From Thermomonas sp. (GTDB taxonomy: Bacteria; Pseudomonadota; Gammaproteobacteria; Xanthomonadales; Xanthomonadaceae), in the NCBI RefSeq assembly GCF_029945965.1, contig NZ_JAQSDO010000015.1, positions 1,057,952 to 1,121,951 on the forward strand: a DNA stretch of 64,000 bases, written 5' to 3'. The translations under genes and the position numbers were made by a program. The notes below the pieces were generated by a model. The model worked only from the letters and a program-made list of their open reading frames with translations, was not told the DNA's origin and searched no databases. Positions 1-64,000 of this stretch are shown one piece after another (position 1 is the stretch's first letter; each line of letters begins with the position of its first letter).

Positions 1-403
1 CGGCTTTCGCATCGGCCCATACGAACCAGTCGGCCTTCGGGTTATCGCGGTTCTCGCGGCTTTCCTGGAACCATGAATGCGCTTCTGAGCAGTGGCTGAC
101 CACCTGGTCGATCATCACCTTCAGGCCCAGCGCATGCGCCTTCGCCAGCAATTGATCGAAATCGTCCAGGCTGCCGAACAGCGGGTCGACATCGCGATAG
201 TCGGCGATGTCGTAACCGAAGTCCGCCATCGGCGACTTGAAGAATGGCGAGATCCAGATCGCGTCCACGCCAAGGCTGGCGACGTAACCCAGCCTGTTGA
301 CGATACCCGGCAGGTCGCCGACACCATCGGCATTGGTGTCGAGGAAACTGCGTGGATATATCTGGTACACGACAGCGCCGCGCCACCATCTTTTCGAAGT
401 CAT
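1..403 (-). CDS. Alpha-glucosidase, GH13 family (N-terminal part, runs off window)
   Basis: Cleaves alpha-glucosidic bonds of maltose and short maltodextrins, probably in the cytoplasm since the start shows no signal peptide. About 134 codons are visible, beginning MTSKRWWRGAVVYQIYPRSF. The N-terminal GH13 features are present: the VVYQIYPRSF strand, NADGVGDLPG, the VDAIWISPFFKSPM segment, and conserved region I as MIDQVVSHCSEAHSWF, where most relatives have N-H-T rather than S-H-C. The text closely resembles the Xanthomonas alpha-glucosidase/transglucosidase type. The catalytic Asp and Glu lie outside the window. It is divergent from the sugar transporter, and a LacI-type operator lies between them, so the two are probably co-regulated. 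The product class is firm; the exact substrate is inferred. Confidence 0.9.
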   Translation of the reverse strand, partial: MTSKRWWRGAVVYQIYPRSFLDTNADGVGDLPGIVNRLGYVASLGVDAIWISPFFKSPMADFGYDIADYRDVDPLFGSLDDFDQLLAKAHALGLKVMIDQVVSHCSEAHSWFQESRENRDNPKADWFVWADAKA

Positions 404-487
404 TCCCGCCCCGGGCATTCCTGCAACCAGCCACGAATATGCCGCGCCTGGTGTCACTTGCGGCGTGATTGCCCCGTGCGTGTGCGG

Positions 488-501
488 TGAATACGTTTAC
501 A
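488..501. promoter_or_regulatory. Putative LacI-family operator in the divergent glucosidase/transporter promoter
   Basis: The sequence TGAATACGTTTACA is an imperfect palindrome centred on ACGT, the usual form of a LacI-family site with a central CG. It lies 85 bp upstream of the alpha-glucosidase start and 110 bp upstream of the transporter start. The LacI-type gene at 3920-4966 is the obvious binder. Binding is inferred from motif and position only. Confidence 0.55.
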
Positions 502-611
502 TCCGCGTGATATGCCGAAACGACACGTTTATTGCCGCGCTGCATCACGCGTGGGCTGCGTCACTGCGGCACACTCCGGGCACTGAACCGTCACCTGCAT
601 GCGAGGCAACA

Positions 612-2114
612 ATGGCGTCGACCACGCTGACCCAAAAGCCGCAACTGTCGTTCTGGCAGATCTGGAACATGTGCTTCGGCTTCCTCGGTATCCAGTTCGG
701 ATTCGCGCTGCAGAACGCCAATGTCAGTCGAATCTTCCAGACGCTCGGCGCGAGCATGGACGACATCCCGATGTTGTGGATCGCAGCGCCGCTGACCGGG
801 CTGATCGTGCAGCCGATCATCGGCTACCTGTCGGATCGCACATGGACCGGGCTCGGCCGCCGCCGCCCGTATTTCCTGGTTGGCGCGGTGCTTGCCTCGC
901 TGGCCCTGTTCGCATTCCCGAACGTGCCGGTATTGTGGATCGCCGCCGGCATGCTGTGGGTGCTGGACGCGTCGATCAATATTTCGATGGAACCGTTCCG
1001 CGCCTTCGTCGGTGACCAGCTCTCGCCCGCGCAACGACCAAGCGGGTATGCGATGCAAAGTTTCTTCATCGGCGTCGGTTCGGTGGTCGCCAGCATGCTG
1101 CCATTCCTGCTGGAAAAAGTCGGGGTTGCGAATACCGCGGAGCCCGGCCATGTGCCGGACACGGTGCGCTACGCGTTCTACGCCGGTGGCGTTGTGCTGC
1201 TGGCGGCGATCGGCTGGACGGTGCTGCGCACGCGCGAATATTCGCCGCAACAGCTGGCCAGCTTCGATGATTGCCAACCGGACACACCGGCTCGCACGCC
1301 GCCGCTGCAGCCGGTCAACCGCAACACGCTCGGCATCGGCTGCCTGCTCGTCGGCTTGTTCGCGGTGTTCGCGATCCGGCAGTTCGAACTGGACAAGCAG
1401 CTCTACATCCTGGCCGGCGGTATCGCCGCGTATGGCCTGGCCCTTCTGGCAAGCGGCATCGCGCGTGGACACGGCATGTTCGCCACGATCATGCATGACA
1501 TGCATGCGATGCCGACCACCATGCGCCAGCTCGCGGTGGTGCAATTTTTTTCGTGGTTCGCACTGTTCGCGATGTGGATCTACACCACCGCCGCGGTCAC
1601 TGAAGTCCACTTCGACAGCACCGACACCGCATCGGTCGCCTACAACGAAGGCGCGAACTGGGTCGGCGTATTGTTCGCCGGCTACAACGGCTTCGCAGCG
1701 CTGGCCGCGATCGTGATCCCGGTGATGGTGCGCAAGTGGGGATTGCGCTTGAGCCACTTGTTCAACACCACGCTGGGCGGCCTGGGACTGCTATCGATGT
1801 TGTGGATCCGCGACCCGCACATGCTGATGTTGTCGATGGTCGGGGTAGGTTTTGCCTGGGCCTCGATCCTGTCGCTGCCGTATGCGCTGCTGTCGGACAG
1901 CGTGCCCGCCGGGAAGATGGGCATCTACATGGGCATCTTCAATTTCTTCATCGTGATTCCGCAACTGGTCGCGGCCAGCCTGCTTGGCCTGCTGCTGAAA
2001 ACCTTTCTCGGCGGACATCCGATCAACGCGCTGGCGATTGGTGGCATCAGCCTGATCATTGCCGGTCTGTGCGTGTTGCGCGTACGCGAACCCGGCACCG
2101 ATGTTGCCTACTGA
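612..2114 (+). CDS. MFS sugar transporter of the SUC/GPH-like type (likely maltose or related glucoside)
   Basis: A 500-residue inner-membrane permease with about 12 hydrophobic segments that imports a disaccharide, presumably by proton symport. The cytoplasmic loop after TM2 contains DRTWTGLGRRRPYFLVGA, the D-R-x-x-x-x-x-G-R-R-P signature of sucrose/maltose-type MFS carriers. The start ATG follows a GAGG at about 10 bp; in-frame codons further upstream run through the operator region and are unlikely. The stop codon overlaps the ribosome-binding site of the next gene, so transporter and alpha-amylase are translationally close and almost certainly one operon. Divergent from the alpha-glucosidase. 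The sugar specificity is inferred from the neighbours. Confidence 0.88.
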   Translation: MASTTLTQKPQLSFWQIWNMCFGFLGIQFGFALQNANVSRIFQTLGASMDDIPMLWIAAPLTGLIVQPIIGYLSDRTWTGLGRRRPYFLVGAVLASLALFAFPNVPVLWIAAGMLWVLDASINISMEPFRAFVGDQLSPAQRPSGYAMQSFFIGVGSVVASMLPFLLEKVGVANTAEPGHVPDTVRYAFYAGGVVLLAAIGWTVLRTREYSPQQLASFDDCQPDTPARTPPLQPVNRNTLGIGCLLVGLFAVFAIRQFELDKQLYILAGGIAAYGLALLASGIARGHGMFATIMHDMHAMPTTMRQLAVVQFFSWFALFAMWIYTTAAVTEVHFDSTDTASVAYNEGANWVGVLFAGYNGFAALAAIVIPVMVRKWGLRLSHLFNTTLGGLGLLSMLWIRDPHMLMLSMVGVGFAWASILSLPYALLSDSVPAGKMGIYMGIFNFFIVIPQLVAASLLGLLLKTFLGGHPINALAIGGISLIIAGLCVLRVREPGTDVAY

Positions 2115-2124
2115 GGAGATGACG

Positions 2125-3855
2125 ATGCGCATCACACCTTGCCTGCTCACCTTTGGCATCTCGATTGCCATCTTCGGCTCCATGGCCGGCTGCAGTACAA
2201 GCAACGCCCGCACGCCATCACCCCACATAGCCGCCACGGCGGACTACTACGGCACGCTGGAGCCGTTCGCGCGCGATGCGGTGTATTTCGTGCTGACCGA
2301 TCGCTTCGTCAATGGCGATCCAGCCAACGACCAGCGCGACCAGGGAAAATCAAAGGGGCCGGCGTTCTTCACCTTCGACCGGCCGGTGCCCGGCGCACCC
2401 GCGGGCAAGCACGCCAACGTCGGCTACCTGGGTGGCGACTTCAAGGGCATTGTCGACAACGCCGACTACATCCGCGACATGGGCTTTGGCGCGGTCTGGG
2501 TCACGCCCATCGTCGACAACCCGGACGAAGCCTTCACCGGCGGCGATCCGGTGAAATGGGGCGGCAGTTTCACAGACCGCGGCAAGACCGGCTTCCACGG
2601 CTACTGGGGCGACAATTTCTACGTGCTCGATGAGCACCTGCCCTCGCCCGGACTGGACTTCCGCGGCTTCACCAGCGCCATGCGCGGGCATGGGTTGGAT
2701 ATCGTTCTGGATATCGTCTGCAACCATGGCTCGCCGGCCTACACCATGCCGAAGGACCAGCCCAAGTTCGGCAAGATCTACGACGCGAACTGGACACTGC
2801 TTGCTGATCACCAGGATCTGCCGCCGGCCAAGCTAGACCCCACGCATAACCCGTTACACGCCTGGTACAACACCGGCGGCGGGCTGGCTCAATTGTCCGA
2901 CATCAACGAAAACAACCCGGCAGTGCTGGAGTATTTCGTCGGCGCGTATTCGCAATGGATAGACCAGGGCGCAGCCGCGTTCCGCATCGACACCATCCCG
3001 TGGATGCCGCATGCCTACTGGCATTCCTTCGTACAGCGCATCCGTGCGAAACATCCGGGCTTCTTCATGTTCGGCGAAGCCTTCGACTACGACGCCAAAA
3101 AGATCGCCGAACATACCTGGCCACAGAATGCAGGCGTCAGCGTGCTCGACTTCCCGCTGAAGAAAGCCATTGCCACAACCTTCGAAACACCCGGCAGTGA
3201 CTACGCGGCACTCGTCGAGCCGCTGCATCTCATCGGCGGGCCATATGCGAACCCGTATGAGCTGATGACGTTCTACGACAACCACGACATGGCACGCATG
3301 AATGCCAGCGACAACGGCTTCATCGATGCGCACAACTGGCTGTTCACTGCGCGCGGGATCCCGGTGATCTATTACGGTTCGGAGATTGCATTCGAACGCG
3401 GCGCCGCCGAGCATTCCGGCAATCGCAATTACTTCGGCACCGAAGGCATCCAGGTCGCGAAGTCACATCCGATCCACGCCGCACTCGCCCGCATCGCCAG
3501 GGTGCGTCAGGCATCGCCCGCGCTGCAACGCGGCTTGCAGCTCAACCTCGAACTGCACGGTGATCGCGCCGCGTTCTACCGCGTCTACCAGCACGACGGC
3601 GTGCACCAGGTTGCACTGGTACTGCTCAACAAGGGCGATGCCAGCCAGCACTTCAACGTCAGTGACAAGCTGCAACCGGGGCAGTGGCGTTCTGCATTTG
3701 ATGATCGACAGATGACGGTCGGATCCGGCGGCGCGCTCGAAGCCGATGTGCCCGCGCATGGCGTGCAGGTGTTCCTGCTCGACACGCCGGTCACCGATCC
3801 GGGTTTGCGCCGGGCCTTGGATACCGCGATGGCCGGCGCGCGGCGTACGCGTTAA
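2125..3855 (+). CDS. Alpha-amylase family (GH13) lipoprotein
   Basis: Hydrolyses alpha-1,4-glucans outside the cytoplasm. The 576-residue protein starts with a lipoprotein signal ending in the lipobox SMAGC (Cys23), so it is membrane-anchored in the periplasm or outer membrane. The GH13 catalytic triad is visible: Asp289 in FRIDTIPW, Glu318 in FGEAF, and Asp388 in YDNHDM. Conserved region I reads DIVLDIVCNHGSP. The ATG at 2125 is preferred because GAGGAG lies 6 bp upstream; the ATG at 2119 touches that site. It follows the transporter by about 10 bp, giving a degradation-plus-uptake operon in which glucan is cut outside, imported by the MFS protein, and finished by the alpha-glucosidase. The family is certain; maltodextrin, starch or cyclodextrin preference is open. 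Confidence 0.92.
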   Translation: MRITPCLLTFGISIAIFGSMAGCSTSNARTPSPHIAATADYYGTLEPFARDAVYFVLTDRFVNGDPANDQRDQGKSKGPAFFTFDRPVPGAPAGKHANVGYLGGDFKGIVDNADYIRDMGFGAVWVTPIVDNPDEAFTGGDPVKWGGSFTDRGKTGFHGYWGDNFYVLDEHLPSPGLDFRGFTSAMRGHGLDIVLDIVCNHGSPAYTMPKDQPKFGKIYDANWTLLADHQDLPPAKLDPTHNPLHAWYNTGGGLAQLSDINENNPAVLEYFVGAYSQWIDQGAAAFRIDTIPWMPHAYWHSFVQRIRAKHPGFFMFGEAFDYDAKKIAEHTWPQNAGVSVLDFPLKKAIATTFETPGSDYAALVEPLHLIGGPYANPYELMTFYDNHDMARMNASDNGFIDAHNWLFTARGIPVIYYGSEIAFERGAAEHSGNRNYFGTEGIQVAKSHPIHAALARIARVRQASPALQRGLQLNLELHGDRAAFYRVYQHDGVHQVALVLLNKGDASQHFNVSDKLQPGQWRSAFDDRQMTVGSGGALEADVPAHGVQVFLLDTPVTDPGLRRALDTAMAGARRTR

Positions 3856-3866
3856 GACCCTGGAAG

Positions 3867-3881
3867 GCGCGCAAAGCGCGC
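3867..3881. other. Short GC hairpin between convergent genes
   Basis: GCGCGC-AAA-GCGCGC sits in the 64-bp gap between the alpha-amylase and the convergent lacI-type gene. It could help end both transcripts, but there is no T-tract on either side, so it is not a textbook intrinsic terminator. Confidence 0.3.
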
Positions 3882-3919
3882 GATGAGGCAATGCAAGGCA
3901 CGCAGCGCGCGACTTAGCC

Positions 3920-4966
3920 TCAAGCGCGGCTGGACTGGCGGATCTGCAAGGTCGGCGCCAAGGTAATGCTTTTGGCCGGTTCGTCGCGAACCAGCTGTAA
4001 TAGGGATGCAACCAGAAGCTCGCCGGCCATCGAGGTGTCCTGCACCACCGTGGTCAGCGGCGGGTTGGAGAAACGCGCCATCGGCGTGCCGTCGAAGCCA
4101 ACCACCGCCACGTCTTCTGGCACGCGCAGGCCATGTTCCTTCAATGCATGCATGGCACCGATCGCGATCAGGTCGCTGGCGGCGAAGATCGCATCGAAGG
4201 CAAGCTCGCGTCCGATCAGGATCTTCGCGGCCTCGTAACCGGCTTGTTCGGTGCTCGCGGCGTTGACCTGCAGCGCAGGATTGATGCGCAGCCCGGACTC
4301 GCGCAGCACGGCATCGCAACCACAATAGCGCGCGAAAAATTCGGGGTAATGGGTAGATGCATCGCCAAGGAATGCGATCTTCCTGCGCCCGCATTCGACC
4401 AGGTGTCGGGCCACCAACGCTCCACCTTGCGCGTTGTCGCAACCGATCGAAATGCCGGGCTGGCCTTGCAGGACCGCGCCCCAGCGGACGAAATGCGTGC
4501 CCTGAGCGACTAGATGCGCCAGCTTGCTCTCGTAGGCCAGGTAGTCGCCGTAGCCGAGCAGAATCAGGCCATCGGCCTTCATGCTGTCTTCGTAATCGGC
4601 ATGCCAGTCGTCCGACAACTGCTGGAAGGAGACCAGCAAGTCATGACCGTGCTTGGCGCAGGCGCGGGTGATCGAACCCAGCATCGACAGGAAGAACGGG
4701 TTGATGTGCGAATCGTCCGGGGTCGGATCCTCGAATAGCAACAGCGCCAGCGTGCCAGCACGCTGGGTGCGCAGGCTCGAGGCATGCCGGTCGACCTTGT
4801 AGTTGAGTTCCCGCACCGCCTCTTCGACCCGCTTGCGGGTTTCGGCGTTGACCAGCGGGCTGCCGCGCAGCACCCGCGACACCGTGGCCTGCGAGACCCC
4901 GGCCCGATGGGCGATGTCCAGCGAGGTCGCCTTGGTCTTTTTCTTGGTGCGACTGGGGACAAGCAT
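3920..4966 (-). CDS. LacI-family transcriptional repressor of the alpha-glucan cluster
   Basis: A 348-residue DNA-binding regulator. Residues 13-35 form the N-terminal helix-turn-helix (ATSLDIAHRAGVSQATVSRV), followed by the hinge region and a periplasmic-binding-protein-like sugar sensor domain that ends with the typical VAVVGFDGTPMARFSNPPLTTV. It is convergent with the alpha-amylase and therefore outside the operon it probably controls. The expected target is the palindrome at 488-501. Induction by maltose or a related sugar is inferred from the neighbouring genes. The start follows a weak ribosome-binding site; the family-typical length supports it. Confidence 0.9.
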   Translation of the reverse strand: MLVPSRTKKKTKATSLDIAHRAGVSQATVSRVLRGSPLVNAETRKRVEEAVRELNYKVDRHASSLRTQRAGTLALLLFEDPTPDDSHINPFFLSMLGSITRACAKHGHDLLVSFQQLSDDWHADYEDSMKADGLILLGYGDYLAYESKLAHLVAQGTHFVRWGAVLQGQPGISIGCDNAQGGALVARHLVECGRRKIAFLGDASTHYPEFFARYCGCDAVLRESGLRINPALQVNAASTEQAGYEAAKILIGRELAFDAIFAASDLIAIGAMHALKEHGLRVPEDVAVVGFDGTPMARFSNPPLTTVVQDTSMAGELLVASLLQLVRDEPAKSITLAPTLQIRQSSRA

Positions 4967-5030
4967 CGGCGGAGTGTAGCAATGCCGATGTTCCCGTTCT
5001 CAGCCAATACAACAGAAGTGGCTAAAAAGA

Positions 5031-5060
5031 AAAAGGCCGATGGAGTTCCATCGGCCTTTT
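5031..5060 (-). terminator. Intrinsic terminator downstream of tRNA-Arg(ACG)
   Basis: A 14-bp stem, AAAAGGCCGATGGA paired with TCCATCGGCCTTTT across a GT turn, just past the 3' end of the tRNA genes on the minus strand. The stem is flanked by A/T runs on both sides, so it can also act on the plus strand. Confidence 0.85.
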
Positions 5061-5066
5061 TGCAAT

Positions 5067-5143
5067 TGGTGCGCCCGGAGAGATTCGAACTCCCGACCCC
5101 CAAGTTCGTAGCCTGGTGCTCTATCCAACTGAGCTACGGGCGC
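5067..5143 (-). tRNA. tRNA-Arg (anticodon ACG)
   Basis: Full cloverleaf: acceptor GCGCCCG paired with CGGGCGC, D-arm GCTC/GAGC, anticodon stem CCAGG/CTTGG around the loop CTACGAA, a GGGAG TTCGAAT CTCTC T-arm, discriminator A and an encoded CCA. The first anticodon base is presumably edited to inosine. It lies downstream of tRNA-Ser and csrA, as serV-argV lie downstream of csrA in E. coli. Confidence 0.96.
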
Positions 5144-5232
5144 AAGAGCGCAATTATGCGTTGGCGGCACAATTGCCGTCAACGCAAATCACCAACAACA
5201 TCTTGCAACAACATCTCGCGATTTCACTTCGA

Positions 5233-5325
5233 TGGCGGAGACTGAGGGATTCGAACCCTCGATGGAGTTTTTGACCCCATACTCCCTTAGCAGGGGAGCC
5301 CCTTCAGCCTCTCGGGCAAGTCTCC
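5233..5325 (-). tRNA. tRNA-Ser (anticodon GCT)
   Basis: A class II tRNA with acceptor GGAGACT paired with AGTCTCC, a long variable arm, the anticodon loop reading CTGCTAA (anticodon GCT), a T-loop GTTCGAATC, discriminator G and an encoded CCA. It lies between csrA and tRNA-Arg(ACG) on the same strand. Confidence 0.96.
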
Positions 5326-5380
5326 GAAGGCGTAATCGCGAGTCGCGCAGAATACAGGCAACGCCGTGATCCGGCAAACC

Positions 5381-5578
5381 TCATTCGGCACTACTACCCT
5401 TTTTTTCTGACTCGTCCGCATTCTGGATGCGCTGGTAGATCTCTTCGCGATGCACGGACACGTCCTTCGGCGCAGTAATGCCGATCCGGACCTGGTTGCC
5501 TTTGACACCCAGTACCGTGACGGTAATGGCATCACCGATCATCAATGTTTCACCTACTCGCCGAGTAAGGATCAGCAT
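5381..5578 (-). CDS. csrA: Carbon storage regulator CsrA
   Basis: A 65-residue homodimeric RNA-binding protein that controls translation and stability of mRNAs by binding GGA-containing hairpins. The family start [16 protein letters not shown] and the [13 protein letters not shown] segment are intact. The RNA-contacting residues Leu4, Arg6, Arg7 and Arg44 are all in place. The variable tail ([12 protein letters not shown]) is charged, as usual. It lies 101 bp downstream of alaS on the same strand, the conserved gammaproteobacterial order. Likely targets include motility and c-di-GMP genes, of which this window has several; that link is inference. Confidence 0.97.
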
Positions 5579-5679
5579 CTTGCAACTCCCCTGTCGCTAA
5601 CGACCGCTCCGCTGCGCGTCCTGCACAGGGATGCGGGATGCATCCAATCGTCCCGATCATACGGGCCTTCATTCAGTTT

Positions 5680-8361
5680 TCACAAGCGGCTGGGGCACGT
5701 TCCCGTCAAGTGTTCGTGCACCCAACCGGTCACGGCGGACAATGCAGCGACCAGTTCGGGGCCATCGTCGCCCCCGCCCTGCGCCATGTCGGCGCGCCCA
5801 CCACCCTTGCCATTGATGCGACCAGCCACATCGGCAAGAAGTTCACCCGCCTTGATCTTGCCAAGCGCATTGCCGCTAACGCCGGCCACCAGGGCCGCCT
5901 TGCCGGCGTTGGTGCCGGCCAGCACGATGACCGCATTGCCCAACTGCTGTTTGAGCCTATCCATGGCATCACGCAGGGCCTTGGCGTCGAACCCTTCCAG
6001 GCGCGTGGCCAGCACCTTGATCCCAGCCACGTCCTGGGCCTGGCCAGCCAGGTCGCTGGTGGCGCCGGATGCTGCCTTGGCTTTCATGGCCTCCAGTTCG
6101 CGCTCCAGCTTCTTTTGCTTGTCCAGCATGGCGCGCAACTTGTCGCCAACCTCGCCGGTCTGTGCACCCAGCAGCGCCGCGGCTTCGCCAAGCCTACGCT
6201 CCTCCTCGGCAACGTGATCCAGCGCACCCTGCCCGGTCACCGCCTCGATCCGGCGCACGCCTGCCGACACGCCGCCTTCGGAAATGATCTTGAACAGGCC
6301 GATATCGCCAGTACGGCCGACATGGGTGCCGCCGCACAGTTCAGTTGAGGTCGGCCCGAACCGCAGCACGCGGACGTGCTCGCCATATTTCTCGCCAAAT
6401 AGCGCCAGCGCACCGAAATCCAGGGCTTCCTGCATCGCCATCTCATGCACTTCACCCGCATGGTTCGCACGCACCTCGGCGTTGACCCGGCGCTCTATCT
6501 CGGCGAGTTCGGCGGACGTCATCGGCTGGGAATGCGAGAAATCGAAGCGCAGCCGATCTGGTGCAACCAGCGAGCCCTTCTGCTGCACATGGTTGCCCAG
6601 CACGTCACGCAGCGCAGCGTGCATCAGGTGGGTGGCGCTGTGGTTGAGTATGGTGGCCGCGCGGCGCGTGGCGTCCACTGCACCGGTCAGTTGATCGCCT
6701 CGCTTCAGCGTTCCAGACGTCAGCTTGCCAACGTGGCCGAAGAACTGGCCGGCCAGCTTGAGGGTATCGATAACGTCGAAGCCCACGCCCTGAGCCTCCA
6801 GCGCGCCACGAAGTTCGCCGGTATCGCCAACCTGGCCACCTGACTCGGCATAGAACGGCGTCGCGTCGAGGATCACGATGGCATCGTCGCCCGCCTCGAT
6901 CGCATCCACCGGACGACCATCCTTCAGCAAGGCGAGCACGCTCAGGTCAGCCGCATCGAGCGATGCGTAACCCAGGAATTTCGTGGGCGTCAGCTTTGCG
7001 ACCAGGTCTGCCGGCAACTGTGTGCCGCCGCCGAACTTGCCGGCCGCGCGCGCGGTCTCCTTCTGTTGCGCCATCGCCGCATCGAAACCACCGACGTCCA
7101 CCGACATCCCGCGCTCGCGCGCCATGTCCTGGGTGAGGTCGAGCGGGAACCCGTAGGTATCGTAGAGACGGAAGGCATCAACGCCCGGGATCGTTCCACT
7201 GCTGCGGTCGGCAAGGTCATTGAAGATGCGCATGCCCGAATCCAGGGTTTCGGCGAAGCGCTCTTCTTCGGCTTTCAACGCGCGCTCGGCGGTGGCCCGA
7301 CCTTCGCGCAACACCGGGTAGGCATCGCCCATCAAGCCGTCTAGCGTTCCGACCAATTTGTGGAAGAACGGTTCGCGCACGCCCAGCATCCAGCCATGGC
7401 GCAGTGCACGGCGGATGATCCGGCGCAGCACATAGCCGCGGCCCTCGTTGCTGGGTAGCACGCCATCAACGATCAGGAATGCGCAGGCGCGGATATGGTC
7501 GGCAATCACCCGCAGCGACTTGTTCTGCAGATCTGGCGTCGCAGTCAGCTCGGACGCCTTGCAGATCAGGGTGTCGAACAGGTCGATCTCATAGTTGCTG
7601 TGCACGTGCTGCAGCACGGCGGTGATCCGTTCCAGACCCATGCCGGTATCCACGCAGGGCGCCGGCAAAGGCACGAGAGTGCCGTCGGGTTGGCGGTCGA
7701 ACTGCATGAAGACGTTGTTCCAGATTTCGATATAGCGATCACCGTCCTCGTCCGGCGAGCCCGGCGGACCGCCTGCGTGTTCCGGACCATGGTCGTAGAA
7801 GATCTCGCTGCACGGACCGCACGGGCCGGTGTCAGCCATCTGCCAGAAATTGTCGGAAGCGTATGGCGCGCCCTTGTTGTCGCCGATGCGGATGATGCGC
7901 TCAGGCGGCAGGCCGATGTCGCGATGCCAGATCTCGAACGCTTCGTCGTCGTCCTGGTAGATCGTGACCAGCAGGCGCTCGGGTGGCAGCTTCCAGACCT
8001 GGGTCAGCAGTTCCCAGGCCCAGGCAATCGCATCCTTCTTGAAGTAGTCACCGAACGACCAGTTGCCGAGCATTTCGAAGAACGTGTGGTGGCGAGCGGT
8101 GTAGCCGACCTGATCGAGGTCGTTATGCTTGCCGCCAGCGCGCAGACAACGCTGCACGTCAGCGGCACGCACATAGCTGCGCTTCTCCGCACCCAGGAAC
8201 ACGTCCTTGAACTGGACCATCCCGGAATTGGTGAACATCAGGGTGGGATCGTTGCCCGGCACCAGTGGCGCCGACGGCACGATGGTGTGGCCCTTGGAAG
8301 CAAAGAACTCGAGGAAATCCCGGCGTATGTCGGACGTCGTTTTTTTGGGGGTGATATTCAT
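5680..8361 (-). CDS. alaS: Alanyl-tRNA synthetase
   Basis: Charges tRNA-Ala with alanine and clears mis-charged serine and glycine. The 893 residues are slightly longer than the usual 870-880. The N-terminal catalytic domain begins [15 protein letters not shown] and contains [18 protein letters not shown]. The editing domain carries the zinc/active-site residues in [11 protein letters not shown] and in [13 protein letters not shown]. The C-terminal oligomerisation (C-Ala) domain ends with the glycine-rich segment [18 protein letters not shown]. The gene sits between recX and csrA, all on the minus strand. It is complete with no odd features. Confidence 0.98.
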
Positions 8362-8475
8362 GCGGTATCTGGTTCAGGCGAGCGCACAACTGCGCCGCGT
8401 TCCCATCACCATGCGGACGCGAAACCGAGTTGGCAACCCAATCCTCCCAGTTTACAGCCCGCTTGGTCTCATTCG

Positions 8476-8987
8476 TCAGGCTCTCTCATAGGGGCACGCC
8501 TGCAATGCGGCCCTGACCTGATCCATCCCGAAACCACGGCGCAGCAGGAACTCCGCCGCCTTGCGCTGGGCAGCCCGATTCCCGCTCAGGGCAGCAGGAT
8601 GCCTGCGCCGCAACAGATCCCTGGCGTTGTCCGACCAATCACCTTCAAATGCTTCCAGTGCAGAGGAGATAATCTCCGCCGACAGCGCGTGGGTGGCCAG
8701 CTCGGCGCGCATCCGCACCGGTCCGTAGCCGGTATTGGCACGACTACGCACCAGCAACTCGGCAAATCGTGCATCGTTTTGCCAACCTGCGTTGGCAAGC
8801 TTGTCGATCACCGCCCGTGCATCATTGGGCTCGACACCGCGGCTGGTGAGCTTGCGCGCGAGTTCCTGTTTGGAATGCTCGCGCCGGGTCAACAGACCCA
8901 GCGCGCGTTGGGTCGGCGACAGCTCCGGACGGCGGCGACGCGACGGCGCTGACGAGGACACCGCAGCATCGCCTTTGTCCGGTTGCA

Positions 8988-8988
<1 letters not shown>
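8476..8988 (-). CDS. recX: RecA regulatory protein RecX
   Basis: A 170-residue inhibitor of RecA that caps or destabilises the RecA filament. After a charged N-terminus come three-helix repeats typical of RecX, including ALGLLTRREHSKQELARKL and GYGPVRMRAEL. The start codon overlaps the recA stop as TGATG, so translation is coupled to recA. Length and position are normal for the family, and SOS co-expression with recA is expected. Confidence 0.96.
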
Positions 8989-10079
<1,091 letters not shown>

Positions 10080-10285
10080 GGTGTTGGTCCTCAAGGTGGA
10101 ATATTTTTGGGTGAATTACTTGGGTAAGTCGTCTGGTCTGGACGCAGGTTAGGCGGGCTGGGTCGCATGGACTGCGACGCTGCGCGCCTTGCATGGACGA
10201 TGGCAGTTGCGATCACCAGGCGGCATCAGGAAATCCCCCGCGCGCAACTGGGATGAAGCAGGCAATCGACATGCAGGAAGTCCGG

Positions 10286-10921
10286 TCATGGGTTGGGCCG
10301 CACCAGGCCGCAGTACAGACCTTCGATCGCAAAGTCCTGGCCAGGCTGTACCTCGATCGGGCTGTAGTCCGGGTTGCGCGGCAGCAACCGGATGCGCCCC
10401 TGCCCGATCTTGAGCAGCTTGACCGTGATCTCGTCGTCGATCCGCGCGATGACTATTTGTCCATTTCGTGCATCGGAGGTGCGATGCACACCGATCAGGT
10501 CGCCGTCGAAGATGCCCTCGTCGCGCATCGAATCGCCCTTGACCCGGAGCAGGTAATCCGGCGCCGGTGAAAAGAAGGTGCGGTCCATCAGCACGACCTG
10601 CTCGGAACCGATATCGGCACCGATCGGGACGCCGGCCGCAACCTGCCCCAACACCGGCAGGCGCAGTGCATCGTCATCGGCAGGCAGCGGCAGCTGCCGG
10701 GGCGTGTCCGGGAACTGCAGCAGGCGCAGGCCGCGCGCGCGGCCGGGCGTGCGCTCGACCACACCAGCAGCTTCCAGTGCCTCCAGGTGGTATTGCGCCG
10801 CGCGCACCCCGCTGAAGCCGAAGGCACGGGCGATTTCCGATTGCGATGGAGGGACACCTTCCGCTTCGATGCGGTCGGCGATGAAGGCGTGGATGGCGCG
10901 TTGGGTATCGGTCAGGCTCAT
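10286..10921 (-). CDS. lexA: SOS-response repressor LexA
   Basis: A 211-residue repressor of DNA-damage genes. The N-terminal winged helix contains SQSEIARAFGFSGVRAAQYHLEALEAAG. The self-cleavage site is the Ala-Gly bond in GQVAAGVPIG, and the catalytic Ser (KGDSMRDEGI) and Lys (DDEITVKLLK) of the peptidase S24 fold are present. The start ATG at 10921 is preferred over an earlier ATG at 10945, because the earlier codon would lie upstream of the operator palindrome at 10924-10942. The gene lies between pncC and recA on the same strand. Autoregulation through that operator is nearly certain. Confidence 0.97.
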   Translation of the reverse strand: MSLTDTQRAIHAFIADRIEAEGVPPSQSEIARAFGFSGVRAAQYHLEALEAAGVVERTPGRARGLRLLQFPDTPRQLPLPADDDALRLPVLGQVAAGVPIGADIGSEQVVLMDRTFFSPAPDYLLRVKGDSMRDEGIFDGDLIGVHRTSDARNGQIVIARIDDEITVKLLKIGQGRIRLLPRNPDYSPIEVQPGQDFAIEGLYCGLVRPNP

Positions 10922-10923
10922 GG

Positions 10924-10942
10924 TTAGTAGTATTACTACTAA
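10924..10942. promoter_or_regulatory. LexA operator (SOS box, Xanthomonas type)
   Basis: TTAGTAGTATTACTACTAA is a perfect palindrome apart from its central base and matches the TTAG-N6-TACTA LexA site described for Xylella and Xanthomonas. It ends 2 bp upstream of the lexA start codon, so bound LexA would cover the start of its own message. Confidence 0.9.
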
Positions 10943-10980
10943 CACTTTGACCTGTCAACGTTCATATTGATGGCGCTGCC

Positions 10981-11481
10981 CTAATCGCCCAACTTGTGCT
11001 CCAGCCCACGCAAGGCCGCCGCCACGGTCTGCCGGCGCACCGCATCGCGATCGCCTTCAAACAGGAATAGTTCTGCGCGCGGGTAGCCGCCGCGACGCTT
11101 CCAGCCGATCCAGACCGTACCGACCGGCTTGTCCTCGGTACCACCACCCGGGCCAGCGATCCCCGTTACTGCGACCGCGATCGTTGCGCCGGAATGCACC
11201 AGCGCGCCGGAAACCATTTCCACCACGGTTTCGCGGCTGACTGCGCCATGGGTTTCCAGTGTCTGCGGCTGCACACCCAACAAGGCCTGCTTGGCCTCGT
11301 AGCTGTAAGCCACAAGTCCACAATCAAACCATGTCGAGGAACCCGCGACATCAGTGACTGCCTTGGCAATCCAACCGCCAGTGCAACTCTCCGCGGTCAC
11401 CAGCATTTGCCGCGCGGCTTGCAGGAGGGTGCCGGTGGCATTGGCCAGGGCATCGAGCTCAACATCAGTGGGCGTGATCAT
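10981..11481 (-). CDS. pncC: Nicotinamide-nucleotide amidase PncC (CinA C-terminal domain family)
   Basis: Deamidates nicotinamide mononucleotide to nicotinic acid mononucleotide in the pyridine nucleotide cycle. The 166-residue protein is the stand-alone CinA C-terminal type. It carries TAESCTGGWIAKAVTDVAGSS with the catalytic Ser, then VAVTGIAGPGGGTEDKPVGTVWIG. The internal ATG at 11481 fits the family length better than the upstream ATG at 11520. Cin/PncC next to the recA region is a recurrent arrangement in bacteria. It is upstream of lexA on the same strand; the SOS box lies after its stop, so pncC itself need not be SOS-controlled. Confidence 0.93.
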   Translation of the reverse strand: MITPTDVELDALANATGTLLQAARQMLVTAESCTGGWIAKAVTDVAGSSTWFDCGLVAYSYEAKQALLGVQPQTLETHGAVSRETVVEMVSGALVHSGATIAVAVTGIAGPGGGTEDKPVGTVWIGWKRRGGYPRAELFLFEGDRDAVRRQTVAAALRGLEHKLGD

Positions 11482-11535
11482 TGGCCGTCCGGATGGGATT
11501 CTGCAGGCGTTGTAACGCATGCGGCCCGAAAACGA

Positions 11536-11560
11536 AACCGGCCCGCGATGCGGGCCGGTT
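11536..11560 (-). terminator. Intrinsic terminator of the TonB-dependent receptor gene
   Basis: AACCGGCCCGC / GCGGGCCGGTT forms an 11-bp stem with a short loop, 18 bp past the receptor stop codon. On the minus strand it is followed by a T-rich stretch (TTTCGTTTTC). Confidence 0.75.
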
Positions 11561-11578
11561 GTAGTACGTCGATTCAGA

Positions 11579-14230
11579 TCAGAATCGCATGCGCAAGGTC
11601 AAGCCATAGGTCGCGGGCGCGCCCAGGAAGGCGTTGTACGTGTTCAATGGATCCGAAGCCGCGTGTTGCGCATTGGGCAAGGGCGAACCCACTGCTTGCA
11701 GCGGCCCGTCGAATCCAACCTGGATATAGTTTTTGTCGAACACGTTCAGGCCCCACAGCTCCAGCATCCATTTGCGGTCGCGCGAACCGAAGCCGATGCG
11801 CGCATTGACCACGGTGTAGGCACCCTGCTGCTTCTCGACGTCGAGGTCGGAGCCGGTGTTGAACTCCGACATGTACTTGGCACCGATGTTGAAGCGGCCC
11901 ATCAGGCTGTTGGCGAAATCCCACTCATAGGTCACCGCACCTGTTGTCGACCACTTGGGTGCAAAGCTGGCCTGGCTGCCGGGCAGCTTGTACAACGGAC
12001 CCAGCACCGGTGTGGTCTGGAATTCCGCAGTCGGGCGCGCATCGCCGTAGGTCGTGTCCGCGTAAGTCATGCCGCCCTGCAACATCAGGCCTTTGACCGA
12101 TGCCGGCTGCCACAGGATCTCGGTGTCGATGCCCTTTGATACCGCCTTGGGGATCGAACGCACCACGAAGCTGGTGCCCAGGAAGCTGTTGAGCTGGAAA
12201 TCGCTGAAGGTCTGGTGGAACAGGGTCGCATTGAGCAGCAGGTTGCCGCCGGCCCAGGTGGTTTTGGTGCCGAGCTCGTAGCTGTCGACGAATTCACCGG
12301 GGAATGACGTGTCATTGACCGGGGCGATACCGGCACCGGCACTCGACAGGCCATTGGCGGACTGCACGCGATCCAGGTTGAAGCCGCCGGCCTTGTAGCC
12401 GCGCGCGGCTGAGGCGTAGGTCATCACGCTCGGGTTCCAGCGGTAGGCTGCTTTCACGGTACCGGACCATTCCGATTCATTGCGCTTCTGGTTGGTGCTG
12501 CGACCGTTGTGCAATGCATTGGCCCATGGCAGGCACATGAAGCCCACGATGTCCGGCGTGACTGCACCAATCAGCGCCGCCTGGGTTGCCGGGGTCAGCA
12601 GTCCAAAATTGGGAATGCGCGCCGCAAGTGCCGCGCCGACCCTGGCACCCGGATTGGCCAACGTGTTGCCGCAGCCGATGCTGCCGTTGGGATTGCTGTA
12701 AAGCGCGCTAAGTGTCTTGTCTTCCTGCGTGTAGCGCAGGCCCAGGGTCAGGTCCAGTGCCTCGCTGGCGTGCCAGGTGTTGTTGGTGAACAGGGCAAGG
12801 CTCTTGGAATTCTGCTTGTAACGATCAAGTGCGCCCAAGCCGCTGTAGTTGGTGCCATAGGGCTTGCCACTCACCTGTGACAGGAACGTCGCGGGATTCG
12901 CTTGATTGACCCATCCTGCCGGAAGTTTGGCTTGCACGCCGGCCAGCACTTTCTGCCCGACCAGGGTGGACAGGTAAGCCTCGTACCCGGTACCGAAGCG
13001 GTAAGAGTCGTTGCGGTTCAGATCTTCATTGGCATAGAACAGCCCGACCATCCAGTCGACCTTTTCAGTAGAGCCGGTCAGGCGGAACTCCTGACTGAAC
13101 TGCTTGAAGCCGGTGAAGGACTCATCCTTGGTCCCTTGGCGATACAGGATGTCGGCGGAGGAGTAATCAAAATCCAGGCCATTGATCGCTTGCCAGTCAC
13201 GCGCGGCGGTGATCGAGGTCAGGGTCGCGTTACTGAACCATGGCGTAGTCCAGTTGACCTCGCCGCTCAGGCCCTTGTCCTGGATCTTCTGGGTGGTATC
13301 GCGGTTGCTCCAGGCCTGCCGTGCGAACGGATCAGCCACCGGCGCGAGGCCGGTATCCGATGCAAGCGCATCAATCAGAGGCGACGTGGCACCGTGGACC
13401 AAGGTGACCGCGGTGCAGCAGTTCTCGTTGCGCCGAGTGTAGTCGGCGATGAAATTGATGTCGAGGTCGTCGTTCGGCACGATCCGCCACTGCGCGCGCA
13501 CCGAGCTGTAGTCCTGGTCGTAGTCCTTCTTGTTGGTACGCGGGCCACTGCCGGTATGCACCGTCATCCAGCCATCGCGATCGCGCTGAGTGGCGAAGAT
13601 ACGGAAGGCGGCATGTTCGCCGACCGGGGTGTTGAACGACGCGGACAACCCCAGCGCGCCGTAGTTGCCGCCGGTGATTTCAAAATCCGCACTACGTACG
13701 AAGTTCGGGCGGCGGGTAATGACATTGATGACGCCGGCTGAGGTGTTCTTGCCGAACACTGTTCCCTGCGGTCCCTTCAGGACTTCGATCCGCTCTAATT
13801 CACCAAGGTCGCCGAAGCCGACGCTGTTGCGGGCCCGATACACGCCGTCGATCACCACGCCAACCGAGGACTCCAGGCCGACGTTGTCGCCCACCGTGCC
13901 GATTCCGCGGATACGCGCGGTGGTGATCGCCTCGCTCTGGGTACTGGTCACGGTCAGACCGGGCACCAGCATCTGCAGGTCCTTGATGTCACGCACGCCG
14001 GCGTCCTGCAAGGCCTGGTCAGACAGTGAGGTGACCATGATCGGCACGTCCTGCATGGCCTCTTCGCGTTTCTGCGCAGTGACCACCATCGTGTCGAGGG
14101 TCTTGGCTTCTTGCCGCTGCTTGTCCTGTTTGCTTCCGTCTTGTGCAAGAGCGGGCATGGCCACCATCGACATCATTGCGGTAACAAGTGCGACAGCGAG
14201 CGGCTTGGGTTGCAGTTGCTTGCGTTGCAT
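11579..14230 (-). CDS. TonB-dependent outer-membrane receptor
   Basis: An 883-residue outer-membrane beta-barrel that imports a substrate using TonB energy. The signal peptide ends at PALAQ (about residue 29). A TonB-box-like stretch (LDTMVVTAQKREEAMQDVP) is followed by the plug domain, with RIRGIGTV, VVIDGVYRARNSVG and LKGPQGTVFGKNTSAGVINVI. The remaining residues form the barrel, which ends YGLTLRMRF with the C-terminal Phe expected for BAM assembly. The ATG at 14230 has GAGGGGG upstream. The AQKREE type is common in sphingomonads, Caulobacter and xanthomonads for organic substrates; the ligand here is unknown. No transporter or enzyme next to it gives a clue. Transcribed alone, with its own terminator. 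Confidence 0.95.
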   Translation of the reverse strand: MQRKQLQPKPLAVALVTAMMSMVAMPALAQDGSKQDKQRQEAKTLDTMVVTAQKREEAMQDVPIMVTSLSDQALQDAGVRDIKDLQMLVPGLTVTSTQSEAITTARIRGIGTVGDNVGLESSVGVVIDGVYRARNSVGFGDLGELERIEVLKGPQGTVFGKNTSAGVINVITRRPNFVRSADFEITGGNYGALGLSASFNTPVGEHAAFRIFATQRDRDGWMTVHTGSGPRTNKKDYDQDYSSVRAQWRIVPNDDLDINFIADYTRRNENCCTAVTLVHGATSPLIDALASDTGLAPVADPFARQAWSNRDTTQKIQDKGLSGEVNWTTPWFSNATLTSITAARDWQAINGLDFDYSSADILYRQGTKDESFTGFKQFSQEFRLTGSTEKVDWMVGLFYANEDLNRNDSYRFGTGYEAYLSTLVGQKVLAGVQAKLPAGWVNQANPATFLSQVSGKPYGTNYSGLGALDRYKQNSKSLALFTNNTWHASEALDLTLGLRYTQEDKTLSALYSNPNGSIGCGNTLANPGARVGAALAARIPNFGLLTPATQAALIGAVTPDIVGFMCLPWANALHNGRSTNQKRNESEWSGTVKAAYRWNPSVMTYASAARGYKAGGFNLDRVQSANGLSSAGAGIAPVNDTSFPGEFVDSYELGTKTTWAGGNLLLNATLFHQTFSDFQLNSFLGTSFVVRSIPKAVSKGIDTEILWQPASVKGLMLQGGMTYADTTYGDARPTAEFQTTPVLGPLYKLPGSQASFAPKWSTTGAVTYEWDFANSLMGRFNIGAKYMSEFNTGSDLDVEKQQGAYTVVNARIGFGSRDRKWMLELWGLNVFDKNYIQVGFDGPLQAVGSPLPNAQHAASDPLNTYNAFLGAPATYGLTLRMRF

Positions 14231-14542
14231 GATTTCCCCCTCGAAATGAACACCAAAAAAAATCAAGGCCACCGCATGTGCGGGACCATCGTTAGCCTAG
14301 GCGCGTGCCACGTGGGGGTTGGCATCGCGAGCGCGGTTTGTTTGACCGCGTTCACTAAAAGCTAACACACAACCGCACGGTTGCGTATGCAACCGGTGCG
14401 GACAGATTTCAGTTGGCGGCTCGACTACATAAGTGAGCCAAGCCCGCACAAGGCGGGAGCTTCAGGGGACCGACATCAGCTCGCTGGCCTGCAAACTGGG
14501 CTTGCTTGAGTCCCGTGAAGGCGATGTGGTCTGGCTTGTGCT
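14231..14542. other. Intergenic region upstream of the TonB receptor, with an imperfect inverted repeat
   Basis: This 312-bp stretch contains no convincing gene. It must hold the receptor promoter. At 14373-14401 there is an imperfect inverted repeat, CCGCACGGTTGC with GCAACCGGTGCGG (one bulged base, 4-nt loop), about 145-170 bp upstream of the receptor start. It could be an operator or a terminator-like hairpin. No further structure was recognised. Confidence 0.4.
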
Positions 14543-15733
14543 TCAACGACCGGCAAACACCACGGCCGGCTGCAATTTCAGGATCGGCCAGGCGCTGATC
14601 GCCGCGGCGGCTACGCTGACCAACGCCACCCCTAGCACGCCGATGAAGGGTGTGAACCACATCATCCGGAACGGGAACCCCGACGGCATCACCGCTTCGC
14701 CGACCAGGCCGCACAGGCCGATTCCCAGGCCGGCGCCCAGCAGCGCACAGGCAAGCGCCTGAACCAGCACCATCGACAACAACGTTCGCGACGATGCCCC
14801 CATCGCCTTGAGCACGGCGTACTGCCGCTGGTGTTCGTAGGTGAACATGTACAACATCACCCCGGTCACGCCGAAGCCTACCGTCATCGCCAGCACCAGC
14901 ATCGTGGTGACATCGCCAACGTCTTCGGAATTGATGAGGAACCAACGCACCGTATCGGACTTGAAATCCGCCGCCGAACGCGCGCGTAGCCCGGTACGTT
15001 GACGGATCCGTTCTGCCAGCGCTCCTGACGACACGCCTGCAGCCGCGTGTGCCATCACAAAAGTCACCTGCGTGCGCTCTGGCGGCAGTATCCGCTCGGC
15101 AGTCGAGATCGTGGTGTACAGCAGCGGACGTACCGGGAACCTCGGCAGCGTCTGCGAATGACCCACCACGCGGAGCATGTGGTCGTTTGCCAGCAGCTCG
15201 TCACCACTGCCGATTTCGCGCGTCGGCACGTCCAGGTGCACGCCATCATGCGGCCACTGGTCAACGGCGGAGAGCGGCGTTCCCAGTTTGCCGGACGTGC
15301 CGCCAGCATCGACCACGACGGTGTTGGCTTCGTGCAGCGCGAACGGCGGCCGGCCTGCGACCAGCGGCGCGCCCTGCAGGGTCGCATCGTCCACGCCGAT
15401 CACCTGGAACGACTGGAAACGCCCATTGGCGAAACGCGCCTGGGTGCTGCCTAGCAGCAGTGGTGCGGCAAGCGCCACGCCGTCGACGCTGCGCACCCGA
15501 AGCAACGCCGAGCCAGGCAGGTTGATGGTCTGTTCGACCGACGCCACTGCAGGATCCATGACCCAGACATCGGCCTGTGCATTCTCGGTGATCAGTGAAA
15601 ATCCGTGGGTCAGGAAGCCACTGAAAAACGAGGCGGCAAAGGTCACCAGGAACGAGGTGAAGACAATCCCGAACAGCAGGCCAATGAACTTGGCCCGGTC
15701 GGCGAACAGCATCTGCAGCCCGATCCGGAGCAT
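14543..15733 (-). CDS. ABC exporter permease (DevC/MacB-like, FtsX-type fold)
   Basis: A 396-residue inner-membrane subunit with one N-terminal and three C-terminal membrane helices around a large periplasmic domain (about residues 40-265), the layout of MacB/DevC permeases. The C-terminal part contains the FtsX-like block YMFTYEHQRQYAVLKAMGASSRTLLSMVLVQA. It is the last gene of a three-gene operon in the order ATPase, adaptor, permease, with an 8-bp gap to the adaptor. It probably works with an outer-membrane TolC-type channel encoded elsewhere. The substrate is not predictable from sequence. Confidence 0.9.
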   Translation of the reverse strand: MLRIGLQMLFADRAKFIGLLFGIVFTSFLVTFAASFFSGFLTHGFSLITENAQADVWVMDPAVASVEQTINLPGSALLRVRSVDGVALAAPLLLGSTQARFANGRFQSFQVIGVDDATLQGAPLVAGRPPFALHEANTVVVDAGGTSGKLGTPLSAVDQWPHDGVHLDVPTREIGSGDELLANDHMLRVVGHSQTLPRFPVRPLLYTTISTAERILPPERTQVTFVMAHAAAGVSSGALAERIRQRTGLRARSAADFKSDTVRWFLINSEDVGDVTTMLVLAMTVGFGVTGVMLYMFTYEHQRQYAVLKAMGASSRTLLSMVLVQALACALLGAGLGIGLCGLVGEAVMPSGFPFRMMWFTPFIGVLGVALVSVAAAAISAWPILKLQPAVVFAGR

Positions 15734-15741
15734 CAGCGCGC

Positions 15742-16662
15742 CTACCTTTCCGGCGCAGGTTGCTGCTGCGGCAACGCCTGGATGAAGACATCCATCTGCT
15801 GGCCGACGTACACCGGCAATGCCGTGCGCGCGAAGCTGTAAACGACCTGCAGCACGCGCACGTCAACACGCTCGGTGGCCTGCCCGGTCAACGATGTCCT
15901 GGGCGTCACATAAGGCTCGATGTATTCGAAATGCAGCGGCGTCGTCAACGTCGGGTTACCGCGCACGTAAGCCATTGCGAGGGCCTCGGGCCGTACCCGC
16001 CAGGCGTCGCTTTCGTCGATGTCCACCCGCAAGTACATCCGCGCGCTGTCACCCATCAGCATTGGTGGCGTAGCCCGCGCATCGGCTGCAGCGTATTCGC
16101 CGGCTCGAATGTTGACCTGGAGGATCTCGCCGTTGGCGGGCGCCCGCACCGTCAGGCGTTCGATGGCCACGCGGGACTGCTCGACCACTGCCCTCGCCGC
16201 GTCGAGCGCCGTGCGCGCCGCGTCCACGTCATCGCGCAGCTCGCTCATCATCTGGGCGCTGATCACCCCGGCAGCGCGCTGCTGCAGCGCACTGAATCGG
16301 CGCAATTTGTGCTGCGGCTTTTCCAAGGCCGCGCTCGCCTCGGCCACTCGAGCCTGCTCGACACCGAGGCGCGCCTGCAGATCGCGGTCGTCGATGCTGA
16401 ACAAGGGATCGCCGCGCGCCACGCGATCGCCGACCTTGACGTACAACGCCTGCACCACGCCTGGCACAGTGGTGGCCACGGCGATGTTGCCCCGCCCGAT
16501 CTCGGTGATCCCGGATCCGGCCACGTACGCGGCGAACGGTGCCCGCACCGCAGCGACCGCCGGTGGCACCGGGGTCGGGCTGCGATTGCTGTCGACCACG
16601 ACCCACGCTCCGATCAGCAACCCGAGCAGGGCCAGCCCAATGAGGATGTAAGCCCGCTTCAT
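15742..16662 (-). CDS. Periplasmic adaptor (HlyD/DevB-like membrane fusion protein)
   Basis: A 306-residue membrane fusion protein linking the ABC permease to an outer-membrane channel. It has one N-terminal transmembrane helix (about residues 4-24). A biotinyl-lipoyl-like domain is split by a coiled-coil hairpin (LGVEQARVAEASAALEKPQHKLRRFSAL ...), with TVPGVVQALYVKVGDRVARGDPLFSIDDRDL on the N-terminal side and LTVRAPANGEILQVNIRAGEY on the C-terminal side. The start codon overlaps the ATPase stop as ATGA, so the two are co-translated. Confidence 0.9.
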   Translation of the reverse strand: MKRAYILIGLALLGLLIGAWVVVDSNRSPTPVPPAVAAVRAPFAAYVAGSGITEIGRGNIAVATTVPGVVQALYVKVGDRVARGDPLFSIDDRDLQARLGVEQARVAEASAALEKPQHKLRRFSALQQRAAGVISAQMMSELRDDVDAARTALDAARAVVEQSRVAIERLTVRAPANGEILQVNIRAGEYAAADARATPPMLMGDSARMYLRVDIDESDAWRVRPEALAMAYVRGNPTLTTPLHFEYIEPYVTPRTSLTGQATERVDVRVLQVVYSFARTALPVYVGQQMDVFIQALPQQQPAPER

Positions 16663-17378
16663 GGCGCCCGTCCCTGGCCGTCGGCTATATCGACAATCAC
16701 ACCGTCTTCCATCCGCGCGATGCGGTCGGCAAATTCAAAAATGCGGTTGTCATGGGTCACCACGATCAAGGCCCGTTGCGGATTACGTACCTTGTCGCGC
16801 AGCAGCGTCATCATCGCGTGACCGGTCTCCTGATCCAGGCTGCTGGTTGGCTCGTCGCAGACAATCAAAGCCGGATCGTGCACCAATGCGCGGGCGATGG
16901 CGACGCGCTGTTGCTGGCCGCCACTGAGCTTCGGCGGCAGGGCATTGGCGCGTTCAGCCAGCCCAACCGATCCCAGCAAGTCCCTCGCGCGGGCCCGGGC
17001 CTGCTCCCTCGGGGTACCGGCGAGCAGCAGCGGAATGCTGACGTTGTCCACGGCGCTGAGCGACGGCAACAGGTTGAACGCCTGGAACACGAAGCCGATG
17101 TTGCGACCGCGAAACCGCGTGCGCGCGTCGGCGTGCATGTGCAGCAGGTCCTGGCCCAGCACTTCGCACTGGCCATCGTCCTGGTCCAGGATCGCGGTGA
17201 TGATCGACACCAGCGTGGTCTTGCCGCAGCCCGATGGTCCGACCAGCAGCAGCAGCTCGCCGCGACGTATATCCAGATCGACGCCACGCAGTGCCCGCGT
17301 GCGCGCGCCCTCCTCGCCGTAGGACTTGGTAAGCCCGCGGCAGCGCACCGCGACTTCCAAATCGGCTTGCAGGTCCAC
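16659..17378 (-). CDS. ABC exporter ATP-binding protein (DevA/LolD/MacB-type)
   Basis: A 239-residue ATPase that powers the exporter. Walker A is GPSGCGKTT, the Q-loop is FVFQAFNLLPSL, the signature is LSGGQQQR, and Walker B is ALIVCDEPTSSLD. The H-loop is VVTHD. It is first in the operon and overlaps the adaptor gene by 4 nt. It is divergent from the DUF2127 gene across about 95 bp, which must contain both promoters. Confidence 0.93.
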   Translation of the reverse strand: MDLQADLEVAVRCRGLTKSYGEEGARTRALRGVDLDIRRGELLLLVGPSGCGKTTLVSIITAILDQDDGQCEVLGQDLLHMHADARTRFRGRNIGFVFQAFNLLPSLSAVDNVSIPLLLAGTPREQARARARDLLGSVGLAERANALPPKLSGGQQQRVAIARALVHDPALIVCDEPTSSLDQETGHAMMTLLRDKVRNPQRALIVVTHDNRIFEFADRIARMEDGVIVDIADGQGRAP

Positions 17379-17473
17379 TTCTTCGTCCTTGTTGCGCGAG
17401 CGTAGGCAATTGTAGCTTCCACGCCAGTTAACACCGGCTCTGGTGTAATCGGTGCCTTGGCCGGAGCCTATGA

Positions 17474-17962
17474 ATGACCACAGCGCGCGAAGAAAAGGCG
17501 TTACATGATGTTTTCCTCATCAGCATCTGGATCAAGGGGTTGGTCGGACTGGGCCAGGTGGCGGCCGGCGGCTTGCTGTTGGCCGCCAGCCGGGCAACGC
17601 TCACCTCTTTCGTGTTGCGGTGGACCACGCCGGAACTGTCGGAGGATCCGCATGACTGGCTTGCCAACCTGCTGCAAGCCAGCACCTTGGGCTGGAATCC
17701 CGGTACGCAGTCGTTCGCGAGTGTTTATCTCATCGTCCATGGGCTGATCAAGATCGTGCTGGTGGCCGGCCTGCTGCGTCGCAAGATGTGGTCCTATCCG
17801 GTGTCTATGGGGGTGCTGGGCGCTTTCATCGCCTACCAGCTGTACCGATACAGCTTCACCCATTCGATTTGGCTACTGCTGCTGACCGGGCTGGACGCGG
17901 TGGTGATCGCCCTGATCCACCATGAATACCGGGTCCGCAAGACGCACGGCTTTCCCGTCTGA
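17474..17962 (+). CDS. DUF2127-type membrane protein
   Basis: A 162-residue protein with about four membrane helices. The N-terminal ALHDVFLISIWIKGLVGLGQ is the typical opening of DUF2127 proteins, whose function is unknown. The ATG has GGAG 7 bp upstream. The middle part (residues about 40-75) is a more polar loop rich in Trp and Pro; the C-terminus is basic and cytoplasmic. It stands alone between the ABC operon and mutS. No function is proposed. Confidence 0.75.
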   Translation: MTTAREEKALHDVFLISIWIKGLVGLGQVAAGGLLLAASRATLTSFVLRWTTPELSEDPHDWLANLLQASTLGWNPGTQSFASVYLIVHGLIKIVLVAGLLRRKMWSYPVSMGVLGAFIAYQLYRYSFTHSIWLLLLTGLDAVVIALIHHEYRVRKTHGFPV

Positions 17963-18036
17963 ACATTGGTAACCAGGCAGCTTCCGCTGACAGCTTGCCC
18001 TAGACTGGGCCGCTTTCACCAAGCCGAGCGATACGC

Positions 18037-20664
18037 TTGCCACACGTCACGAAATCAAGCCCGAATCCCGGCCAAGCTTCCGATTCAGGCGGGGAGCTGC
18101 ATACGCCACTCATGCGCCAGTTCTTCGCCGCCAAGGCGGAACACCCGGATGTGTTGCTGTTTTTCCGGATGGGCGACTTCTACGAACTGTTCCATGACGA
18201 TGCGCGCAAGGCCGCCAGGCTGCTCGACATCACCCTGACCCAGCGCGGCTCATCCGCCGGCCAGCCGATCCCGATGGCAGGGGTGCCTCACCATGCCGCC
18301 GAAGGCTATCTGGCACGGCTCGTGGCGCTGGGCGAGTCAGTCGCCATTTGCGAACAGATTGGCGATCCGGCCACCAGCAAGGGACTAGTCGAACGCAAGG
18401 TGGTGCGAATCGTCACTCCCGGCACGGTGACCGATGAAGCATTGCTGGACGAACGCCGCGACACCCTGCTGCTGGCAATCAGTCGCAACAAGCAAGGTTA
18501 CGGCCTCGCATGGGCCGACCTCGCCAGCGGCCGCCTGCGCGCCAATGAAGTCGATGGCGAGGATGCACTGGACGCTGAACTCGCGCGCCTGCAACCGGCG
18601 GAAGTGTTGATTGCCGATGAGGACGGCTGGCCGCCAGCAGTGCTGGAAGCGCGCGGCCTGCGCCGACGTGCGCCGTGGCTGTTCGATGCCGATAGTGGTC
18701 GCCGCCAGTTGCTGCAGTTTTTCGCAGTGCATGACCTGACCGCATTCGGCATCGACGACAAGCCCGGGGCGATTGCGGCAGCTGCCGCGCTACTGGGCTA
18801 CATCGAGGAAACCCAGAAGCAACGACTGCCACACCTGCGCGCGATTTCGCTGGAACAGTCCGACGAAGCGATTGCGATGAACGCGGCCACTCGCCGCCAT
18901 CTTGAACTTGACACCCGCGTTGATGGCGACCTCAAGGCGACGCTGCTGGGCGTGCTCGACTCCACCATCACCCCGATGGGCGGACGCCTGTTGCGCCGCT
19001 GGTTGCACCGGCCGTTGCGCGACCGCCGCGTACTCGGCGAACGTCACCATGCGGTGACGACACTGATCGATGCGCGCGCCGGCGATACGTTGCGTAGCGA
19101 ATTCCGCGCACTCGGCGACCTGGAACGCATCCTGTCTCGGATCGCATTGCGCAGCGCGCGCCCGCGCGACCTGTCTACGCTGCGCGATGGGCTGGCCATG
19201 CTCCCTGCCCTGCGCAAAATTTTGGCGCCACTGGATTCCCCACGTCTGCAGGCGCTGGCCGACGAACTCGGCGAGCACGCTGCCGACGCGCACCTGCTGC
19301 GCACCGCAGTGGTTGAACAGCCACCGGTCATGGCCCGCGACGGCGGCATCTTCGCCGAAGGTTACGACGCCGAGTTGGACGAACTCCGCAACCTGTCCAG
19401 CAATGCCGACCAGTTCCTGATCGACCTGGAAGCACGCGAACGCGTCGCCACCGGCATCCCCACGCTCAAGGTCGGCTACAACCGCGTGCACGGCTATTTC
19501 CTGGAAATCAGCAAGGGCCAGAGTGGCAAGGCACCCGTGCATTACACGCGCAGGCAAACCCTGACCGGCGCCGAGCGTTATATCACCGAGGAACTGAAAG
19601 GATTTGAGGACAAAGTACTGTCCGCGCGCGAACGCGCACTTTCGCGCGAGAAACTGCTGTACGAAGGCCTGCTGGATGCACTCAACGAATCACTGGAACC
19701 GCTGCGTCGCTGCGCATCGGCGCTGAGCGAACTCGACGTACTAGCCGGCTTCGGCGAACGCGCGCAGACACTGGACTGGAATGCGCCAAAACTTGTAGAC
19801 GAACCCGGCATCCACATCGAACGCGGACGTCATCCTGTCGTCGAAGCGCTTCGCGATGCACCGTTCGAACCGAACGACCTGTTGTTCGATGCACGCACGC
19901 GGATGTACGTGGTGACCGGCCCGAACATGGGCGGCAAGAGCACCTACATGCGCCAGAACGCCTTGATCGTGCTGCTGGCGCATATCGGCAGTTTCGTGCC
20001 CGCCATGCGCGCGGTGATCGGCCCGATTGACCGCATCCTGACCCGCATCGGCGCCGGCGATGACCTTGCCCGCGGGCAATCGACCTTCATGGTCGAGATG
20101 AGCGAGACCAGTTATATCCTGCATCACGCCACCGAGCAGTCGCTGGTGCTGATGGACGAAATCGGGCGCGGCACTTCGACGTATGACGGGCTTGCATTGG
20201 CCGACGCGTGCGCGCGCCACCTCGCATCCGTAAATCGCAGCCACACTTTGTTCGCCACACATTATTTCGAACTCACCACACTCGCGGAACCCGGTAGCGG
20301 AATCGCCAACGTGCATCTGGATGCAGTCGAGCATCGCGATGGCGCGGGCAACGAAACCCTGGTGTTCATGCATGCGGTCAAGGACGGGCCAGCGGATCGC
20401 AGCTTCGGCCTGCAGGTCGCTGCATTGGCAGGACTGCCACAGGCGGTGGTGCGCCAAGCACACGCACGTCTGGCCGAACTGGAACGCCACAACCGTGATG
20501 CACCATCGACGCCGATGACCGCGCAGGCGATGGATGCGCCGCAACAGATCGGCCTGTTTACGCCCAGCTCCGCCGCGCTGGATGCGCTCGCCGCACTCGA
20601 TCCGGATGAGTTGACGCCCAAGCAGGCGCTGGAAGCGCTGTATCGACTAAAGGCGCTGGGATGA
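18037..20664 (+). CDS. mutS: DNA mismatch repair protein MutS
   Basis: Recognises base mismatches and small loops, then recruits MutL. The 875-residue protein has the mismatch-binding domain with the Phe-x-Glu motif in [10 protein letters not shown], connector, lever and clamp domains. The C-terminal ATPase has Walker [14 protein letters not shown] and Walker [17 protein letters not shown]. The start is taken as TTG at 18037, since an in-frame stop lies at 18001-18003 and the first ATG (18112) would remove part of the mismatch domain; the ribosome-binding site is weak. The stop overlaps the next gene by 4 nt. Confidence 0.96.
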
Positions 20665-21362
20665 CGGCTTCTCTCAGCGTACGCGTGGATGCACTGCTGA
20701 CCGGCTACGCCAAACCCTATACACGCGCTGGTAGTTTCAGCGGCATCGACAAACATGTACGCAGCGGCAGTGTGCACATCGGCGAGCTTGGCTTGAGTGG
20801 CGATGAACAGGGCGATCCACGCGTCCACGGCGGGCCGGACAAGGCGGTACACCACTACGCGTTCGAGCATTACGCGCGATGGCAGGAAGACCTTGGATCG
20901 CTGCCGCTGCTGCAGGCACCCGGTGCATTCGGCGAGAACATCAGCACGCGTGGGCTGGATGAGAACGATGTGTGCATCGGCGACCAGTTCACACTGGGAG
21001 GTGCACTGCTGGAAGTCAGCCAGGGCCGCCAGCCGTGCTGGAAGCTCAACGACCGCTTCGATGTGCCAGACATGGCGCGCCGGGTTCAAAGCACAGGCCG
21101 CACTGGCTGGTATTACCGCGTGCTGCAGGCGGGCGTCACCACGGTCGGAGATATGCTTGAGTTGCATGCCCGCCCGTATCCGGACTGGTCGCTACGCCGT
21201 CTCAATACAATGCTGTTCGAACGCGTGCTTGACCCTGCGGCACTGGAACCTGCGTTGCAGCTGCCGCTGGTGCCGTCGTGGCGCAAGCTGGTCGAACGCC
21301 GCCTGCAACAATGCATGGTGGAGGACTGGAGCCGGCGTGTCGATGGGCCGCCAGTGGCTTGA
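20661..21362 (+). CDS. MOSC-domain protein (YiiM-like)
   Basis: A 233-residue protein of the molybdenum cofactor sulfurase C-terminal family. YiiM-type proteins detoxify N-hydroxylated bases such as 6-N-hydroxylaminopurine. The core motifs are [27 protein letters not shown] and the conserved Cys in [15 protein letters not shown] YiiM-like C-terminal extension is present. The start overlaps mutS as ATGA, so it is co-translated with mismatch repair. That pairing fits a role in limiting base-analogue mutagenesis, but this is inference. Confidence 0.87.
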
Positions 21363-21500
21363 AAGCTGCCGCTGTGGGAGCACGCAAACGGTCTTTTGCG
21401 TCAATAGCGAAATGCAATCGCTGCGATCCCATCAATCGATTTCCCTGCCCCGATCAAAGCTCCTAGAGTAGGGTCCTTAACCCCACCCGGAGCCCCCGCA

Positions 21501-22979
21501 ATGAGCAAGTCGTCCGATACGTCCAAGCCGACCCATCTGACCACCGACTTCGGCGCTCCGGTGCCCGACAACCAGAACAGTCTCACTGCTGGCCCGCGCG
21601 GTCCGCTGTTGTCGCAAGACGTCTGGCTTAACGAGAAGCTCGCAAACTTCGTGCGCGAAGTGATCCCCGAGCGGCGCATGCATGCCAAGGGTTCCGGCGC
21701 GTTTGGGACCTTCACCGTGACCCATGATATTTCGAAATACACACGCGCGAAAATTTTCGACTCGGTTGGCAAGCAAACCGAGATGTTCGCCCGCTTCACC
21801 ACCGTGGCCGGCGAGCGTGGCGCGGCCGATGCCGAGCGCGACATTCGTGGTTTTGCGCTGAAGTTCTACACCGAGGAAGGCAACTGGGACATGGTGGGCA
21901 ACAATACCCCGGTGTTCTTCATCCGCGATCCGCTCAAGTTCCCCGACCTCAACAAGGTCGTCAAGCGCGATCCACGCACCAACCTACGCTCAGCCACCAA
22001 CAACTGGGACTGGTGGACACTGCTGCCCGAGGCGCTGCACCAGGTCACCATCGTCATGAGTGATCGCGGCATCCCCGCCAGTTACCGCCACATGCATGGT
22101 TTCAGTTCGCACACCTATAGTTTCTGGAATGCAAACGACGAGCGTTTCTGGGTGAAGTTCCATTTCCGCACCAAACAGGGCATCAGGAACCTCACTGATG
22201 CCGAGGCCGCGGCCATCGTGGGCCACGACCGCGAGAGTAATCAGCGCGATCTGTTCGATGCCATCGAGCGCGGCGACTTCCCGAAGTGGACGATGTACGT
22301 GCAGGTCATGCCCGAGGCCGCCGCGGAGACGTCGCCCTACCATCCGTTCGACCTGACCAAGGTGTGGCCGCACAAGGACTACCCGCTGATCGAGGTGGGC
22401 GAATTCGAGCTCAACCGCAATCCTGCGAACTTTTTCGCCGACGTCGAGCAAAGCGCGTTCGCACCCGGCAACCTGGTGCCTGGCATTGGCGTGTCCCCCG
22501 ACCGGATGCTGCAGGCGCGCCTGTTCAACTATGCCGATGCGCAGCGTTACCGGCTGGGTACCAATTACCAGCAGATACCCGTCAATGCCGCGCGTTGCCC
22601 GGTGCACAGCAACCACCGCGACGGTATCGGCCGCGTGGACGGTAACTACGGCAGCCTGCCGCACTACGAACCCAACAGTTTCCACCAGTGGCAGGAACAG
22701 CCGCAGTACCGCGAGCCGCCGCTGAAGATCAGCGGCAATGCAGACCACTGGGATTTCCGCGAAGACGATGCCGACTACTACAAGCAGCCCGGAGACCTGT
22801 TCCGGTTGATGACGCCGGCGCAGCAACAAGTGCTGTTCGACAACACTGCACGCGCGATGGGCGATGCGCCGGACTTCATCAAGCAGCGCCACATCGACAA
22901 TTGCAGCAAGGCTGATCCTGCCTACGGCGCAGGTGTTGCCGCAGCGTTGCAGGCACTTGCCACGGCCATGCAGCAATAG
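21501..22979 (+). CDS. katA: Monofunctional haem catalase (KatA-type)
   Basis: Converts hydrogen peroxide to water and oxygen. The 492-residue small-subunit catalase has the distal His in [12 protein letters not shown], the distal Asn in GNNTPVFF and the proximal haem-ligand Tyr in [15 protein letters not shown]. No signal peptide, so it is cytoplasmic. The upstream 138 bp contain AT-rich half-site-like sequence near 21410-21445 that could bind OxyR, but no convincing full OxyR site. It is convergent with the hslR gene. The family is certain; the clade and symbol are assigned by resemblance. Confidence 0.95.
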
Positions 22980-22981
22980 CC

Positions 22982-22997
22982 CGCGAAGTGCTTCGCG
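22982..22997. other. Small hairpin between convergent catalase and Hsp15 genes
   Basis: CGCGAAG-TG-CTTCGCG lies directly between the two convergent stop codons. It may contribute to transcript ends but lacks a T-tract. Confidence 0.3.
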
Positions 22998-23402
22998 TCA
23001 GAGTGAGTCGAGGTCGCCAAGCGCGCGAATCAAACGCCGGGCACGCTTGTCCGGCTTGGTCTCCGGCGCGCGAAAGCCGGCGCGCTCCGCTGCACGCAAG
23101 GCACGCGCCTGCTCGCGCGCGAGCCGCGATGCATCGGATTCGCGATACAGGCCTTGCGCGATGCTGGCCGATCCACGCATATCGCTGAGCGCAATCACTT
23201 CGGCTTCGAAGCGTGCTTCGCCACGCACAATAAGCAACGCATCGCCAACGCGAACGCCGCGCGATGGCTTCGCGCGCTGGCCACCGACATCAACCTTGCC
23301 AGTTTCGATGGCGTGCTTGGCCAGCGCACGCGTCTTGAAGAAGCGTGCCGCCCACAGCCACAGATCCAGACGTACGCTCGGTACTGAAGTGTCAGGTTGC
23401 AT
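22998..23402 (-). CDS. hslR: Hsp15-like S4-domain RNA-binding protein
   Basis: A 134-residue protein with an S4 fold: VRLDLWLWAARFFKTRALAKHAIETGKVDVGGQRAKPSRGVRVGD (residues about 9-54). In E. coli, Hsp15 binds free 50S subunits carrying a stalled nascent chain and helps recycling. The basic C-terminal tail (KPDKRARRLIRALGDL) matches the family. The ATG at 23402 has AGGA about 8 bp upstream. It lies downstream of rplS, separated by a strong terminator, so it has its own promoter. Confidence 0.88.
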   Translation of the reverse strand: MQPDTSVPSVRLDLWLWAARFFKTRALAKHAIETGKVDVGGQRAKPSRGVRVGDALLIVRGEARFEAEVIALSDMRGSASIAQGLYRESDASRLAREQARALRAAERAGFRAPETKPDKRARRLIRALGDLDSL

Positions 23403-23447
23403 GGATGGATCCTGCCAGAAACGCAAACGGCCACGACGAAACTAAAA

Positions 23448-23479
23448 CGGCCACCCTAAGGTGACCGTTAGGGTGGCCG
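23448..23479 (-). terminator. Intrinsic terminator of the rpsP-rimM-trmD-rplS operon
   Basis: CGGCCACCCTAA pairs perfectly with TTAGGGTGGCCG (12-bp stem, 8-nt loop). On the minus strand it is followed by TTTT. It lies about 48 bp past the rplS stop. Confidence 0.85.
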
Positions 23480-23527
23480 ATGCGGTGGCTGCACGAGTGG
23501 CCGCTGTGCGCGGCGCCCGCGTTGACC

Positions 23528-23962
23528 TTACTCGGCAGCGGGTGCGGCGGCTGCTTCGGCGGCTGCAGCTGCAATCGCGGCAGCCTTGGCCTTCGCGTTG
23601 CCGGCCAGGTCTTCCTTGATGCGCGCCTTCTTGCCTTCCAGGCCCCGCAGGTAATAGAGCTTGGCGGCACGGACGTCGCCGCGGCGCTTGACCGTGACCG
23701 AGTCGATCGTGGCGCTGTGGGTCTGGAACACGCGCTCGACGCCGAAGCCATGCGAGATCTTGCGCACGGTGAACGCGGAGTTGAGGCCGGCATTCTTCTT
23801 GCCGATCACCACGCCTTCATAGGCCTGTACGCGCTCGCGTGTGCCTTCCTTGACCTTGACGTTGACGATGACGGTGTCGCCCGGGCCGAAGACCGGCATC
23901 TCACGCGTAACCTGCGCGGATTCGAATTCCTGGACCAGGGTGTGGATCGATGGCTTGTTCAT
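23528..23962 (-). CDS. rplS: 50S ribosomal protein L19
   Basis: A 144-residue ribosomal protein at the 30S-50S interface. The core [33 protein letters not shown] and the conserved [11 protein letters not shown] are intact. The C-terminal 30 residues form an Ala-rich extension ([22 protein letters not shown]) not found in the E. coli protein. The ATG at 23962 has AAAGGTG upstream. Last gene of the translation operon. A consensus TATAAT about 130 bp upstream of it suggests an extra promoter. Confidence 0.97.
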
Positions 23963-24088
23963 GGAGCACCTTTCTTGCGTGCAGTCGCACGCGCCTGTTG
24001 GAGTAGTTGTATGCGCGAGTGCACGTGGACCCGCGTCATGGCATTGGTGGAGCACGCTTCGTGGAGCATAGGTGAAGCCAAGCCGCAC

Positions 24089-24094
24089 ATTATA
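24089..24094 (-). promoter_or_regulatory. Possible internal promoter -10 box for rplS
   Basis: A perfect TATAAT on the minus strand lies in the 179-bp gap between trmD and rplS, unusually long for this operon. No good -35 hexamer is visible at 16-18 bp, so the promoter is tentative. Confidence 0.35.
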
Positions 24095-24141
24095 ACGACA
24101 ATTTTCCCTACATGGGTAGGCACCTACATGCGGCGATAGGC

Positions 24142-24912
24142 TTAGGCATCTTCGCTGGAGTCTTCCAGCGCATCCACGAAATGCTCGCGGAACTCACCCA
24201 GCAACGCGCGATCCGCCTTCGACAGGCCCGCCTCGTCCAGCAGGTCCGGGCGCCGCAGCCAGGTGCGGCCAAGCGACTGCATTCGGCGCCAGCGAGCGAT
24301 GTGCGCATGGTTACCCGACAGCAGCACTTCGGGCACGGCGCCCAGTTCATGCTCGACCGGGCGCGTGTAATGCGGGCAATCCAGCATTCCATCACCTTCG
24401 AAACTGTCCTGCAGCGCGGACTCGGCATCGTTCAGGGCGCCGTCCTGCAGCCGTGCGACGGCATCGATCAGCACCGCCGCGGCCAGTTCTCCACCGGAAA
24501 GCACGTAATCGCCGATCGACAGTTCCTCGTCAACCTCAGCCTGGATCAGGCGCTCGTCCACGCCCTCGTAGCGACCGCACAACAGAACCAGACGCGGCAG
24601 CGCAGCAAGCTCACGGACCTTGGCCTGGGTCAGGCGCGTGCCTTGTGGACTGAGGTATATGACTTTGGCCAGCGCGGGATCGGCATCGCGCGCCGCCTGG
24701 ATCGCCGCGCGAAGCGGATCGACCAGCATCACCATGCCGGGACCACCGCCGAATGGACGATCGTCCACACGCCGATAACTGCCTTCGGCATGGTCACGCG
24801 GGTTCCAGCCGTGGATCGACAGCAGGCCACGCTCACCGGCACGCCCGACCACGCCATGCGCGGCGACTTGCGCAACGAATTCGGGGAACAGGCTGATGAT
24901 GTCGAAACGCAT
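24142..24912 (-). CDS. trmD: tRNA (guanine-37-N1)-methyltransferase TrmD
   Basis: Methylates G37 of tRNAs read by CNN codons, preventing +1 frameshifting. The 256-residue SPOUT enzyme opens [12 protein letters not shown] and has the knot motifs [27 protein letters not shown] and [31 protein letters not shown] is also intact. The ATG at 24912 is the conserved start. It lies in the order rpsP, rimM, trmD, rplS. A REP-like sequence fills the short gap to rimM. Confidence 0.97.
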
Positions 24913-24920
24913 GTTTGCCA

Positions 24921-24985
24921 CCCTCACCCCAACCCTCTCAGCCCTGCACACCCTACGGGCGCCGCAGCGGGAGAGGAAGAGGGAG
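24921..24985. repeat. REP-like imperfect palindrome between rimM and trmD
   Basis: CCCTCACCCCAACCCTCTC on one side and GAGAGGAAGAGGGAG on the other form an imperfect inverted repeat. The text matches the common CCCTCACCCC...GAGAGGG repetitive elements found between genes of many gamma- and betaproteobacteria. It abuts the rimM stop codon and may shape the rimM-trmD mRNA. Confidence 0.55.
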
Positions 24986-25507
24986 TTAAAAATCGGCGTC
25001 CCAGTCGACCGTGACCAGGCCGGCATCGAAATCCACCGACTTCACATAGTCCGGGGTCAGGAACGGGATCATCCTGTCGCGCTCGCCCTGCACCACCAGC
25101 ACGTCGTTGGCGCCGGTCGAAAACAGGTGCGAAACGGTGCCGAACACGATGCCCTCCACATTCACCACGCGCAGGCCTTCGAGGTCGACCCAGTAGTACT
25201 CGCCGGGCGCCGGCGCTGGCAATGCCGAACGCGGCACCAGCACGTCGGTGCCGTGCAAGGCATCGGCGGCATCGCGATCATCAATACCGGGCATCGTCGC
25301 GATCAAGCCCTTGCCGCCAACGCGCACCTGCACGCCTTCACACGAACGCGTGTTGCCATGAGCATCACGCAACATCCAGGGCTGGTAACGGGAAATGGCG
25401 TGAGCCGGGTCGGTGAAGCTTTCCAGCTTCTGTTCGCCACGCACGCCAAATGCACCGTGCAACCGGCCTACGGTGATCATCCGCTGGCTGGTGTCCGGTG
25501 CGTTCAT
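24986..25507 (-). CDS. rimM: Ribosome maturation factor RimM
   Basis: A 173-residue 30S maturation factor that binds ribosomal protein S19 and the 16S head domain. The N-terminal RimM domain has [23 protein letters not shown]. The C-terminal PRC-barrel has [14 protein letters not shown] and [14 protein letters not shown]. The ATG at 25507 gives the usual length. Same strand as rpsP upstream and trmD downstream. Confidence 0.96.
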
Positions 25508-25544
25508 TGGCAGAGCGCGCCGCCCAGATCGGGCGGCAGCGTCA

Positions 25545-25793
25545 TCAGGCGGCCTTGGCGGCCTGCTTGTACAGGTCAGCAACCTTGTCGGTCAGCTGCG
25601 CACCATTGTCCAGCCAGTGCTTGACGCGCTCGACGTTGAGCTCGACGCGCTTCTCGCCACCGGTGGCGACGGGGTTGTAAAAACCCACGCGCTCGATGTT
25701 GCGGCCATCACGGGCGCTGCGGCTGTCGGTGACGATGATGTGGTAGAAGGGGCGCTTCTTGGCGCCGCCACGGGTAAGGCGAATCTTGACCAT
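25545..25793 (-). CDS. rpsP: 30S ribosomal protein S16
   Basis: An 82-residue ribosomal protein: [41 protein letters not shown] and the [14 protein letters not shown] segment are all typical. First of the four-gene rpsP-rimM-trmD-rplS block. In most relatives ffh lies directly upstream; here a GGDEF gene and an AhpD-like gene lie between. Confidence 0.98.
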
Positions 25794-25956
25794 TGCAGTT
25801 TTCTCGGTGTTGCCCAGCGGCCGGAATGGCCGGGTAAGCAGATAAGTATAACGAGATTCAGCACCCTGGGCCAATGACTCGGCCGCTGCTTGCATCAGTG
25901 CCGTTTAATCCAGAGGCAACACACCCTGCGCACGGTCGTCATGCCGATGGATGTGC

Positions 25957-27327
25957 TTACCCGGCCTGCTCCATTGCAAACGTGAGGCGATCGCGGCCTT
26001 CCTGCTTGCTGTGGTAGAGCGCTTCGTCGGCGCGGCGCACCAGGTCTTCCGGGCCGTCATCCGGCTCGGCAACGGCAGCGCCAATGCTGACCGTTACTGC
26101 CCGATGCAGCCACTCGTGGCTGTGAAATGCAGCAAGGATGCGTTGACCCACATGTTCGGCAGTCAACACGTCGCTGTGCGGCAGCACGATCACGAACTCC
26201 TCGCCACCGTAGCGTGCCGCCAGGTCCTGAGTGCGCACCACCTCGCTCAGCAACCTGCCGGTTTCGCGCAGGACCTCATCGCCCGCCTGATGGCCGAAAC
26301 TGTCGTTGAATTTCTTGAAATGGTCGATGTCGAGCATCAGCAGCACCAATGCACCCTCGCCCTTGTCCTGCAGGGCATGCGCCAAGGTCGTGTCGAACTT
26401 TCGCCGGTTGGCGAGCCCGGTCAGCGCGTCGGTTCTGGCATCTTCGCGCAGGACATGCACGGTGCGCCGCTGACGCTCGCTGCGGTCCAACAGGAACGCC
26501 ACCCACATGATCATTACCGTCACCACACCACCGGTCGCAACCGAGGCCAGCGCAAGCGCCATCGATTCCGACATCCCCAACTGCGATTCCACCGCCTTGA
26601 ACAGGAAGGTCAACAGCAACGGCAGCAGCAGCGCGGGAAGGATCAAGCGACGCGCAAATGCACCACCCAGGCTATCGGCAACAGCAATGCGGGTCAGGCC
26701 GGTGGTCGGGACGGATGCCATCCATGCCAACGAAAGCAGCAGAAACTGGGCTGCGGTCATGATCGGCAGCTGGCGCAACAGGATTGTACTATCGCCTGCC
26801 AGCACCAGACCGTAGGAAGCGCTGGTGGCCATGGCGATCACGATGACCGCAAGTGCGCAGGCCTCGCGTAACCAAACCGCCCGCCCGATCACCACTGCTG
26901 CACCCACCCCACCCAGCAAGGTGAAGGACACTGCAGCAATATCCGTCATGCGGCCTATGGGCCTGCCCAGCCAATCCGGCAGCAGCGCGTCGAGCCAGCC
27001 CCAGATCACGACATCTTGGCCAATGGCAAATTCCAACAAACCGGTACCGCCGAGCACCATCAGCAGCAGCGACAGGGCGACGCTGGCACGCGGCGCGCGC
27101 TGGCCGAGCAGCAGTGCGCAGCCGGCAAGCATGAAGGCAAAAGCTGCGCCCGCATGTGTACCTGCGTGCGCCTGCACGAGTCCTAGCAACGGACCCACGC
27201 CGCTAATCCAGGTGGCCAGTATTGCCAGCGATACCAGCACAAGAGCCCAGCCAACGACCTGCGAAAACGTGACGAACCCTTTCACCACTGACGTGTTGAA
27301 ACGGATCCCCTCGCCAATGCTTGCCAT
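25957..27327 (-). CDS. Membrane-bound diguanylate cyclase (GGDEF)
   Basis: Makes cyclic di-GMP from two GTP. The 456-residue protein has about eight N-terminal membrane helices (residues about 15-275), a MASE-like sensor of no clear subtype, then a GGDEF domain. The active-site motif is GGEEF, and the product-inhibition RxxD site (RTQD) lies five residues before it. The end RRADEALYHSKQEGRDRLTF is typical. The start has a strong GGGGGG ribosome-binding site. The gene interrupts the usual ffh-rpsP neighbourhood. Confidence 0.93.
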   Translation of the reverse strand: MASIGEGIRFNTSVVKGFVTFSQVVGWALVLVSLAILATWISGVGPLLGLVQAHAGTHAGAAFAFMLAGCALLLGQRAPRASVALSLLLMVLGGTGLLEFAIGQDVVIWGWLDALLPDWLGRPIGRMTDIAAVSFTLLGGVGAAVVIGRAVWLREACALAVIVIAMATSASYGLVLAGDSTILLRQLPIMTAAQFLLLSLAWMASVPTTGLTRIAVADSLGGAFARRLILPALLLPLLLTFLFKAVESQLGMSESMALALASVATGGVVTVMIMWVAFLLDRSERQRRTVHVLREDARTDALTGLANRRKFDTTLAHALQDKGEGALVLLMLDIDHFKKFNDSFGHQAGDEVLRETGRLLSEVVRTQDLAARYGGEEFVIVLPHSDVLTAEHVGQRILAAFHSHEWLHRAVTVSIGAAVAEPDDGPEDLVRRADEALYHSKQEGRDRLTFAMEQAG

Positions 27328-27351
27328 ATGCGCCCCCCGGGTCGTGGTGCT

Positions 27352-27819
27352 TCAGCGCTTTGCCGTGTGAGGACTGACGTAATTGCCAACCTCCGTGCGG
27401 AAGGCCACGTTCATCCGGTTCCAGCCGTTGATCGCAATGATCGCCAGGGTCAGATCGACCAGCGATTTCTCATCGAAATGCACACACACCTCGGTGTACA
27501 CCGCATCGGAAACCTCATGCGTGGCGATCCGGGTGACGGCTTCGGTCCACGCCAGCGCGGCGCGCTCACGATCGCTGTAACACGGCGCATCGCGCCAGAC
27601 CGGAAGCAGGTACAGGCGCTGCTCGGCCTCGCCATGCGCGCGTGCATCCTTTGTGTGCATGTCCAGGCACCAGGCGCAGCCGTTGATCTGCGAGGCAAGG
27701 GACTTGACCAATTCCAGCAGTGATTCTTCGAGACCACTCGCATGGATCTGCTGCTCGGTGTGGAGCATGGCCTTGAAGGCTTCGGGCGAGGCCCGTTGGT
27801 AATCCAGGCGCTGATGCAT
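27352..27819 (-). CDS. Carboxymuconolactone decarboxylase family protein (AhpD-like)
   Basis: A 155-residue alkylhydroperoxidase-type protein. The redox-active Cys-x-x-Cys is in INGCAWCLDMHTKDAR, followed by the all-helical AhpD fold with EAVTRIATHEVSDAVY and FDEKSLVDLTLAIIAINGWNRMNVAFRTEVG. Such proteins reduce peroxides or act as small thiol oxidoreductases; the physiological substrate is unknown. It lies between ffh and the GGDEF gene on the same strand, 24 bp before the GGDEF start, so these two are probably co-transcribed. Confidence 0.88.
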   Translation of the reverse strand: MHQRLDYQRASPEAFKAMLHTEQQIHASGLEESLLELVKSLASQINGCAWCLDMHTKDARAHGEAEQRLYLLPVWRDAPCYSDRERAALAWTEAVTRIATHEVSDAVYTEVCVHFDEKSLVDLTLAIIAINGWNRMNVAFRTEVGNYVSPHTAKR

Positions 27820-27924
27820 CGGATGCCTCCGGTCATGTATCCAAGAATACGGGGGCCGACGGGTCCACGCCCTCATGGTCTACTGCAGCGGTAACACCGC
27901 GGAAACGGCGCTGCAGCGCAACGA

Positions 27925-29295
27925 TCAGCGCATCGGCGGCATGCCGCCGCGGCCTCCCATCATCCCGCTCAGCCCGCGCATCATCCCCTTCATGCCGCCA
28001 CGACCCAGCTTGCCCATCATCTTTTCCATCTGCTGGTACTGCTTGAGCATCTTGTTGACGTCGGCCGGGGTCAGGCCGCTGCCGCGCGCCACGCGTGCGC
28101 GCCGGGAGCCCTTGAGCAGTTCCGGGTTGCGACGTTCCTTCTTGGTCATCGAGTTGATGATCGCGATCATCCGCGGCACTTCCTTGCCGGTGACCTGCTG
28201 CTTGACGTGATCGGGCAACGCGCCGACGCCGGGCAGCTTGTCCATCAACCCGGACAGGCCGCCCATGTTCTGCATCTGCTCAAGCTGGTCGCGCATGTCG
28301 TTGAGGTCGAACTTCTTGCCCTTGGCGACTTTCTCCGCGAGCTTCCTGGCCTTGTCCTGGTCGACGCCCTGCTCGACCTGCTCGACCAGCGACAACACGT
28401 CACCCATGTCGAGGATGCGACTGGCGATGCGCTCGGGATGGAACACGTCCAGGCCGTCGGTCTTCTCGCCGGTGCCAATGAACTTGATCGGCTTGCCGGT
28501 GATATAGCGCACGCTCAGCGCAGCACCACCACGCGCATCGCCGTCAGTCTTGGTCAGCACCACGCCGGTCAGCGGCAACGCTTCGCCGAAGTGCTTTGCG
28601 GTGACCGCCGCATCCTGGCCGGTCATTGAATCGACCACGAACAGGGTCTCGACCGGATTGACTGCGGCATGCAGCGCCTTGATCTCGGCCATCATGGCCT
28701 CGTCAATGCTGGTGCGGCCGGCGGTATCGACGATCAGCACATCGACGAACGACTTGCGCGCGGCATTGATCGCGGCCTTGACGATGGCTACTGGCTTTTG
28801 CGACACATCTGACGGGAAGAACATCGCATCGACCTGGCCGGCCAGGGTTTGCAACTGCTCGATCGCGGCCGGACGGTAGACGTCGGCGCTGACCACCATG
28901 ACTTTCTTCTTGCGCTTGTCCTTGAGGTGCTTGGCCAGCTTGGCGACTGTCGTGGTCTTGCCCGCACCCTGCAGGCCCGCCATCAGGATCACCGCTGGCG
29001 CCGGCACGTTGAGGTTCAACTCCGACGCCTGCGAACCCATTACCGCTGTCAGCTCGTCACGCACGATCCGCACCAACACCTGGCCGGGCGTAAGCGAGCG
29101 CATGACTTCCTGGCCGACTGCGCGCACCTTGATACGCTGGATCAGCGCCTGCACCACTGGCAACGCCACGTCCGCTTCCAGCAGGGCGATGCGCACCTCG
29201 CGCACGGCCTCGCTGATGTTTGAGTCGGTCAGGCGGCCGCGGCCACGCAGGCGTTCGACGGTGCCGGACAGTCGTTGAGTCAGGGATTCGAACAT
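27925..29295 (-). CDS. ffh: Signal recognition particle protein Ffh
   Basis: The GTPase that binds signal sequences of nascent inner-membrane proteins together with 4.5S RNA. The 456 residues comprise the N domain (MFESLTQRLSGTVERL), a G domain with P-loop GLQGAGKTTT and DTAGRTSID, and the Met-rich M domain. It ends with a GGMKGMMRGLSGMMGGRGG tail. It begins a run of minus-strand genes ending with rplS. No 4.5S RNA gene was found in this window. Confidence 0.97.
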   Translation of the reverse strand: MFESLTQRLSGTVERLRGRGRLTDSNISEAVREVRIALLEADVALPVVQALIQRIKVRAVGQEVMRSLTPGQVLVRIVRDELTAVMGSQASELNLNVPAPAVILMAGLQGAGKTTTVAKLAKHLKDKRKKKVMVVSADVYRPAAIEQLQTLAGQVDAMFFPSDVSQKPVAIVKAAINAARKSFVDVLIVDTAGRTSIDEAMMAEIKALHAAVNPVETLFVVDSMTGQDAAVTAKHFGEALPLTGVVLTKTDGDARGGAALSVRYITGKPIKFIGTGEKTDGLDVFHPERIASRILDMGDVLSLVEQVEQGVDQDKARKLAEKVAKGKKFDLNDMRDQLEQMQNMGGLSGLMDKLPGVGALPDHVKQQVTGKEVPRMIAIINSMTKKERRNPELLKGSRRARVARGSGLTPADVNKMLKQYQQMEKMMGKLGRGGMKGMMRGLSGMMGGRGGMPPMR

Positions 29296-29391
29296 GATGC
29301 GGACAGCCTGCGATGCGTGCGTTGCGGATCACGAAGTATAGCGTGCGCCCCCTGCCCAGCTTGCCTTTGACCTTTGTGCGACACTGATTCG

Positions 29392-30186
29392 ATGACAATC
29401 GTTCTCATCGCCGTCGCGTCATACCTGCTGGCTACCGGCTGGCTGATGATTGCCGTCCAGCGCGATGGCACGGCCAGCACGCGCGGCTGGCTGGGCCCGG
29501 CCAACCTGGCGCTGCTCCTGCACGGATTGACCCATTACCTGGCGTGGCGCGCGAGCGGCGTGACCGACCTGCACTTCTTCGCCGCGCTATCGCTGGTCGG
29601 GCTGGGCATGAGCACGCAGACCGCGATCGTCGGCGCTTCGGGGCGCATGCGCGCATTGGGCGTAGTGGTATTCCCGCTGGCGGCGTTGGCGCTTCTGGTT
29701 TATGCGCTCTACGGCCATGCCACCCAACCCGAACCACTGGACTGGCGCCTGCTGCTGCATGCCTGGCTGGCCCTGCTGGCCTACGCGACACTTGCTGTTG
29801 CGGCATTGCTGGCGGTCTTCCTGTGGCTTCAAGAACGCGCGTTGCGCCGCCGCGAGTTCCACCGTTGGCTGCGCGCACTGCCGCCGCTGACGGAACTCGA
29901 GATGCTGCTGTTCCGCACGATTGCGGTCGGCTTCGTCCTGCTCGGCGGCACCCTGCTTACCGGCGTGCTGTTCGTCGACAACCTGCTGGCCCAGCACCTG
30001 GTGCACAAGACCGTGCTCAGCGTATTGTCGTGGCTGGCCTTCGGGGCATTGCTGCTGGGCCGCTGGCGGTTCGGCTGGCGCGGTATTACTGCCGTGCGCT
30101 GGACACTGGCGGCGATGGCGTTGCTGATCCTGGCATTCTTCGGCAGCAAGTTCGTGCTGGAGCTGATTCTCCATCGGGTCGGCTGA
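29392..30186 (+). CDS. CcsA/YpjD-like cytochrome c assembly-type membrane protein
   Basis: A 264-residue membrane protein with about eight helices, related to the CcsA/CcmF integral membrane family. Visible signs are HGLTHYLAWRASG, LLLHAWLALLAYATLAVAALLAVFLWLQERALRRR and the closing HKTVLSVLSWLAFGALLLGRWRFGWRG. In this family His residues in such helices may contact haem. Gammaproteobacterial YpjD/CorE-like proteins are commonly divergent from ffh, as here. Function is not established; a role in cytochrome c maturation is family-level inference. Confidence 0.85.
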   Translation: MTIVLIAVASYLLATGWLMIAVQRDGTASTRGWLGPANLALLLHGLTHYLAWRASGVTDLHFFAALSLVGLGMSTQTAIVGASGRMRALGVVVFPLAALALLVYALYGHATQPEPLDWRLLLHAWLALLAYATLAVAALLAVFLWLQERALRRREFHRWLRALPPLTELEMLLFRTIAVGFVLLGGTLLTGVLFVDNLLAQHLVHKTVLSVLSWLAFGALLLGRWRFGWRGITAVRWTLAAMALLILAFFGSKFVLELILHRVG

Positions 30187-30218
30187 TCGCCTGATGCACG
30201 GCCGAATACGTTTACAGT

Positions 30219-30260
30219 TGCAATAATTGCATTGACAACTATTGCATGGGCTAGCAAAAT
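30219..30260 (+). promoter_or_regulatory. Promoter and operator of the MarR-efflux operon
   Basis: A consensus -35 TTGACA (30232-30237) and a -10-like CAAAAT (30255-30260) are 17 bp apart. Immediately upstream is the perfect palindrome TGCAAT-A-ATTGCA (30219-30231). A further ATTGCA lies between -35 and -10 (30241-30246), 15 bp after the previous ATTGCA. This is the expected layout of an autoregulated MarR operator. Predicted transcription start coincides with the marR ATG. Confidence 0.65.
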
Positions 30261-30267
30261 ACGCCCC

Positions 30268-30729
30268 ATGCAAACGTCTGTCCCCTCCCTTGCCCCCTGC
30301 ACCGGTTCGACCCTCGGCCTGCTGTTCCGCCAGGTCCGCGATGCCATGTGGGCGCGGATGGCCGACGAACTGGCCCGCAGCGGCCATGACCTGACCTTCA
30401 GCCAGTACATCACCCTGAAGAAGCTGGCCGAAGGCACTGCCGGCGCCAGCGACCTCGCCCGCGCCGCCGAATTGAATCCGGGTGCGATGACTCGATTGCT
30501 CGACAAGCTCGAAACCAAGGGCATGGTCGCCCGCGAAGCCGATCCCAGCGACCGCCGTGCCCTGCATATCCACCTTACCGATGCCGGCCGCAGCATCTGG
30601 CGCGACATCGACCAGTGCGGGATGCGCGTGCGCGATACCGCGCTGGCCGGCCTCAGCGACCACGAACGCAACACCCTGACCGCGCTGCTGGAACGCGTGC
30701 GCGACAACCTCACTTCGTCCACGGACTGA
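30268..30729 (+). CDS. MarR-family regulator of the efflux operon
   Basis: A 153-residue winged-helix dimer. The MarR core is visible as FRQVRDAMWARMADELARSG, LTFSQYITLKKLAEG, the recognition helix AAELNPGAMTRLLDKLETKGMVAREADPSDRRALHIHLTDAG and the C-terminal dimerisation helices. The ATG at 30268 is preferred over an in-frame TTG at 30232 because the latter overlaps the -35 box. First gene of an operon with an outer-membrane factor, adaptor and EmrB-type pump (3-bp gap to the next gene). It probably represses the operon and is released by a phenolic or hydrophobic inducer. Confidence 0.92.
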   Translation: MQTSVPSLAPCTGSTLGLLFRQVRDAMWARMADELARSGHDLTFSQYITLKKLAEGTAGASDLARAAELNPGAMTRLLDKLETKGMVAREADPSDRRALHIHLTDAGRSIWRDIDQCGMRVRDTALAGLSDHERNTLTALLERVRDNLTSSTD

Positions 30730-30732
30730 GCC

Positions 30733-32184
30733 ATGTTTCGATACTCCATTCCCCGCCGCCTTGCCTTGATCGCGGCCTGCGCCTTCGTGTTGTCGTCATG
30801 CGCCAGCACCGAGGCACTCACCACGCAGTCACAGTTGCGCGACTCCGACTCACTGTCCGCCAGCGCCGCGCTCGGCAAGGTCAATGTCGGTGGTGCCGCA
30901 TGGCCAGATGACCGTTGGTGGACCACGCTTGGTGATCCGCAACTGGATGCACTGATTGGCGAAGCGCTGGCAGCATCCCCCGCGATCGACGCTGCAGACG
31001 CGCGCACCCGCAAAGCGCTGGCCCAGTCAGGGCTGGCCGATGCAATGCGAAAACCAATCCTTGGTGCAGGCGCGCAGGTGCTCGCCTTGCAGATTCCGGA
31101 AACGCTTGCCGGTCGGGATATCGGCGGCAAGTTCAGCGTTGCCAACCTGCTCACCCTGAGCCTGAAGTACAACCCCGACCTGTGGGGCGTTGACAAGTCG
31201 AAATGGCAGGCCGCGATTGGCAATGCGCGCGCCAGCGAGGTCGATGCGCAGGCCGCGCGGCTCACGCTGGCGGCCAACATCGCTCGCACCTATGTCGCAC
31301 TGGCGCAGGCGTTCGATACGCTGGATGCCGCCAATGCCGAAACCACGCGCGCCGAGGCGCTGATCGCGCTCAACCAGCAACGGATCAAGGCCGGCCTGGA
31401 CAACACCATCGCGCTCAACCAGAACCGCAGCACATCGGCATCCGCGAAACAGCAGGCGCAGGCCGCCCAGCAGCAGATCGATGCGCTGCGCAATGCCCTC
31501 GCCGCACTTGCAGGCGCTGGCCCCGATCGCGGGTTGCAGATCGACCGCCCGAAACTGGCAACGCCCGACATCAGCCTGCCTTCGCTACTGTCCAGCGATC
31601 TGCTGGCACGCCGCGCCGACATCGTGGCCGCGCGCTGGCGGGTGGAAGCAGCAGCGCATGGCATCGACGCCAGTAAAGCTGCGTTCTATCCCACGATCAA
31701 TCTCAGCATGATGGTCGGCCTCGCGGCCGGCAACCTGGGCGACCTGTTCGGCAGCAATGCGCTGCTGGTCAATGGCGGCCCTGGCCTGACCTTGCCGATC
31801 TTCGAAGGCGGTCGCCTGCGCAATCAATTGATGGCCACCAATGCCGATTACGACCTCGCCGTGGCCAGCTACAACCAGACGCTGCTGGGTGCGATCCATG
31901 AGGTCACTGACGCGATACAAGCGGCCCGTGCACTGGGTGCGCAAATCGTGACCACACAACAGGCGCGCGACACCGCCGGCAAGGCGCATGCGCTGGTCCA
32001 GCAGCGTTACCGCGCCGGGCTGGCGACGCAACTCGATGTGCTCGCCGCACAACGCCCGCTGCTGCAACTGGATCAGCAACTGGCGGCACTGAACGCCAAG
32101 CGCCGCACAGCTGCCATTGATCTCGACCAGGCGCTCGGCGGCGGTCTTTCCGTCGACGCTCCGAATACCACTGCAACGAAGTGA
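30733..32184 (+). CDS. Outer-membrane efflux lipoprotein (NodT/TolC family)
   Basis: A 483-residue outer-membrane channel of a tripartite pump. The signal peptide ends in the lipobox LSSC (Cys22). Two OEP repeats follow, with WWTTLGDPQLDALIGEALAASPAI at the start, the RADIVAARWRVEAAAHGIDASKAAFYPTINL motif in the middle, and LVQQRYRAGLATQLDVLAAQRPL near the end. All are typical of the NodT subfamily. The start lies 3 bp after marR and the adaptor gene starts 7 bp after its stop. Confidence 0.93.
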   Translation: MFRYSIPRRLALIAACAFVLSSCASTEALTTQSQLRDSDSLSASAALGKVNVGGAAWPDDRWWTTLGDPQLDALIGEALAASPAIDAADARTRKALAQSGLADAMRKPILGAGAQVLALQIPETLAGRDIGGKFSVANLLTLSLKYNPDLWGVDKSKWQAAIGNARASEVDAQAARLTLAANIARTYVALAQAFDTLDAANAETTRAEALIALNQQRIKAGLDNTIALNQNRSTSASAKQQAQAAQQQIDALRNALAALAGAGPDRGLQIDRPKLATPDISLPSLLSSDLLARRADIVAARWRVEAAAHGIDASKAAFYPTINLSMMVGLAAGNLGDLFGSNALLVNGGPGLTLPIFEGGRLRNQLMATNADYDLAVASYNQTLLGAIHEVTDAIQAARALGAQIVTTQQARDTAGKAHALVQQRYRAGLATQLDVLAAQRPLLQLDQQLAALNAKRRTAAIDLDQALGGGLSVDAPNTTATK

Positions 32185-32191
32185 CTCCGAC

Positions 32192-33424
32192 ATGACCACT
32201 GAAATCACACCCAATACCTCGACCGGCGCCGGCGCTCCGTTGCCCGTTTCGCAAAGTTCACTGAAGCCGCCGAAGAGCAAGCGCAAGCGCGCGTTGCTGA
32301 TCGTGCTGGCCGTGGTGGTGCTGGCCGGTATCGGTTGGCTGGCCTACTACTTCATGGTCGGCCGCTGGCACGAAGTGACCGACGATGCCTACGTGCAGGG
32401 CAACGTGGTGACGGTAACCCCACAGACCGGCGGCACCGTGATCGACATCCATGCCGAGGACGGCATGCGCGTGGAGGCCGGGCAGACCCTGGTCAGCTTC
32501 GATGCCAGCGATGCCGAGGTCGCCTACGCACAGGCGGTGGCCAACCTTGCAGGCGCAGTGCGCCAGGTGCGCGGGATCTATCGCGCGGTGGATGCCGGCC
32601 AGGCCGACATCGCCGCCCGCGAAGTTGCACTCACACAGGCGCAAGCAGACGTGAATCGCCGTGCCGGACTGGTCGCCAGCGGCGCCGTGTCCGCGGAAGA
32701 ACTTGCCCACGCCAAGGCGCAACTGGCCGCAGCGCAGGCCGGGCTGTCCGGTGCGCGCGAACAGACCTCACGTAACCGTGTGCTGATCGACAACAGCGAG
32801 CTGAAGGGCAACCCGCAGGTGATGGCCGCAGCGGCGCAACTGCGTGCGGCATTACTCAACAAGCAGCGCAATACGATCATTGCGCCGATCTCGGGCTACA
32901 TCGCCAAGCGCAATGTGCAACTGGGCCAACGCATTGCCCCCGGCACTCCCCTGATGGCAATCATTCCACTCGACGAAGTCTGGGTGGATGCCAACTTCAA
33001 GGAAAACCAGCTGCGCCAGCTGCGCCTGGGCCAGCCGGTGGAACTGCACTCCGAGCTGTACGGCAAGGACGTGACTTTCCACGGCACGCTTGAAAGCCTG
33101 GGCATGGGCACCGGCAGCGCGTTCTCGATCCTGCCGGCGCAGAACGCCAGCGGCAACTGGATCAAGATCGTGCAGCGCGTGCCGGTGCGCGTCGCGCTGG
33201 ACAAGAAGGAACTGCAGGAGCATCCGCTGCGCCTGGGCCTGTCGATGAGCGTCGACGTCAACCTGCACGACGCCGGGCATGGCCTGTTGCCGACCGCCGC
33301 TGCATCCACGCCGATGCTGACCACGACTGCGTATGCCAAGCAGTTGAAGGATGCCGATGCGGTGATCGACCGCATCATCAGCGACAACCTGGGAACGCGC
33401 CGCGCCGGAACTAGCGGGAACTGA
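32192..33424 (+). CDS. emrA: EmrA-like periplasmic adaptor (HlyD family)
   Basis: A 410-residue membrane fusion protein. One N-terminal membrane helix (about residues 35-55) is followed by VTDDAYVQGNVVTVTPQTGGTV, the hallmark EmrA/HlyD lipoyl entry. A long coiled-coil hairpin, then AALLNKQRNTIIAPISGYIAKRNVQLGQRIAPGTPLMAIIPLDEVWVDANFKENQL, complete the pattern. ATG at 32192 chosen because the upstream in-frame ATG lies inside the previous gene. Connects the EmrB pump to the NodT channel. Confidence 0.93.
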   Translation: MTTEITPNTSTGAGAPLPVSQSSLKPPKSKRKRALLIVLAVVVLAGIGWLAYYFMVGRWHEVTDDAYVQGNVVTVTPQTGGTVIDIHAEDGMRVEAGQTLVSFDASDAEVAYAQAVANLAGAVRQVRGIYRAVDAGQADIAAREVALTQAQADVNRRAGLVASGAVSAEELAHAKAQLAAAQAGLSGAREQTSRNRVLIDNSELKGNPQVMAAAAQLRAALLNKQRNTIIAPISGYIAKRNVQLGQRIAPGTPLMAIIPLDEVWVDANFKENQLRQLRLGQPVELHSELYGKDVTFHGTLESLGMGTGSAFSILPAQNASGNWIKIVQRVPVRVALDKKELQEHPLRLGLSMSVDVNLHDAGHGLLPTAAASTPMLTTTAYAKQLKDADAVIDRIISDNLGTRRAGTSGN

Positions 33425-33441
33425 CGGGAACTCAGCCGGTC

Positions 33442-35019
33442 ATGTCCAGCACTCCAGCCACTGCGCCCGCGGCGCCAGCACCCCGCGCCGACGGCCTGGC
33501 CTTCGCGCCGCCGAATATCGCCCTGACCACCTTCGGGCTGGCCTTGGCCAGCTTCATGCAGGTGCTCGACACCACGATTGCCAACGTGTCGTTGCCGGCG
33601 ATCTCCGGCAACCTGGGCGGCAGCGCCAACCAGGCGACATGGGTAATCACCTCGTTCGCGGTCAGCACTGCGATTGCCCTGCCGCTGACCGGCTGGCTGG
33701 CGCGCCGCTTCGGCGAGCGCAAGCTGTTCATGGTCTCGACGTTGGCGTTCGTGATCGCCTCGTTCCTGTGCGGGCTGGCCCACAGCATGGGCTTGCTGGT
33801 CGCGGCGCGTGCACTGCAAGGCTTGGTCGCCGGTCCGATGTACCCGGTCACCCAGGCGTTGCTGCTGTCGATTTATCCGCCCGCCAGGCGCGGGCAGGCC
33901 ATTGCCCTGCTGGCCATGGTGACGGTGGTGGCGCCGATCGCCGGGCCGATCCTGGGTGGCTGGATCACCGACAACTACAGCTGGGAATGGATCTTCTTCA
34001 TCAACATCCCACTGGGTATCTTCGCCAGCTTCGTGGTCGGTGCGCAGCTCAAGGGACGCCCGGAAAAAATCGAAACGCCGAAGATGGATTACATCGGCCT
34101 GACGACTTTGGTCCTGGGCGTCGGTGCGCTGCAGATCATGCTTGACCTGGGCAACGACGAGGACTGGTTCCGCTCGCCGCTGATCGTAGTCCTCGCGATT
34201 GTCGCGGCGATTTCGCTAACCGTCTTCATCATCTGGGAACTGACCGACAAGGATCCCATCGTCAACCTACGCCTGTTCCGGCATCGCAATTTCGCTGCCG
34301 GCACCATTGCGATGGTGATGGCCTACTCCGCCTTCTTCAGCGTCAGCATCCTGGTACCGCTATGGTTGCAGCGAAATCTCGGCTACACCGCGATCTGGGC
34401 GGGTTTCGCCACCGCGCCGATCGGTTTCCTGCCGGTCATCCTGGCGCCGCTGATTGGCAAATACGCAGGCAAGTTCGACCTGCGCATGCTGGCCACGCTC
34501 GCCTTCATCGTGATGGCTGGCACCAGCTTCATGCGCTCGCATTTCAACCTCGACGTGGATTTCGAGCATGTGGCCTATGTGCAGTTGCTGCAGGGGCTCG
34601 GCGTCGCGTTGTTCTTCATGCCCATATTGCAGATCCTGCTGTCGGATCTCGAGCCGCACGAGATCTCCGCGGGATCTGGCCTGATGACCTTCGTACGCAC
34701 GCTCGGAGGCAGCTTCGCTGCCTCCCTGACCATTTATGCCTGGTCGGAGCGAACCGCCGTGCACCACGCGCAACTCACCGAACACATCGGCGCGACGGAT
34801 CCCTCGATGCTGGAAACGCTCACGCGCTATGGCGCAGGCGACCTCCAGCGCGGCGCCTACGTGCTCGACCGGATGATTTCGCAGCAGGCGCTGCAGATCG
34901 GCTTCAACGAGATCTTCCACCTGCTCGGGATCATCTTCCTGTGCGTGATCGCGTTCGTCTGGATCGCCAAACCACCGTTCGGGGCCAAGGCCGGCGCGCC
35001 TCCCGGCGGCGGGCACTGA
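33442..35019 (+). CDS. emrB: EmrB-like MFS drug efflux pump (DHA2, 14 TM)
   Basis: A 525-residue proton-driven exporter with 14 predicted helices. Motifs: LDTTIANVSLPAISGNLGGSANQATWVITSF (DHA2 motif D1), GWLARRFGERKLF (motif A), and LAMVTVVAPIAGPILGGWITDNYSWEWIFFINIPLG (motif C, antiporter signature). Last gene of the marR-OMF-emrA-emrB operon, 17 bp after emrA. It is convergent with the HupE-like gene. Likely exports uncouplers, fatty acids or aromatic drugs, as EmrAB relatives do. Confidence 0.95.
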   Translation: MSSTPATAPAAPAPRADGLAFAPPNIALTTFGLALASFMQVLDTTIANVSLPAISGNLGGSANQATWVITSFAVSTAIALPLTGWLARRFGERKLFMVSTLAFVIASFLCGLAHSMGLLVAARALQGLVAGPMYPVTQALLLSIYPPARRGQAIALLAMVTVVAPIAGPILGGWITDNYSWEWIFFINIPLGIFASFVVGAQLKGRPEKIETPKMDYIGLTTLVLGVGALQIMLDLGNDEDWFRSPLIVVLAIVAAISLTVFIIWELTDKDPIVNLRLFRHRNFAAGTIAMVMAYSAFFSVSILVPLWLQRNLGYTAIWAGFATAPIGFLPVILAPLIGKYAGKFDLRMLATLAFIVMAGTSFMRSHFNLDVDFEHVAYVQLLQGLGVALFFMPILQILLSDLEPHEISAGSGLMTFVRTLGGSFAASLTIYAWSERTAVHHAQLTEHIGATDPSMLETLTRYGAGDLQRGAYVLDRMISQQALQIGFNEIFHLLGIIFLCVIAFVWIAKPPFGAKAGAPPGGGH

Positions 35020-35063
35020 GCCGCGAGCACTGAACAGTGGCACTGAGCGCTGCGCACCTGCGC

Positions 35064-36191
35064 CTAGCCGCGCAGGCGTACCCACAGCCACCAAGCTGCA
35101 AGCCCGGCAATCGCCAACGACAGCAGTGGCATCGTCGTCTGGGCATACCAGCGCTTGCGGCGTACCAGCAACAACAATGGCAGCACCAACGCCACCACCG
35201 CCATCTGGCCGATTTCGACGCCCAGGTTGAAGCCCACCAACGATGCCAGGCGCGCGCCGGTGGGCAGGCCCAGTTCGGACAACGCCCCGGCAAAACCGAA
35301 GCCATGCACCAGTCCGAAGCCGAAGCCCACCAGCCATACACGTTGGGTCACCACTGGCCACACATTGTTGAGCGCGGCCAGCAGCACGCTGGCTGCGATT
35401 GCTGCTTCGACCCAGCGCGAAGCCGGGGTGATCCAGCCCAGCGCAGCCAGTGTCAGGGTGATCGAATGTGCCAGCGTGAATGCCGTGACGATGCCCAGCA
35501 CATGCCCCAGCGAATGCCGAATACCGGGCGATGGCTGCCACTGGCGATCACGCCATAGCAAAGCAGCAGGTAACAACAACGACAGCAAGAAGGCGAGATG
35601 GTCGTAACCGATCAGGATGTGATGGATGCCTTCGCGCAGGAACTGCAAGAACGGATTGCTGCGGCTGGCCGGCCCGGAGCCAATCTCGATGTCGCGCGCA
35701 TCGGCGCTCGCAATCCCGGTGCCATCCTTGCCGCCGTTGTGAAAGGTCACCAGCGCGCGATGCTGCGGGTCGACATCGAACAGCAGTCCGTAGCGAACCT
35801 TCAGGTCACTGGCTGAAGGACAGTCGGCACGCATCACGACCGTGGCATACGCGCCATCGTCATATTGGCGAGTCGCCAGCAATTGCGGTTGCAAGGTGCA
35901 TGGCGCCGAGCCACTGCTGACCGCCAGGCCGCTTTTCACCATCGCGTACAGCGGTTCCCGAATCGCCTGCAATTCATCCCAGGTCACGCGCTCGTCGTGG
36001 TTGGCGTCCAGCGGCAGCGACAAGGCGAGATCGCGGATGGCGAGATCAAGCTCGATCTGCGGTTCGGAACCGTCGGCCGGCACCACGATGTCCACATGCG
36101 ATACCGACAGCGTATGCGCCAGTACCGGCAGTGATACGAGCAAGCTCGCGAGCAGCAGCCATGCTGCGCACTTCGGCGGCGTGCGCTTCAT
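35064..36191 (-). CDS. HupE/UreJ-type membrane protein with periplasmic EF-hand loop
   Basis: A 375-residue protein with a signal peptide (residues about 1-25). A periplasmic domain of roughly 150 residues follows, then six to seven membrane helices matching the HupE/UreJ_2 family (LREGIHHILIGYDHLAFLLSLLLPA; WPVVTQRVWLVGFGFGLVHGFGFAGAL). Relatives are suspected nickel/cobalt permeases. The His/Asp-rich GIHHILIGYDH and the GLVHGFGFAG helix are intact. The periplasmic domain carries DANHDERVTWDE, which fits a calcium EF-hand loop (D1, N3, D5, T9, E12). The start overlaps the TPR gene by 4 nt (ATGA). The metal or other substrate is unknown. Confidence 0.82.
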   Translation of the reverse strand: MKRTPPKCAAWLLLASLLVSLPVLAHTLSVSHVDIVVPADGSEPQIELDLAIRDLALSLPLDANHDERVTWDELQAIREPLYAMVKSGLAVSSGSAPCTLQPQLLATRQYDDGAYATVVMRADCPSASDLKVRYGLLFDVDPQHRALVTFHNGGKDGTGIASADARDIEIGSGPASRSNPFLQFLREGIHHILIGYDHLAFLLSLLLPAALLWRDRQWQPSPGIRHSLGHVLGIVTAFTLAHSITLTLAALGWITPASRWVEAAIAASVLLAALNNVWPVVTQRVWLVGFGFGLVHGFGFAGALSELGLPTGARLASLVGFNLGVEIGQMAVVALVLPLLLLVRRKRWYAQTTMPLLSLAIAGLAAWWLWVRLRG

Positions 36192-37384
36192 CGCTTTGCC
36201 TCAATCGCTTTGCGTGGTGCATTCGACGATGCCAAGCCTTGTGCCTTCTGCCAGGCATGCAAGCCATCGAGTGCAGCGGGCTCTCTCGCCGTATCAGCCG
36301 CACGCACCAGGATGTCGACGTCTTCGAAATCGCGTTGCTGCTCGAAGTTGCGCAACGCCAGTGCCAGGGCTTCGCGAGGTTGTCCCTTCAACACGAGCAG
36401 GAACTCCGCCTCGTCGCGCATTTCAGGCTGGCTGCCCAGTTCGTGCGCCATTGCATAGCGGCGCGCCTGTGCAGCGACCAGCGCCTGCGCGTCCGAACGC
36501 TTGGCTGCCATCGCTGCAAGCGTGCGTTGCAGTTGCGCGGTGTCGCTCTGTTCACTGCCAGCAAGTACCTGCTCTACTTCAGCATCGCGACCAACCCGGC
36601 GCAGGTGGCGGGCATAGGACACCCGCGTTCGAATGTCGCCCGGGCTTGCAGCAAGGGCTTGTTGATAGCGGGTATCGGCATTGGTTTCACCCGCACGACT
36701 GGCCACTTCCGCACGCGCCAGCAGCGCGAACGCACGGCGGGGATCGGCAGGCGGAAATTCGCCCAGCAAGCGGTCCAGCAAGCTGGCGGCTGCAGCGTAT
36801 TCACCGGTGCGCAGCGCCAGTGATGCGGCGCATAGCAGACCAGTATCGGCATCCACGCCCAGTGCCAGCGCGCGGCAATCCGTACGCGCCTTGTGGATGC
36901 GGCCCTGGACCAGTTGGATTTCGGCGCGCGACAAACGCGCGCCGGCATTGCGTGGATCCACTGCAACCAACGCATCGAGCAAGCGAATTGCGCCGGAAAA
37001 ATCATGTTTGTGCTGCGCACTGTACGCACGCAAGCGAAGCAGGTTGGGGTTGCCATCGCCAACGGGTTGTCGCAATAACAAGGCGTCGGCGCGCGCCACC
37101 AGGCGCGTATCGCCGGTCATGGAGGCTGCTTCGAGTAGCGTACCGATGCGCGTCAGATCCGCAGACTTGGCGGACTTATGCTGGCCTACGCCGGATCCAT
37201 CAATCGTGCCGGCAGTCGTTGCATCAGTTGCGATGGGTTCGAGCTTGGAATAGCCACGCGGTAGTTTGCCTACCAGTGCATCGCCGCGATCCGGCACCAC
37301 TCGCGGCGGGCGTTGCGCGGCTGCGGGCATCGCGATCGCCAGCAAGGCGATCAGGACCATGAAGCTCCACAATTTGTTCGGCAT
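36188..37384 (-). CDS. Periplasmic TPR-repeat protein of the DUF4331/HupE module
   Basis: A 398-residue protein with a signal peptide (MPNKLWSFMVLIALLAIAMPAAAQ). Helical repeats of the tetratricopeptide type follow, such as GAIRLLDALVAVDPRNAGARLSRAEIQLVQGRIHKARTDCRALA and GEYAAAASLLDRLLGEFPPADPRRAFALLARAEVASRAG. The ATG at 37384 is the start that gives a signal peptide. It sits between the DUF4331 gene (99 bp upstream) and the HupE-like gene (4-nt overlap). Probably a protein-binding scaffold of the module. No enzymatic motif is visible. Confidence 0.8.
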   Translation of the reverse strand: MPNKLWSFMVLIALLAIAMPAAAQRPPRVVPDRGDALVGKLPRGYSKLEPIATDATTAGTIDGSGVGQHKSAKSADLTRIGTLLEAASMTGDTRLVARADALLLRQPVGDGNPNLLRLRAYSAQHKHDFSGAIRLLDALVAVDPRNAGARLSRAEIQLVQGRIHKARTDCRALALGVDADTGLLCAASLALRTGEYAAAASLLDRLLGEFPPADPRRAFALLARAEVASRAGETNADTRYQQALAASPGDIRTRVSYARHLRRVGRDAEVEQVLAGSEQSDTAQLQRTLAAMAAKRSDAQALVAAQARRYAMAHELGSQPEMRDEAEFLLVLKGQPREALALALRNFEQQRDFEDVDILVRAADTAREPAALDGLHAWQKAQGLASSNAPRKAIEAKR

Positions 37385-37484
37385 CTTCGAACTGGAACGC
37401 AGCAACCGGCAGCAAATCTGCTGCCGGTGCTGCGAGCCAAGCGACATCCCTGTCCTCACGACATTGCTCCCGATCTGCCGGCGC

Positions 37485-38909
37485 TTACTTGGCAGCCACC
37501 TTGGCGGCTGCTTCGTCCGACTTGTTCGGCGAACCCGGGATCGGCGTGTTGAGGTACGGGAAGCTATTGCGGAACTCGCTGGCACTGACAATCGCGCCAT
37601 CGGTATATGGCAGGTCGTTGGACGGTGCATCAGCCTTCGGCAGCAACGCACCCATCGCGACGCGCAGTTCGATATCGACCACGTCATCACCCGGGCGACG
37701 ACCATTCGGGAAGCCTGCAATGTCACCGGTCAATGCGCCCAGGTTGCTTTGGTCCGCGGCAGCCTTCGTTGCGATCGAGGTATTGAGTCGCATCATTTCA
37801 GCAGGACGCACGTTGGCCGGTTTGTTCAGGCCCTCCAGCCCGGTCAGGAATGCTGCGACCAAGTCTGTGCGCGGATAAAGCGTGGGTGCTTGCACGCCCG
37901 GGAACAGCGTCTGGATCAGGATCGGCAAGCTGGGGTTGGTGACGTACTTGGCGAATTGTCCGTCGTCATAGGGCTGCGAGGCGTTGAACTTGTCCTTGTC
38001 CGGCAACCCGATCACGATTTCATTCACCAGCGGCGCGGACAGGCGCGATACCGCTTCCATCCTGCGAAACTTGCCCCGCGTATAAGCGGTCGTCCACGCA
38101 CCGATGATTGGATCCGCGCCCTTGGTCAGGCATGAGATCGGCAATTCAAGTGCAATGGTAGTGACGTTCTTGTCGGAGATCGTGTTCTTTTCGGCATCGC
38201 GTGGACCCACCGGATTGGTGTTGATCAGGTCGAAGATCTCGCCTAGATTCACTGCGAAACCATCCTGGCGCTGGCCGACAAACACGCGACCTTCGCCTGC
38301 ACAACCCGGTATTGCGATCCGCGAGATTGCAGCATCTGCGTACTTGGCGTACTCCGGGATCGACTTCGTGCCGATGTTGTCGGAGGGCTTGTCGAACACC
38401 CGCTTGTTGGTATCCAGGTTCACACCGATCTGCGAGCGATGCGGCTGCTCGCTGCTCACCGCGACCACGGTGTATTGTTCGACGACGTTGCGGCTGCCGT
38501 CTTGCGACGGGTCGCTACCGAACGGACCAATGTTGCTTAATGGCACCGGGATATCCATGCCACCGACTGGCACAGTGAGTCCACGCGTCTTGTTATAGAA
38601 CTTGAAATAAAAGCTGCGATCCGGCCGCGCATCACCATCATTGTCGACATGGATGGCATACACCGCCTCCGGGTCCATCTGGAAGTAATTCGGGCCACCG
38701 TAAGCGTCCTGCAGCGGCTGGTAGTTGGCGATGAAGGTCACGTAGCCTGCACGACCGGATTCATAGCTACGGAACATGTAGAAGTCGGTGGCGTCGACCT
38801 TCGGGGTCTGGGTGATCAACGGTGCTTCGCGGTGGCTGGAGGCAACGGCTGAACCTGCCAGGGCAATACCGGCAGTAATGAGTGCTGAGAAAATGGCGGT
38901 ACGTTTCAT
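37485..38909 (-). CDS. DUF4331 secreted protein
   Basis: A 474-residue protein with a signal peptide ending at GSAVA. The mature N-terminus, SSHREAPLITQTPKVDATDFYMFRSYE, is the diagnostic opening of DUF4331. The middle includes FYFKFYNKTRGLTVPVGGM and an Asp-rich VDNDGDARPDRSFYF stretch that could bind calcium. The ATG at 38909 has AAGGA upstream. First gene of a minus-strand group with the TPR and HupE-like genes. The family has no established function; relatives are secreted and often travel with TPR and HupE-like genes. Confidence 0.85.
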   Translation of the reverse strand: MKRTAIFSALITAGIALAGSAVASSHREAPLITQTPKVDATDFYMFRSYESGRAGYVTFIANYQPLQDAYGGPNYFQMDPEAVYAIHVDNDGDARPDRSFYFKFYNKTRGLTVPVGGMDIPVPLSNIGPFGSDPSQDGSRNVVEQYTVVAVSSEQPHRSQIGVNLDTNKRVFDKPSDNIGTKSIPEYAKYADAAISRIAIPGCAGEGRVFVGQRQDGFAVNLGEIFDLINTNPVGPRDAEKNTISDKNVTTIALELPISCLTKGADPIIGAWTTAYTRGKFRRMEAVSRLSAPLVNEIVIGLPDKDKFNASQPYDDGQFAKYVTNPSLPILIQTLFPGVQAPTLYPRTDLVAAFLTGLEGLNKPANVRPAEMMRLNTSIATKAAADQSNLGALTGDIAGFPNGRRPGDDVVDIELRVAMGALLPKADAPSNDLPYTDGAIVSASEFRNSFPYLNTPIPGSPNKSDEAAAKVAAK

Positions 38910-39153
38910 GGTGGGTCCTTCGTGTGTGGTGCCGCGGTCGGGCCGCGGACATTCCCGAACGAACCTTGGAAACCCAGGCATCACGTGAATGCACGCAATC
39001 AATTCCGGGTGATGCTCATGATCCGTTCACCAATGCCTACGCTGTTTTCGCGGATCCGGATGCAAACCATTCATCGGCAAATTCCAGAGATCTCTCGCGA
39101 ACCGGCCAAAGTCGAACCCCGGTCGTTCGCCGGAATGACGGTATCGATGTCGC
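38910..39153. other. Intergenic region upstream of the DUF4331 gene
   Basis: This 244-bp gap follows radA's 3' end and precedes the DUF4331 operon, both on the minus strand. It should contain the operon promoter. Small palindromes such as CCGCGGTCGGGCCGCGG are present near 38932, but no recognisable operator or gene. Confidence 0.4.
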
Positions 39154-40554
39154 TCAGGCCTGTTCCAGCGCTTCCGACAACCGTTCCACCGCGATCACTT
39201 CGATCCCCTTCGGCGGCAGCTTCGGCGCATTCGCCTTGGGCACGATTGCGCGCTTGAAGCCATGCGTGGCCGCTTCGCGCAGGCGCTCCTCGCCATTGGG
39301 TACCGGACGGATTTCACCGGAGAGACCCACCTCGCCGAAGGCAATGGTCTTGTCGGCCAGTGGCTTGTCGCGCAATGACGACAACACCGCCAGCAACACC
39401 GGCAGGTCCGCTGCGGTTTCTTGCACGCGGATGCCGCCAACCACGTTCACGAACACGTCCTGGTCGCCGACCATGATCCCACCATGCCGATGCAGCACCG
39501 CCAGCAGCATCGCCAGTCGGTTACCTTCAAGGCCCACCGCGACTCGCCGCGGATTCGACAGCGGCGAGGCATCCACCAGCGCCTGCACTTCCACCAGCAA
39601 TGGTCGCGTACCTTCGCGGGTGACCATCACGCAGCTGCCAGGCTGGCCGGCGCTGGCACCGGACAGGAAGATCGCGGACGGATTCGGCACCTCGCGCAGG
39701 CCCTTGTCGCCCATCGCGAACACGCCCAACTCATTCACCGCACCGAAGCGATTCTTGAATGCTCGCAGTACACGAAAACGCGATCCGGAATCGCCCTCGA
39801 AATACAACACTGCATCGACCATGTGCTCGAGCACGCGCGGGCCGGCGATGCCACCTTCCTTGGTCACATGGCCGACCAGGAATACTGCAGTGCCGGTCTC
39901 TTTCGCATAGCGCACCAGTCGCGCCGCGGATTCACGGACCTGGCTTACAGAACCCGGCGCGGCGGTCAACGACTCGGTCCACAAGGTCTGGATGGAGTCG
40001 GCGATGATCAGTTTCGGCCGCGCGGCCACCGCATGTTCAAGGATGCGTTCGACGCAGGTCTCGGCGAGTCCCTGAAGCCCGTCCAGCGGTAATCCCAGAC
40101 GCACGGCGCGCCCAGCGACCTGCGCCAGCGATTCCTCGCCAGTGACATACAGGCCGGGCATGGTCGGCGCCATCAATGCCAGCGCCTGCAACAACAGGGT
40201 CGACTTGCCGATACCGGGATCGCCGCCAACCAAAACCACCGCGCCTTCGGCCAGTCCACCACCGAGCACGCGATCGAACTCACTGATGCCTGTGCTGACT
40301 CGCGCCTGCTCGCCATGGCGCACATCGGCCAATGTGGTCACCTTCGGTGCATCGATCTTGCCGGCCCAGCCGCTGCGCCGCGAGGCCGGCGACTTCGCCT
40401 GCACCGCGCTTTCCAGCACGATCTCGGCCAACGAATTCCACGCCCCGCAGGCCTCACACTGGCCCTGCCACTTGGCGTAGTCGGCGCCGCATTCGCTGCA
40501 GACGTAAGCGGTGCGGCGCTTGGAAGCAGCCGAGTTGGACCCTAGCTTGGCCAT
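39154..40554 (-). CDS. radA: DNA repair protein RadA
   Basis: A 466-residue DnaB-like branch-migration motor acting in recombinational repair. The N-terminal zinc finger is CSECGADYAKWQGQCEACG. The RecA-like ATPase has Walker A GDPGIGKSTLL and the RadA-specific KNRFG motif in FKNRFGAVNELGVF. The C-terminal Lon-protease-like domain ends with FGEVGLSGEIRPV and PKGIEVIAVERLSEALEQA. The ATG at 40554 precedes the zinc finger; longer in-frame text overlaps the tRNA region and is not coding. Confidence 0.97.
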   Translation of the reverse strand: MAKLGSNSAASKRRTAYVCSECGADYAKWQGQCEACGAWNSLAEIVLESAVQAKSPASRRSGWAGKIDAPKVTTLADVRHGEQARVSTGISEFDRVLGGGLAEGAVVLVGGDPGIGKSTLLLQALALMAPTMPGLYVTGEESLAQVAGRAVRLGLPLDGLQGLAETCVERILEHAVAARPKLIIADSIQTLWTESLTAAPGSVSQVRESAARLVRYAKETGTAVFLVGHVTKEGGIAGPRVLEHMVDAVLYFEGDSGSRFRVLRAFKNRFGAVNELGVFAMGDKGLREVPNPSAIFLSGASAGQPGSCVMVTREGTRPLLVEVQALVDASPLSNPRRVAVGLEGNRLAMLLAVLHRHGGIMVGDQDVFVNVVGGIRVQETAADLPVLLAVLSSLRDKPLADKTIAFGEVGLSGEIRPVPNGEERLREAATHGFKRAIVPKANAPKLPPKGIEVIAVERLSEALEQA

Positions 40555-40715
40555 GCCGGAACCTGATGGACGAGGCAACCACTGTAACGGGCCGATGTCG
40601 CAATGGGCGAGACCATAAGCACCCGAATCACACGCAGGAACCTCCCGTGAGACCATGGGGAAATGCCGTTTTAATGGCCGTCGCGACGGTTCTCTGCGAA
40701 AATAAGCGGTTAGTT

Positions 40716-40792
40716 GGCCCCGTAGCTCAGCTGGATAGAGCGGTCCCCTCCTAAGGGACAGGTCGTGCGTTCGAATCGCGCCGGGGTCACCA
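40716..40792 (+). tRNA. tRNA-Arg (anticodon CCT)
   Basis: Cloverleaf with acceptor GGCCCCG/CGGGGTC, D-arm GCTC/GAGC, anticodon stem GTCCC/GGGAC around loop CTCCTAA, T-arm GTGCG TTCGAAT CGCGC, discriminator A and encoded CCA. It reads the AGG codon. No integrase or att-like repeat follows it. Confidence 0.95.
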
Positions 40793-40834
40793 CGATCAAG
40801 CGTTCCCCCTGTCTTTCGTAATCTGGAGTCTCCC

Positions 40835-42367
40835 ATGTCCCACCCCGTCCTCACCGCGCTTGGCCTCAAGGCCGAGGAATCCGGCACTTATCTCGGCAAT
40901 GGCGAGTGGTCCAGGACCACCGACGCCGGCGTGATCGAGCCGGTCAATCCGACCACCGGCGAAGTGCTGGGCCGCGTGCATGCGTCGTCGCAGGCTGATT
41001 ACGATGTGATCATCGAGCGTGCCCAGGCCGCCTTCAAGGTCTGGCGCACCACCCCGGCACCGCGCCGCGGCGAAGCGATCCGCCTGTGCGCGGACGCGCT
41101 GCGCACGCACAAGGACGAGCTGGGCTCACTGGTTGCGCTGGAAATGGGCAAGTCCAAGCCGGAAGGTGATGGCGAAGTGCAGGAAATGATCGACATCGGC
41201 GAATTCGCCGTGGGCCTGTCGCGCCAGCTCTACGGCCTGACCATGCACAGCGAGCGGCCCGGCCACCGCATGTACGAGCAGTGGCATCCGATCGGCCTGG
41301 TCGGGATCATCAGCGCGTTCAACTTCCCGGTCGCGGTCTGGGCCTGGAATGCGTTCGTCGCGTCGGTCTGCGGCGACATCTGCATCTGGAAGCCGTCGCC
41401 CAAGACCCCGCTATCGGCGATTGCCTCCCTGAAGATCTGCAACGAGGCGCTGCGCGAGGGCGGCTTCCCCGACATCTTCTTCCTGATCAACGATGCCGGC
41501 ACCGAGCTGGCTTCGACCTTCGTCGACGACAAGCGCATCCCGCTGATCAGCTTCACCGGCAGCACCAAGGTCGGCCGCATGGTCGGCGAGCGCTGCGCGC
41601 GCCGCATGGGCCGCAGCCTGCTGGAACTTGGCGGCAACAACGCGATCATCATGGATGAAACCGCCGACCTGAAGCTGGCGATCCCGGCGATTGTCTTTGG
41701 CGCGGTCGGCACTGCAGGCCAGCGTTGCACCTCCACGCGCCGCCTGATCGTGCACGAATCGATCCATGACGACGTGCTGGCGAAACTCGTGACCGCCTAC
41801 AAGCAGGTCGAAAAGAAAATCGGCGACCCGACCGATCCTGCGAACCTGATGGGCCCGCTCAACAGCCGCGATGGCGTCGATGCCTATCTCGACTCGATCG
41901 CAGCGGCCAAGGCCGCCGGTGGCACCGTTGAAACCGGCGGCGAAGCGATCGAGGGCAAGGGCAACTTCGTGTTGCCGGCAATTGTCACCGGCCTCACCAA
42001 TGACGCCCCCATCGTCCAGCACGAGACCTTCGCGCCAATTCTCTACGTGATGAAATACCGCAACCTCGACGATGCCATCGCCATGCAGAACGCGGTGCCG
42101 CAGGGCCTGTCCTCGGCCATCTTCACCACCAACCTCAAGCGCGCCGAAGCGTTCCTGGCCGCGTCCGGTTCCGACTGCGGCATTGCCAACGTCAACATCG
42201 GCACCAGCGGCGCCGAGATCGGCGGCGCGTTCGGTGGTGAAAAGGAAACCGGCGGTGGCCGCGAATCGGGTTCCGATGCGTGGAAGGCGTACATGCGCCG
42301 GCAGACCAACACCATCAACTACTCTGACTCCATGCCGCTGGCACAGGGCATCAAGTTCGACCTCTGA
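40835..42367 (+). CDS. amaB: Aldehyde dehydrogenase, AmaB/ALDH7A1-like
   Basis: Oxidises an aldehyde with NAD(P)+. The 510-residue protein resembles antiquitin-type enzymes, which convert alpha-aminoadipate semialdehyde to aminoadipate in lysine catabolism. The N-terminal [18 protein letters not shown], the cofactor-binding FTGSTKVGR, the general-base Glu in LLELGGNN and the catalytic Cys in [13 protein letters not shown] are present. The closing [32 protein letters not shown] is typical of ALDH7. The lysine-pathway role is by family resemblance; no other lysine-degradation gene is close by. Confidence 0.9.
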
Positions 42368-42376
42368 GGACAACCC

Positions 42377-42664
42377 ATGAACGCAGTGACACGCACGACC
42401 AGCGCAATGGCCATCATCAGCCTGGTGTCCGGCATCCTCGGCTGGACCCTGGTGCCGTTCCTCGGCAGCATTGTTGCTGTGATCACCGGCCACATGGCAC
42501 GCGGCGAAATCCGTCGCGCTCCGGATCGGCTGGATGGCGACGGCATGGCGATCGCCGGGTTGATACTTGGTTACGCATCGATCGCCATGGCGATTCTCGC
42601 AGTGTTCGCGTTCATTCTGTTCTTTGGCGGCCTGGCCTGGATAGCCACGATGTCGGGGCACTGA
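42377..42664 (+). CDS. DUF4190-type small membrane protein
   Basis: A 95-residue protein with two to three membrane helices. [38 protein letters not shown] and the following [21 protein letters not shown] are the DUF4190 pattern. Function is unknown. It lies 9 bp after the dehydrogenase and 4 bp before pyrD, so it is probably in the same transcript. Confidence 0.82.
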
Positions 42665-42668
42665 ATCC

Positions 42669-43724
42669 TTGTATTCGCTCGCCCGTCCCTTCCTGTTCGC
42701 GTTCAACGCCGAGCGAGCGCATGCGCTCGCACTGGTGTCGCTGGAGGCGGCTTATCGCAGCGGGGTGAACCCGCTGCTAGCCACAACTGCGAAACCGTTG
42801 CCGACCAAGGCCTTCGGCCTGACCTTCGCCAACCCGGTCGGGTTGGCGGCAGGCATGGACAAGAACGGCGCGCATATCGATGCGCTGATGGCATTGGGTT
42901 TCGGATTCGTCGAAATCGGCACCACCACCCCGCGCCCGCAACCGGGCAACCCGAAGCCGCGTATGTTCCGCCTGCCCAAACAGCAGGCGGTGATCAATCG
43001 TCTTGGCTTCAACAACCTGGGCGTGGATGCGCTGGTGCGCAATGTCGAGCGCGCCAAGCGCACACGCGCATTGCTTGGTATCAACATCGGCAAGAATAAG
43101 GACACCGCCAACGAGGATGCCGCCAGCGATTACCTGCATTGCCTGGAACGCGTGTATCCGCTGGCCGACTACATCACCATCAACATTTCCTCGCCGAACA
43201 CCGCCGGCCTGCGTGAGCTGCAGGAGGAACAGGCACTACGGCGCCTGGTCGGCACCCTGCGTGAGGCGCAGGAACGGCTCGGTTCGCAGCATGGCAAGCG
43301 GGTACCGATGCTGGTCAAGATCGCACCCGACCTGTCGGACAACGACATCGATGCCGCCGGTCGCGTGCTTGGTGACCTCGGCGTGGATGGGGTGATCGCC
43401 GGCAATACCACCATCTCGCGCGAAGGCCTGGAAGGCGTGCGGCATGCCGATGAAGTCGGCGGTCTGTCCGGTGCGCCATTGATGGCCAGGTCCACCGCGG
43501 TTTTGCGGATGCTGCGCACGCGTCTGCCGGAACACATCCCGCTGATCGGTGTGGGCGGCATCCTGCATGGCGCCGATGCCGCAACCAAGCAGGCAGCCGG
43601 CGCCATTTTGGTTCAGACCTATACCGGTCTGGTCTACCGCGGCCCGGCCCTGATCGGCGAATGCGTGGAAGCACTGCGCCGGCGCAAGGAAGCCCCAAGC
43701 CGCGGGACCCTGCTGCCTGAATGA
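42669..43724 (+). CDS. pyrD: Dihydroorotate dehydrogenase, quinone-type (class 2)
   Basis: Oxidises dihydroorotate to orotate in pyrimidine synthesis, passing electrons to quinone at the inner membrane. The 351-residue protein has the class 2 N-terminal membrane-contact helix ([20 protein letters not shown]), [12 protein letters not shown], the catalytic-Ser segment [14 protein letters not shown], and the FMN-binding [13 protein letters not shown] near the end. It starts with TTG at 42669, the only start that keeps the conserved N-terminus. The stop overlaps the murB start by 4 nt, so murB is translationally coupled. Confidence 0.96.
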
Positions 43725-44578
43725 CCGACACGTCGAACAGCGCGTCGACTGCGGCGTATCGCATCCATGAGGATGCGCGGTTGGAGGCGCGCAACACCTT
43801 CGGGATCGCTGCGACCGCGCCGATGCTGATCGAAGTCAACGACAGCGCTGCCCTGCCCGAATTGTTCGGTTACGCAATGCTGCGCGATGGGCCAGTGCTG
43901 GTACTTGGCGGCGGCAGCAACCTGCTGTTCGCAGGCGATCCGCAAGGTGTCGTACTTGCGCTGACCGCACAACGGATCGCCATCATTGAAGACGATGGCG
44001 AGACCGCAGTCGTGCGTGCCGATGCTGGCGTGAGCTGGCACGACCTGGTGTTGTGGACGCTGGGCCACAGGCTGTGCGGTCTGGAAAACCTGGCCCTGAT
44101 TCCCGGCACCGTCGGCGCGGCACCGATCCAGAACATCGGCGCGTATGGCGTGGAAGTGCGTGACTGCATCCATGCAGTGGACGCCTTCGACCGACGCGGT
44201 GGCAGCATGATCCAGCTGGACAACGATGCCTGCGCCTTCGCTTACCGCGATAGCCTGTTCAAACGCGATCCCGAGCATTACGTGGTGACCGCAGTGGAGT
44301 TCGTGTTGTCGCGCACGCCCGCGTTGAAACTGGACTACGCCGGTATCGGTGATGAACTGCAGGCGATGGGCATCGACACACCGCGCGCATCACAGGTCGC
44401 CGAAGCGGTGATCCGCATCCGCCAGCGCAAGCTGCCGGATCCGAATGTGCTGGGCAATGCCGGCAGCTTCTTCAAGAATCCCATCGTCGCTTTCGATGTC
44501 GCCGAGGCATTGCTGGCCCAACACCCATCGATGCCGGTGTTCCGTGTAAAACCGGGGTCAGAGTCGCCTTTTTCTTAA
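43721..44578 (+). CDS. murB: UDP-N-acetylenolpyruvoylglucosamine reductase MurB, cut short by a palindromic insertion
   Basis: MurB reduces UDP-GlcNAc-enolpyruvate to UDP-MurNAc with NADPH and FAD, an essential step of peptidoglycan synthesis. The 285-codon frame has the FAD-binding domain ([27 protein letters not shown]) and the catalytic Ser249 in [10 protein letters not shown]. After residue 275 the frame enters a 57-bp inverted-repeat insertion and stops at TAA (44576-44578). The rest of MurB lies beyond in the same frame (to 44848). With the insertion removed, the protein reads [13 protein letters not shown] and would have 356 residues, a normal length. The catalytic Glu near the C-terminus is lost from this product, so it should be inactive alone. 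Coupled to pyrD by a 4-nt overlap. Confidence 0.85.
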
Positions 44579-44603
44579 AATGGCGACTCTGACCCCGGTT
44601 TTA
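44547..44603. repeat. 57-bp perfect inverted repeat inserted in murB (REP-like element)
   Basis: Two 22-nt arms (44547-44568, TAAAACCGGGGTCAGAGT..., and 44582-44603, its exact reverse complement) flank a 13-nt A/T-rich loop. The GGGGTCAGAGTC core resembles the ends of REP elements moved by REP-associated tyrosine transposases. The length is a multiple of three. No clear target-site duplication was found. The stem would be very stable in the murB mRNA. No second copy was noticed in this window. Confidence 0.85.
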
Positions 44604-44848
44604 TCACCGGCACGCGCAAGCTGTCCGCCGCATGGCTGATCGATCAATGCGGCTGGAAAGGGCATCGCGACCAGGATGGCGAAGGCGATGCCGGCGTTTC
44701 CGAATCACATGCGCTGGTGCTGGTCAACCACGGCCATGCCAGCGGCGCGCAACTGCTCGACCTCGCCCGCCGCATCGCCGCATCCGTGCACGCGCGCTTC
44801 GGCGTGGCGATCGAACCCGAGCCGCGCATCATTGGTGCGAGCTGGTGA
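44579..44848 (+). pseudogene. murB: Detached C-terminal part of MurB
   Basis: In frame with murB but after the insertion's TAA stop. From 44612 it encodes the complete MurB C-terminal domain: [19 protein letters not shown] (substrate-binding), [10 protein letters not shown], and the final [15 protein letters not shown] with the conserved catalytic Glu, stopping at TGA 44846-44848. It has no obvious start codon or ribosome-binding site of its own. It is either dead or supplied by re-initiation or readthrough. Confidence 0.8.
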
Positions 44849-44872
44849 GTACAATTTCTTGAGCATGGCCCG

Positions 44873-45817
44873 ATGAGTACAGGCACCACATCCCCACAAA
44901 TGCGCGCCGCGCTGCTGATGCTGTCCAGCACCGTCAGTTTCGGCTTGATGGCGGTGTGCATCCGCTTGTCCAGCGCGACCGAACCGGTCTTCGAGATCGC
45001 ATTTTTCCGCAACCTGTTCGGCCTGCTCGCCCTGTTGCCGGTGTTGTTGTGGCCCGCCATCCGCAGCGGACGGCCGATTGCCGGACTGCGCAAGACCCTG
45101 CACACCAAACAATTGCCGCGCTACCTGGTGCGCTGCCTGATCGGCGTGATCAGCATGTACTTCGGCTTCTGGTCGATAGCCAACCTGCCGCTGTCGCAGG
45201 CCATCGCGCTGGCGTATTCCTCGCCGATCTTCGTCACCATTGCCGCAGTAATGCTACTCGGCGAAAAGGTCCACATGCGCCGATGGACGGCGGTGCTGGC
45301 CGGTTTCGTCGGCGTGATGGTGATCGTGCGGCCGTGGTCGCAGGCATTCACCGCAGGCAGCCTGGTGGCAGTGTCGGCGGCCGTGATCACCGCGGTCGTC
45401 GCGATCCAGATCAAGCAGCTCTCGCGCGAGGACGGCGCGGACACGATTGTGTTGTGGACCTACCTGTTCTGGGTGCCGCTGTCGCTGCTGCCGGCACTGT
45501 GGGTGTGGCATCCGCCGCAGGGCATCGCCTGGCTGTGGCTGGCGCTGTCCGGCGTGCTCGGCACCGCTGGCCAGTTGCTGTGGACGCGCGCGCTGAAGAT
45601 CGGCGAAGTCTCGGCACTGACACCCATCAGTTTTGTGCAACTGGTGATCGTGACCATAGCCGGCTGGCTGTGGTTCGGCGAAGTGCTGGACCGCTGGACC
45701 GCGACCGGCGCCGCGATCATCTTCAGCGCGACCGCTTACATCGCCCACCGCGAAGCGGTGCTGGCGCGCAGGGCTGCCTCGCAGGCACCCAGCAAAGCCG
45801 CGATACCCGGCGAGTAA
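44873..45817 (+). CDS. EamA-family transporter (drug/metabolite transporter superfamily)
   Basis: A 314-residue inner-membrane protein with ten helices arranged as two EamA repeats. Visible parts include SSTVSFGLMAVCIRLSSATEPVFEIAFFRNLFGLLALLP, LIGVISMYFGFWSIANLPLSQAIALAYSSPIFVTIAAVMLLGE at the end of repeat one, and ALTPISFVQLVIVTIAGWLWFGE in repeat two. Such proteins export metabolites or take up compounds such as S-adenosylmethionine; the substrate is unknown. It starts 24 bp after the murB 3' part and is convergent with the kinase gene. Confidence 0.9.
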   Translation: MSTGTTSPQMRAALLMLSSTVSFGLMAVCIRLSSATEPVFEIAFFRNLFGLLALLPVLLWPAIRSGRPIAGLRKTLHTKQLPRYLVRCLIGVISMYFGFWSIANLPLSQAIALAYSSPIFVTIAAVMLLGEKVHMRRWTAVLAGFVGVMVIVRPWSQAFTAGSLVAVSAAVITAVVAIQIKQLSREDGADTIVLWTYLFWVPLSLLPALWVWHPPQGIAWLWLALSGVLGTAGQLLWTRALKIGEVSALTPISFVQLVIVTIAGWLWFGEVLDRWTATGAAIIFSATAYIAHREAVLARRAASQAPSKAAIPGE

Positions 45818-45820
45818 GCC

Positions 45821-48556
45821 TTACTTGGCCGCAGTGCGCGCCGCCAGCGCTTCCTCGCGTTCGGTCTTGCGGATGTCTTCGGCCTTCTTCACCTGTTCAT
45901 CGGACAAGGTCTCCGGCTTCGCATCCAGCAGCGGCAATATATAACGCGCGCGCAGCGCATCAGCCTCGGCGCGCTTACTGGAACCACGCAACTGGCCTTC
46001 AAGCTGCCAGGCGGCATCGACCGTGCGCACGTCGTCCGCGCCCAGCGCGCCCTCGCGCAGCGCAAGCAGTTCCCGGTACGAGGCGATGGCAAGCGCGTGG
46101 TCACCGAGTGCGTCCGCGGCCTGCGCCCGGATGTCGTAACCCATCTGCACCTGTGGATGCTTGTCGCCCAGCACTTCACGCGCAACTGGCAACACCTGTT
46201 CGAGCAAGGCCAGCGACGCTTTCGGCTGGCCAGCCTGATAGAGGGTCGCCGCGCGGTTGAGCTGGATGAACAGCGTGTCCGGATGTTTTGGTCCAAGCAG
46301 GCGCGTGCGCGCCTCGGCGACCTCGGCTTGCAGGCGGATGGCCTCAACGAAGTGTCCCATCCGTGCATGCAAGGTGGACAAGTTGAGCTTCGATCGAAGC
46401 GTTTGCGGATTGTCGGCGCCGAGCACCCGCGTACGCGCTTCCAGTACCGCATTGGAAATCGGCAATGCCTCCTCATACTTGCCACTGTCCACCAACATGG
46501 TCGCCAGGTTGCCGCGCTCGCCCAGTGTTTCCGGGTGTTCGGCACCAAGCCTGCGAGTCTGCGTCTCTACCAACCCACGTTGCAGGGCGACACCACCTTC
46601 TTTGTCACCGGTCATCATGCGCATCACTGCAAGGTTGTGCAGCGAGCCGAGCGTATCGGCATGGCCTGCACCCAGCACTGCCGTACGCAGCGGTACGAGT
46701 CTCTCCAGCAGGTCGCGGCCGATCTTCGGCTCGCCCATGCGCCCGACCAGGATCGCCAGGTTGTTGGTCACTTCCATGCTGGCCGGGTCGCGTTCGCCAC
46801 GCAGCTCCAGGCTGTCGGCGCGCAGGGTTTCCAGCATCGTGCGTGCGCGCTTGCGATCACCCAGTGCGGAAATTGCCTCGGCTTCGTTCATCCGCAACTT
46901 GATCAGCAGCGGATCGGCCCGCGCCAGTCTTCCGGCATTCGCCAATGCAGCCTGCAGCAATACCAATGCGGGTTTTGGCTGGGCGTCGTCCAGCAACGCG
47001 CTGGCCTGTTCCTGCCGCGCACGCAAGGTTTCCGGCGATGCGGCGCCGAGCGCCTTGCTGCGGTAATCGGCGACCTGCGCGAAGCCGCGTGCAGCATCTT
47101 TCGGAAGCCCGAGCGCCACCCGCACGCGGGCGACCGATTCGCGCAGGTCGGCGGCGAGCAATGGCTCGCGGACGAAATCGCGATCGATCGCGCGCTCGGC
47201 ATTGGCCAGGATGTCGCGATCGACCAGGCCACGGGCGACATCGGCTGTGCTGATCACTGCCAGCCCGCGCTCAAGCGCGGCGGCATCCGGCGGGTCGGCC
47301 ACCAGCAACTGGCGGCGCAGGTCGCCGGCCATGCCAATACCCATGGCCTCGATGTCGATGCCCTGCAGCATTGATTGCTGGAAAGTCGCGACCTTTTCCA
47401 ACTGCGCGCTGCGCTGCTCGGCAATCGCACGTTGTGCACGCGCCTGCAGCAAACCGTAAACCGACAGCGCCAACCCTCCCAGCAGGGCCAGCAAGGCAAA
47501 ACTCGCGGTGATGAATCCTGTCCGGTGGCGCTGCGCGAACTTGCGCCAGGCGTATGCGCGCGATGCCGGCACTGCCTGCAACGGCTTGCCGTCGAGGAAC
47601 CGTTGCAAGTCTTCGGCCATCGCCGCGGCGGAGGCATAGCGCTGGTTGCGGTCGTGGCGCAAGGCCTTGGCCACCACCCAATCGAGCTCACTGCGCAATA
47701 CCCGCCGCATGCGCGAAAGTGGCTGCCCGCGCGCCTGCGCCAGGTGCGCGGCGTCGGTCGGAGACAAGGTCGACAGCTGTTCCGACGGCAGCCGCAGACT
47801 GCGGTCGTTGCTGGTGACGGTTTCGCCGGCTGCCAGCGGGCGCTGGCCAGTCAATAGTTCGCATAGCACCACGCCCAGCGCATAGACATCACTGCGAGTA
47901 TCGACCAATGCCTGGTCGCCACCGGCCTGTTCCGGACTCATGTAGTCTGGCGTGCCGGCCACTTCGCGACCATCGGTCAGTGAGGTCGCCGTGGCGATGC
48001 CGAAGTCGATGATCTTCGGCAACGCGCGGCCATCGACCTTGTCCACCAGCAGGTTGCCCGGCTTCAGGTCGCGATGGATCACGCCCTTCTGGTGCGCGTG
48101 CTGCACGCCCTCGCAGACCCGGATGAACAGACGGAGGCGTTCGGCCAGCGACAAGCCATGCTCGTCGCAATACCGGGTGATCGGACTGCCGGCGATGAAT
48201 TCCATCGCGAAAAATGGATACCCGTCCGGCGTGGTATCGGCATCGAAGATCTGGGCAATCGCGGGGTGCCGCATCTGCGCCAACAACTGGCGCTCGACTT
48301 CGAAATAGGCCAGGTGGCGCGCGTCGAGCTTCTTCGCACGCAACAGCTTGAGCGCCACCGTACGACGTACCGGCTCCAGTTGTTCGGCACGGTAGACCTC
48401 GCCCATGCCGCCGCGGCCAAGCAGGCTTTCGATGCGGTACCGACCCAACAGCGCTCCCGCTGGCAAAGCCGCAGCATCGACCACACTCGAAGCGCCAGCC
48501 GAACGCGTCGCCAGCAATTGCGTGCGTTCCGGATCGTCGTGCGTACCCTGTGCCAT
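45821..48556 (-). CDS. Membrane Ser/Thr protein kinase with TPR repeats
   Basis: A 911-residue eukaryotic-like kinase. The cytoplasmic kinase domain (about 38-325) has the glycine loop LGRGGMGEVY, Lys70 (VALKLL), the catalytic loop HRDLKPGN (161-168) and DFG (184-186). GTPDYMSPEQ marks the activation segment. One membrane helix (about 348-370) leads to a roughly 540-residue C-terminal region of TPR_12-type repeats, such as ERGNLATMLVDSGKYEEALPISNAVLEARTRVLGADNPQTL, on the periplasmic side if topology is standard. All catalytic residues are present, so it should be active. The ATG at 48556 follows GGGGGG. It is divergent, 67 bp apart, from an FHA-GGDEF gene, a likely substrate. Confidence 0.93.
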   Translation of the reverse strand: MAQGTHDDPERTQLLATRSAGASSVVDAAALPAGALLGRYRIESLLGRGGMGEVYRAEQLEPVRRTVALKLLRAKKLDARHLAYFEVERQLLAQMRHPAIAQIFDADTTPDGYPFFAMEFIAGSPITRYCDEHGLSLAERLRLFIRVCEGVQHAHQKGVIHRDLKPGNLLVDKVDGRALPKIIDFGIATATSLTDGREVAGTPDYMSPEQAGGDQALVDTRSDVYALGVVLCELLTGQRPLAAGETVTSNDRSLRLPSEQLSTLSPTDAAHLAQARGQPLSRMRRVLRSELDWVVAKALRHDRNQRYASAAAMAEDLQRFLDGKPLQAVPASRAYAWRKFAQRHRTGFITASFALLALLGGLALSVYGLLQARAQRAIAEQRSAQLEKVATFQQSMLQGIDIEAMGIGMAGDLRRQLLVADPPDAAALERGLAVISTADVARGLVDRDILANAERAIDRDFVREPLLAADLRESVARVRVALGLPKDAARGFAQVADYRSKALGAASPETLRARQEQASALLDDAQPKPALVLLQAALANAGRLARADPLLIKLRMNEAEAISALGDRKRARTMLETLRADSLELRGERDPASMEVTNNLAILVGRMGEPKIGRDLLERLVPLRTAVLGAGHADTLGSLHNLAVMRMMTGDKEGGVALQRGLVETQTRRLGAEHPETLGERGNLATMLVDSGKYEEALPISNAVLEARTRVLGADNPQTLRSKLNLSTLHARMGHFVEAIRLQAEVAEARTRLLGPKHPDTLFIQLNRAATLYQAGQPKASLALLEQVLPVAREVLGDKHPQVQMGYDIRAQAADALGDHALAIASYRELLALREGALGADDVRTVDAAWQLEGQLRGSSKRAEADALRARYILPLLDAKPETLSDEQVKKAEDIRKTEREEALAARTAAK

Positions 48557-48623
48557 GCGCCCCCCTTTCACTGGATTCTAGCGAACACGCGGCACGGCCA
48601 CTGCGCGGACGCTACACTCATCA

Positions 48624-49550
48624 ATGCCGCCGCCCGCCCCGCCGACAACAATGGACACGGACGACCAACCCAACGACACCACCCAACGCACGATGCTGAC
48701 GCCTGGGCCATTGCGGCCCGCGCCGCGTTCGGCCTGCGTGGTGGTGATCCACGGCGAAGGCCTGGGGCGACGTGCGGATATCGGCGAAGCACCGGTGCTG
48801 GTGGGCCGTTCGCAGGAAGCTGACCTGGTCATCGTGCACAGGAGCGTCTCGCGCGAGCACTGCCGCATATGGCGCGAGGGCGCCGGCTATCGCGTCCGCG
48901 ACCTTGGCGCAACCAATATTACCCGTCTCAATGATACGCGCATCGAATGCGACACAGTGCTGGCCGACGGCGACCAGGTGACCGTGGGCGAAAGCATCCT
49001 CAAGTTCATCAGCCAGGACAGCGTGGAAGCGCGCTACCACGAAGAGATCTATCAGCTCGCCACCCACGACGCATTGACCGACCTGAACAACCGGCGTCAC
49101 TTCATCGAACTGGCCGACAACGAGATCTCGCGAGCGATACGGCATGGACGGCCATTGTCGCTGTGCATTCTCGATGTCGATCTGTTCAAGCCGGTCAACG
49201 ACCGTTACGGCCACATTTCCGGCGATGAAGTGCTGCGACAGATCGCCGCGTTGCTGCGCAAGCATGCGCTCAACGACGATATCGTCGCGCGCATTGGCGG
49301 TGAGGAATTCGCCTTGCTGCTCCCCGAATGCGATGCCGAAGCCGCACGGCTGTTCGCCGAACGCCTGCGCGAAGCGATCGCGGCCACCCTGTTCAGCCCT
49401 GGCGGCGAACCGCAGCACATCACTGTCAGTATTGGTATCGCCGAACTGGCGCCGGACCGCGACACACGACCCGCGTTGATGGCCGCCGCTGATACCGCCC
49501 TGTACCGCGCCAAGAGCGAGGGGCGCAATCGGGTCCGTGTGGAAGCCTAG
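48624..49550 (+). CDS. FHA-GGDEF diguanylate cyclase
   Basis: A 308-residue soluble cyclase. Residues 38-128 form a forkhead-associated domain (PVLVGRSQEADLVI, RSVSREHCRIWRE, GATNITRLND) that binds phosphothreonine. Residues 145-305 are a GGDEF domain with active-site GGEEF (225-229), DVDLFKPVNDRYGH and the closing ADTALYRAKSEGRNRV. The position of the inhibitory RxxD site reads LNDD, so product inhibition may be absent. ATG 48651 is an alternative start. It is divergent from the Ser/Thr kinase gene. A phosphorylated kinase or partner could recruit or activate the cyclase; this is inference. Confidence 0.92.
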   Translation: MPPPAPPTTMDTDDQPNDTTQRTMLTPGPLRPAPRSACVVVIHGEGLGRRADIGEAPVLVGRSQEADLVIVHRSVSREHCRIWREGAGYRVRDLGATNITRLNDTRIECDTVLADGDQVTVGESILKFISQDSVEARYHEEIYQLATHDALTDLNNRRHFIELADNEISRAIRHGRPLSLCILDVDLFKPVNDRYGHISGDEVLRQIAALLRKHALNDDIVARIGGEEFALLLPECDAEAARLFAERLREAIAATLFSPGGEPQHITVSIGIAELAPDRDTRPALMAAADTALYRAKSEGRNRVRVEA

Positions 49551-49556
49551 TGGTCC

Positions 49557-50330
49557 TCAGTCCTGCTGCCAAGGCCTGCGCTGGTTGAAGACAAGCGCGT
49601 ATATGCCCACTGTCCAGACCAGTGCAGCGGTCCAGCCTGCGAGAATGTCGGACGGGTAATGCACGCCGAGGTACAAGCGTGAAAGCCCGACCAGTACCAC
49701 GAAAGCAGAGGCGACAATCGCAACCGGCCAGCGCCAGCGGGTGGGCCAAGCCAGCAGCACCAGCACGCAGGCCAACGTCATCGATCCCATCGCATGCCCG
49801 CTCGGGAAGCTGTAGCTGGATTCGGGCGCAATTGATTCCCATAGCGTTGGCCGCGTGCGCGCGAACAGCTGCTTGGCGCCCAGGTTGAGCAATGCGGAAC
49901 CAATGATCGCAACACCGGCAAACAGCCCCTCGCCCAGCCTGCGGCGAAGCGCCAGCGCGAGGACCAGCACGACGTCCAGCGGTACCACGCCATGCAAATA
50001 GCCAAGCGCTGACATCCGCACGAAGAACGTGTCCCATCCCGCGTTCGCAAGTGTGTGCGCGAACTGCAGCAGTGGTGCATCAAAGAAGAATAGCTGGCCT
50101 GCGTGCAGGTCTTCGGCCAATTCGCCGAAGCCCCATAGCGGCAGCAGGACGCCGCCGAATACCAGTAGCAGACGCCGCCAGCGACGACGCAGGAAATCGA
50201 GACCGAAGCGGGCGTCTTCGTGCGCCGCTTGCAACGCAACTTGCGGATCGTGCTTGGAGGCCTGTACGGGATTCGACATGTGAGGGGACCGGGTGGAAGT
50301 TTTTCGGATCATGGGCACTGCGATGTTCAT
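49557..50330 (-). CDS. PAP2-family membrane phosphatase
   Basis: Dephosphorylates a lipid phosphate such as phosphatidate, PGP or undecaprenyl pyrophosphate. The 257 residues have about six helices. The three PAP2 motifs are present: KQLFARTRP, SFPSGHAMGS and SRLYLGVHYPSDI. An N-terminal cytoplasmic stretch of about 50 residues precedes the first helix; the start at 50279 is an alternative, as neither has a strong ribosome-binding site. It is convergent with the FHA-GGDEF gene (6-bp gap) and lies upstream of no co-directed partner. Confidence 0.9.
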   Translation of the reverse strand: MNIAVPMIRKTSTRSPHMSNPVQASKHDPQVALQAAHEDARFGLDFLRRRWRRLLLVFGGVLLPLWGFGELAEDLHAGQLFFFDAPLLQFAHTLANAGWDTFFVRMSALGYLHGVVPLDVVLVLALALRRRLGEGLFAGVAIIGSALLNLGAKQLFARTRPTLWESIAPESSYSFPSGHAMGSMTLACVLVLLAWPTRWRWPVAIVASAFVVLVGLSRLYLGVHYPSDILAGWTAALVWTVGIYALVFNQRRPWQQD

Positions 50331-50362
50331 GGCTCGCGAAGACTGCAGGCAGTCGTTTGAGG

Positions 50363-52327
50363 CTAGAGGTACGCCTCGATGCTCACGTCATCGATCTGGT
50401 CGGCAAGCATGAAACGTAGAGCGTACTCACGGAACACGCCGCTGCGCAGGAACAGCTCGAACAGCTCAGGATCGATGTGCTGGTCTTGGCGCATCCTGGC
50501 CATGATCGACAACGCCTCCGACAGTTTCTTGCCCGACTTGTAAGGCCGGTCTGCGGCAGTTAGCGCCTCGAAGATGTCGGCGATCGCCATCATCCGCGCC
50601 AGCGGGCTCAATTGGTCGCGACCCAGTCGTTTCGGATAGCCGGTACCGTCCATCTTCTCGTGGTGGCCACCGGCGATCTCCGGCACCGCACGCAGGTGTC
50701 GCGGGAACGGCAGCTCATTGAGCATGATGATGGTCTGCACCATGTGCTCGTTGATCTTGTAGCGTTCCTCCGCGGTCAGGGTGCCGCGGCTGATCGACAG
50801 GTTGTGCAGCTCGCCTCGGTTGTAGAGTAATTCCGGCACATCCATCCGGAAGCCCCAACGATTGTCCGGCGGCATTTTTTCCGCGTCCGGCCGTTCAAAC
50901 CGATGCTCGGGTTTGTCGGCAAGCAGGGTTTCCTCGACTGGCAATGCTTCCGCCTGTCCCGGTTTGCGGGCCAGCTCATCGCGTGACAGCCCAAGTCGGT
51001 CATCCAAGGTGCGAAGCCAGCGCCGCGCGCCGATCTCGCGCAGGCGCGCCTGCTTGTCCGGCGACAGGAACTCGCCACCCACATTGCAGGTGGCGACGAA
51101 TGCGAATTCTTCGTCCAGCGTCGCCTTCAACGCATCGCACTGTTGCTGCAACGCAGGTTCGTCGCCGCCCTCAGCCACGCCGCGCCAGTAATCGACATCG
51201 GCATCGCGCTTGAGCACTTCGAAGCGCGTGCGGACTTCATGGATACGGTCGTTCAGCGTTTCGAGTTTTGTCGCCTTGTCCACCACGTATTCCGGTGTCG
51301 TGACCTTGCCGCAGTCGTGCAGCCAGGCCGCGATGTGCAGCGCCTCCCACTGCTCCGGGTCGAGGTCGAAATCCGCATACGGGCCATCCTGCGCCGCACA
51401 GGCCGCGCGCGCGAGCATGAAAGTGATCTCCGGCACCCGTTCGCAGTGACCGCCGGTGTAGGGACTCTGTGCGTCGATCGCACCGGCGAGCATGCGGATC
51501 GTTGCCTGCGTCAGTGCCTTCTCGCCACGCAGCAGTTCCTGGGTTTCCAGTGCGGTGGCCGCGCTGGCCGCCAAGGCAGCAATAAAACTGGTGCTGGCTT
51601 CATCGATCCCGCCATCCTTGAACAGCAGCAGCATGCCCAGCAGCTGCGCACGGCGGTCACGCAACGGCAGCGCCAGCGCAGACAATGATGCAAGCGCGGG
51701 ATCCAGCCCGAGCGCCTGCAACTCCCCGACTTCCAGCCGGCCACAGGCCGGCTCCATTGTGAAGCGCGCTTGCGCCATCAAATCCGGCAAAGTCTCCTGC
51801 ACCAGCGTCGGCAGATCCTGCACGGCATGGGCCATGCCACCGCTGGTATCCACGGCGGTCGCGCGCAGGGCCTCGCTGCTGGCATCGACCAGATACAGCA
51901 CACCGCCGCGTGCCACGGCGATGTCGACCATCTTGTCCAGCAGCCATGGCTGCAGGGCTTCCAGATCGGTTTCAGTCGCCAGTCGATGGTTGATCCGCAG
52001 GAAACGGCGCACCGCATCGCGCATCAGGTCGAACGCACCTCCCAGTTGGTCGATCTCGCGCACCCTGGAATGTATGACCGGGTGATCGCTGAAATCGAAC
52101 CGGCGTACGGCTTCAGCTTCGCGGCCCAGACGCACCAAGGATGCCGACAACCGGCGCGATGCCAGCAGCGCGACAAGCGCCACCAAGAGCGCCAGCAGTG
52201 CGAATTCCCACTGGCCCGGGATAACATCGCCGAACCAGCGCAGACCCACGCTGGTCGCGAGCACCAATCCGACCGACAGCACGGTAATGTGCAGGTAAAG
52301 CGGGAAACTCGTGCGTTTTCCGTCCAT
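50363..52327 (-). CDS. HD-GYP cyclic di-GMP phosphodiesterase with HAMP and GAF domains
   Basis: Degrades c-di-GMP to GMP if active. The 654-residue protein has two membrane helices (about 12-28 and 40-58), a HAMP linker (60-115), a GAF-like domain (120-265), and then the HD-GYP domain. The metal-binding HD is at 337-338 (LHIAAWLHDCGKV), and HHEKMDGTGYP is at 555-565. About 150-160 residues are inserted between them (roughly 352-513), longer than in classic HD-GYP proteins such as RpfG. The helix LTAEERYKINEHM that normally follows directly resumes at 516. The ATG at 52327 has AGGGG upstream. Confidence 0.9.
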   Translation of the reverse strand: MDGKRTSFPLYLHITVLSVGLVLATSVGLRWFGDVIPGQWEFALLALLVALVALLASRRLSASLVRLGREAEAVRRFDFSDHPVIHSRVREIDQLGGAFDLMRDAVRRFLRINHRLATETDLEALQPWLLDKMVDIAVARGGVLYLVDASSEALRATAVDTSGGMAHAVQDLPTLVQETLPDLMAQARFTMEPACGRLEVGELQALGLDPALASLSALALPLRDRRAQLLGMLLLFKDGGIDEASTSFIAALAASAATALETQELLRGEKALTQATIRMLAGAIDAQSPYTGGHCERVPEITFMLARAACAAQDGPYADFDLDPEQWEALHIAAWLHDCGKVTTPEYVVDKATKLETLNDRIHEVRTRFEVLKRDADVDYWRGVAEGGDEPALQQQCDALKATLDEEFAFVATCNVGGEFLSPDKQARLREIGARRWLRTLDDRLGLSRDELARKPGQAEALPVEETLLADKPEHRFERPDAEKMPPDNRWGFRMDVPELLYNRGELHNLSISRGTLTAEERYKINEHMVQTIIMLNELPFPRHLRAVPEIAGGHHEKMDGTGYPKRLGRDQLSPLARMMAIADIFEALTAADRPYKSGKKLSEALSIMARMRQDQHIDPELFELFLRSGVFREYALRFMLADQIDDVSIEAYL

Positions 52328-52410
52328 GGCATCCCCTGATGCGGCCAACACACCGAGTCTAGCGCGCAATATCAGGCTTCGCCCACGCTGCAATGTTCAA
52401 TTCGTACCGT

Positions 52411-53682
52411 TCAATCCTGCGACGCAGCAGCCCGGTAACGTTGCTCCACGTAATCGTCGATCAGGGCGACGAATTCCTGGGCGATGTTCGCGCCGCGCAG
52501 GGTGACGGTTTTTTCACCATCCACGAAGACCGGCGCCGAGGGTGCCTCGCCCGTTCCTGGCAACGAGATACCGATGTTGGCGTGGCGCGACTCGCCCGGT
52601 CCATTGACGATGCAGCCCATCACCGCCAGGGTCATGTTTTCGGCACCCGGATGGCTGATCTTCCACTCCGGCATGCGCGCGCGCACATGCTCCTGCACTG
52701 TCTGCGCCAATTCCTGGAAGAACTCCGACGTCGTGCGGCCGCAACCCGGGCATGCGGTGACCATCGGCGTGAATGCGCGCAGGCCCATGGTCTGCAGCAG
52801 TTCCTGCGCCACGATGACCTCCTGCGTGCGCGCCCCGCCCGGTTCTGGCGTGAGCGAAATGCGGATGGTGTCGCCGATGCCTTCCTGCAGCAGCACGCCG
52901 AGCGCGGCGCAGGACGCCACGATGCCCTTGCTGCCAATGCCGGCTTCGGTCAAACCCAGATGCAGGGCAAAGTCACTGCGGACTGCCAGGTCGCGATAGA
53001 CCGCGATCAATTCCTGGACGCCGCTGACCTTTGCACTGAGCACGATGCGTTCGGCGGGCAGTCCAATTTCGACCGCGCGCGCCGCCGAATCCAGCGCTGA
53101 TCGAATCAGTGCTTCGCGCAGCACCCGTCCGGCATCCCAGGGTTCAGAGCGCTGGGCATTTTCGTCCATCAACTGAGTGGCGAGCGACTGGTCCAGCGAG
53201 CCCCAATTGACGCCGATCCGCACCGGTTTGTCGTACAACAAGGCAAACTCGATCATCTGACCGAATTGGGTGTCGCGCTTCTTGCCGAAGCCGACATTGC
53301 CGGGGTTGATCCGGTACTTGGCCAGCGCCTGCGCGCACGCTGGCTCATTGGCCAGCAGCGTGTGCCCGTTGTAGTGGAAGTCCCCGATGATCGGCACGTG
53401 CACGCCCATCATTGCGAGCTTCTCGACAATGCGCGGCACTGCAGCGGCGGATTCCGCGTTGTTGACCGTAACCCGCACCAGCTCCGAGCCGGCGCGCCAG
53501 AGTTCGGCCACCTGTTTGGTGGTCGAGGCCACGTCGGCGGTATCGGTATTGGTCATCGACTGCACCACCACGGGCGCATCGCCACCGATCTTCACGCCGC
53601 CGATCACGACCTGGCGGGTGGCGCGGCGTTGCGCGGGGCCAAACTGGTCGGCGCGGCAGGGCGGAATTGGATCTGTCGTCAT
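52411..53682 (-). CDS. ispG: (E)-4-hydroxy-3-methylbut-2-enyl diphosphate synthase IspG
   Basis: Iron-sulfur enzyme of the MEP isoprenoid pathway that makes HMBPP from the cyclic diphosphate. The 423-residue protein begins with a short tail, then [32 protein letters not shown]. The cluster cysteines are in [15 protein letters not shown] and [18 protein letters not shown]. It is the larger gammaproteobacterial type with the TIM barrel and no insertion domain of the plant type. It is divergent from xseA with a REP pair between them. Confidence 0.97.
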
Positions 53683-53691
53683 GCTGCTTAT

Positions 53692-53766
53692 TGTAGAGCG
53701 GGACTTGACCCGCTACCCACCAGCATTTCGTCGTAGCCAGCCGGCGGGTCAAGACCCGCCGCTACA
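53692..53766. repeat. Inverted pair of REP elements between ispG and xseA
   Basis: Two related palindromic units face opposite ways. Unit 1 (about 53692-53716) is TGTAGAGCGGGACTTGACCC and then GCTAC. Unit 2 (53732-53766) contains the perfect hairpin GGCGGGTC-AA-GACCCGCC and, read on the other strand, aligns with unit 1 through TGTAG, CGGG, CTTGACCCG and CTAC. Such opposed REP doublets (REPINs) are spread by REP-associated transposases. The pair sits only 9 bp from the xseA start. Confidence 0.75.
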
Positions 53767-53774
53767 ATGGTGAT

Positions 53775-55112
53775 GTGCAAGACGACCAGCAACACATCCT
53801 CACTCCCAGCCAGCTGAACACGCTGGCCCGCGACCTGCTGGAAGGCGCATTCCCGCTGGTGCTGGTCGAGGGCGAAATCGGCAACATGTCGCGACCTGGT
53901 TCTGGCCACCTGTATTTCACCCTGAAAGATGCGCGCGCGCAGGTGCGTTGCGCGCTGTTCAAGCCCAAGAGCCAGTGGCTCAAATTCGCCCCGCGCGAGG
54001 GCTTGCGAGTGCTCGCACGCGGTCGGTTGACGCTGTACGAAGCCCGTGGCGACTACCAGCTGGTGCTGGATTCCATTGAAGATGCCGGCGAAGGCGCTCT
54101 GCGCCGTGCACTGGATGAGCTGAAGGCTCGCCTGCAGGCCGAGGGCCTGTTCGATGCTGCCCGCAAGCGCGCCCTGCCCGCGTGGCCGCGCCGGCTGGCG
54201 GTGTTGACCTCGCCAAGTGGCGCGGTGATCCGGGACATCGTCAGCGTGCTGCGCAGGCGCTTCCCGCTGGTCGAACTCGACCTGCTGCCTGTCCCCGTGC
54301 AGGGTGACACTGCAGCCGCGCAGATACGCGCAATGCTGCAACGCGCGATCGACTGCGGCCGCTATGACGCGATCCTGCTGGCGCGCGGCGGCGGCTCGCT
54401 GGAGGACCTGTGGGCGTTCAATGACGAAGCACTGGCCCGCATGATCGCCGCCAGCCCGGTGCCTGTGGTCAGCGCGATCGGACATGAAACGGATTTCTCG
54501 CTCAGCGACTTTGCCGCCGATCTGCGCGCGCCAACGCCCTCAGCCGCGGCGGAATTGCTGGTGCCAGACCGCACTGCACTGTCCGCGCGACTGGATGCAT
54601 TGCATCGGCGACTGATCACACTTCAACAGCATGCAGCACGCGAACGCAACCAGCGAGCGGATCACGCCTTCCTGCGTCTGCAGGCCATGCGCCCGCAAGC
54701 GCGGCTGTCTGCTCTTGCCCAGCGCGCGCAACAGGCGAATGCGCGGCTATCCAATGCAATGCAACGCCGGCTTGAACGCGACCGTGCGTCGCTACGCCAT
54801 GCCGACAGCGTGCTGCGTGCCAGCCATCCGCGCCGCACGATCGAGCGCTTGCGCGAACGCCTGGCATCGCTGCAGGGCCGCCCGCAGGTGTTGCTGGCGC
54901 GACGGTTGCAGCACGATGCCCTGCGCCTGCGCGGACTAGCGCGTTCGCTGCATGCGATCAGCCCGCTTGCCACGGTCGCCCGCGGCTACAGCATCCTCCA
55001 GCACGACGATGGCCGGATCGTGCGCAGCATTGGCGATGCTGCTGCCGGCGACATACTGGATGCGCGCCTGCACGACGGGCATTTGCAATTGCAGGTGCAA
55101 GGAAAGCACTGA
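53775..55112 (+). CDS. xseA: Exodeoxyribonuclease VII large subunit
   Basis: Degrades single-stranded DNA together with the small subunit XseB, which is not in this window. The 445 residues comprise an N-terminal OB fold ([37 protein letters not shown]). The catalytic region is [25 protein letters not shown] and [21 protein letters not shown], with the conserved [26 protein letters not shown] long coiled coil follows, and the C-terminal [19 protein letters not shown] segment is typical. GTG start at 53775 matches the conserved N-terminus and directly follows a REP unit. Confidence 0.96.
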
Positions 55113-55167
55113 GCGGACATCTACGGCCAGGATCGAAACCGTCGCACCTCGTTGCCGTTTTTTGCGC

Positions 55168-57792
55168 TCAATCCTCGAGCGGTACGGGCCTGCCGAACAG
55201 GTAGCCCTGCGCGTAGATGCAGCCCAGCTCGCGCAGGCATTCACGCTGGGCCATGGTTTCCACGCCCTCGGCGATGATCTCGATGCCCAGGCTGCCGGCC
55301 AATGCAACGATCGCGCGGATCACCGCCACGCTTTCGTTGCGCGCATCGCCTGACAGGTCGGCGACGAAACTGCGGTCGATCTTGAGCGCCGCGATCGGGA
55401 ACCGGTGCAGGTAGGACAGCGCCGAGAAGCCGGTGCCAAAATCGTCCAACTGCGCAAGAACGCCTTGGCTGCGCAGCAAGTTGAGCGTCTCGCTGATGCG
55501 CGGTGCATCGTCAAGCAGCGCGACCTCTGTGATCTCGATGCGCAACCGCGATGGATCCACGCCCGCCACATCCAACAGCCCGAGCAGGCGTTCGGCGAAA
55601 TCCGGCGAGCGGAAATGCCGCGGCGATACATTGATCGCCACGTAACCGGGCATCGCATGCGTCGCCATGTCGGCGATCACCCGGGCATACATCAGCCAGT
55701 CGACCTGTTCGATCAGGCCACTGTCCTCGCCCACGTCGATGAACTCGCCGGGCGCCAGCAAGCCGCGCTTTTCATGCCGCCAGCGCAGCAATGCCTCGCC
55801 GCCCACCTGCTCGGCATTGCCCAGCTTCACGATCGGCTGGTAATACGGTTCGAAGGCATCGTTGTTGATCGCGCGGCGCAGGTCGGACTCCAGGTCCAAC
55901 GCGCGCAGCACTTCGTCGCGCATGGCCTCGTCGAACAACATGCTGCGGTCGCGGCCATCGCTCTTCGCCCGGTACATCGCGGCATCCGCGTCGCGCAGCA
56001 TTTCCTCGCCAGTGTCGTAGCGTGGCTGCCACATGGCGATGCCAATACTGGCGGTGGGGAACAGTTCACGCCCGGCGATCCAGATTGGCGCACCCAGTGC
56101 CGCCAACACCCGGTGCGCGAGCTCCTCGGCCATCCCCGGCCCATCCAGGCCCTCGGCGAGTATCGCGAATTCGTCGCCGCCCAATCGCGTGACCATGTCG
56201 TCGCCACGCATGCTGCTGGCGATGCGGCGCCCGGATTCCACCAGCAGTTCATCGCCGACCGCATGGCCCACGCTGTCGTTGACCAGCTTGAAGCGGTCCA
56301 GGTCGAGGAACAGCACCGCGAAGCATGCATCGGCATGTTTGCGTGCATTGGCGATGGCCAGATCGAGTTTCTCAAGCAACTGCGCGCGATTGGGCAGTCC
56401 GGTCAGCACGTCATGCATGGCCTGATGGGTCAGCTTGCGTTCGGCGCGCATGCGCTCGCTGATCTGTTCGACCAGTTCTGCGTTGGCTTCGGCCAGTTCA
56501 CGGGTGCGTTCGCTGACCCGCTGCTCCAGCCCGGCATGCGCCAGCACCAGCTTGTCCTGTGCCTGCTTGCGGGCCAGGCCGCTGCCGATGTGGAAGGCGA
56601 CGAAGGTCAGCAGTTCCTGGTCGTGGATGCTGAACGTGAATTCCGGCGAATAGCTCTGCACCGCAATTACGCCGACGACCTTGTCCTCATGCAGCAAGGG
56701 CACCCCGAGCCAGCAATGCGCCAGCGCACCATGGCTGATCACCTTGCCCGCGCTTTCCAGTTGCGAAATCCGCCTGCGGTCGGCCAGCAAGGGCTTGCCC
56801 GTGCTCAGAACGTATTCGGTCAGGCTACTGGCAATCTTGCGTGGCTTGCGCACGATGTCGCGCTCGTCGACGGAATAGGCGAATTCCAGCATCGTTGCAT
56901 CGGCCGACAGCATCGCGATGTAGAAATTGCGGGCATATAGCAGACCGCCGACGACCTTGTGGATCTCGGCGTAGAAGTGCTCCAGGCTGTCGCTGATCAT
57001 CGACAATTCGGCGATGCGGAACAGGGTTCGCTGCAATTCCTGCGAACGTTGGCGCTCCACCACCTCGGCTTGCAGGTCCAGGTTCGCCTGCTTGAGTGCG
57101 CGGGTACGCTCCTCGACGCGCTGCTCGAGCCGCTCGCGCGCATGGTGGCGATCCAGCGCAGTCAGGATGTGCTGGGCCACATAGGTCAGCAACGCCCGAT
57201 CTTCATCGCTGTAGACCGACGGATGCTCGTAGCTTTGCACCACGATGCCGCCAACCACCCGATCCTCGCGCAGCATCGGCACGCCTAGCCAGTCCGCGCT
57301 ATCCGGCCCGTTGCTGGGATCGGGCGGAATGCTGCGCTGTGCCCTGAGTTCCCGCGAAGGGCCGCGCATGGCCTCCCCGCCCTGTAGCAGTGCCACGGTC
57401 AGGTTGGCATCGGCCTTGTCGAAATCGAGTTCGGCATCCGGATCGTTGATGAACGGATCGAGCTTGTCGACGAAGTACAGGAAACGGATCTTCTGGCGGA
57501 ATTCGTCGTACAGCACGATGTAGAAGTTTTCCGCGTACATCAGCGCACCGACGATCACGTGGATCCGCCTGAGCATGTCCTGCATGTCCTGGCTACCACC
57601 GGCCAGGTCGGCGATCTCGTACAGCGACTGCTGCAGGCGCTCTGAACGGCGCAGGGACTCGATCCGCTGCCCGGCCTGCTGCAACAGCTGGATCAGATCT
57701 TCCTTGCCAAGCTGAGCATGATCCTGCTCACCCGGCGGCATGTGCGCGTCATTCGCGCCATTCGGCAATTGCACTACCCGGACCCCATTCAT
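55168..57792 (-). CDS. GAF-GAF-GGDEF-EAL c-di-GMP signalling protein
   Basis: An 874-residue soluble protein with an N-terminal coiled coil, two related GAF sensor domains (about 55-212 and 255-408; each contains NFYI and a WLGVP motif), and a coiled-coil linker (413-455). GGDEF follows (456-620; intact GGDEF 538-542 with RGDD as the inhibitory RxxD site). EAL comes last (640-874; GGEALLRW, then LDDFGTGFSALSYLHRFP and KIDRSFV). Both output domains look catalytic, so it could make or degrade c-di-GMP. The start is uncertain; 57741 is an alternative. It is divergent from the ECF sigma gene. Confidence 0.92.
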   Translation of the reverse strand: MNGVRVVQLPNGANDAHMPPGEQDHAQLGKEDLIQLLQQAGQRIESLRRSERLQQSLYEIADLAGGSQDMQDMLRRIHVIVGALMYAENFYIVLYDEFRQKIRFLYFVDKLDPFINDPDAELDFDKADANLTVALLQGGEAMRGPSRELRAQRSIPPDPSNGPDSADWLGVPMLREDRVVGGIVVQSYEHPSVYSDEDRALLTYVAQHILTALDRHHARERLEQRVEERTRALKQANLDLQAEVVERQRSQELQRTLFRIAELSMISDSLEHFYAEIHKVVGGLLYARNFYIAMLSADATMLEFAYSVDERDIVRKPRKIASSLTEYVLSTGKPLLADRRRISQLESAGKVISHGALAHCWLGVPLLHEDKVVGVIAVQSYSPEFTFSIHDQELLTFVAFHIGSGLARKQAQDKLVLAHAGLEQRVSERTRELAEANAELVEQISERMRAERKLTHQAMHDVLTGLPNRAQLLEKLDLAIANARKHADACFAVLFLDLDRFKLVNDSVGHAVGDELLVESGRRIASSMRGDDMVTRLGGDEFAILAEGLDGPGMAEELAHRVLAALGAPIWIAGRELFPTASIGIAMWQPRYDTGEEMLRDADAAMYRAKSDGRDRSMLFDEAMRDEVLRALDLESDLRRAINNDAFEPYYQPIVKLGNAEQVGGEALLRWRHEKRGLLAPGEFIDVGEDSGLIEQVDWLMYARVIADMATHAMPGYVAINVSPRHFRSPDFAERLLGLLDVAGVDPSRLRIEITEVALLDDAPRISETLNLLRSQGVLAQLDDFGTGFSALSYLHRFPIAALKIDRSFVADLSGDARNESVAVIRAIVALAGSLGIEIIAEGVETMAQRECLRELGCIYAQGYLFGRPVPLED

Positions 57793-57950
57793 GCAGTGAG
57801 CATACTGTTTACTACGCCAGAGGGCAGCACGACCGGCAACCCTTCCCGGCCATCCCATGCGTTTGCAGGAACATGGCAGCTTCCAGCATCCTCGCCCAAT
57901 CGCTGTTTTCGCCCTTTCCTGCGCACCCGCCAGTCCGTACGCTGGTGGGC

Positions 57951-58502
57951 ATGGATGGCCTGGATACCAGCGACGAAACCCTGATGCTCGCCTATGCGGC
58001 GGGCGAAGTGGGTGCGTTCGACCAGTTGTATGCCCGCCATCGCGGCAAGCTCTACCGCTACCTGTTGCGCCAATTGCGCGACAACGGGCTGGCCGACGAA
58101 GTCTTCCAGGACACCTGGCAGCGGGTGATCAGCGCACGTGAAGGCTGGAAACCGGATCCCGGCTTCGCCACCTGGCTGTACACGATTGCCCATCATCGCC
58201 TGCACGACCATTGGCGCGCTGCCAAACACCGTCCACCGGCGCCGGCAGACGCCGATGAACGCGCGGCGCGTGTTGCCGATCCGGATACGCCCGAACGCGT
58301 AGTGTCGGAATTCGAGCGCCGGCGCCAGCTGCAACTGGCCCTGGACGACCTGCCCGAGGATCAACGTGAGGTACTGCTGTTGCGGCTGGAACAGGAACTG
58401 ACGCTTGAGGAGATAGGTGAAGTCACCGGCGTCGGCCGCGAGACCGTAAAGTCGCGCCTGCGCTATGCGATGGACAAACTGCGTGCGAGGCTGCCGACAT
58501 GA
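57951..58502 (+). CDS. ECF RNA polymerase sigma factor
   Basis: A 183-residue group 4 sigma factor. Region 2 is visible as AFDQLYARHRGKLYRYLLRQLRDNGLADEVFQDTWQRVI and FATWLYTIAHHRLHDHWR, and region 4 as LPEDQREVLLLRLEQELTLEEIGEVTGVGRETVKSRLRYAMDKLR. The ATG at 57951 has GGTGGGC upstream; longer in-frame text starts at 57873 but reads as untranslated leader. The stop overlaps the next gene by 4 nt, which is therefore very likely its anti-sigma factor. Confidence 0.93.
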   Translation: MDGLDTSDETLMLAYAAGEVGAFDQLYARHRGKLYRYLLRQLRDNGLADEVFQDTWQRVISAREGWKPDPGFATWLYTIAHHRLHDHWRAAKHRPPAPADADERAARVADPDTPERVVSEFERRRQLQLALDDLPEDQREVLLLRLEQELTLEEIGEVTGVGRETVKSRLRYAMDKLRARLPT

Positions 58503-59542
58503 ACCAGCGCCCACCACAATCGCCACATTTGCTGGATGCCGAGGAACGCGCGCTGGCCAAGGCCTTGCCGCGCCTGCACGGCCGCACCGCGCCCGCTCCC
58601 GATCTGGATGCAAGCATCCTGGCTGCTGCTCAGGCAGCGGTACGTCCTGCCAGGCCGGCAAAGTCCCCGACCAGGCCGCGCGTCAGCTGGATCGCCCCGA
58701 TTGCGCTGGCGGCGTCAATGGTCCTGGCAGTGAGCATGGCCTGGCAGCTGCGACCATTGCCTGGCTTGGAAGCCGCCCAGCCAGCAGCTCAGCCTGACGC
58801 GAGCGACACGCAGGCGGTGCGCATGTTCGAGTCCCTTCCTACCGACATACCAGTGCCGATGGTGCAATCGAAACCGGCACCTGTGCCGGTACCGTCAATC
58901 GCGCCCGCACCCCAGCAAGCCACTTCGTCCGTAGTCGGCGCGCAGGAAGCCTTGCCACCTGCCGATGATCAATCATTGCAGACGCCCGTCCCGCTGCTCT
59001 CACCATCCGCGCGCCCGATAGCTGCAGCGCCGTCATCGCCAGCGCCGCCTGCACCGACTTCAGCGATGTCGGCAGAAGCCGCATCGGGCGCAGCACCGCC
59101 GGCCAAGACCCTGGACCCCCTGCGTGCAAGCGATCGCACCATGCGTGCACGCACGACCGCGCCTGCAGCCGCTGCCAAAGCCAGTAGCGATTTCATGGTG
59201 CGCGACGACGCACCTGCTGCAGACAAGTCAGGCGTGGCGGACAGTGCCCGACAAGCCGCGGCCAATGCGGTGCGGCCAGCGCCAGCGGCGCCAGTGCCCC
59301 CGGTCGGGCGCAACGAAGCCGAACTGGCAGCCGATGCCGGCTTCGTCGACGATCCCGGCGTGGACATTCCACCCGCCACCGCGGCATCGCCCGCTGTGCG
59401 CGATGCCTGGCTGCATCGCATCGGCGAGTTGCTGGAACAGGGCAAGCGTCAGGATGCCAAGGCCAGCCTGGCCGAATTCAGGCGCCGCTATCCTGCCGCA
59501 GTGCTGCCACCTGCGCTGCATGCGCTCGAAATCGAACACTGA
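58499..59542 (+). CDS. Putative anti-sigma factor, single-pass with Ala/Pro-rich periplasmic region
   Basis: A 347-residue protein. About 60 cytoplasmic residues precede one membrane helix (WIAPIALAASMVLAVSMAWQL, about 64-84). A low-complexity Ala/Pro/Ser segment of some 200 residues follows. It ends in a small helical tail (DAWLHRIGELLEQGKRQDAKASLAEFRRRYP, TPR-like). No HxxxCxxC zinc motif is present. The 4-nt overlap with the sigma factor, the membrane topology and the cytoplasmic N-terminus make the anti-sigma role likely, but sequence similarity to characterised families is not evident. Confidence 0.7.
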   Translation: MNQRPPQSPHLLDAEERALAKALPRLHGRTAPAPDLDASILAAAQAAVRPARPAKSPTRPRVSWIAPIALAASMVLAVSMAWQLRPLPGLEAAQPAAQPDASDTQAVRMFESLPTDIPVPMVQSKPAPVPVPSIAPAPQQATSSVVGAQEALPPADDQSLQTPVPLLSPSARPIAAAPSSPAPPAPTSAMSAEAASGAAPPAKTLDPLRASDRTMRARTTAPAAAAKASSDFMVRDDAPAADKSGVADSARQAAANAVRPAPAAPVPPVGRNEAELAADAGFVDDPGVDIPPATAASPAVRDAWLHRIGELLEQGKRQDAKASLAEFRRRYPAAVLPPALHALEIEH

Positions 59543-59578
59543 CTGCCGCTGCAGCCGGTGCACCGTTAACATGTACGG

Positions 59579-61345
59579 ATGAATTCCCCCACGCCGGCGC
59601 CGGCCAAGGCGCCCATCGGTTCCCTGCGCGCACTGTGGCCATTCGTGCGCAGGTATCGCGGCCTGTTCATCGCCTGGCTGCTGGCGCTGTCGCTGTCCTC
59701 CAGTGCATCGCTGAGCCTGCCGTTCGCCTTCCGCATCATGATCGACGAGGGCTTCAGTAGCGGCAGTGCCGGCAGCATCGACCGCGCCTTCCTGCTCCTG
59801 TTCGTGGTGGCACTGGTGCTCGCGCTCGGCACTGCTACGCGCTTCTTCTTCGTCTCGATCTTGGGCGAACGGGTTGTCGCGGACTTGCGCACCGAACTCT
59901 ATGCACACCTGATCAGCCTGGATGCCGGTTTCTACGATCGCACCCGCAGTGGAGAACTGGTCTCGCGCCTGACCTCCGACGTCGAGCTGATCCGCAACAT
60001 CATCGGCAGCGTCATGTCGATCGCCTTGCGCAGCACGATTACCGCCATCGGCGCAATGGTGTTGCTGTTCGTCACCAGCCCGAGGCTGGCGGCGTGGGCG
60101 CTGATTGGCATCCCATTGGCGGTGCTGCCGGTGATCTTCGGCGCACGCAAGATCCGCAAGATTTCGCGCAGCAACCAGGACCGTATCGCCGATGCGAATG
60201 CGCTGGCCACGGAAACCCTTGGCGCGGTGCGCACGGTGCAGGCGCATGCCCGCGAAGGCTATGAGCGTGGGCGTTTCGCCAATGCGGTCGACATCGCCGT
60301 GGGCACCGCGCGCAAGCGGATCGGCGCACAGGCACTGATGACCGGCGCCACGATTACGCTGTTTTTCGGCGCGATAACGCTGGTGCTGTGGTCTGGTGCG
60401 CATGACGTGATTGCCGGGCGCATGAGCGCCGGCACACTGATCCAGTTCGTGCTGTATGCACTGTTCGGCGGTGGCTCGGTGGCGGCGCTGGCCGAGGTCT
60501 GGAATGAACTGCAGAAAGCGGCGGGCGGCATGGGCCGGATCAACGATCTGCTGCAGGAACGCCCAGGGATTGTTGCTCCCGCAAATCCACGTGTACTGCC
60601 ATCGCCCGTGCGCGGCGAGATCAGATTCGACGATGTCACTTTCCATTACCCGCAGCGCCCGGAAGCTCCGGCGCTTGAAGGTTTCAACCTGCATGTGCGG
60701 CCGGGCGAAACCGTGGCGCTGGTCGGCCCCTCCGGCGCCGGCAAGAGCACGGTCTTCACCCTGTTGCTGCGCTTCCACGATCCGCAACTTGGCCACGTCA
60801 GCGTAGATGGCATTGACCTGCGTGAACTTGATCCCGCGCTGCTGCGCGATGCGATCGCCCTCGTTCCGCAACAACCGACGCTGTTTGCCGCCAGCGCCGC
60901 CGATAACATCCGCTATGGCCGCCTGGACGCGACCGATGCAGAGGTCCACCAGGCTGCCGAATCCGCCGAGGCCGACGGCTTCCTGGATGCATTGAAAGAC
61001 GGTTTCGCCAGCGAGCTTGGCGAACGCGGCACACGCCTGTCCGGCGGCCAGCAGCAACGCGTGGCCATTGCCCGCGCCCTGCTCAAGGACGCGCCGGTGC
61101 TGCTGCTGGACGAGGCGACTTCCGCGCTCGACGCGCAGAGCGAACGCGCGGTGCAGCATGCACTGGAAAACCTGATGGCGGGGCGCACCACGCTGGTAAT
61201 CGCGCATCGCCTGGCCACCGTGCTGATGGCCGACCGCATCGTGGTGATGGACGCCGGCCGCATCGTCGCAGAGGGCACGCATCAGCAGTTGCTGGCACAG
61301 CACGGGCTGTATGCAGAGCTGGCACGGCTGCAGTTCCTTGATTGA
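59579..61345 (+). CDS. ABC exporter, fused membrane and ATPase domains (half-transporter, MsbA-like)
   Basis: A 588-residue homodimeric exporter. The type 1 exporter membrane domain (about 30-320) includes LDAGFYDRTRSGELVSRLTSDVELIRNIIG. The ATPase (about 340-588) has Walker A GPSGAGKST, the signature LSGGQQQR, Walker B LLLDEATSALD and the H-loop IAHRL. Same strand and 36 bp after the anti-sigma gene, so possibly part of that regulon. The family includes lipid and multidrug exporters; substrate is unknown. Confidence 0.93.
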   Translation: MNSPTPAPAKAPIGSLRALWPFVRRYRGLFIAWLLALSLSSSASLSLPFAFRIMIDEGFSSGSAGSIDRAFLLLFVVALVLALGTATRFFFVSILGERVVADLRTELYAHLISLDAGFYDRTRSGELVSRLTSDVELIRNIIGSVMSIALRSTITAIGAMVLLFVTSPRLAAWALIGIPLAVLPVIFGARKIRKISRSNQDRIADANALATETLGAVRTVQAHAREGYERGRFANAVDIAVGTARKRIGAQALMTGATITLFFGAITLVLWSGAHDVIAGRMSAGTLIQFVLYALFGGGSVAALAEVWNELQKAAGGMGRINDLLQERPGIVAPANPRVLPSPVRGEIRFDDVTFHYPQRPEAPALEGFNLHVRPGETVALVGPSGAGKSTVFTLLLRFHDPQLGHVSVDGIDLRELDPALLRDAIALVPQQPTLFAASAADNIRYGRLDATDAEVHQAAESAEADGFLDALKDGFASELGERGTRLSGGQQQRVAIARALLKDAPVLLLDEATSALDAQSERAVQHALENLMAGRTTLVIAHRLATVLMADRIVVMDAGRIVAEGTHQQLLAQHGLYAELARLQFLD

Positions 61346-61385
61346 AGCGGGACATGCGTGATCGTGCCTTGAAAGGGACACACTC

Positions 61386-62420
61386 ATGAGCCAGGTACTG
61401 GTTACCGGCGGCAGCGGTTTCATCGGTGGCCATGCGATCGCACAACTGCTCGCGCAAGGCCATGTTGTGCATGCAAGCGTGCGCGGGCTGCAGCGAGAAT
61501 CGGCGGTACGCGCAATGCTATCGGCAGCTGGCATCAATGCTGGTGAACGCCTGCGATTCTTCGCCGCCGACCTGACCGCTGATGCCGGCTGGACCGATGC
61601 AGTAGGTGGCTGCGACTTCGTACTGCACGTGGCATCGCCATTCCCGTCGGGAATCCCAAGGCATGAGGACGACATCATCGTGCCGGCACGCGAAGGCGGC
61701 TTGCGCGTCTTGCGTGCGGCGCGCGATGCAGGCGTGCGACGGGTCGTGCTGACATCGTCGTTCGCCGCGGTCGGCTATGGCCATGGGGAACAACAAGCCG
61801 CATTCGATGAGACCACGTGGACCAACCTTGCAGGCAACGATGTTTCCGCCTACGCAAAATCCAAGACGTTGGCCGAGCGTGCGGCGTGGGATTTCATCGA
61901 ACGCGAAGGCGGAACACTGGAATTGGCTGTTGTCAATCCGGTCGGTGTGTTCGGCCCGGTCATGGGTCCCGACTACGCAACCTCGATTCTGCTGGTGCAG
62001 AAGCTGATGGATGGCGCCCTGCCTGGAAGCCCCAACCTGTGCTTCGGCGTGGTCGACGTGCGCGACGTGGTCGACCTGCACTTGCGCGCGATGGTGGATC
62101 CCGCCGCAAACGGCGAACGCTTCCTGGCAGTGGCTGGCGATTTCATGCGGATGCAAGAGATAGCCCACGTACTCAAACAGCGAATGGGCGATGCCGCACG
62201 CCGGGTACCCTCGCGCCAGCTACCGAACTGGATGGTCAGGCTGGCCGCACTGGTGGACCCGAACGTGCGCCAGATCGTGCCAGAACTGGGCAAGTACAAG
62301 AACGCGACCAGCGCCAAGGCGCGACGCGTGCTGGGCTGGTCTCCGCGCTCCAACGAGGATGCGCTGGTGGCGACAGCCGAAAGCCTGTTACAGCTTGGCT
62401 TGCTAAGAACAGCGCTCTAA
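61386..62420 (+). CDS. NAD-dependent epimerase/dehydratase (dihydroflavonol-4-reductase-like)
   Basis: A 344-residue short-chain dehydrogenase of the extended type. The Rossmann motif is VTGGSGFIGGHA, the catalytic Ser region is VLTSSFAAVGYG, and the YAKSK (YxxxK) is present. The closest-looking relatives are dihydroflavonol reductase and carbonyl/aldehyde reductases. The substrate cannot be assigned. It lies 40 bp after the ABC exporter and has AAGGGACA upstream of the ATG. The downstream hairpin at 62450-62474 ends the transcript. Confidence 0.87.
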   Translation: MSQVLVTGGSGFIGGHAIAQLLAQGHVVHASVRGLQRESAVRAMLSAAGINAGERLRFFAADLTADAGWTDAVGGCDFVLHVASPFPSGIPRHEDDIIVPAREGGLRVLRAARDAGVRRVVLTSSFAAVGYGHGEQQAAFDETTWTNLAGNDVSAYAKSKTLAERAAWDFIEREGGTLELAVVNPVGVFGPVMGPDYATSILLVQKLMDGALPGSPNLCFGVVDVRDVVDLHLRAMVDPAANGERFLAVAGDFMRMQEIAHVLKQRMGDAARRVPSRQLPNWMVRLAALVDPNVRQIVPELGKYKNATSAKARRVLGWSPRSNEDALVATAESLLQLGLLRTAL

Positions 62421-62449
62421 ACGTCAAACCAAACACGCTGCGCATAAAA

Positions 62450-62474
62450 AATGCCCCGCGCGAGGCGGGGCATT
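62450..62474. terminator. Bidirectional intrinsic terminator between the reductase and cold-shock genes
   Basis: AATGCCCCGC and GCGGGGCATT form a roughly 10-bp stem. An A-run precedes it on the plus strand (T-run for the minus-strand cold-shock gene). It sits between convergent genes. Confidence 0.8.
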
Positions 62475-62496
62475 GAATACTTGGAGTCTAGTGCAA

Positions 62497-62700
62497 TCAG
62501 ACCGGTTTGACGGACGTTGCCTGTGCACCCTTCGCGCCCTGGGTGACTTCAAAACTGACCTTCTGGCCTTCCGGCAGGCTGCGGAAGCCGGTGGAGTCGA
62601 TCGCGGAAAAATGCACGAACAGATCCGCGCTACCGTCCTCGGGCGTGATGAAACCAAAGCCCTTGGCGTCGTTGAACCATTTCACGGTGCCGTATTGCAT
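62497..62700 (-). CDS. Cold-shock domain protein (CspA family)
   Basis: A 67-residue single-strand nucleic-acid-binding protein and probable RNA chaperone. The RNA-binding motifs RNP1 (KGFGFI) and RNP2 (LFVHFSAI) are intact, framed by [12 protein letters not shown] and the closing [17 protein letters not shown]. It ends with Val rather than the E. coli CspA tail. The upstream 120 bp contain no gene and may include a long structured 5' leader, as cold-shock mRNAs often have; no specific cold-box motif was recognised. Confidence 0.95.
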
Positions 62701-62823
62701 GGTGACTATGACCTCTTGGGAATGTTGCTGGAACGTGCGTCTTCGGCACTATGGCCGGACGCACGGTGCCGAGTATGCAACAACCGTCTTCACTTGCAAC
62801 GCCCGAGCGTCGCCGTTGCCGGA

Positions 62824-63573
62824 TCAGGTCCCGAGCAAAGCGCCCAGCAGGCGAGGCACGCCGTCCATCGCGGCCGCCACGTTATCCAGCACGTCCTGCA
62901 GGGTAATGACCTCGTCCGGATCAGGACCCGCGCCTGCCGCCCAATTGGCGACGATGGCCAGGCAGGCGTAGTCCAAGCCCAATTCGCGGGCCAGGCCGGC
63001 CTCCGGCATGCCGGTCATGCCGACCAGGTCACACCCATCACGGCGCATGCGCGCGATTTCCGCCTTCGTCTCAAGCCGCGGGCCCTGGGTCGCACCGTAA
63101 CAGCCAATATTGACCAATGGCACGCAAGCGTGCGTGGCCGCGGCAATGATGCTTGCGCGCAATGCCGGCGTGTACGGATCGCCAAAATCCACGTGCAGCA
63201 CCTCGCTGCCCGGCTCTTCGCAAAAGGTGGAAATGCGGCCCCAGGTGTAGTCGATCAGCTGGTCAGGACAGGCGAGCACGCGCGGGCCGCAGTGGCTGGT
63301 GATGCCACCAACTGTGTTCAACGCCAGCACGCGCGATGCGCCGACTGCCTTCAACCCGGCAAGGTTGGCGCGGTAGTTGATCCTGTGCGGCGGCAGCGAA
63401 TGGCCTTCGCCATGCCGTGCCAGGAAGGCCACGCGCTTGCCTGCGTAGGTGCCCACACGGATCGGCCCCGAAGGCGCGCCATAGTGCGTGACGGGCTGGT
63501 GGGTCTCGACATCGCCCAGTTCGCCAAGTGCGTAAACGCCAGTGCCGCCGATTACCGCAAGTTCGATCATCAT
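62824..63573 (-). CDS. S-methyl-5'-thioinosine phosphorylase (MTAP/PNP family)
   Basis: Cleaves methylthioinosine (or methylthioadenosine) to methylthioribose-1-phosphate and a purine base. The 249-residue protein opens LAVIGGTGVYAL and has RHGEGHSLPPHRINYRANL, GGITSHCGP and GATQGPRLETKAEI. The base-binding loop near residues 210-218 is VANWAAG: Asn where adenosine-type enzymes have Asp, the feature of the inosine-specific Pseudomonas type. The gene for hypoxanthine phosphoribosyltransferase lies immediately upstream on the same strand, which supports an inosine/hypoxanthine route. Confidence 0.88.
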   Translation of the reverse strand: MMIELAVIGGTGVYALGELGDVETHQPVTHYGAPSGPIRVGTYAGKRVAFLARHGEGHSLPPHRINYRANLAGLKAVGASRVLALNTVGGITSHCGPRVLACPDQLIDYTWGRISTFCEEPGSEVLHVDFGDPYTPALRASIIAAATHACVPLVNIGCYGATQGPRLETKAEIARMRRDGCDLVGMTGMPEAGLARELGLDYACLAIVANWAAGAGPDPDEVITLQDVLDNVAAAMDGVPRLLGALLGT

Positions 63574-63643
63574 CAGGAAGCCTCGTACCAGTTCGTGGCA
63601 AATTCGAGTGCGTGCCTGCGTTGGTGGCGATTTGCCGGACTTT

Positions 63644-63663
63644 CGGCGACACGGATGTCGCCG
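63644..63663 (-). terminator. Possible terminator or attenuator between the phosphoribosyltransferase and phosphorylase genes
   Basis: CGGCGACA-CGGA-TGTCGCCG forms an 8-bp stem in the 163-bp gap. There is only a short T-run (TTT) next to it, so termination is uncertain. Confidence 0.35.
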
Positions 63664-63736
63664 AGAAGCCTACATGGACGTATTCACGGCGTGTCCGGCG
63701 AATTGCTACCGATGCAGACACGTGCCCATGCGTGCG

Positions 63737-64000
63737 TCAAAGCGCGTAAATCGCCGGCAGATTACGACCCTGTTCGTGGTAATCCATGCCGTAGCCAAAT
63801 ACATACGCATCCGGCACGTCCACGCCCACGTGGTCGGCACTGATGCCATCGACACAGCGGTCGTGTTTTTTTTCCGCTAGCACCGCGATGCGCACCTCGG
63901 CCGCGCCCTGGTCTTCGCACCAGTGCTTGATCGCCAGCAGCGTATGACCCTCGTCGATGATGTCGTCAGCCAGCAGCACCTTGCGCCCCTGCATCGGGGT
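63737..64000 (-). CDS. hpt: Hypoxanthine(-guanine) phosphoribosyltransferase (C-terminal part, runs off window)
   Basis: Converts hypoxanthine and PRPP to IMP. About 87 codons are visible. The PRPP-binding loop is VLLADDIIDEGHTLLAI and the base-binding part is VGVDVPDAYVFGYGMDYHEQGRNLPAIYAL, the usual C-terminus of the type I PRTase fold. The catalytic start of the protein lies beyond 64000. It precedes the phosphorylase gene on the same strand, making a plausible two-step salvage pair. Confidence 0.92.
   Translation of the reverse strand, partial: TPMQGRKVLLADDIIDEGHTLLAIKHWCEDQGAAEVRIAVLAEKKHDRCVDGISADHVGVDVPDAYVFGYGMDYHEQGRNLPAIYAL

Follow-up and report, generated by a model that had tools for sequence, protein, structure and literature searches.

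Palindromes that lie in frame within bacterial genes are already known, as RPEs and as intragenic REPs (PMC3733652 and PMC2229807, in the portions that bear on them). In one of these portions a guanylate kinase carrying an RPE is reported to be translated and active, with a changed affinity (PMC2229807). In another, the recB genes of X. campestris and X. oryzae are reported to carry distinct REPs at nearly one and the same position (PMC3733652). The terminal repeats of TIRYT elements, as described in the corresponding part of Di Nocera et al. 2013 (PMC3733652), share the motif GGGGWSAS, which is restated in a passage of PMC6006769.

Here we describe a 57-bp palindrome within murB of Thermomonas sp. 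The window is the whole stretch of DNA that was analysed, 64,000 nt in length. As assembled, the hairpin tip of the palindrome contains a TAA that is in frame with murB. We consider it rather probable that this is a translated in-frame linker palindrome, with a TAA that is mostly absent from living cells or very recent. Short GGGGTCAG-type copies that lie in frame in Thermomonas and its relatives, at recurring linkers including that of MurB, are new as far as the literature searched goes, and no report of such elements in Thermomonas was found in that literature.

The murB palindrome

The palindrome occupies positions 44547-44603 and starts after murB codon 275. A first, sequence-only reading of the window had placed it there, as two exact arms of 22 nt each around a loop of 13 nt, and these coordinates were reproduced (Table 1). 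That reading had also described a protein ending in ten foreign residues and a stop. This agrees with the assembled open reading frame, in which residues 276-285 are encoded by the element and are followed directly by the TAA.

Table 1. Features of the interrupted murB gene, in window coordinates.
Feature	Position	Strand	Remarks
murB, N-terminal part as assembled	43721..44578	+	285 codons, TAA inside the element; FAD_binding_4; PRK00046 3-265/343
Left arm	44547..44568	+	contains GGGGTCAG, GGGGWSAS-type
Loop, 13 nt	44569..44581	.	exact-arm geometry and RNA fold
TAA at the hairpin tip, in frame with murB	44576..44578	+	reading frame
Right arm	44582..44603	+	exact reverse complement of the left arm
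Rest of murB, C-terminal part	44579..44849	+	same frame, 89 codons and a stop; MurB_C; PRK00046 265-338/343

RNA folding of positions 44530-44620 gave -60.5 kcal/mol (z = -10.95), a value equalled by 0 of 200 shuffles. Inverted repeats with arms of at least 14 nt and loops of at most 45 nt numbered just 21 in 864 kb of the genome, the window included. The ends of the palindrome are TAAAACC/GGTTTTA. A GTAG tetranucleotide at one end, as in GTAG REPs, was absent, and since the TAA closes the frame through the murB copy, it lacks the open frame seen in RPEs.

Repeat family and transposase

The genome contained 20 exact matches to the pattern GGGGTCAGAGTC and 0 to its reversed form. Paired hairpins of the form GGGGTCAGAG..CTCTGACCCC were found 36 times in this genome (reversed control 0), and at least one was present in 15 of 25 Thermomonas genomes, namely this one and 24 others placed in the genus. 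Two types could be told apart. Long-type cores measured about 70-76 nt and were mostly intergenic or overlapping gene ends, and short-type cores measured 41-52 nt.

A tyrosine transposase ORF with the motif NHVHLL (C15:266209-266997) lies in a cluster of GGGGTCAG-family repeats. Its 3′ end is inside a GGGGTCAGAGTCGAC hairpin and a further GGGGTCAGAGTCGAC copy is near its other end; the copies nearest to it are long-type or single, and none is identical to the murB copy. The ORF matched PF01797 with 54.9 bits (cut-off 23) and the NCBIfam model REP_Tyr_transpos with 67.8 bits, under the cut-off of 80. Three features of TIRYT elements were thus found: GGGGWSAS, as GGGGTCAG on both arms, a repeat-flanked tyrosine transposase and many dispersed copies. 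The likeness of the core to REP/RAYT ends, which had been noticed from the sequence alone, was borne out by the GGGGWSAS-type arms, the associated transposase and the TIRYT-like repeats. A second tyrosine transposase gene of this genome (L083, C15:810004-810765) lies amid GTAGAGCGGGGCTTGCCCCGC-like repeats of the GTAG type, beside a run of Ns.

Short hairpins inside genes

In Thermomonas, 18 short hairpins were found in 7 genomes. Ten of them lay deep in genes and in frame: in murB and thiL of this genome; in priA, an FPP-synthase gene, a YoaA/DinG-type helicase gene and a DUF3106 gene of G022; in an Lhr-type helicase gene of G001; in thiL of both G024 and G017; and in priA of G004. Nine of these were open, murB being the sole exception. 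The other 8 were scored as intergenic or at gene boundaries. A RecC-like protein (named by eye) also carries an open in-frame copy. The peptides KAGSESPFPRKGDSDPAF (priA, G022) and KVGSESPFETKGDSDPTF (YoaA/DinG-type helicase, G022) and that of murB are read in the same frame, from elements with the same 13-nt loop length.

Family-wide, 128 short hairpins were fetched, fewer than were counted (from G181, the first few of 28), and five at contig edges were unscorable. Twelve of the 123 scorable hairpins lay well inside genes and in frame; 11 of these were open and one, that in murB, had a stop. Before manual adjustment, scoring by script had given 26 genic hairpins, 14 of them in frame, with 11 of the 14 open. 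L212, L213 and L307 were set aside as gene boundaries (in L307 the stop precedes the element), and L204, whose downstream coding score was below the filter, was added by hand. The coding score was trained on just eight ORFs of the window, and frame-shifted and stop-bearing cases were scored too. Another 12 genic hairpins were flagged as out of frame, and nine of them look like gene boundaries: in L250, L253, L258, L301, L302 and L303 the upstream frame meets a stop immediately ahead of the element or where it starts, and L267, L317 and L291 were judged so by eye. The rest were L266, L322 and L328. Outside Thermomonas the fetched copies lay mostly outside coding sequence, several of them directly past a stop codon.

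Taken together, 21 of 22 in-frame copies were open, a proportion that is biased, since open sister copies were found partly because they are open. The 21 include two long-type copies of this genome, in scpB and icmF, as well as copies found by gene alignment, namely that in murB of G071, a genome of another genus, and seven more in priA, some of which come from other palindrome families. That the insertion itself must destroy murB, as the sequence-only reading implied, is not supported, given the open in-frame sisters in thiL, priA, FPP synthase and the helicases, and also that in G071 MurB.

Long-type repeats of this genome were seen in frame in the ScpB tail (L199:1425-2162) and in an IcmF-like protein (L194:915-3101), where at least two insert regions could be made out by eye. 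Nested coding palindromes, in which parts of the arms are duplicated symmetrically (KVGSA-KVGSES..DSDPTF-ADPTF), occurred at L209:3075-3117 and L248:1501-1543. Their form suggests arm-templated hairpin growth.

Linkers of priA, thiL and murB

Palindromes with arms of at least 13 nt occupied the priA linker in 9 of the 21 Thermomonas genomes in which the whole linker was visible, and the thiL linker in 3 of 22 Thermomonas genomes. Those in priA belonged to differing families (GGGGTCAGAGTCGCC, GGGGTCGGAGTCGCC with both arms changed, GGGGTCAGGTTCAC, GGGGTCAGAGTCAC and GGGGACGGAGGGAATTAAG). PriA of G009, G017 and the window's genome has GGGGACGGAGGGAATTAAG or, in the last, a variant of it (L376, L364, L383), where relatives have GGGGTCAG. 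Apparent decayed copies in PriA and ThiL persist as readable peptide. In thiL of G011 (L340), an apparent decayed palindrome persists as a longer linker peptide. The linkers of priA, thiL and murB have thus each been struck more than once, by different palindromes.

The stretch of murB from GSFF to KLSA measured 168 nt here. Of 27 measured relatives, 21, all congeneric, had 117 nt; the remaining 6 had 114 nt, and these include a single congeneric genome, G003. It had been claimed that the 57 bp could be removed in frame. The length of the element is indeed a multiple of three, but the net gain over most same-genus relatives is 51 nt, so about two linker codons were either lost or already absent. 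The closest named genome in one scan was Thermomonas sp. S9, with 72% MurB identity. The element was found in the murB linker at 0 of the 109 MurB loci searched by motif, three of which had a one-sided match elsewhere. In those of the 109 loci that show the GSFF motif, the longest arms of any inverted repeat near the site were 10 nt. No in-frame stop was found among the best MurB matches listed, which give no base rate since the window's own MurB lay outside them.

In murB of G071, arms of the form GGGGTCAGGGTCCC..GGGATCCTGACCCC lie between PVF and KLSAAW, in frame and open. That a GGGGTCAG palindrome occupies the corresponding position of MurB there, with the frame kept open, argues that this linker is able to accommodate an insert of the kind; the murB insertion here would then be tolerated as well. 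G071 comes close to a relative with the insert translated as part of MurB, which the sequence-only reading would have counted against a broken gene, but its palindrome is not the same 57 bp.

Translational bypass is known from phage T4 gene 60 and from the yeast mitochondrial byps. A stable hairpin with a stop within an essential gene could point to a similar case, in which ribosomes skip the hairpin and the element is never translated. However, the 21 other known in-frame copies are open, and the apparent decayed copies in PriA and ThiL have stayed readable, which skipping does not require. We regard this explanation as scarcely likely.

Integrity of MurB

The two pieces of MurB abut on PRK00046 (Table 1), so the protein is interrupted and otherwise undamaged. 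FAD_binding_4 and MurB_C are both present but are split by the stop, and the assembled sequence therefore gives no MurB in one chain. The MurB_C match falls mostly after the stop, in line with the earlier statement that the truncated ORF has lost the C-terminal domain. The C-terminal piece aligned with residues 258-332 of PDB chain 1mbb_A, which is E. coli MurB, with the catalytic Glu325 inside the aligned range.

The whole genome (20 contigs, rated 100% complete) gave one match to MurB_C and one to the MurB protein. A second murB, one of the explanations offered by the sequence-only reading, was therefore searched for genome-wide and none was found. MurB_C was present in 384 of 390 genomes of the family and in 347 of the 347 of good quality. 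An ORF truncated ahead of most of MurB_C would fit a plain knock-out, murB being a pseudogene and another gene supplying the activity, but the single matches in this genome and the near-universal presence of the domain in the family speak against it, and we find it hardly credible. A functional split enzyme, also proposed earlier, is unlikely, since downstream of the stop the murB frame contains no ORF of at least 60 aa that starts from ATG, GTG or TTG.

For the C-terminal part, dN was 0.059 and dS 0.59 between the window and G001, and the control pair G001 and G009 gave 0.051 and 0.538. The corresponding controls for the N-terminal part were left out, as their 363 columns took in sequence lying 5′ of the start codon. 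By these rates the C-terminal part of murB is still constrained and shows no decay. This lack of decay counts against a further possibility, that the stop is real and the strain or population does without full MurB, either through muramic acid salvage, a route of the AmgK/MurU type, or through the presence of other cells whose allele is intact. No recoding would be needed in that case, and the sequenced sample may be mixed, but we hold it to be very unlikely.

When the TAA was read as Gln, AlphaFold predicted a confident MurB (mean pLDDT 86.1, pTM 0.84). Runs of at least three residues with pLDDT below 50 were confined to residues 1-7 and 281-294, and the insert was modelled as a low-confidence loop between two strands.

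The in-frame stop

Against an error, the murB contig crosses the element without Ns. By eye, the tip TT-CTT-AA consists of two pairs and three bases, as do CC-CTC-GG and CG-AAA-CG in the 13-nt loops of sisters. Because it shares their pattern, the tip appears natural and not a random error. Inversion of the loop by the assembler was rejected as the cause of the stop, since the reversed loop still has an in-frame TAA. On the other side, assemblies tend to falter at these hairpins. In a sister hairpin of this genome with a GTCGCC arm (L187, C12:99233-99273), ten Ns in the loop mark a scar of assembly. The priA contig of G010 seems to start within the right arm, and 4 of the 7 hairpins in G242 lay no more than 30 nt from the end of a contig. 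The thiL gene of G008 (L360) has one internal in-frame TGA where there is no palindrome, so an assembled stop is not necessarily genuine.

Readthrough of UAA is usually low, and no suppressor tRNA was found among the 11 tRNAs of the 864 kb scanned, about 27% of the genome. The other deep-in-gene copies that were found, in a sample biased to open copies, have no stop. These observations weigh against a TAA that is real and fixed, with hairpin-helped readthrough or recoding yielding enough MurB. Its favour comes from the single murB in a genome rated complete, the intact and constrained C-terminal part, the natural look of the tip and a report, in the relevant part of PMC7918605, of in-frame stops under purifying selection in bacteria. 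We consider this explanation unlikely. The broader claim, that a fixed TAA is overridden in translation by readthrough or skipping and that an essential enzyme is made solely via recoding at a mobile hairpin, seems to us unlikely as well.

We prefer the reading as a translated linker palindrome. A short, near-perfect palindrome of the GGGGTCAG family, presumably moved by tyrosine transposases of the RAYT/TIRYT type, would have been inserted as 57 bp, in frame, into the variable linker of MurB. It would be translatable in the frame used, like its sisters, and would add about 19 residues, predicted by the fold model to form a floppy loop. The TAA would then be the sole gene-breaking feature. Since the part downstream of it is still constrained, it is most likely an assembly or consensus error at the tip, a minority variant or very young, and probably not a fixed, long-standing feature.

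Comparison with known systems

In-frame palindromes in essential genes imply that mobile hairpins can seed new linker sequence while the host survives. Should the murB stop be real, the locus offers a natural test of how recoding works at a hairpin within an essential gene. Should it be an error, the case warns that false pseudogenes can arise at hairpin tips in assemblies.

The bypass elements of T4 gene 60 and byps share with the murB copy a hairpin and a stop within a gene. Unlike in those systems, skipping is unnecessary here, since the sisters are open and in frame. Nematomorpha mitochondria, according to the part of PMC6649704 that treats them, also have perfect inverted repeats within transcribed and translated genes; in that system the two arms each code for conserved protein segments, whereas the murB palindrome adds foreign linker residues.

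RPEs and intragenic REPs, as portrayed in the portions cited above, are likewise palindromes in frame within conserved genes. They belong to other sequence families and hosts and form in-frame fusions, in contrast to the stop in the murB copy. The TIR repeats of TIRYT elements share several features with the present family: GGGGWSAS, long inverted repeats in many copies, dimers and clusters, and repeats of the same kind flanking a tyrosine transposase gene (PMC3733652, in its treatment of these repeats). The intragenic repeats described in that treatment are of the GTAG and CGTC kinds and not TIR (PMC3733652). Unlike in that account, the short form here lies in frame inside genes, with one copy bearing a stop.
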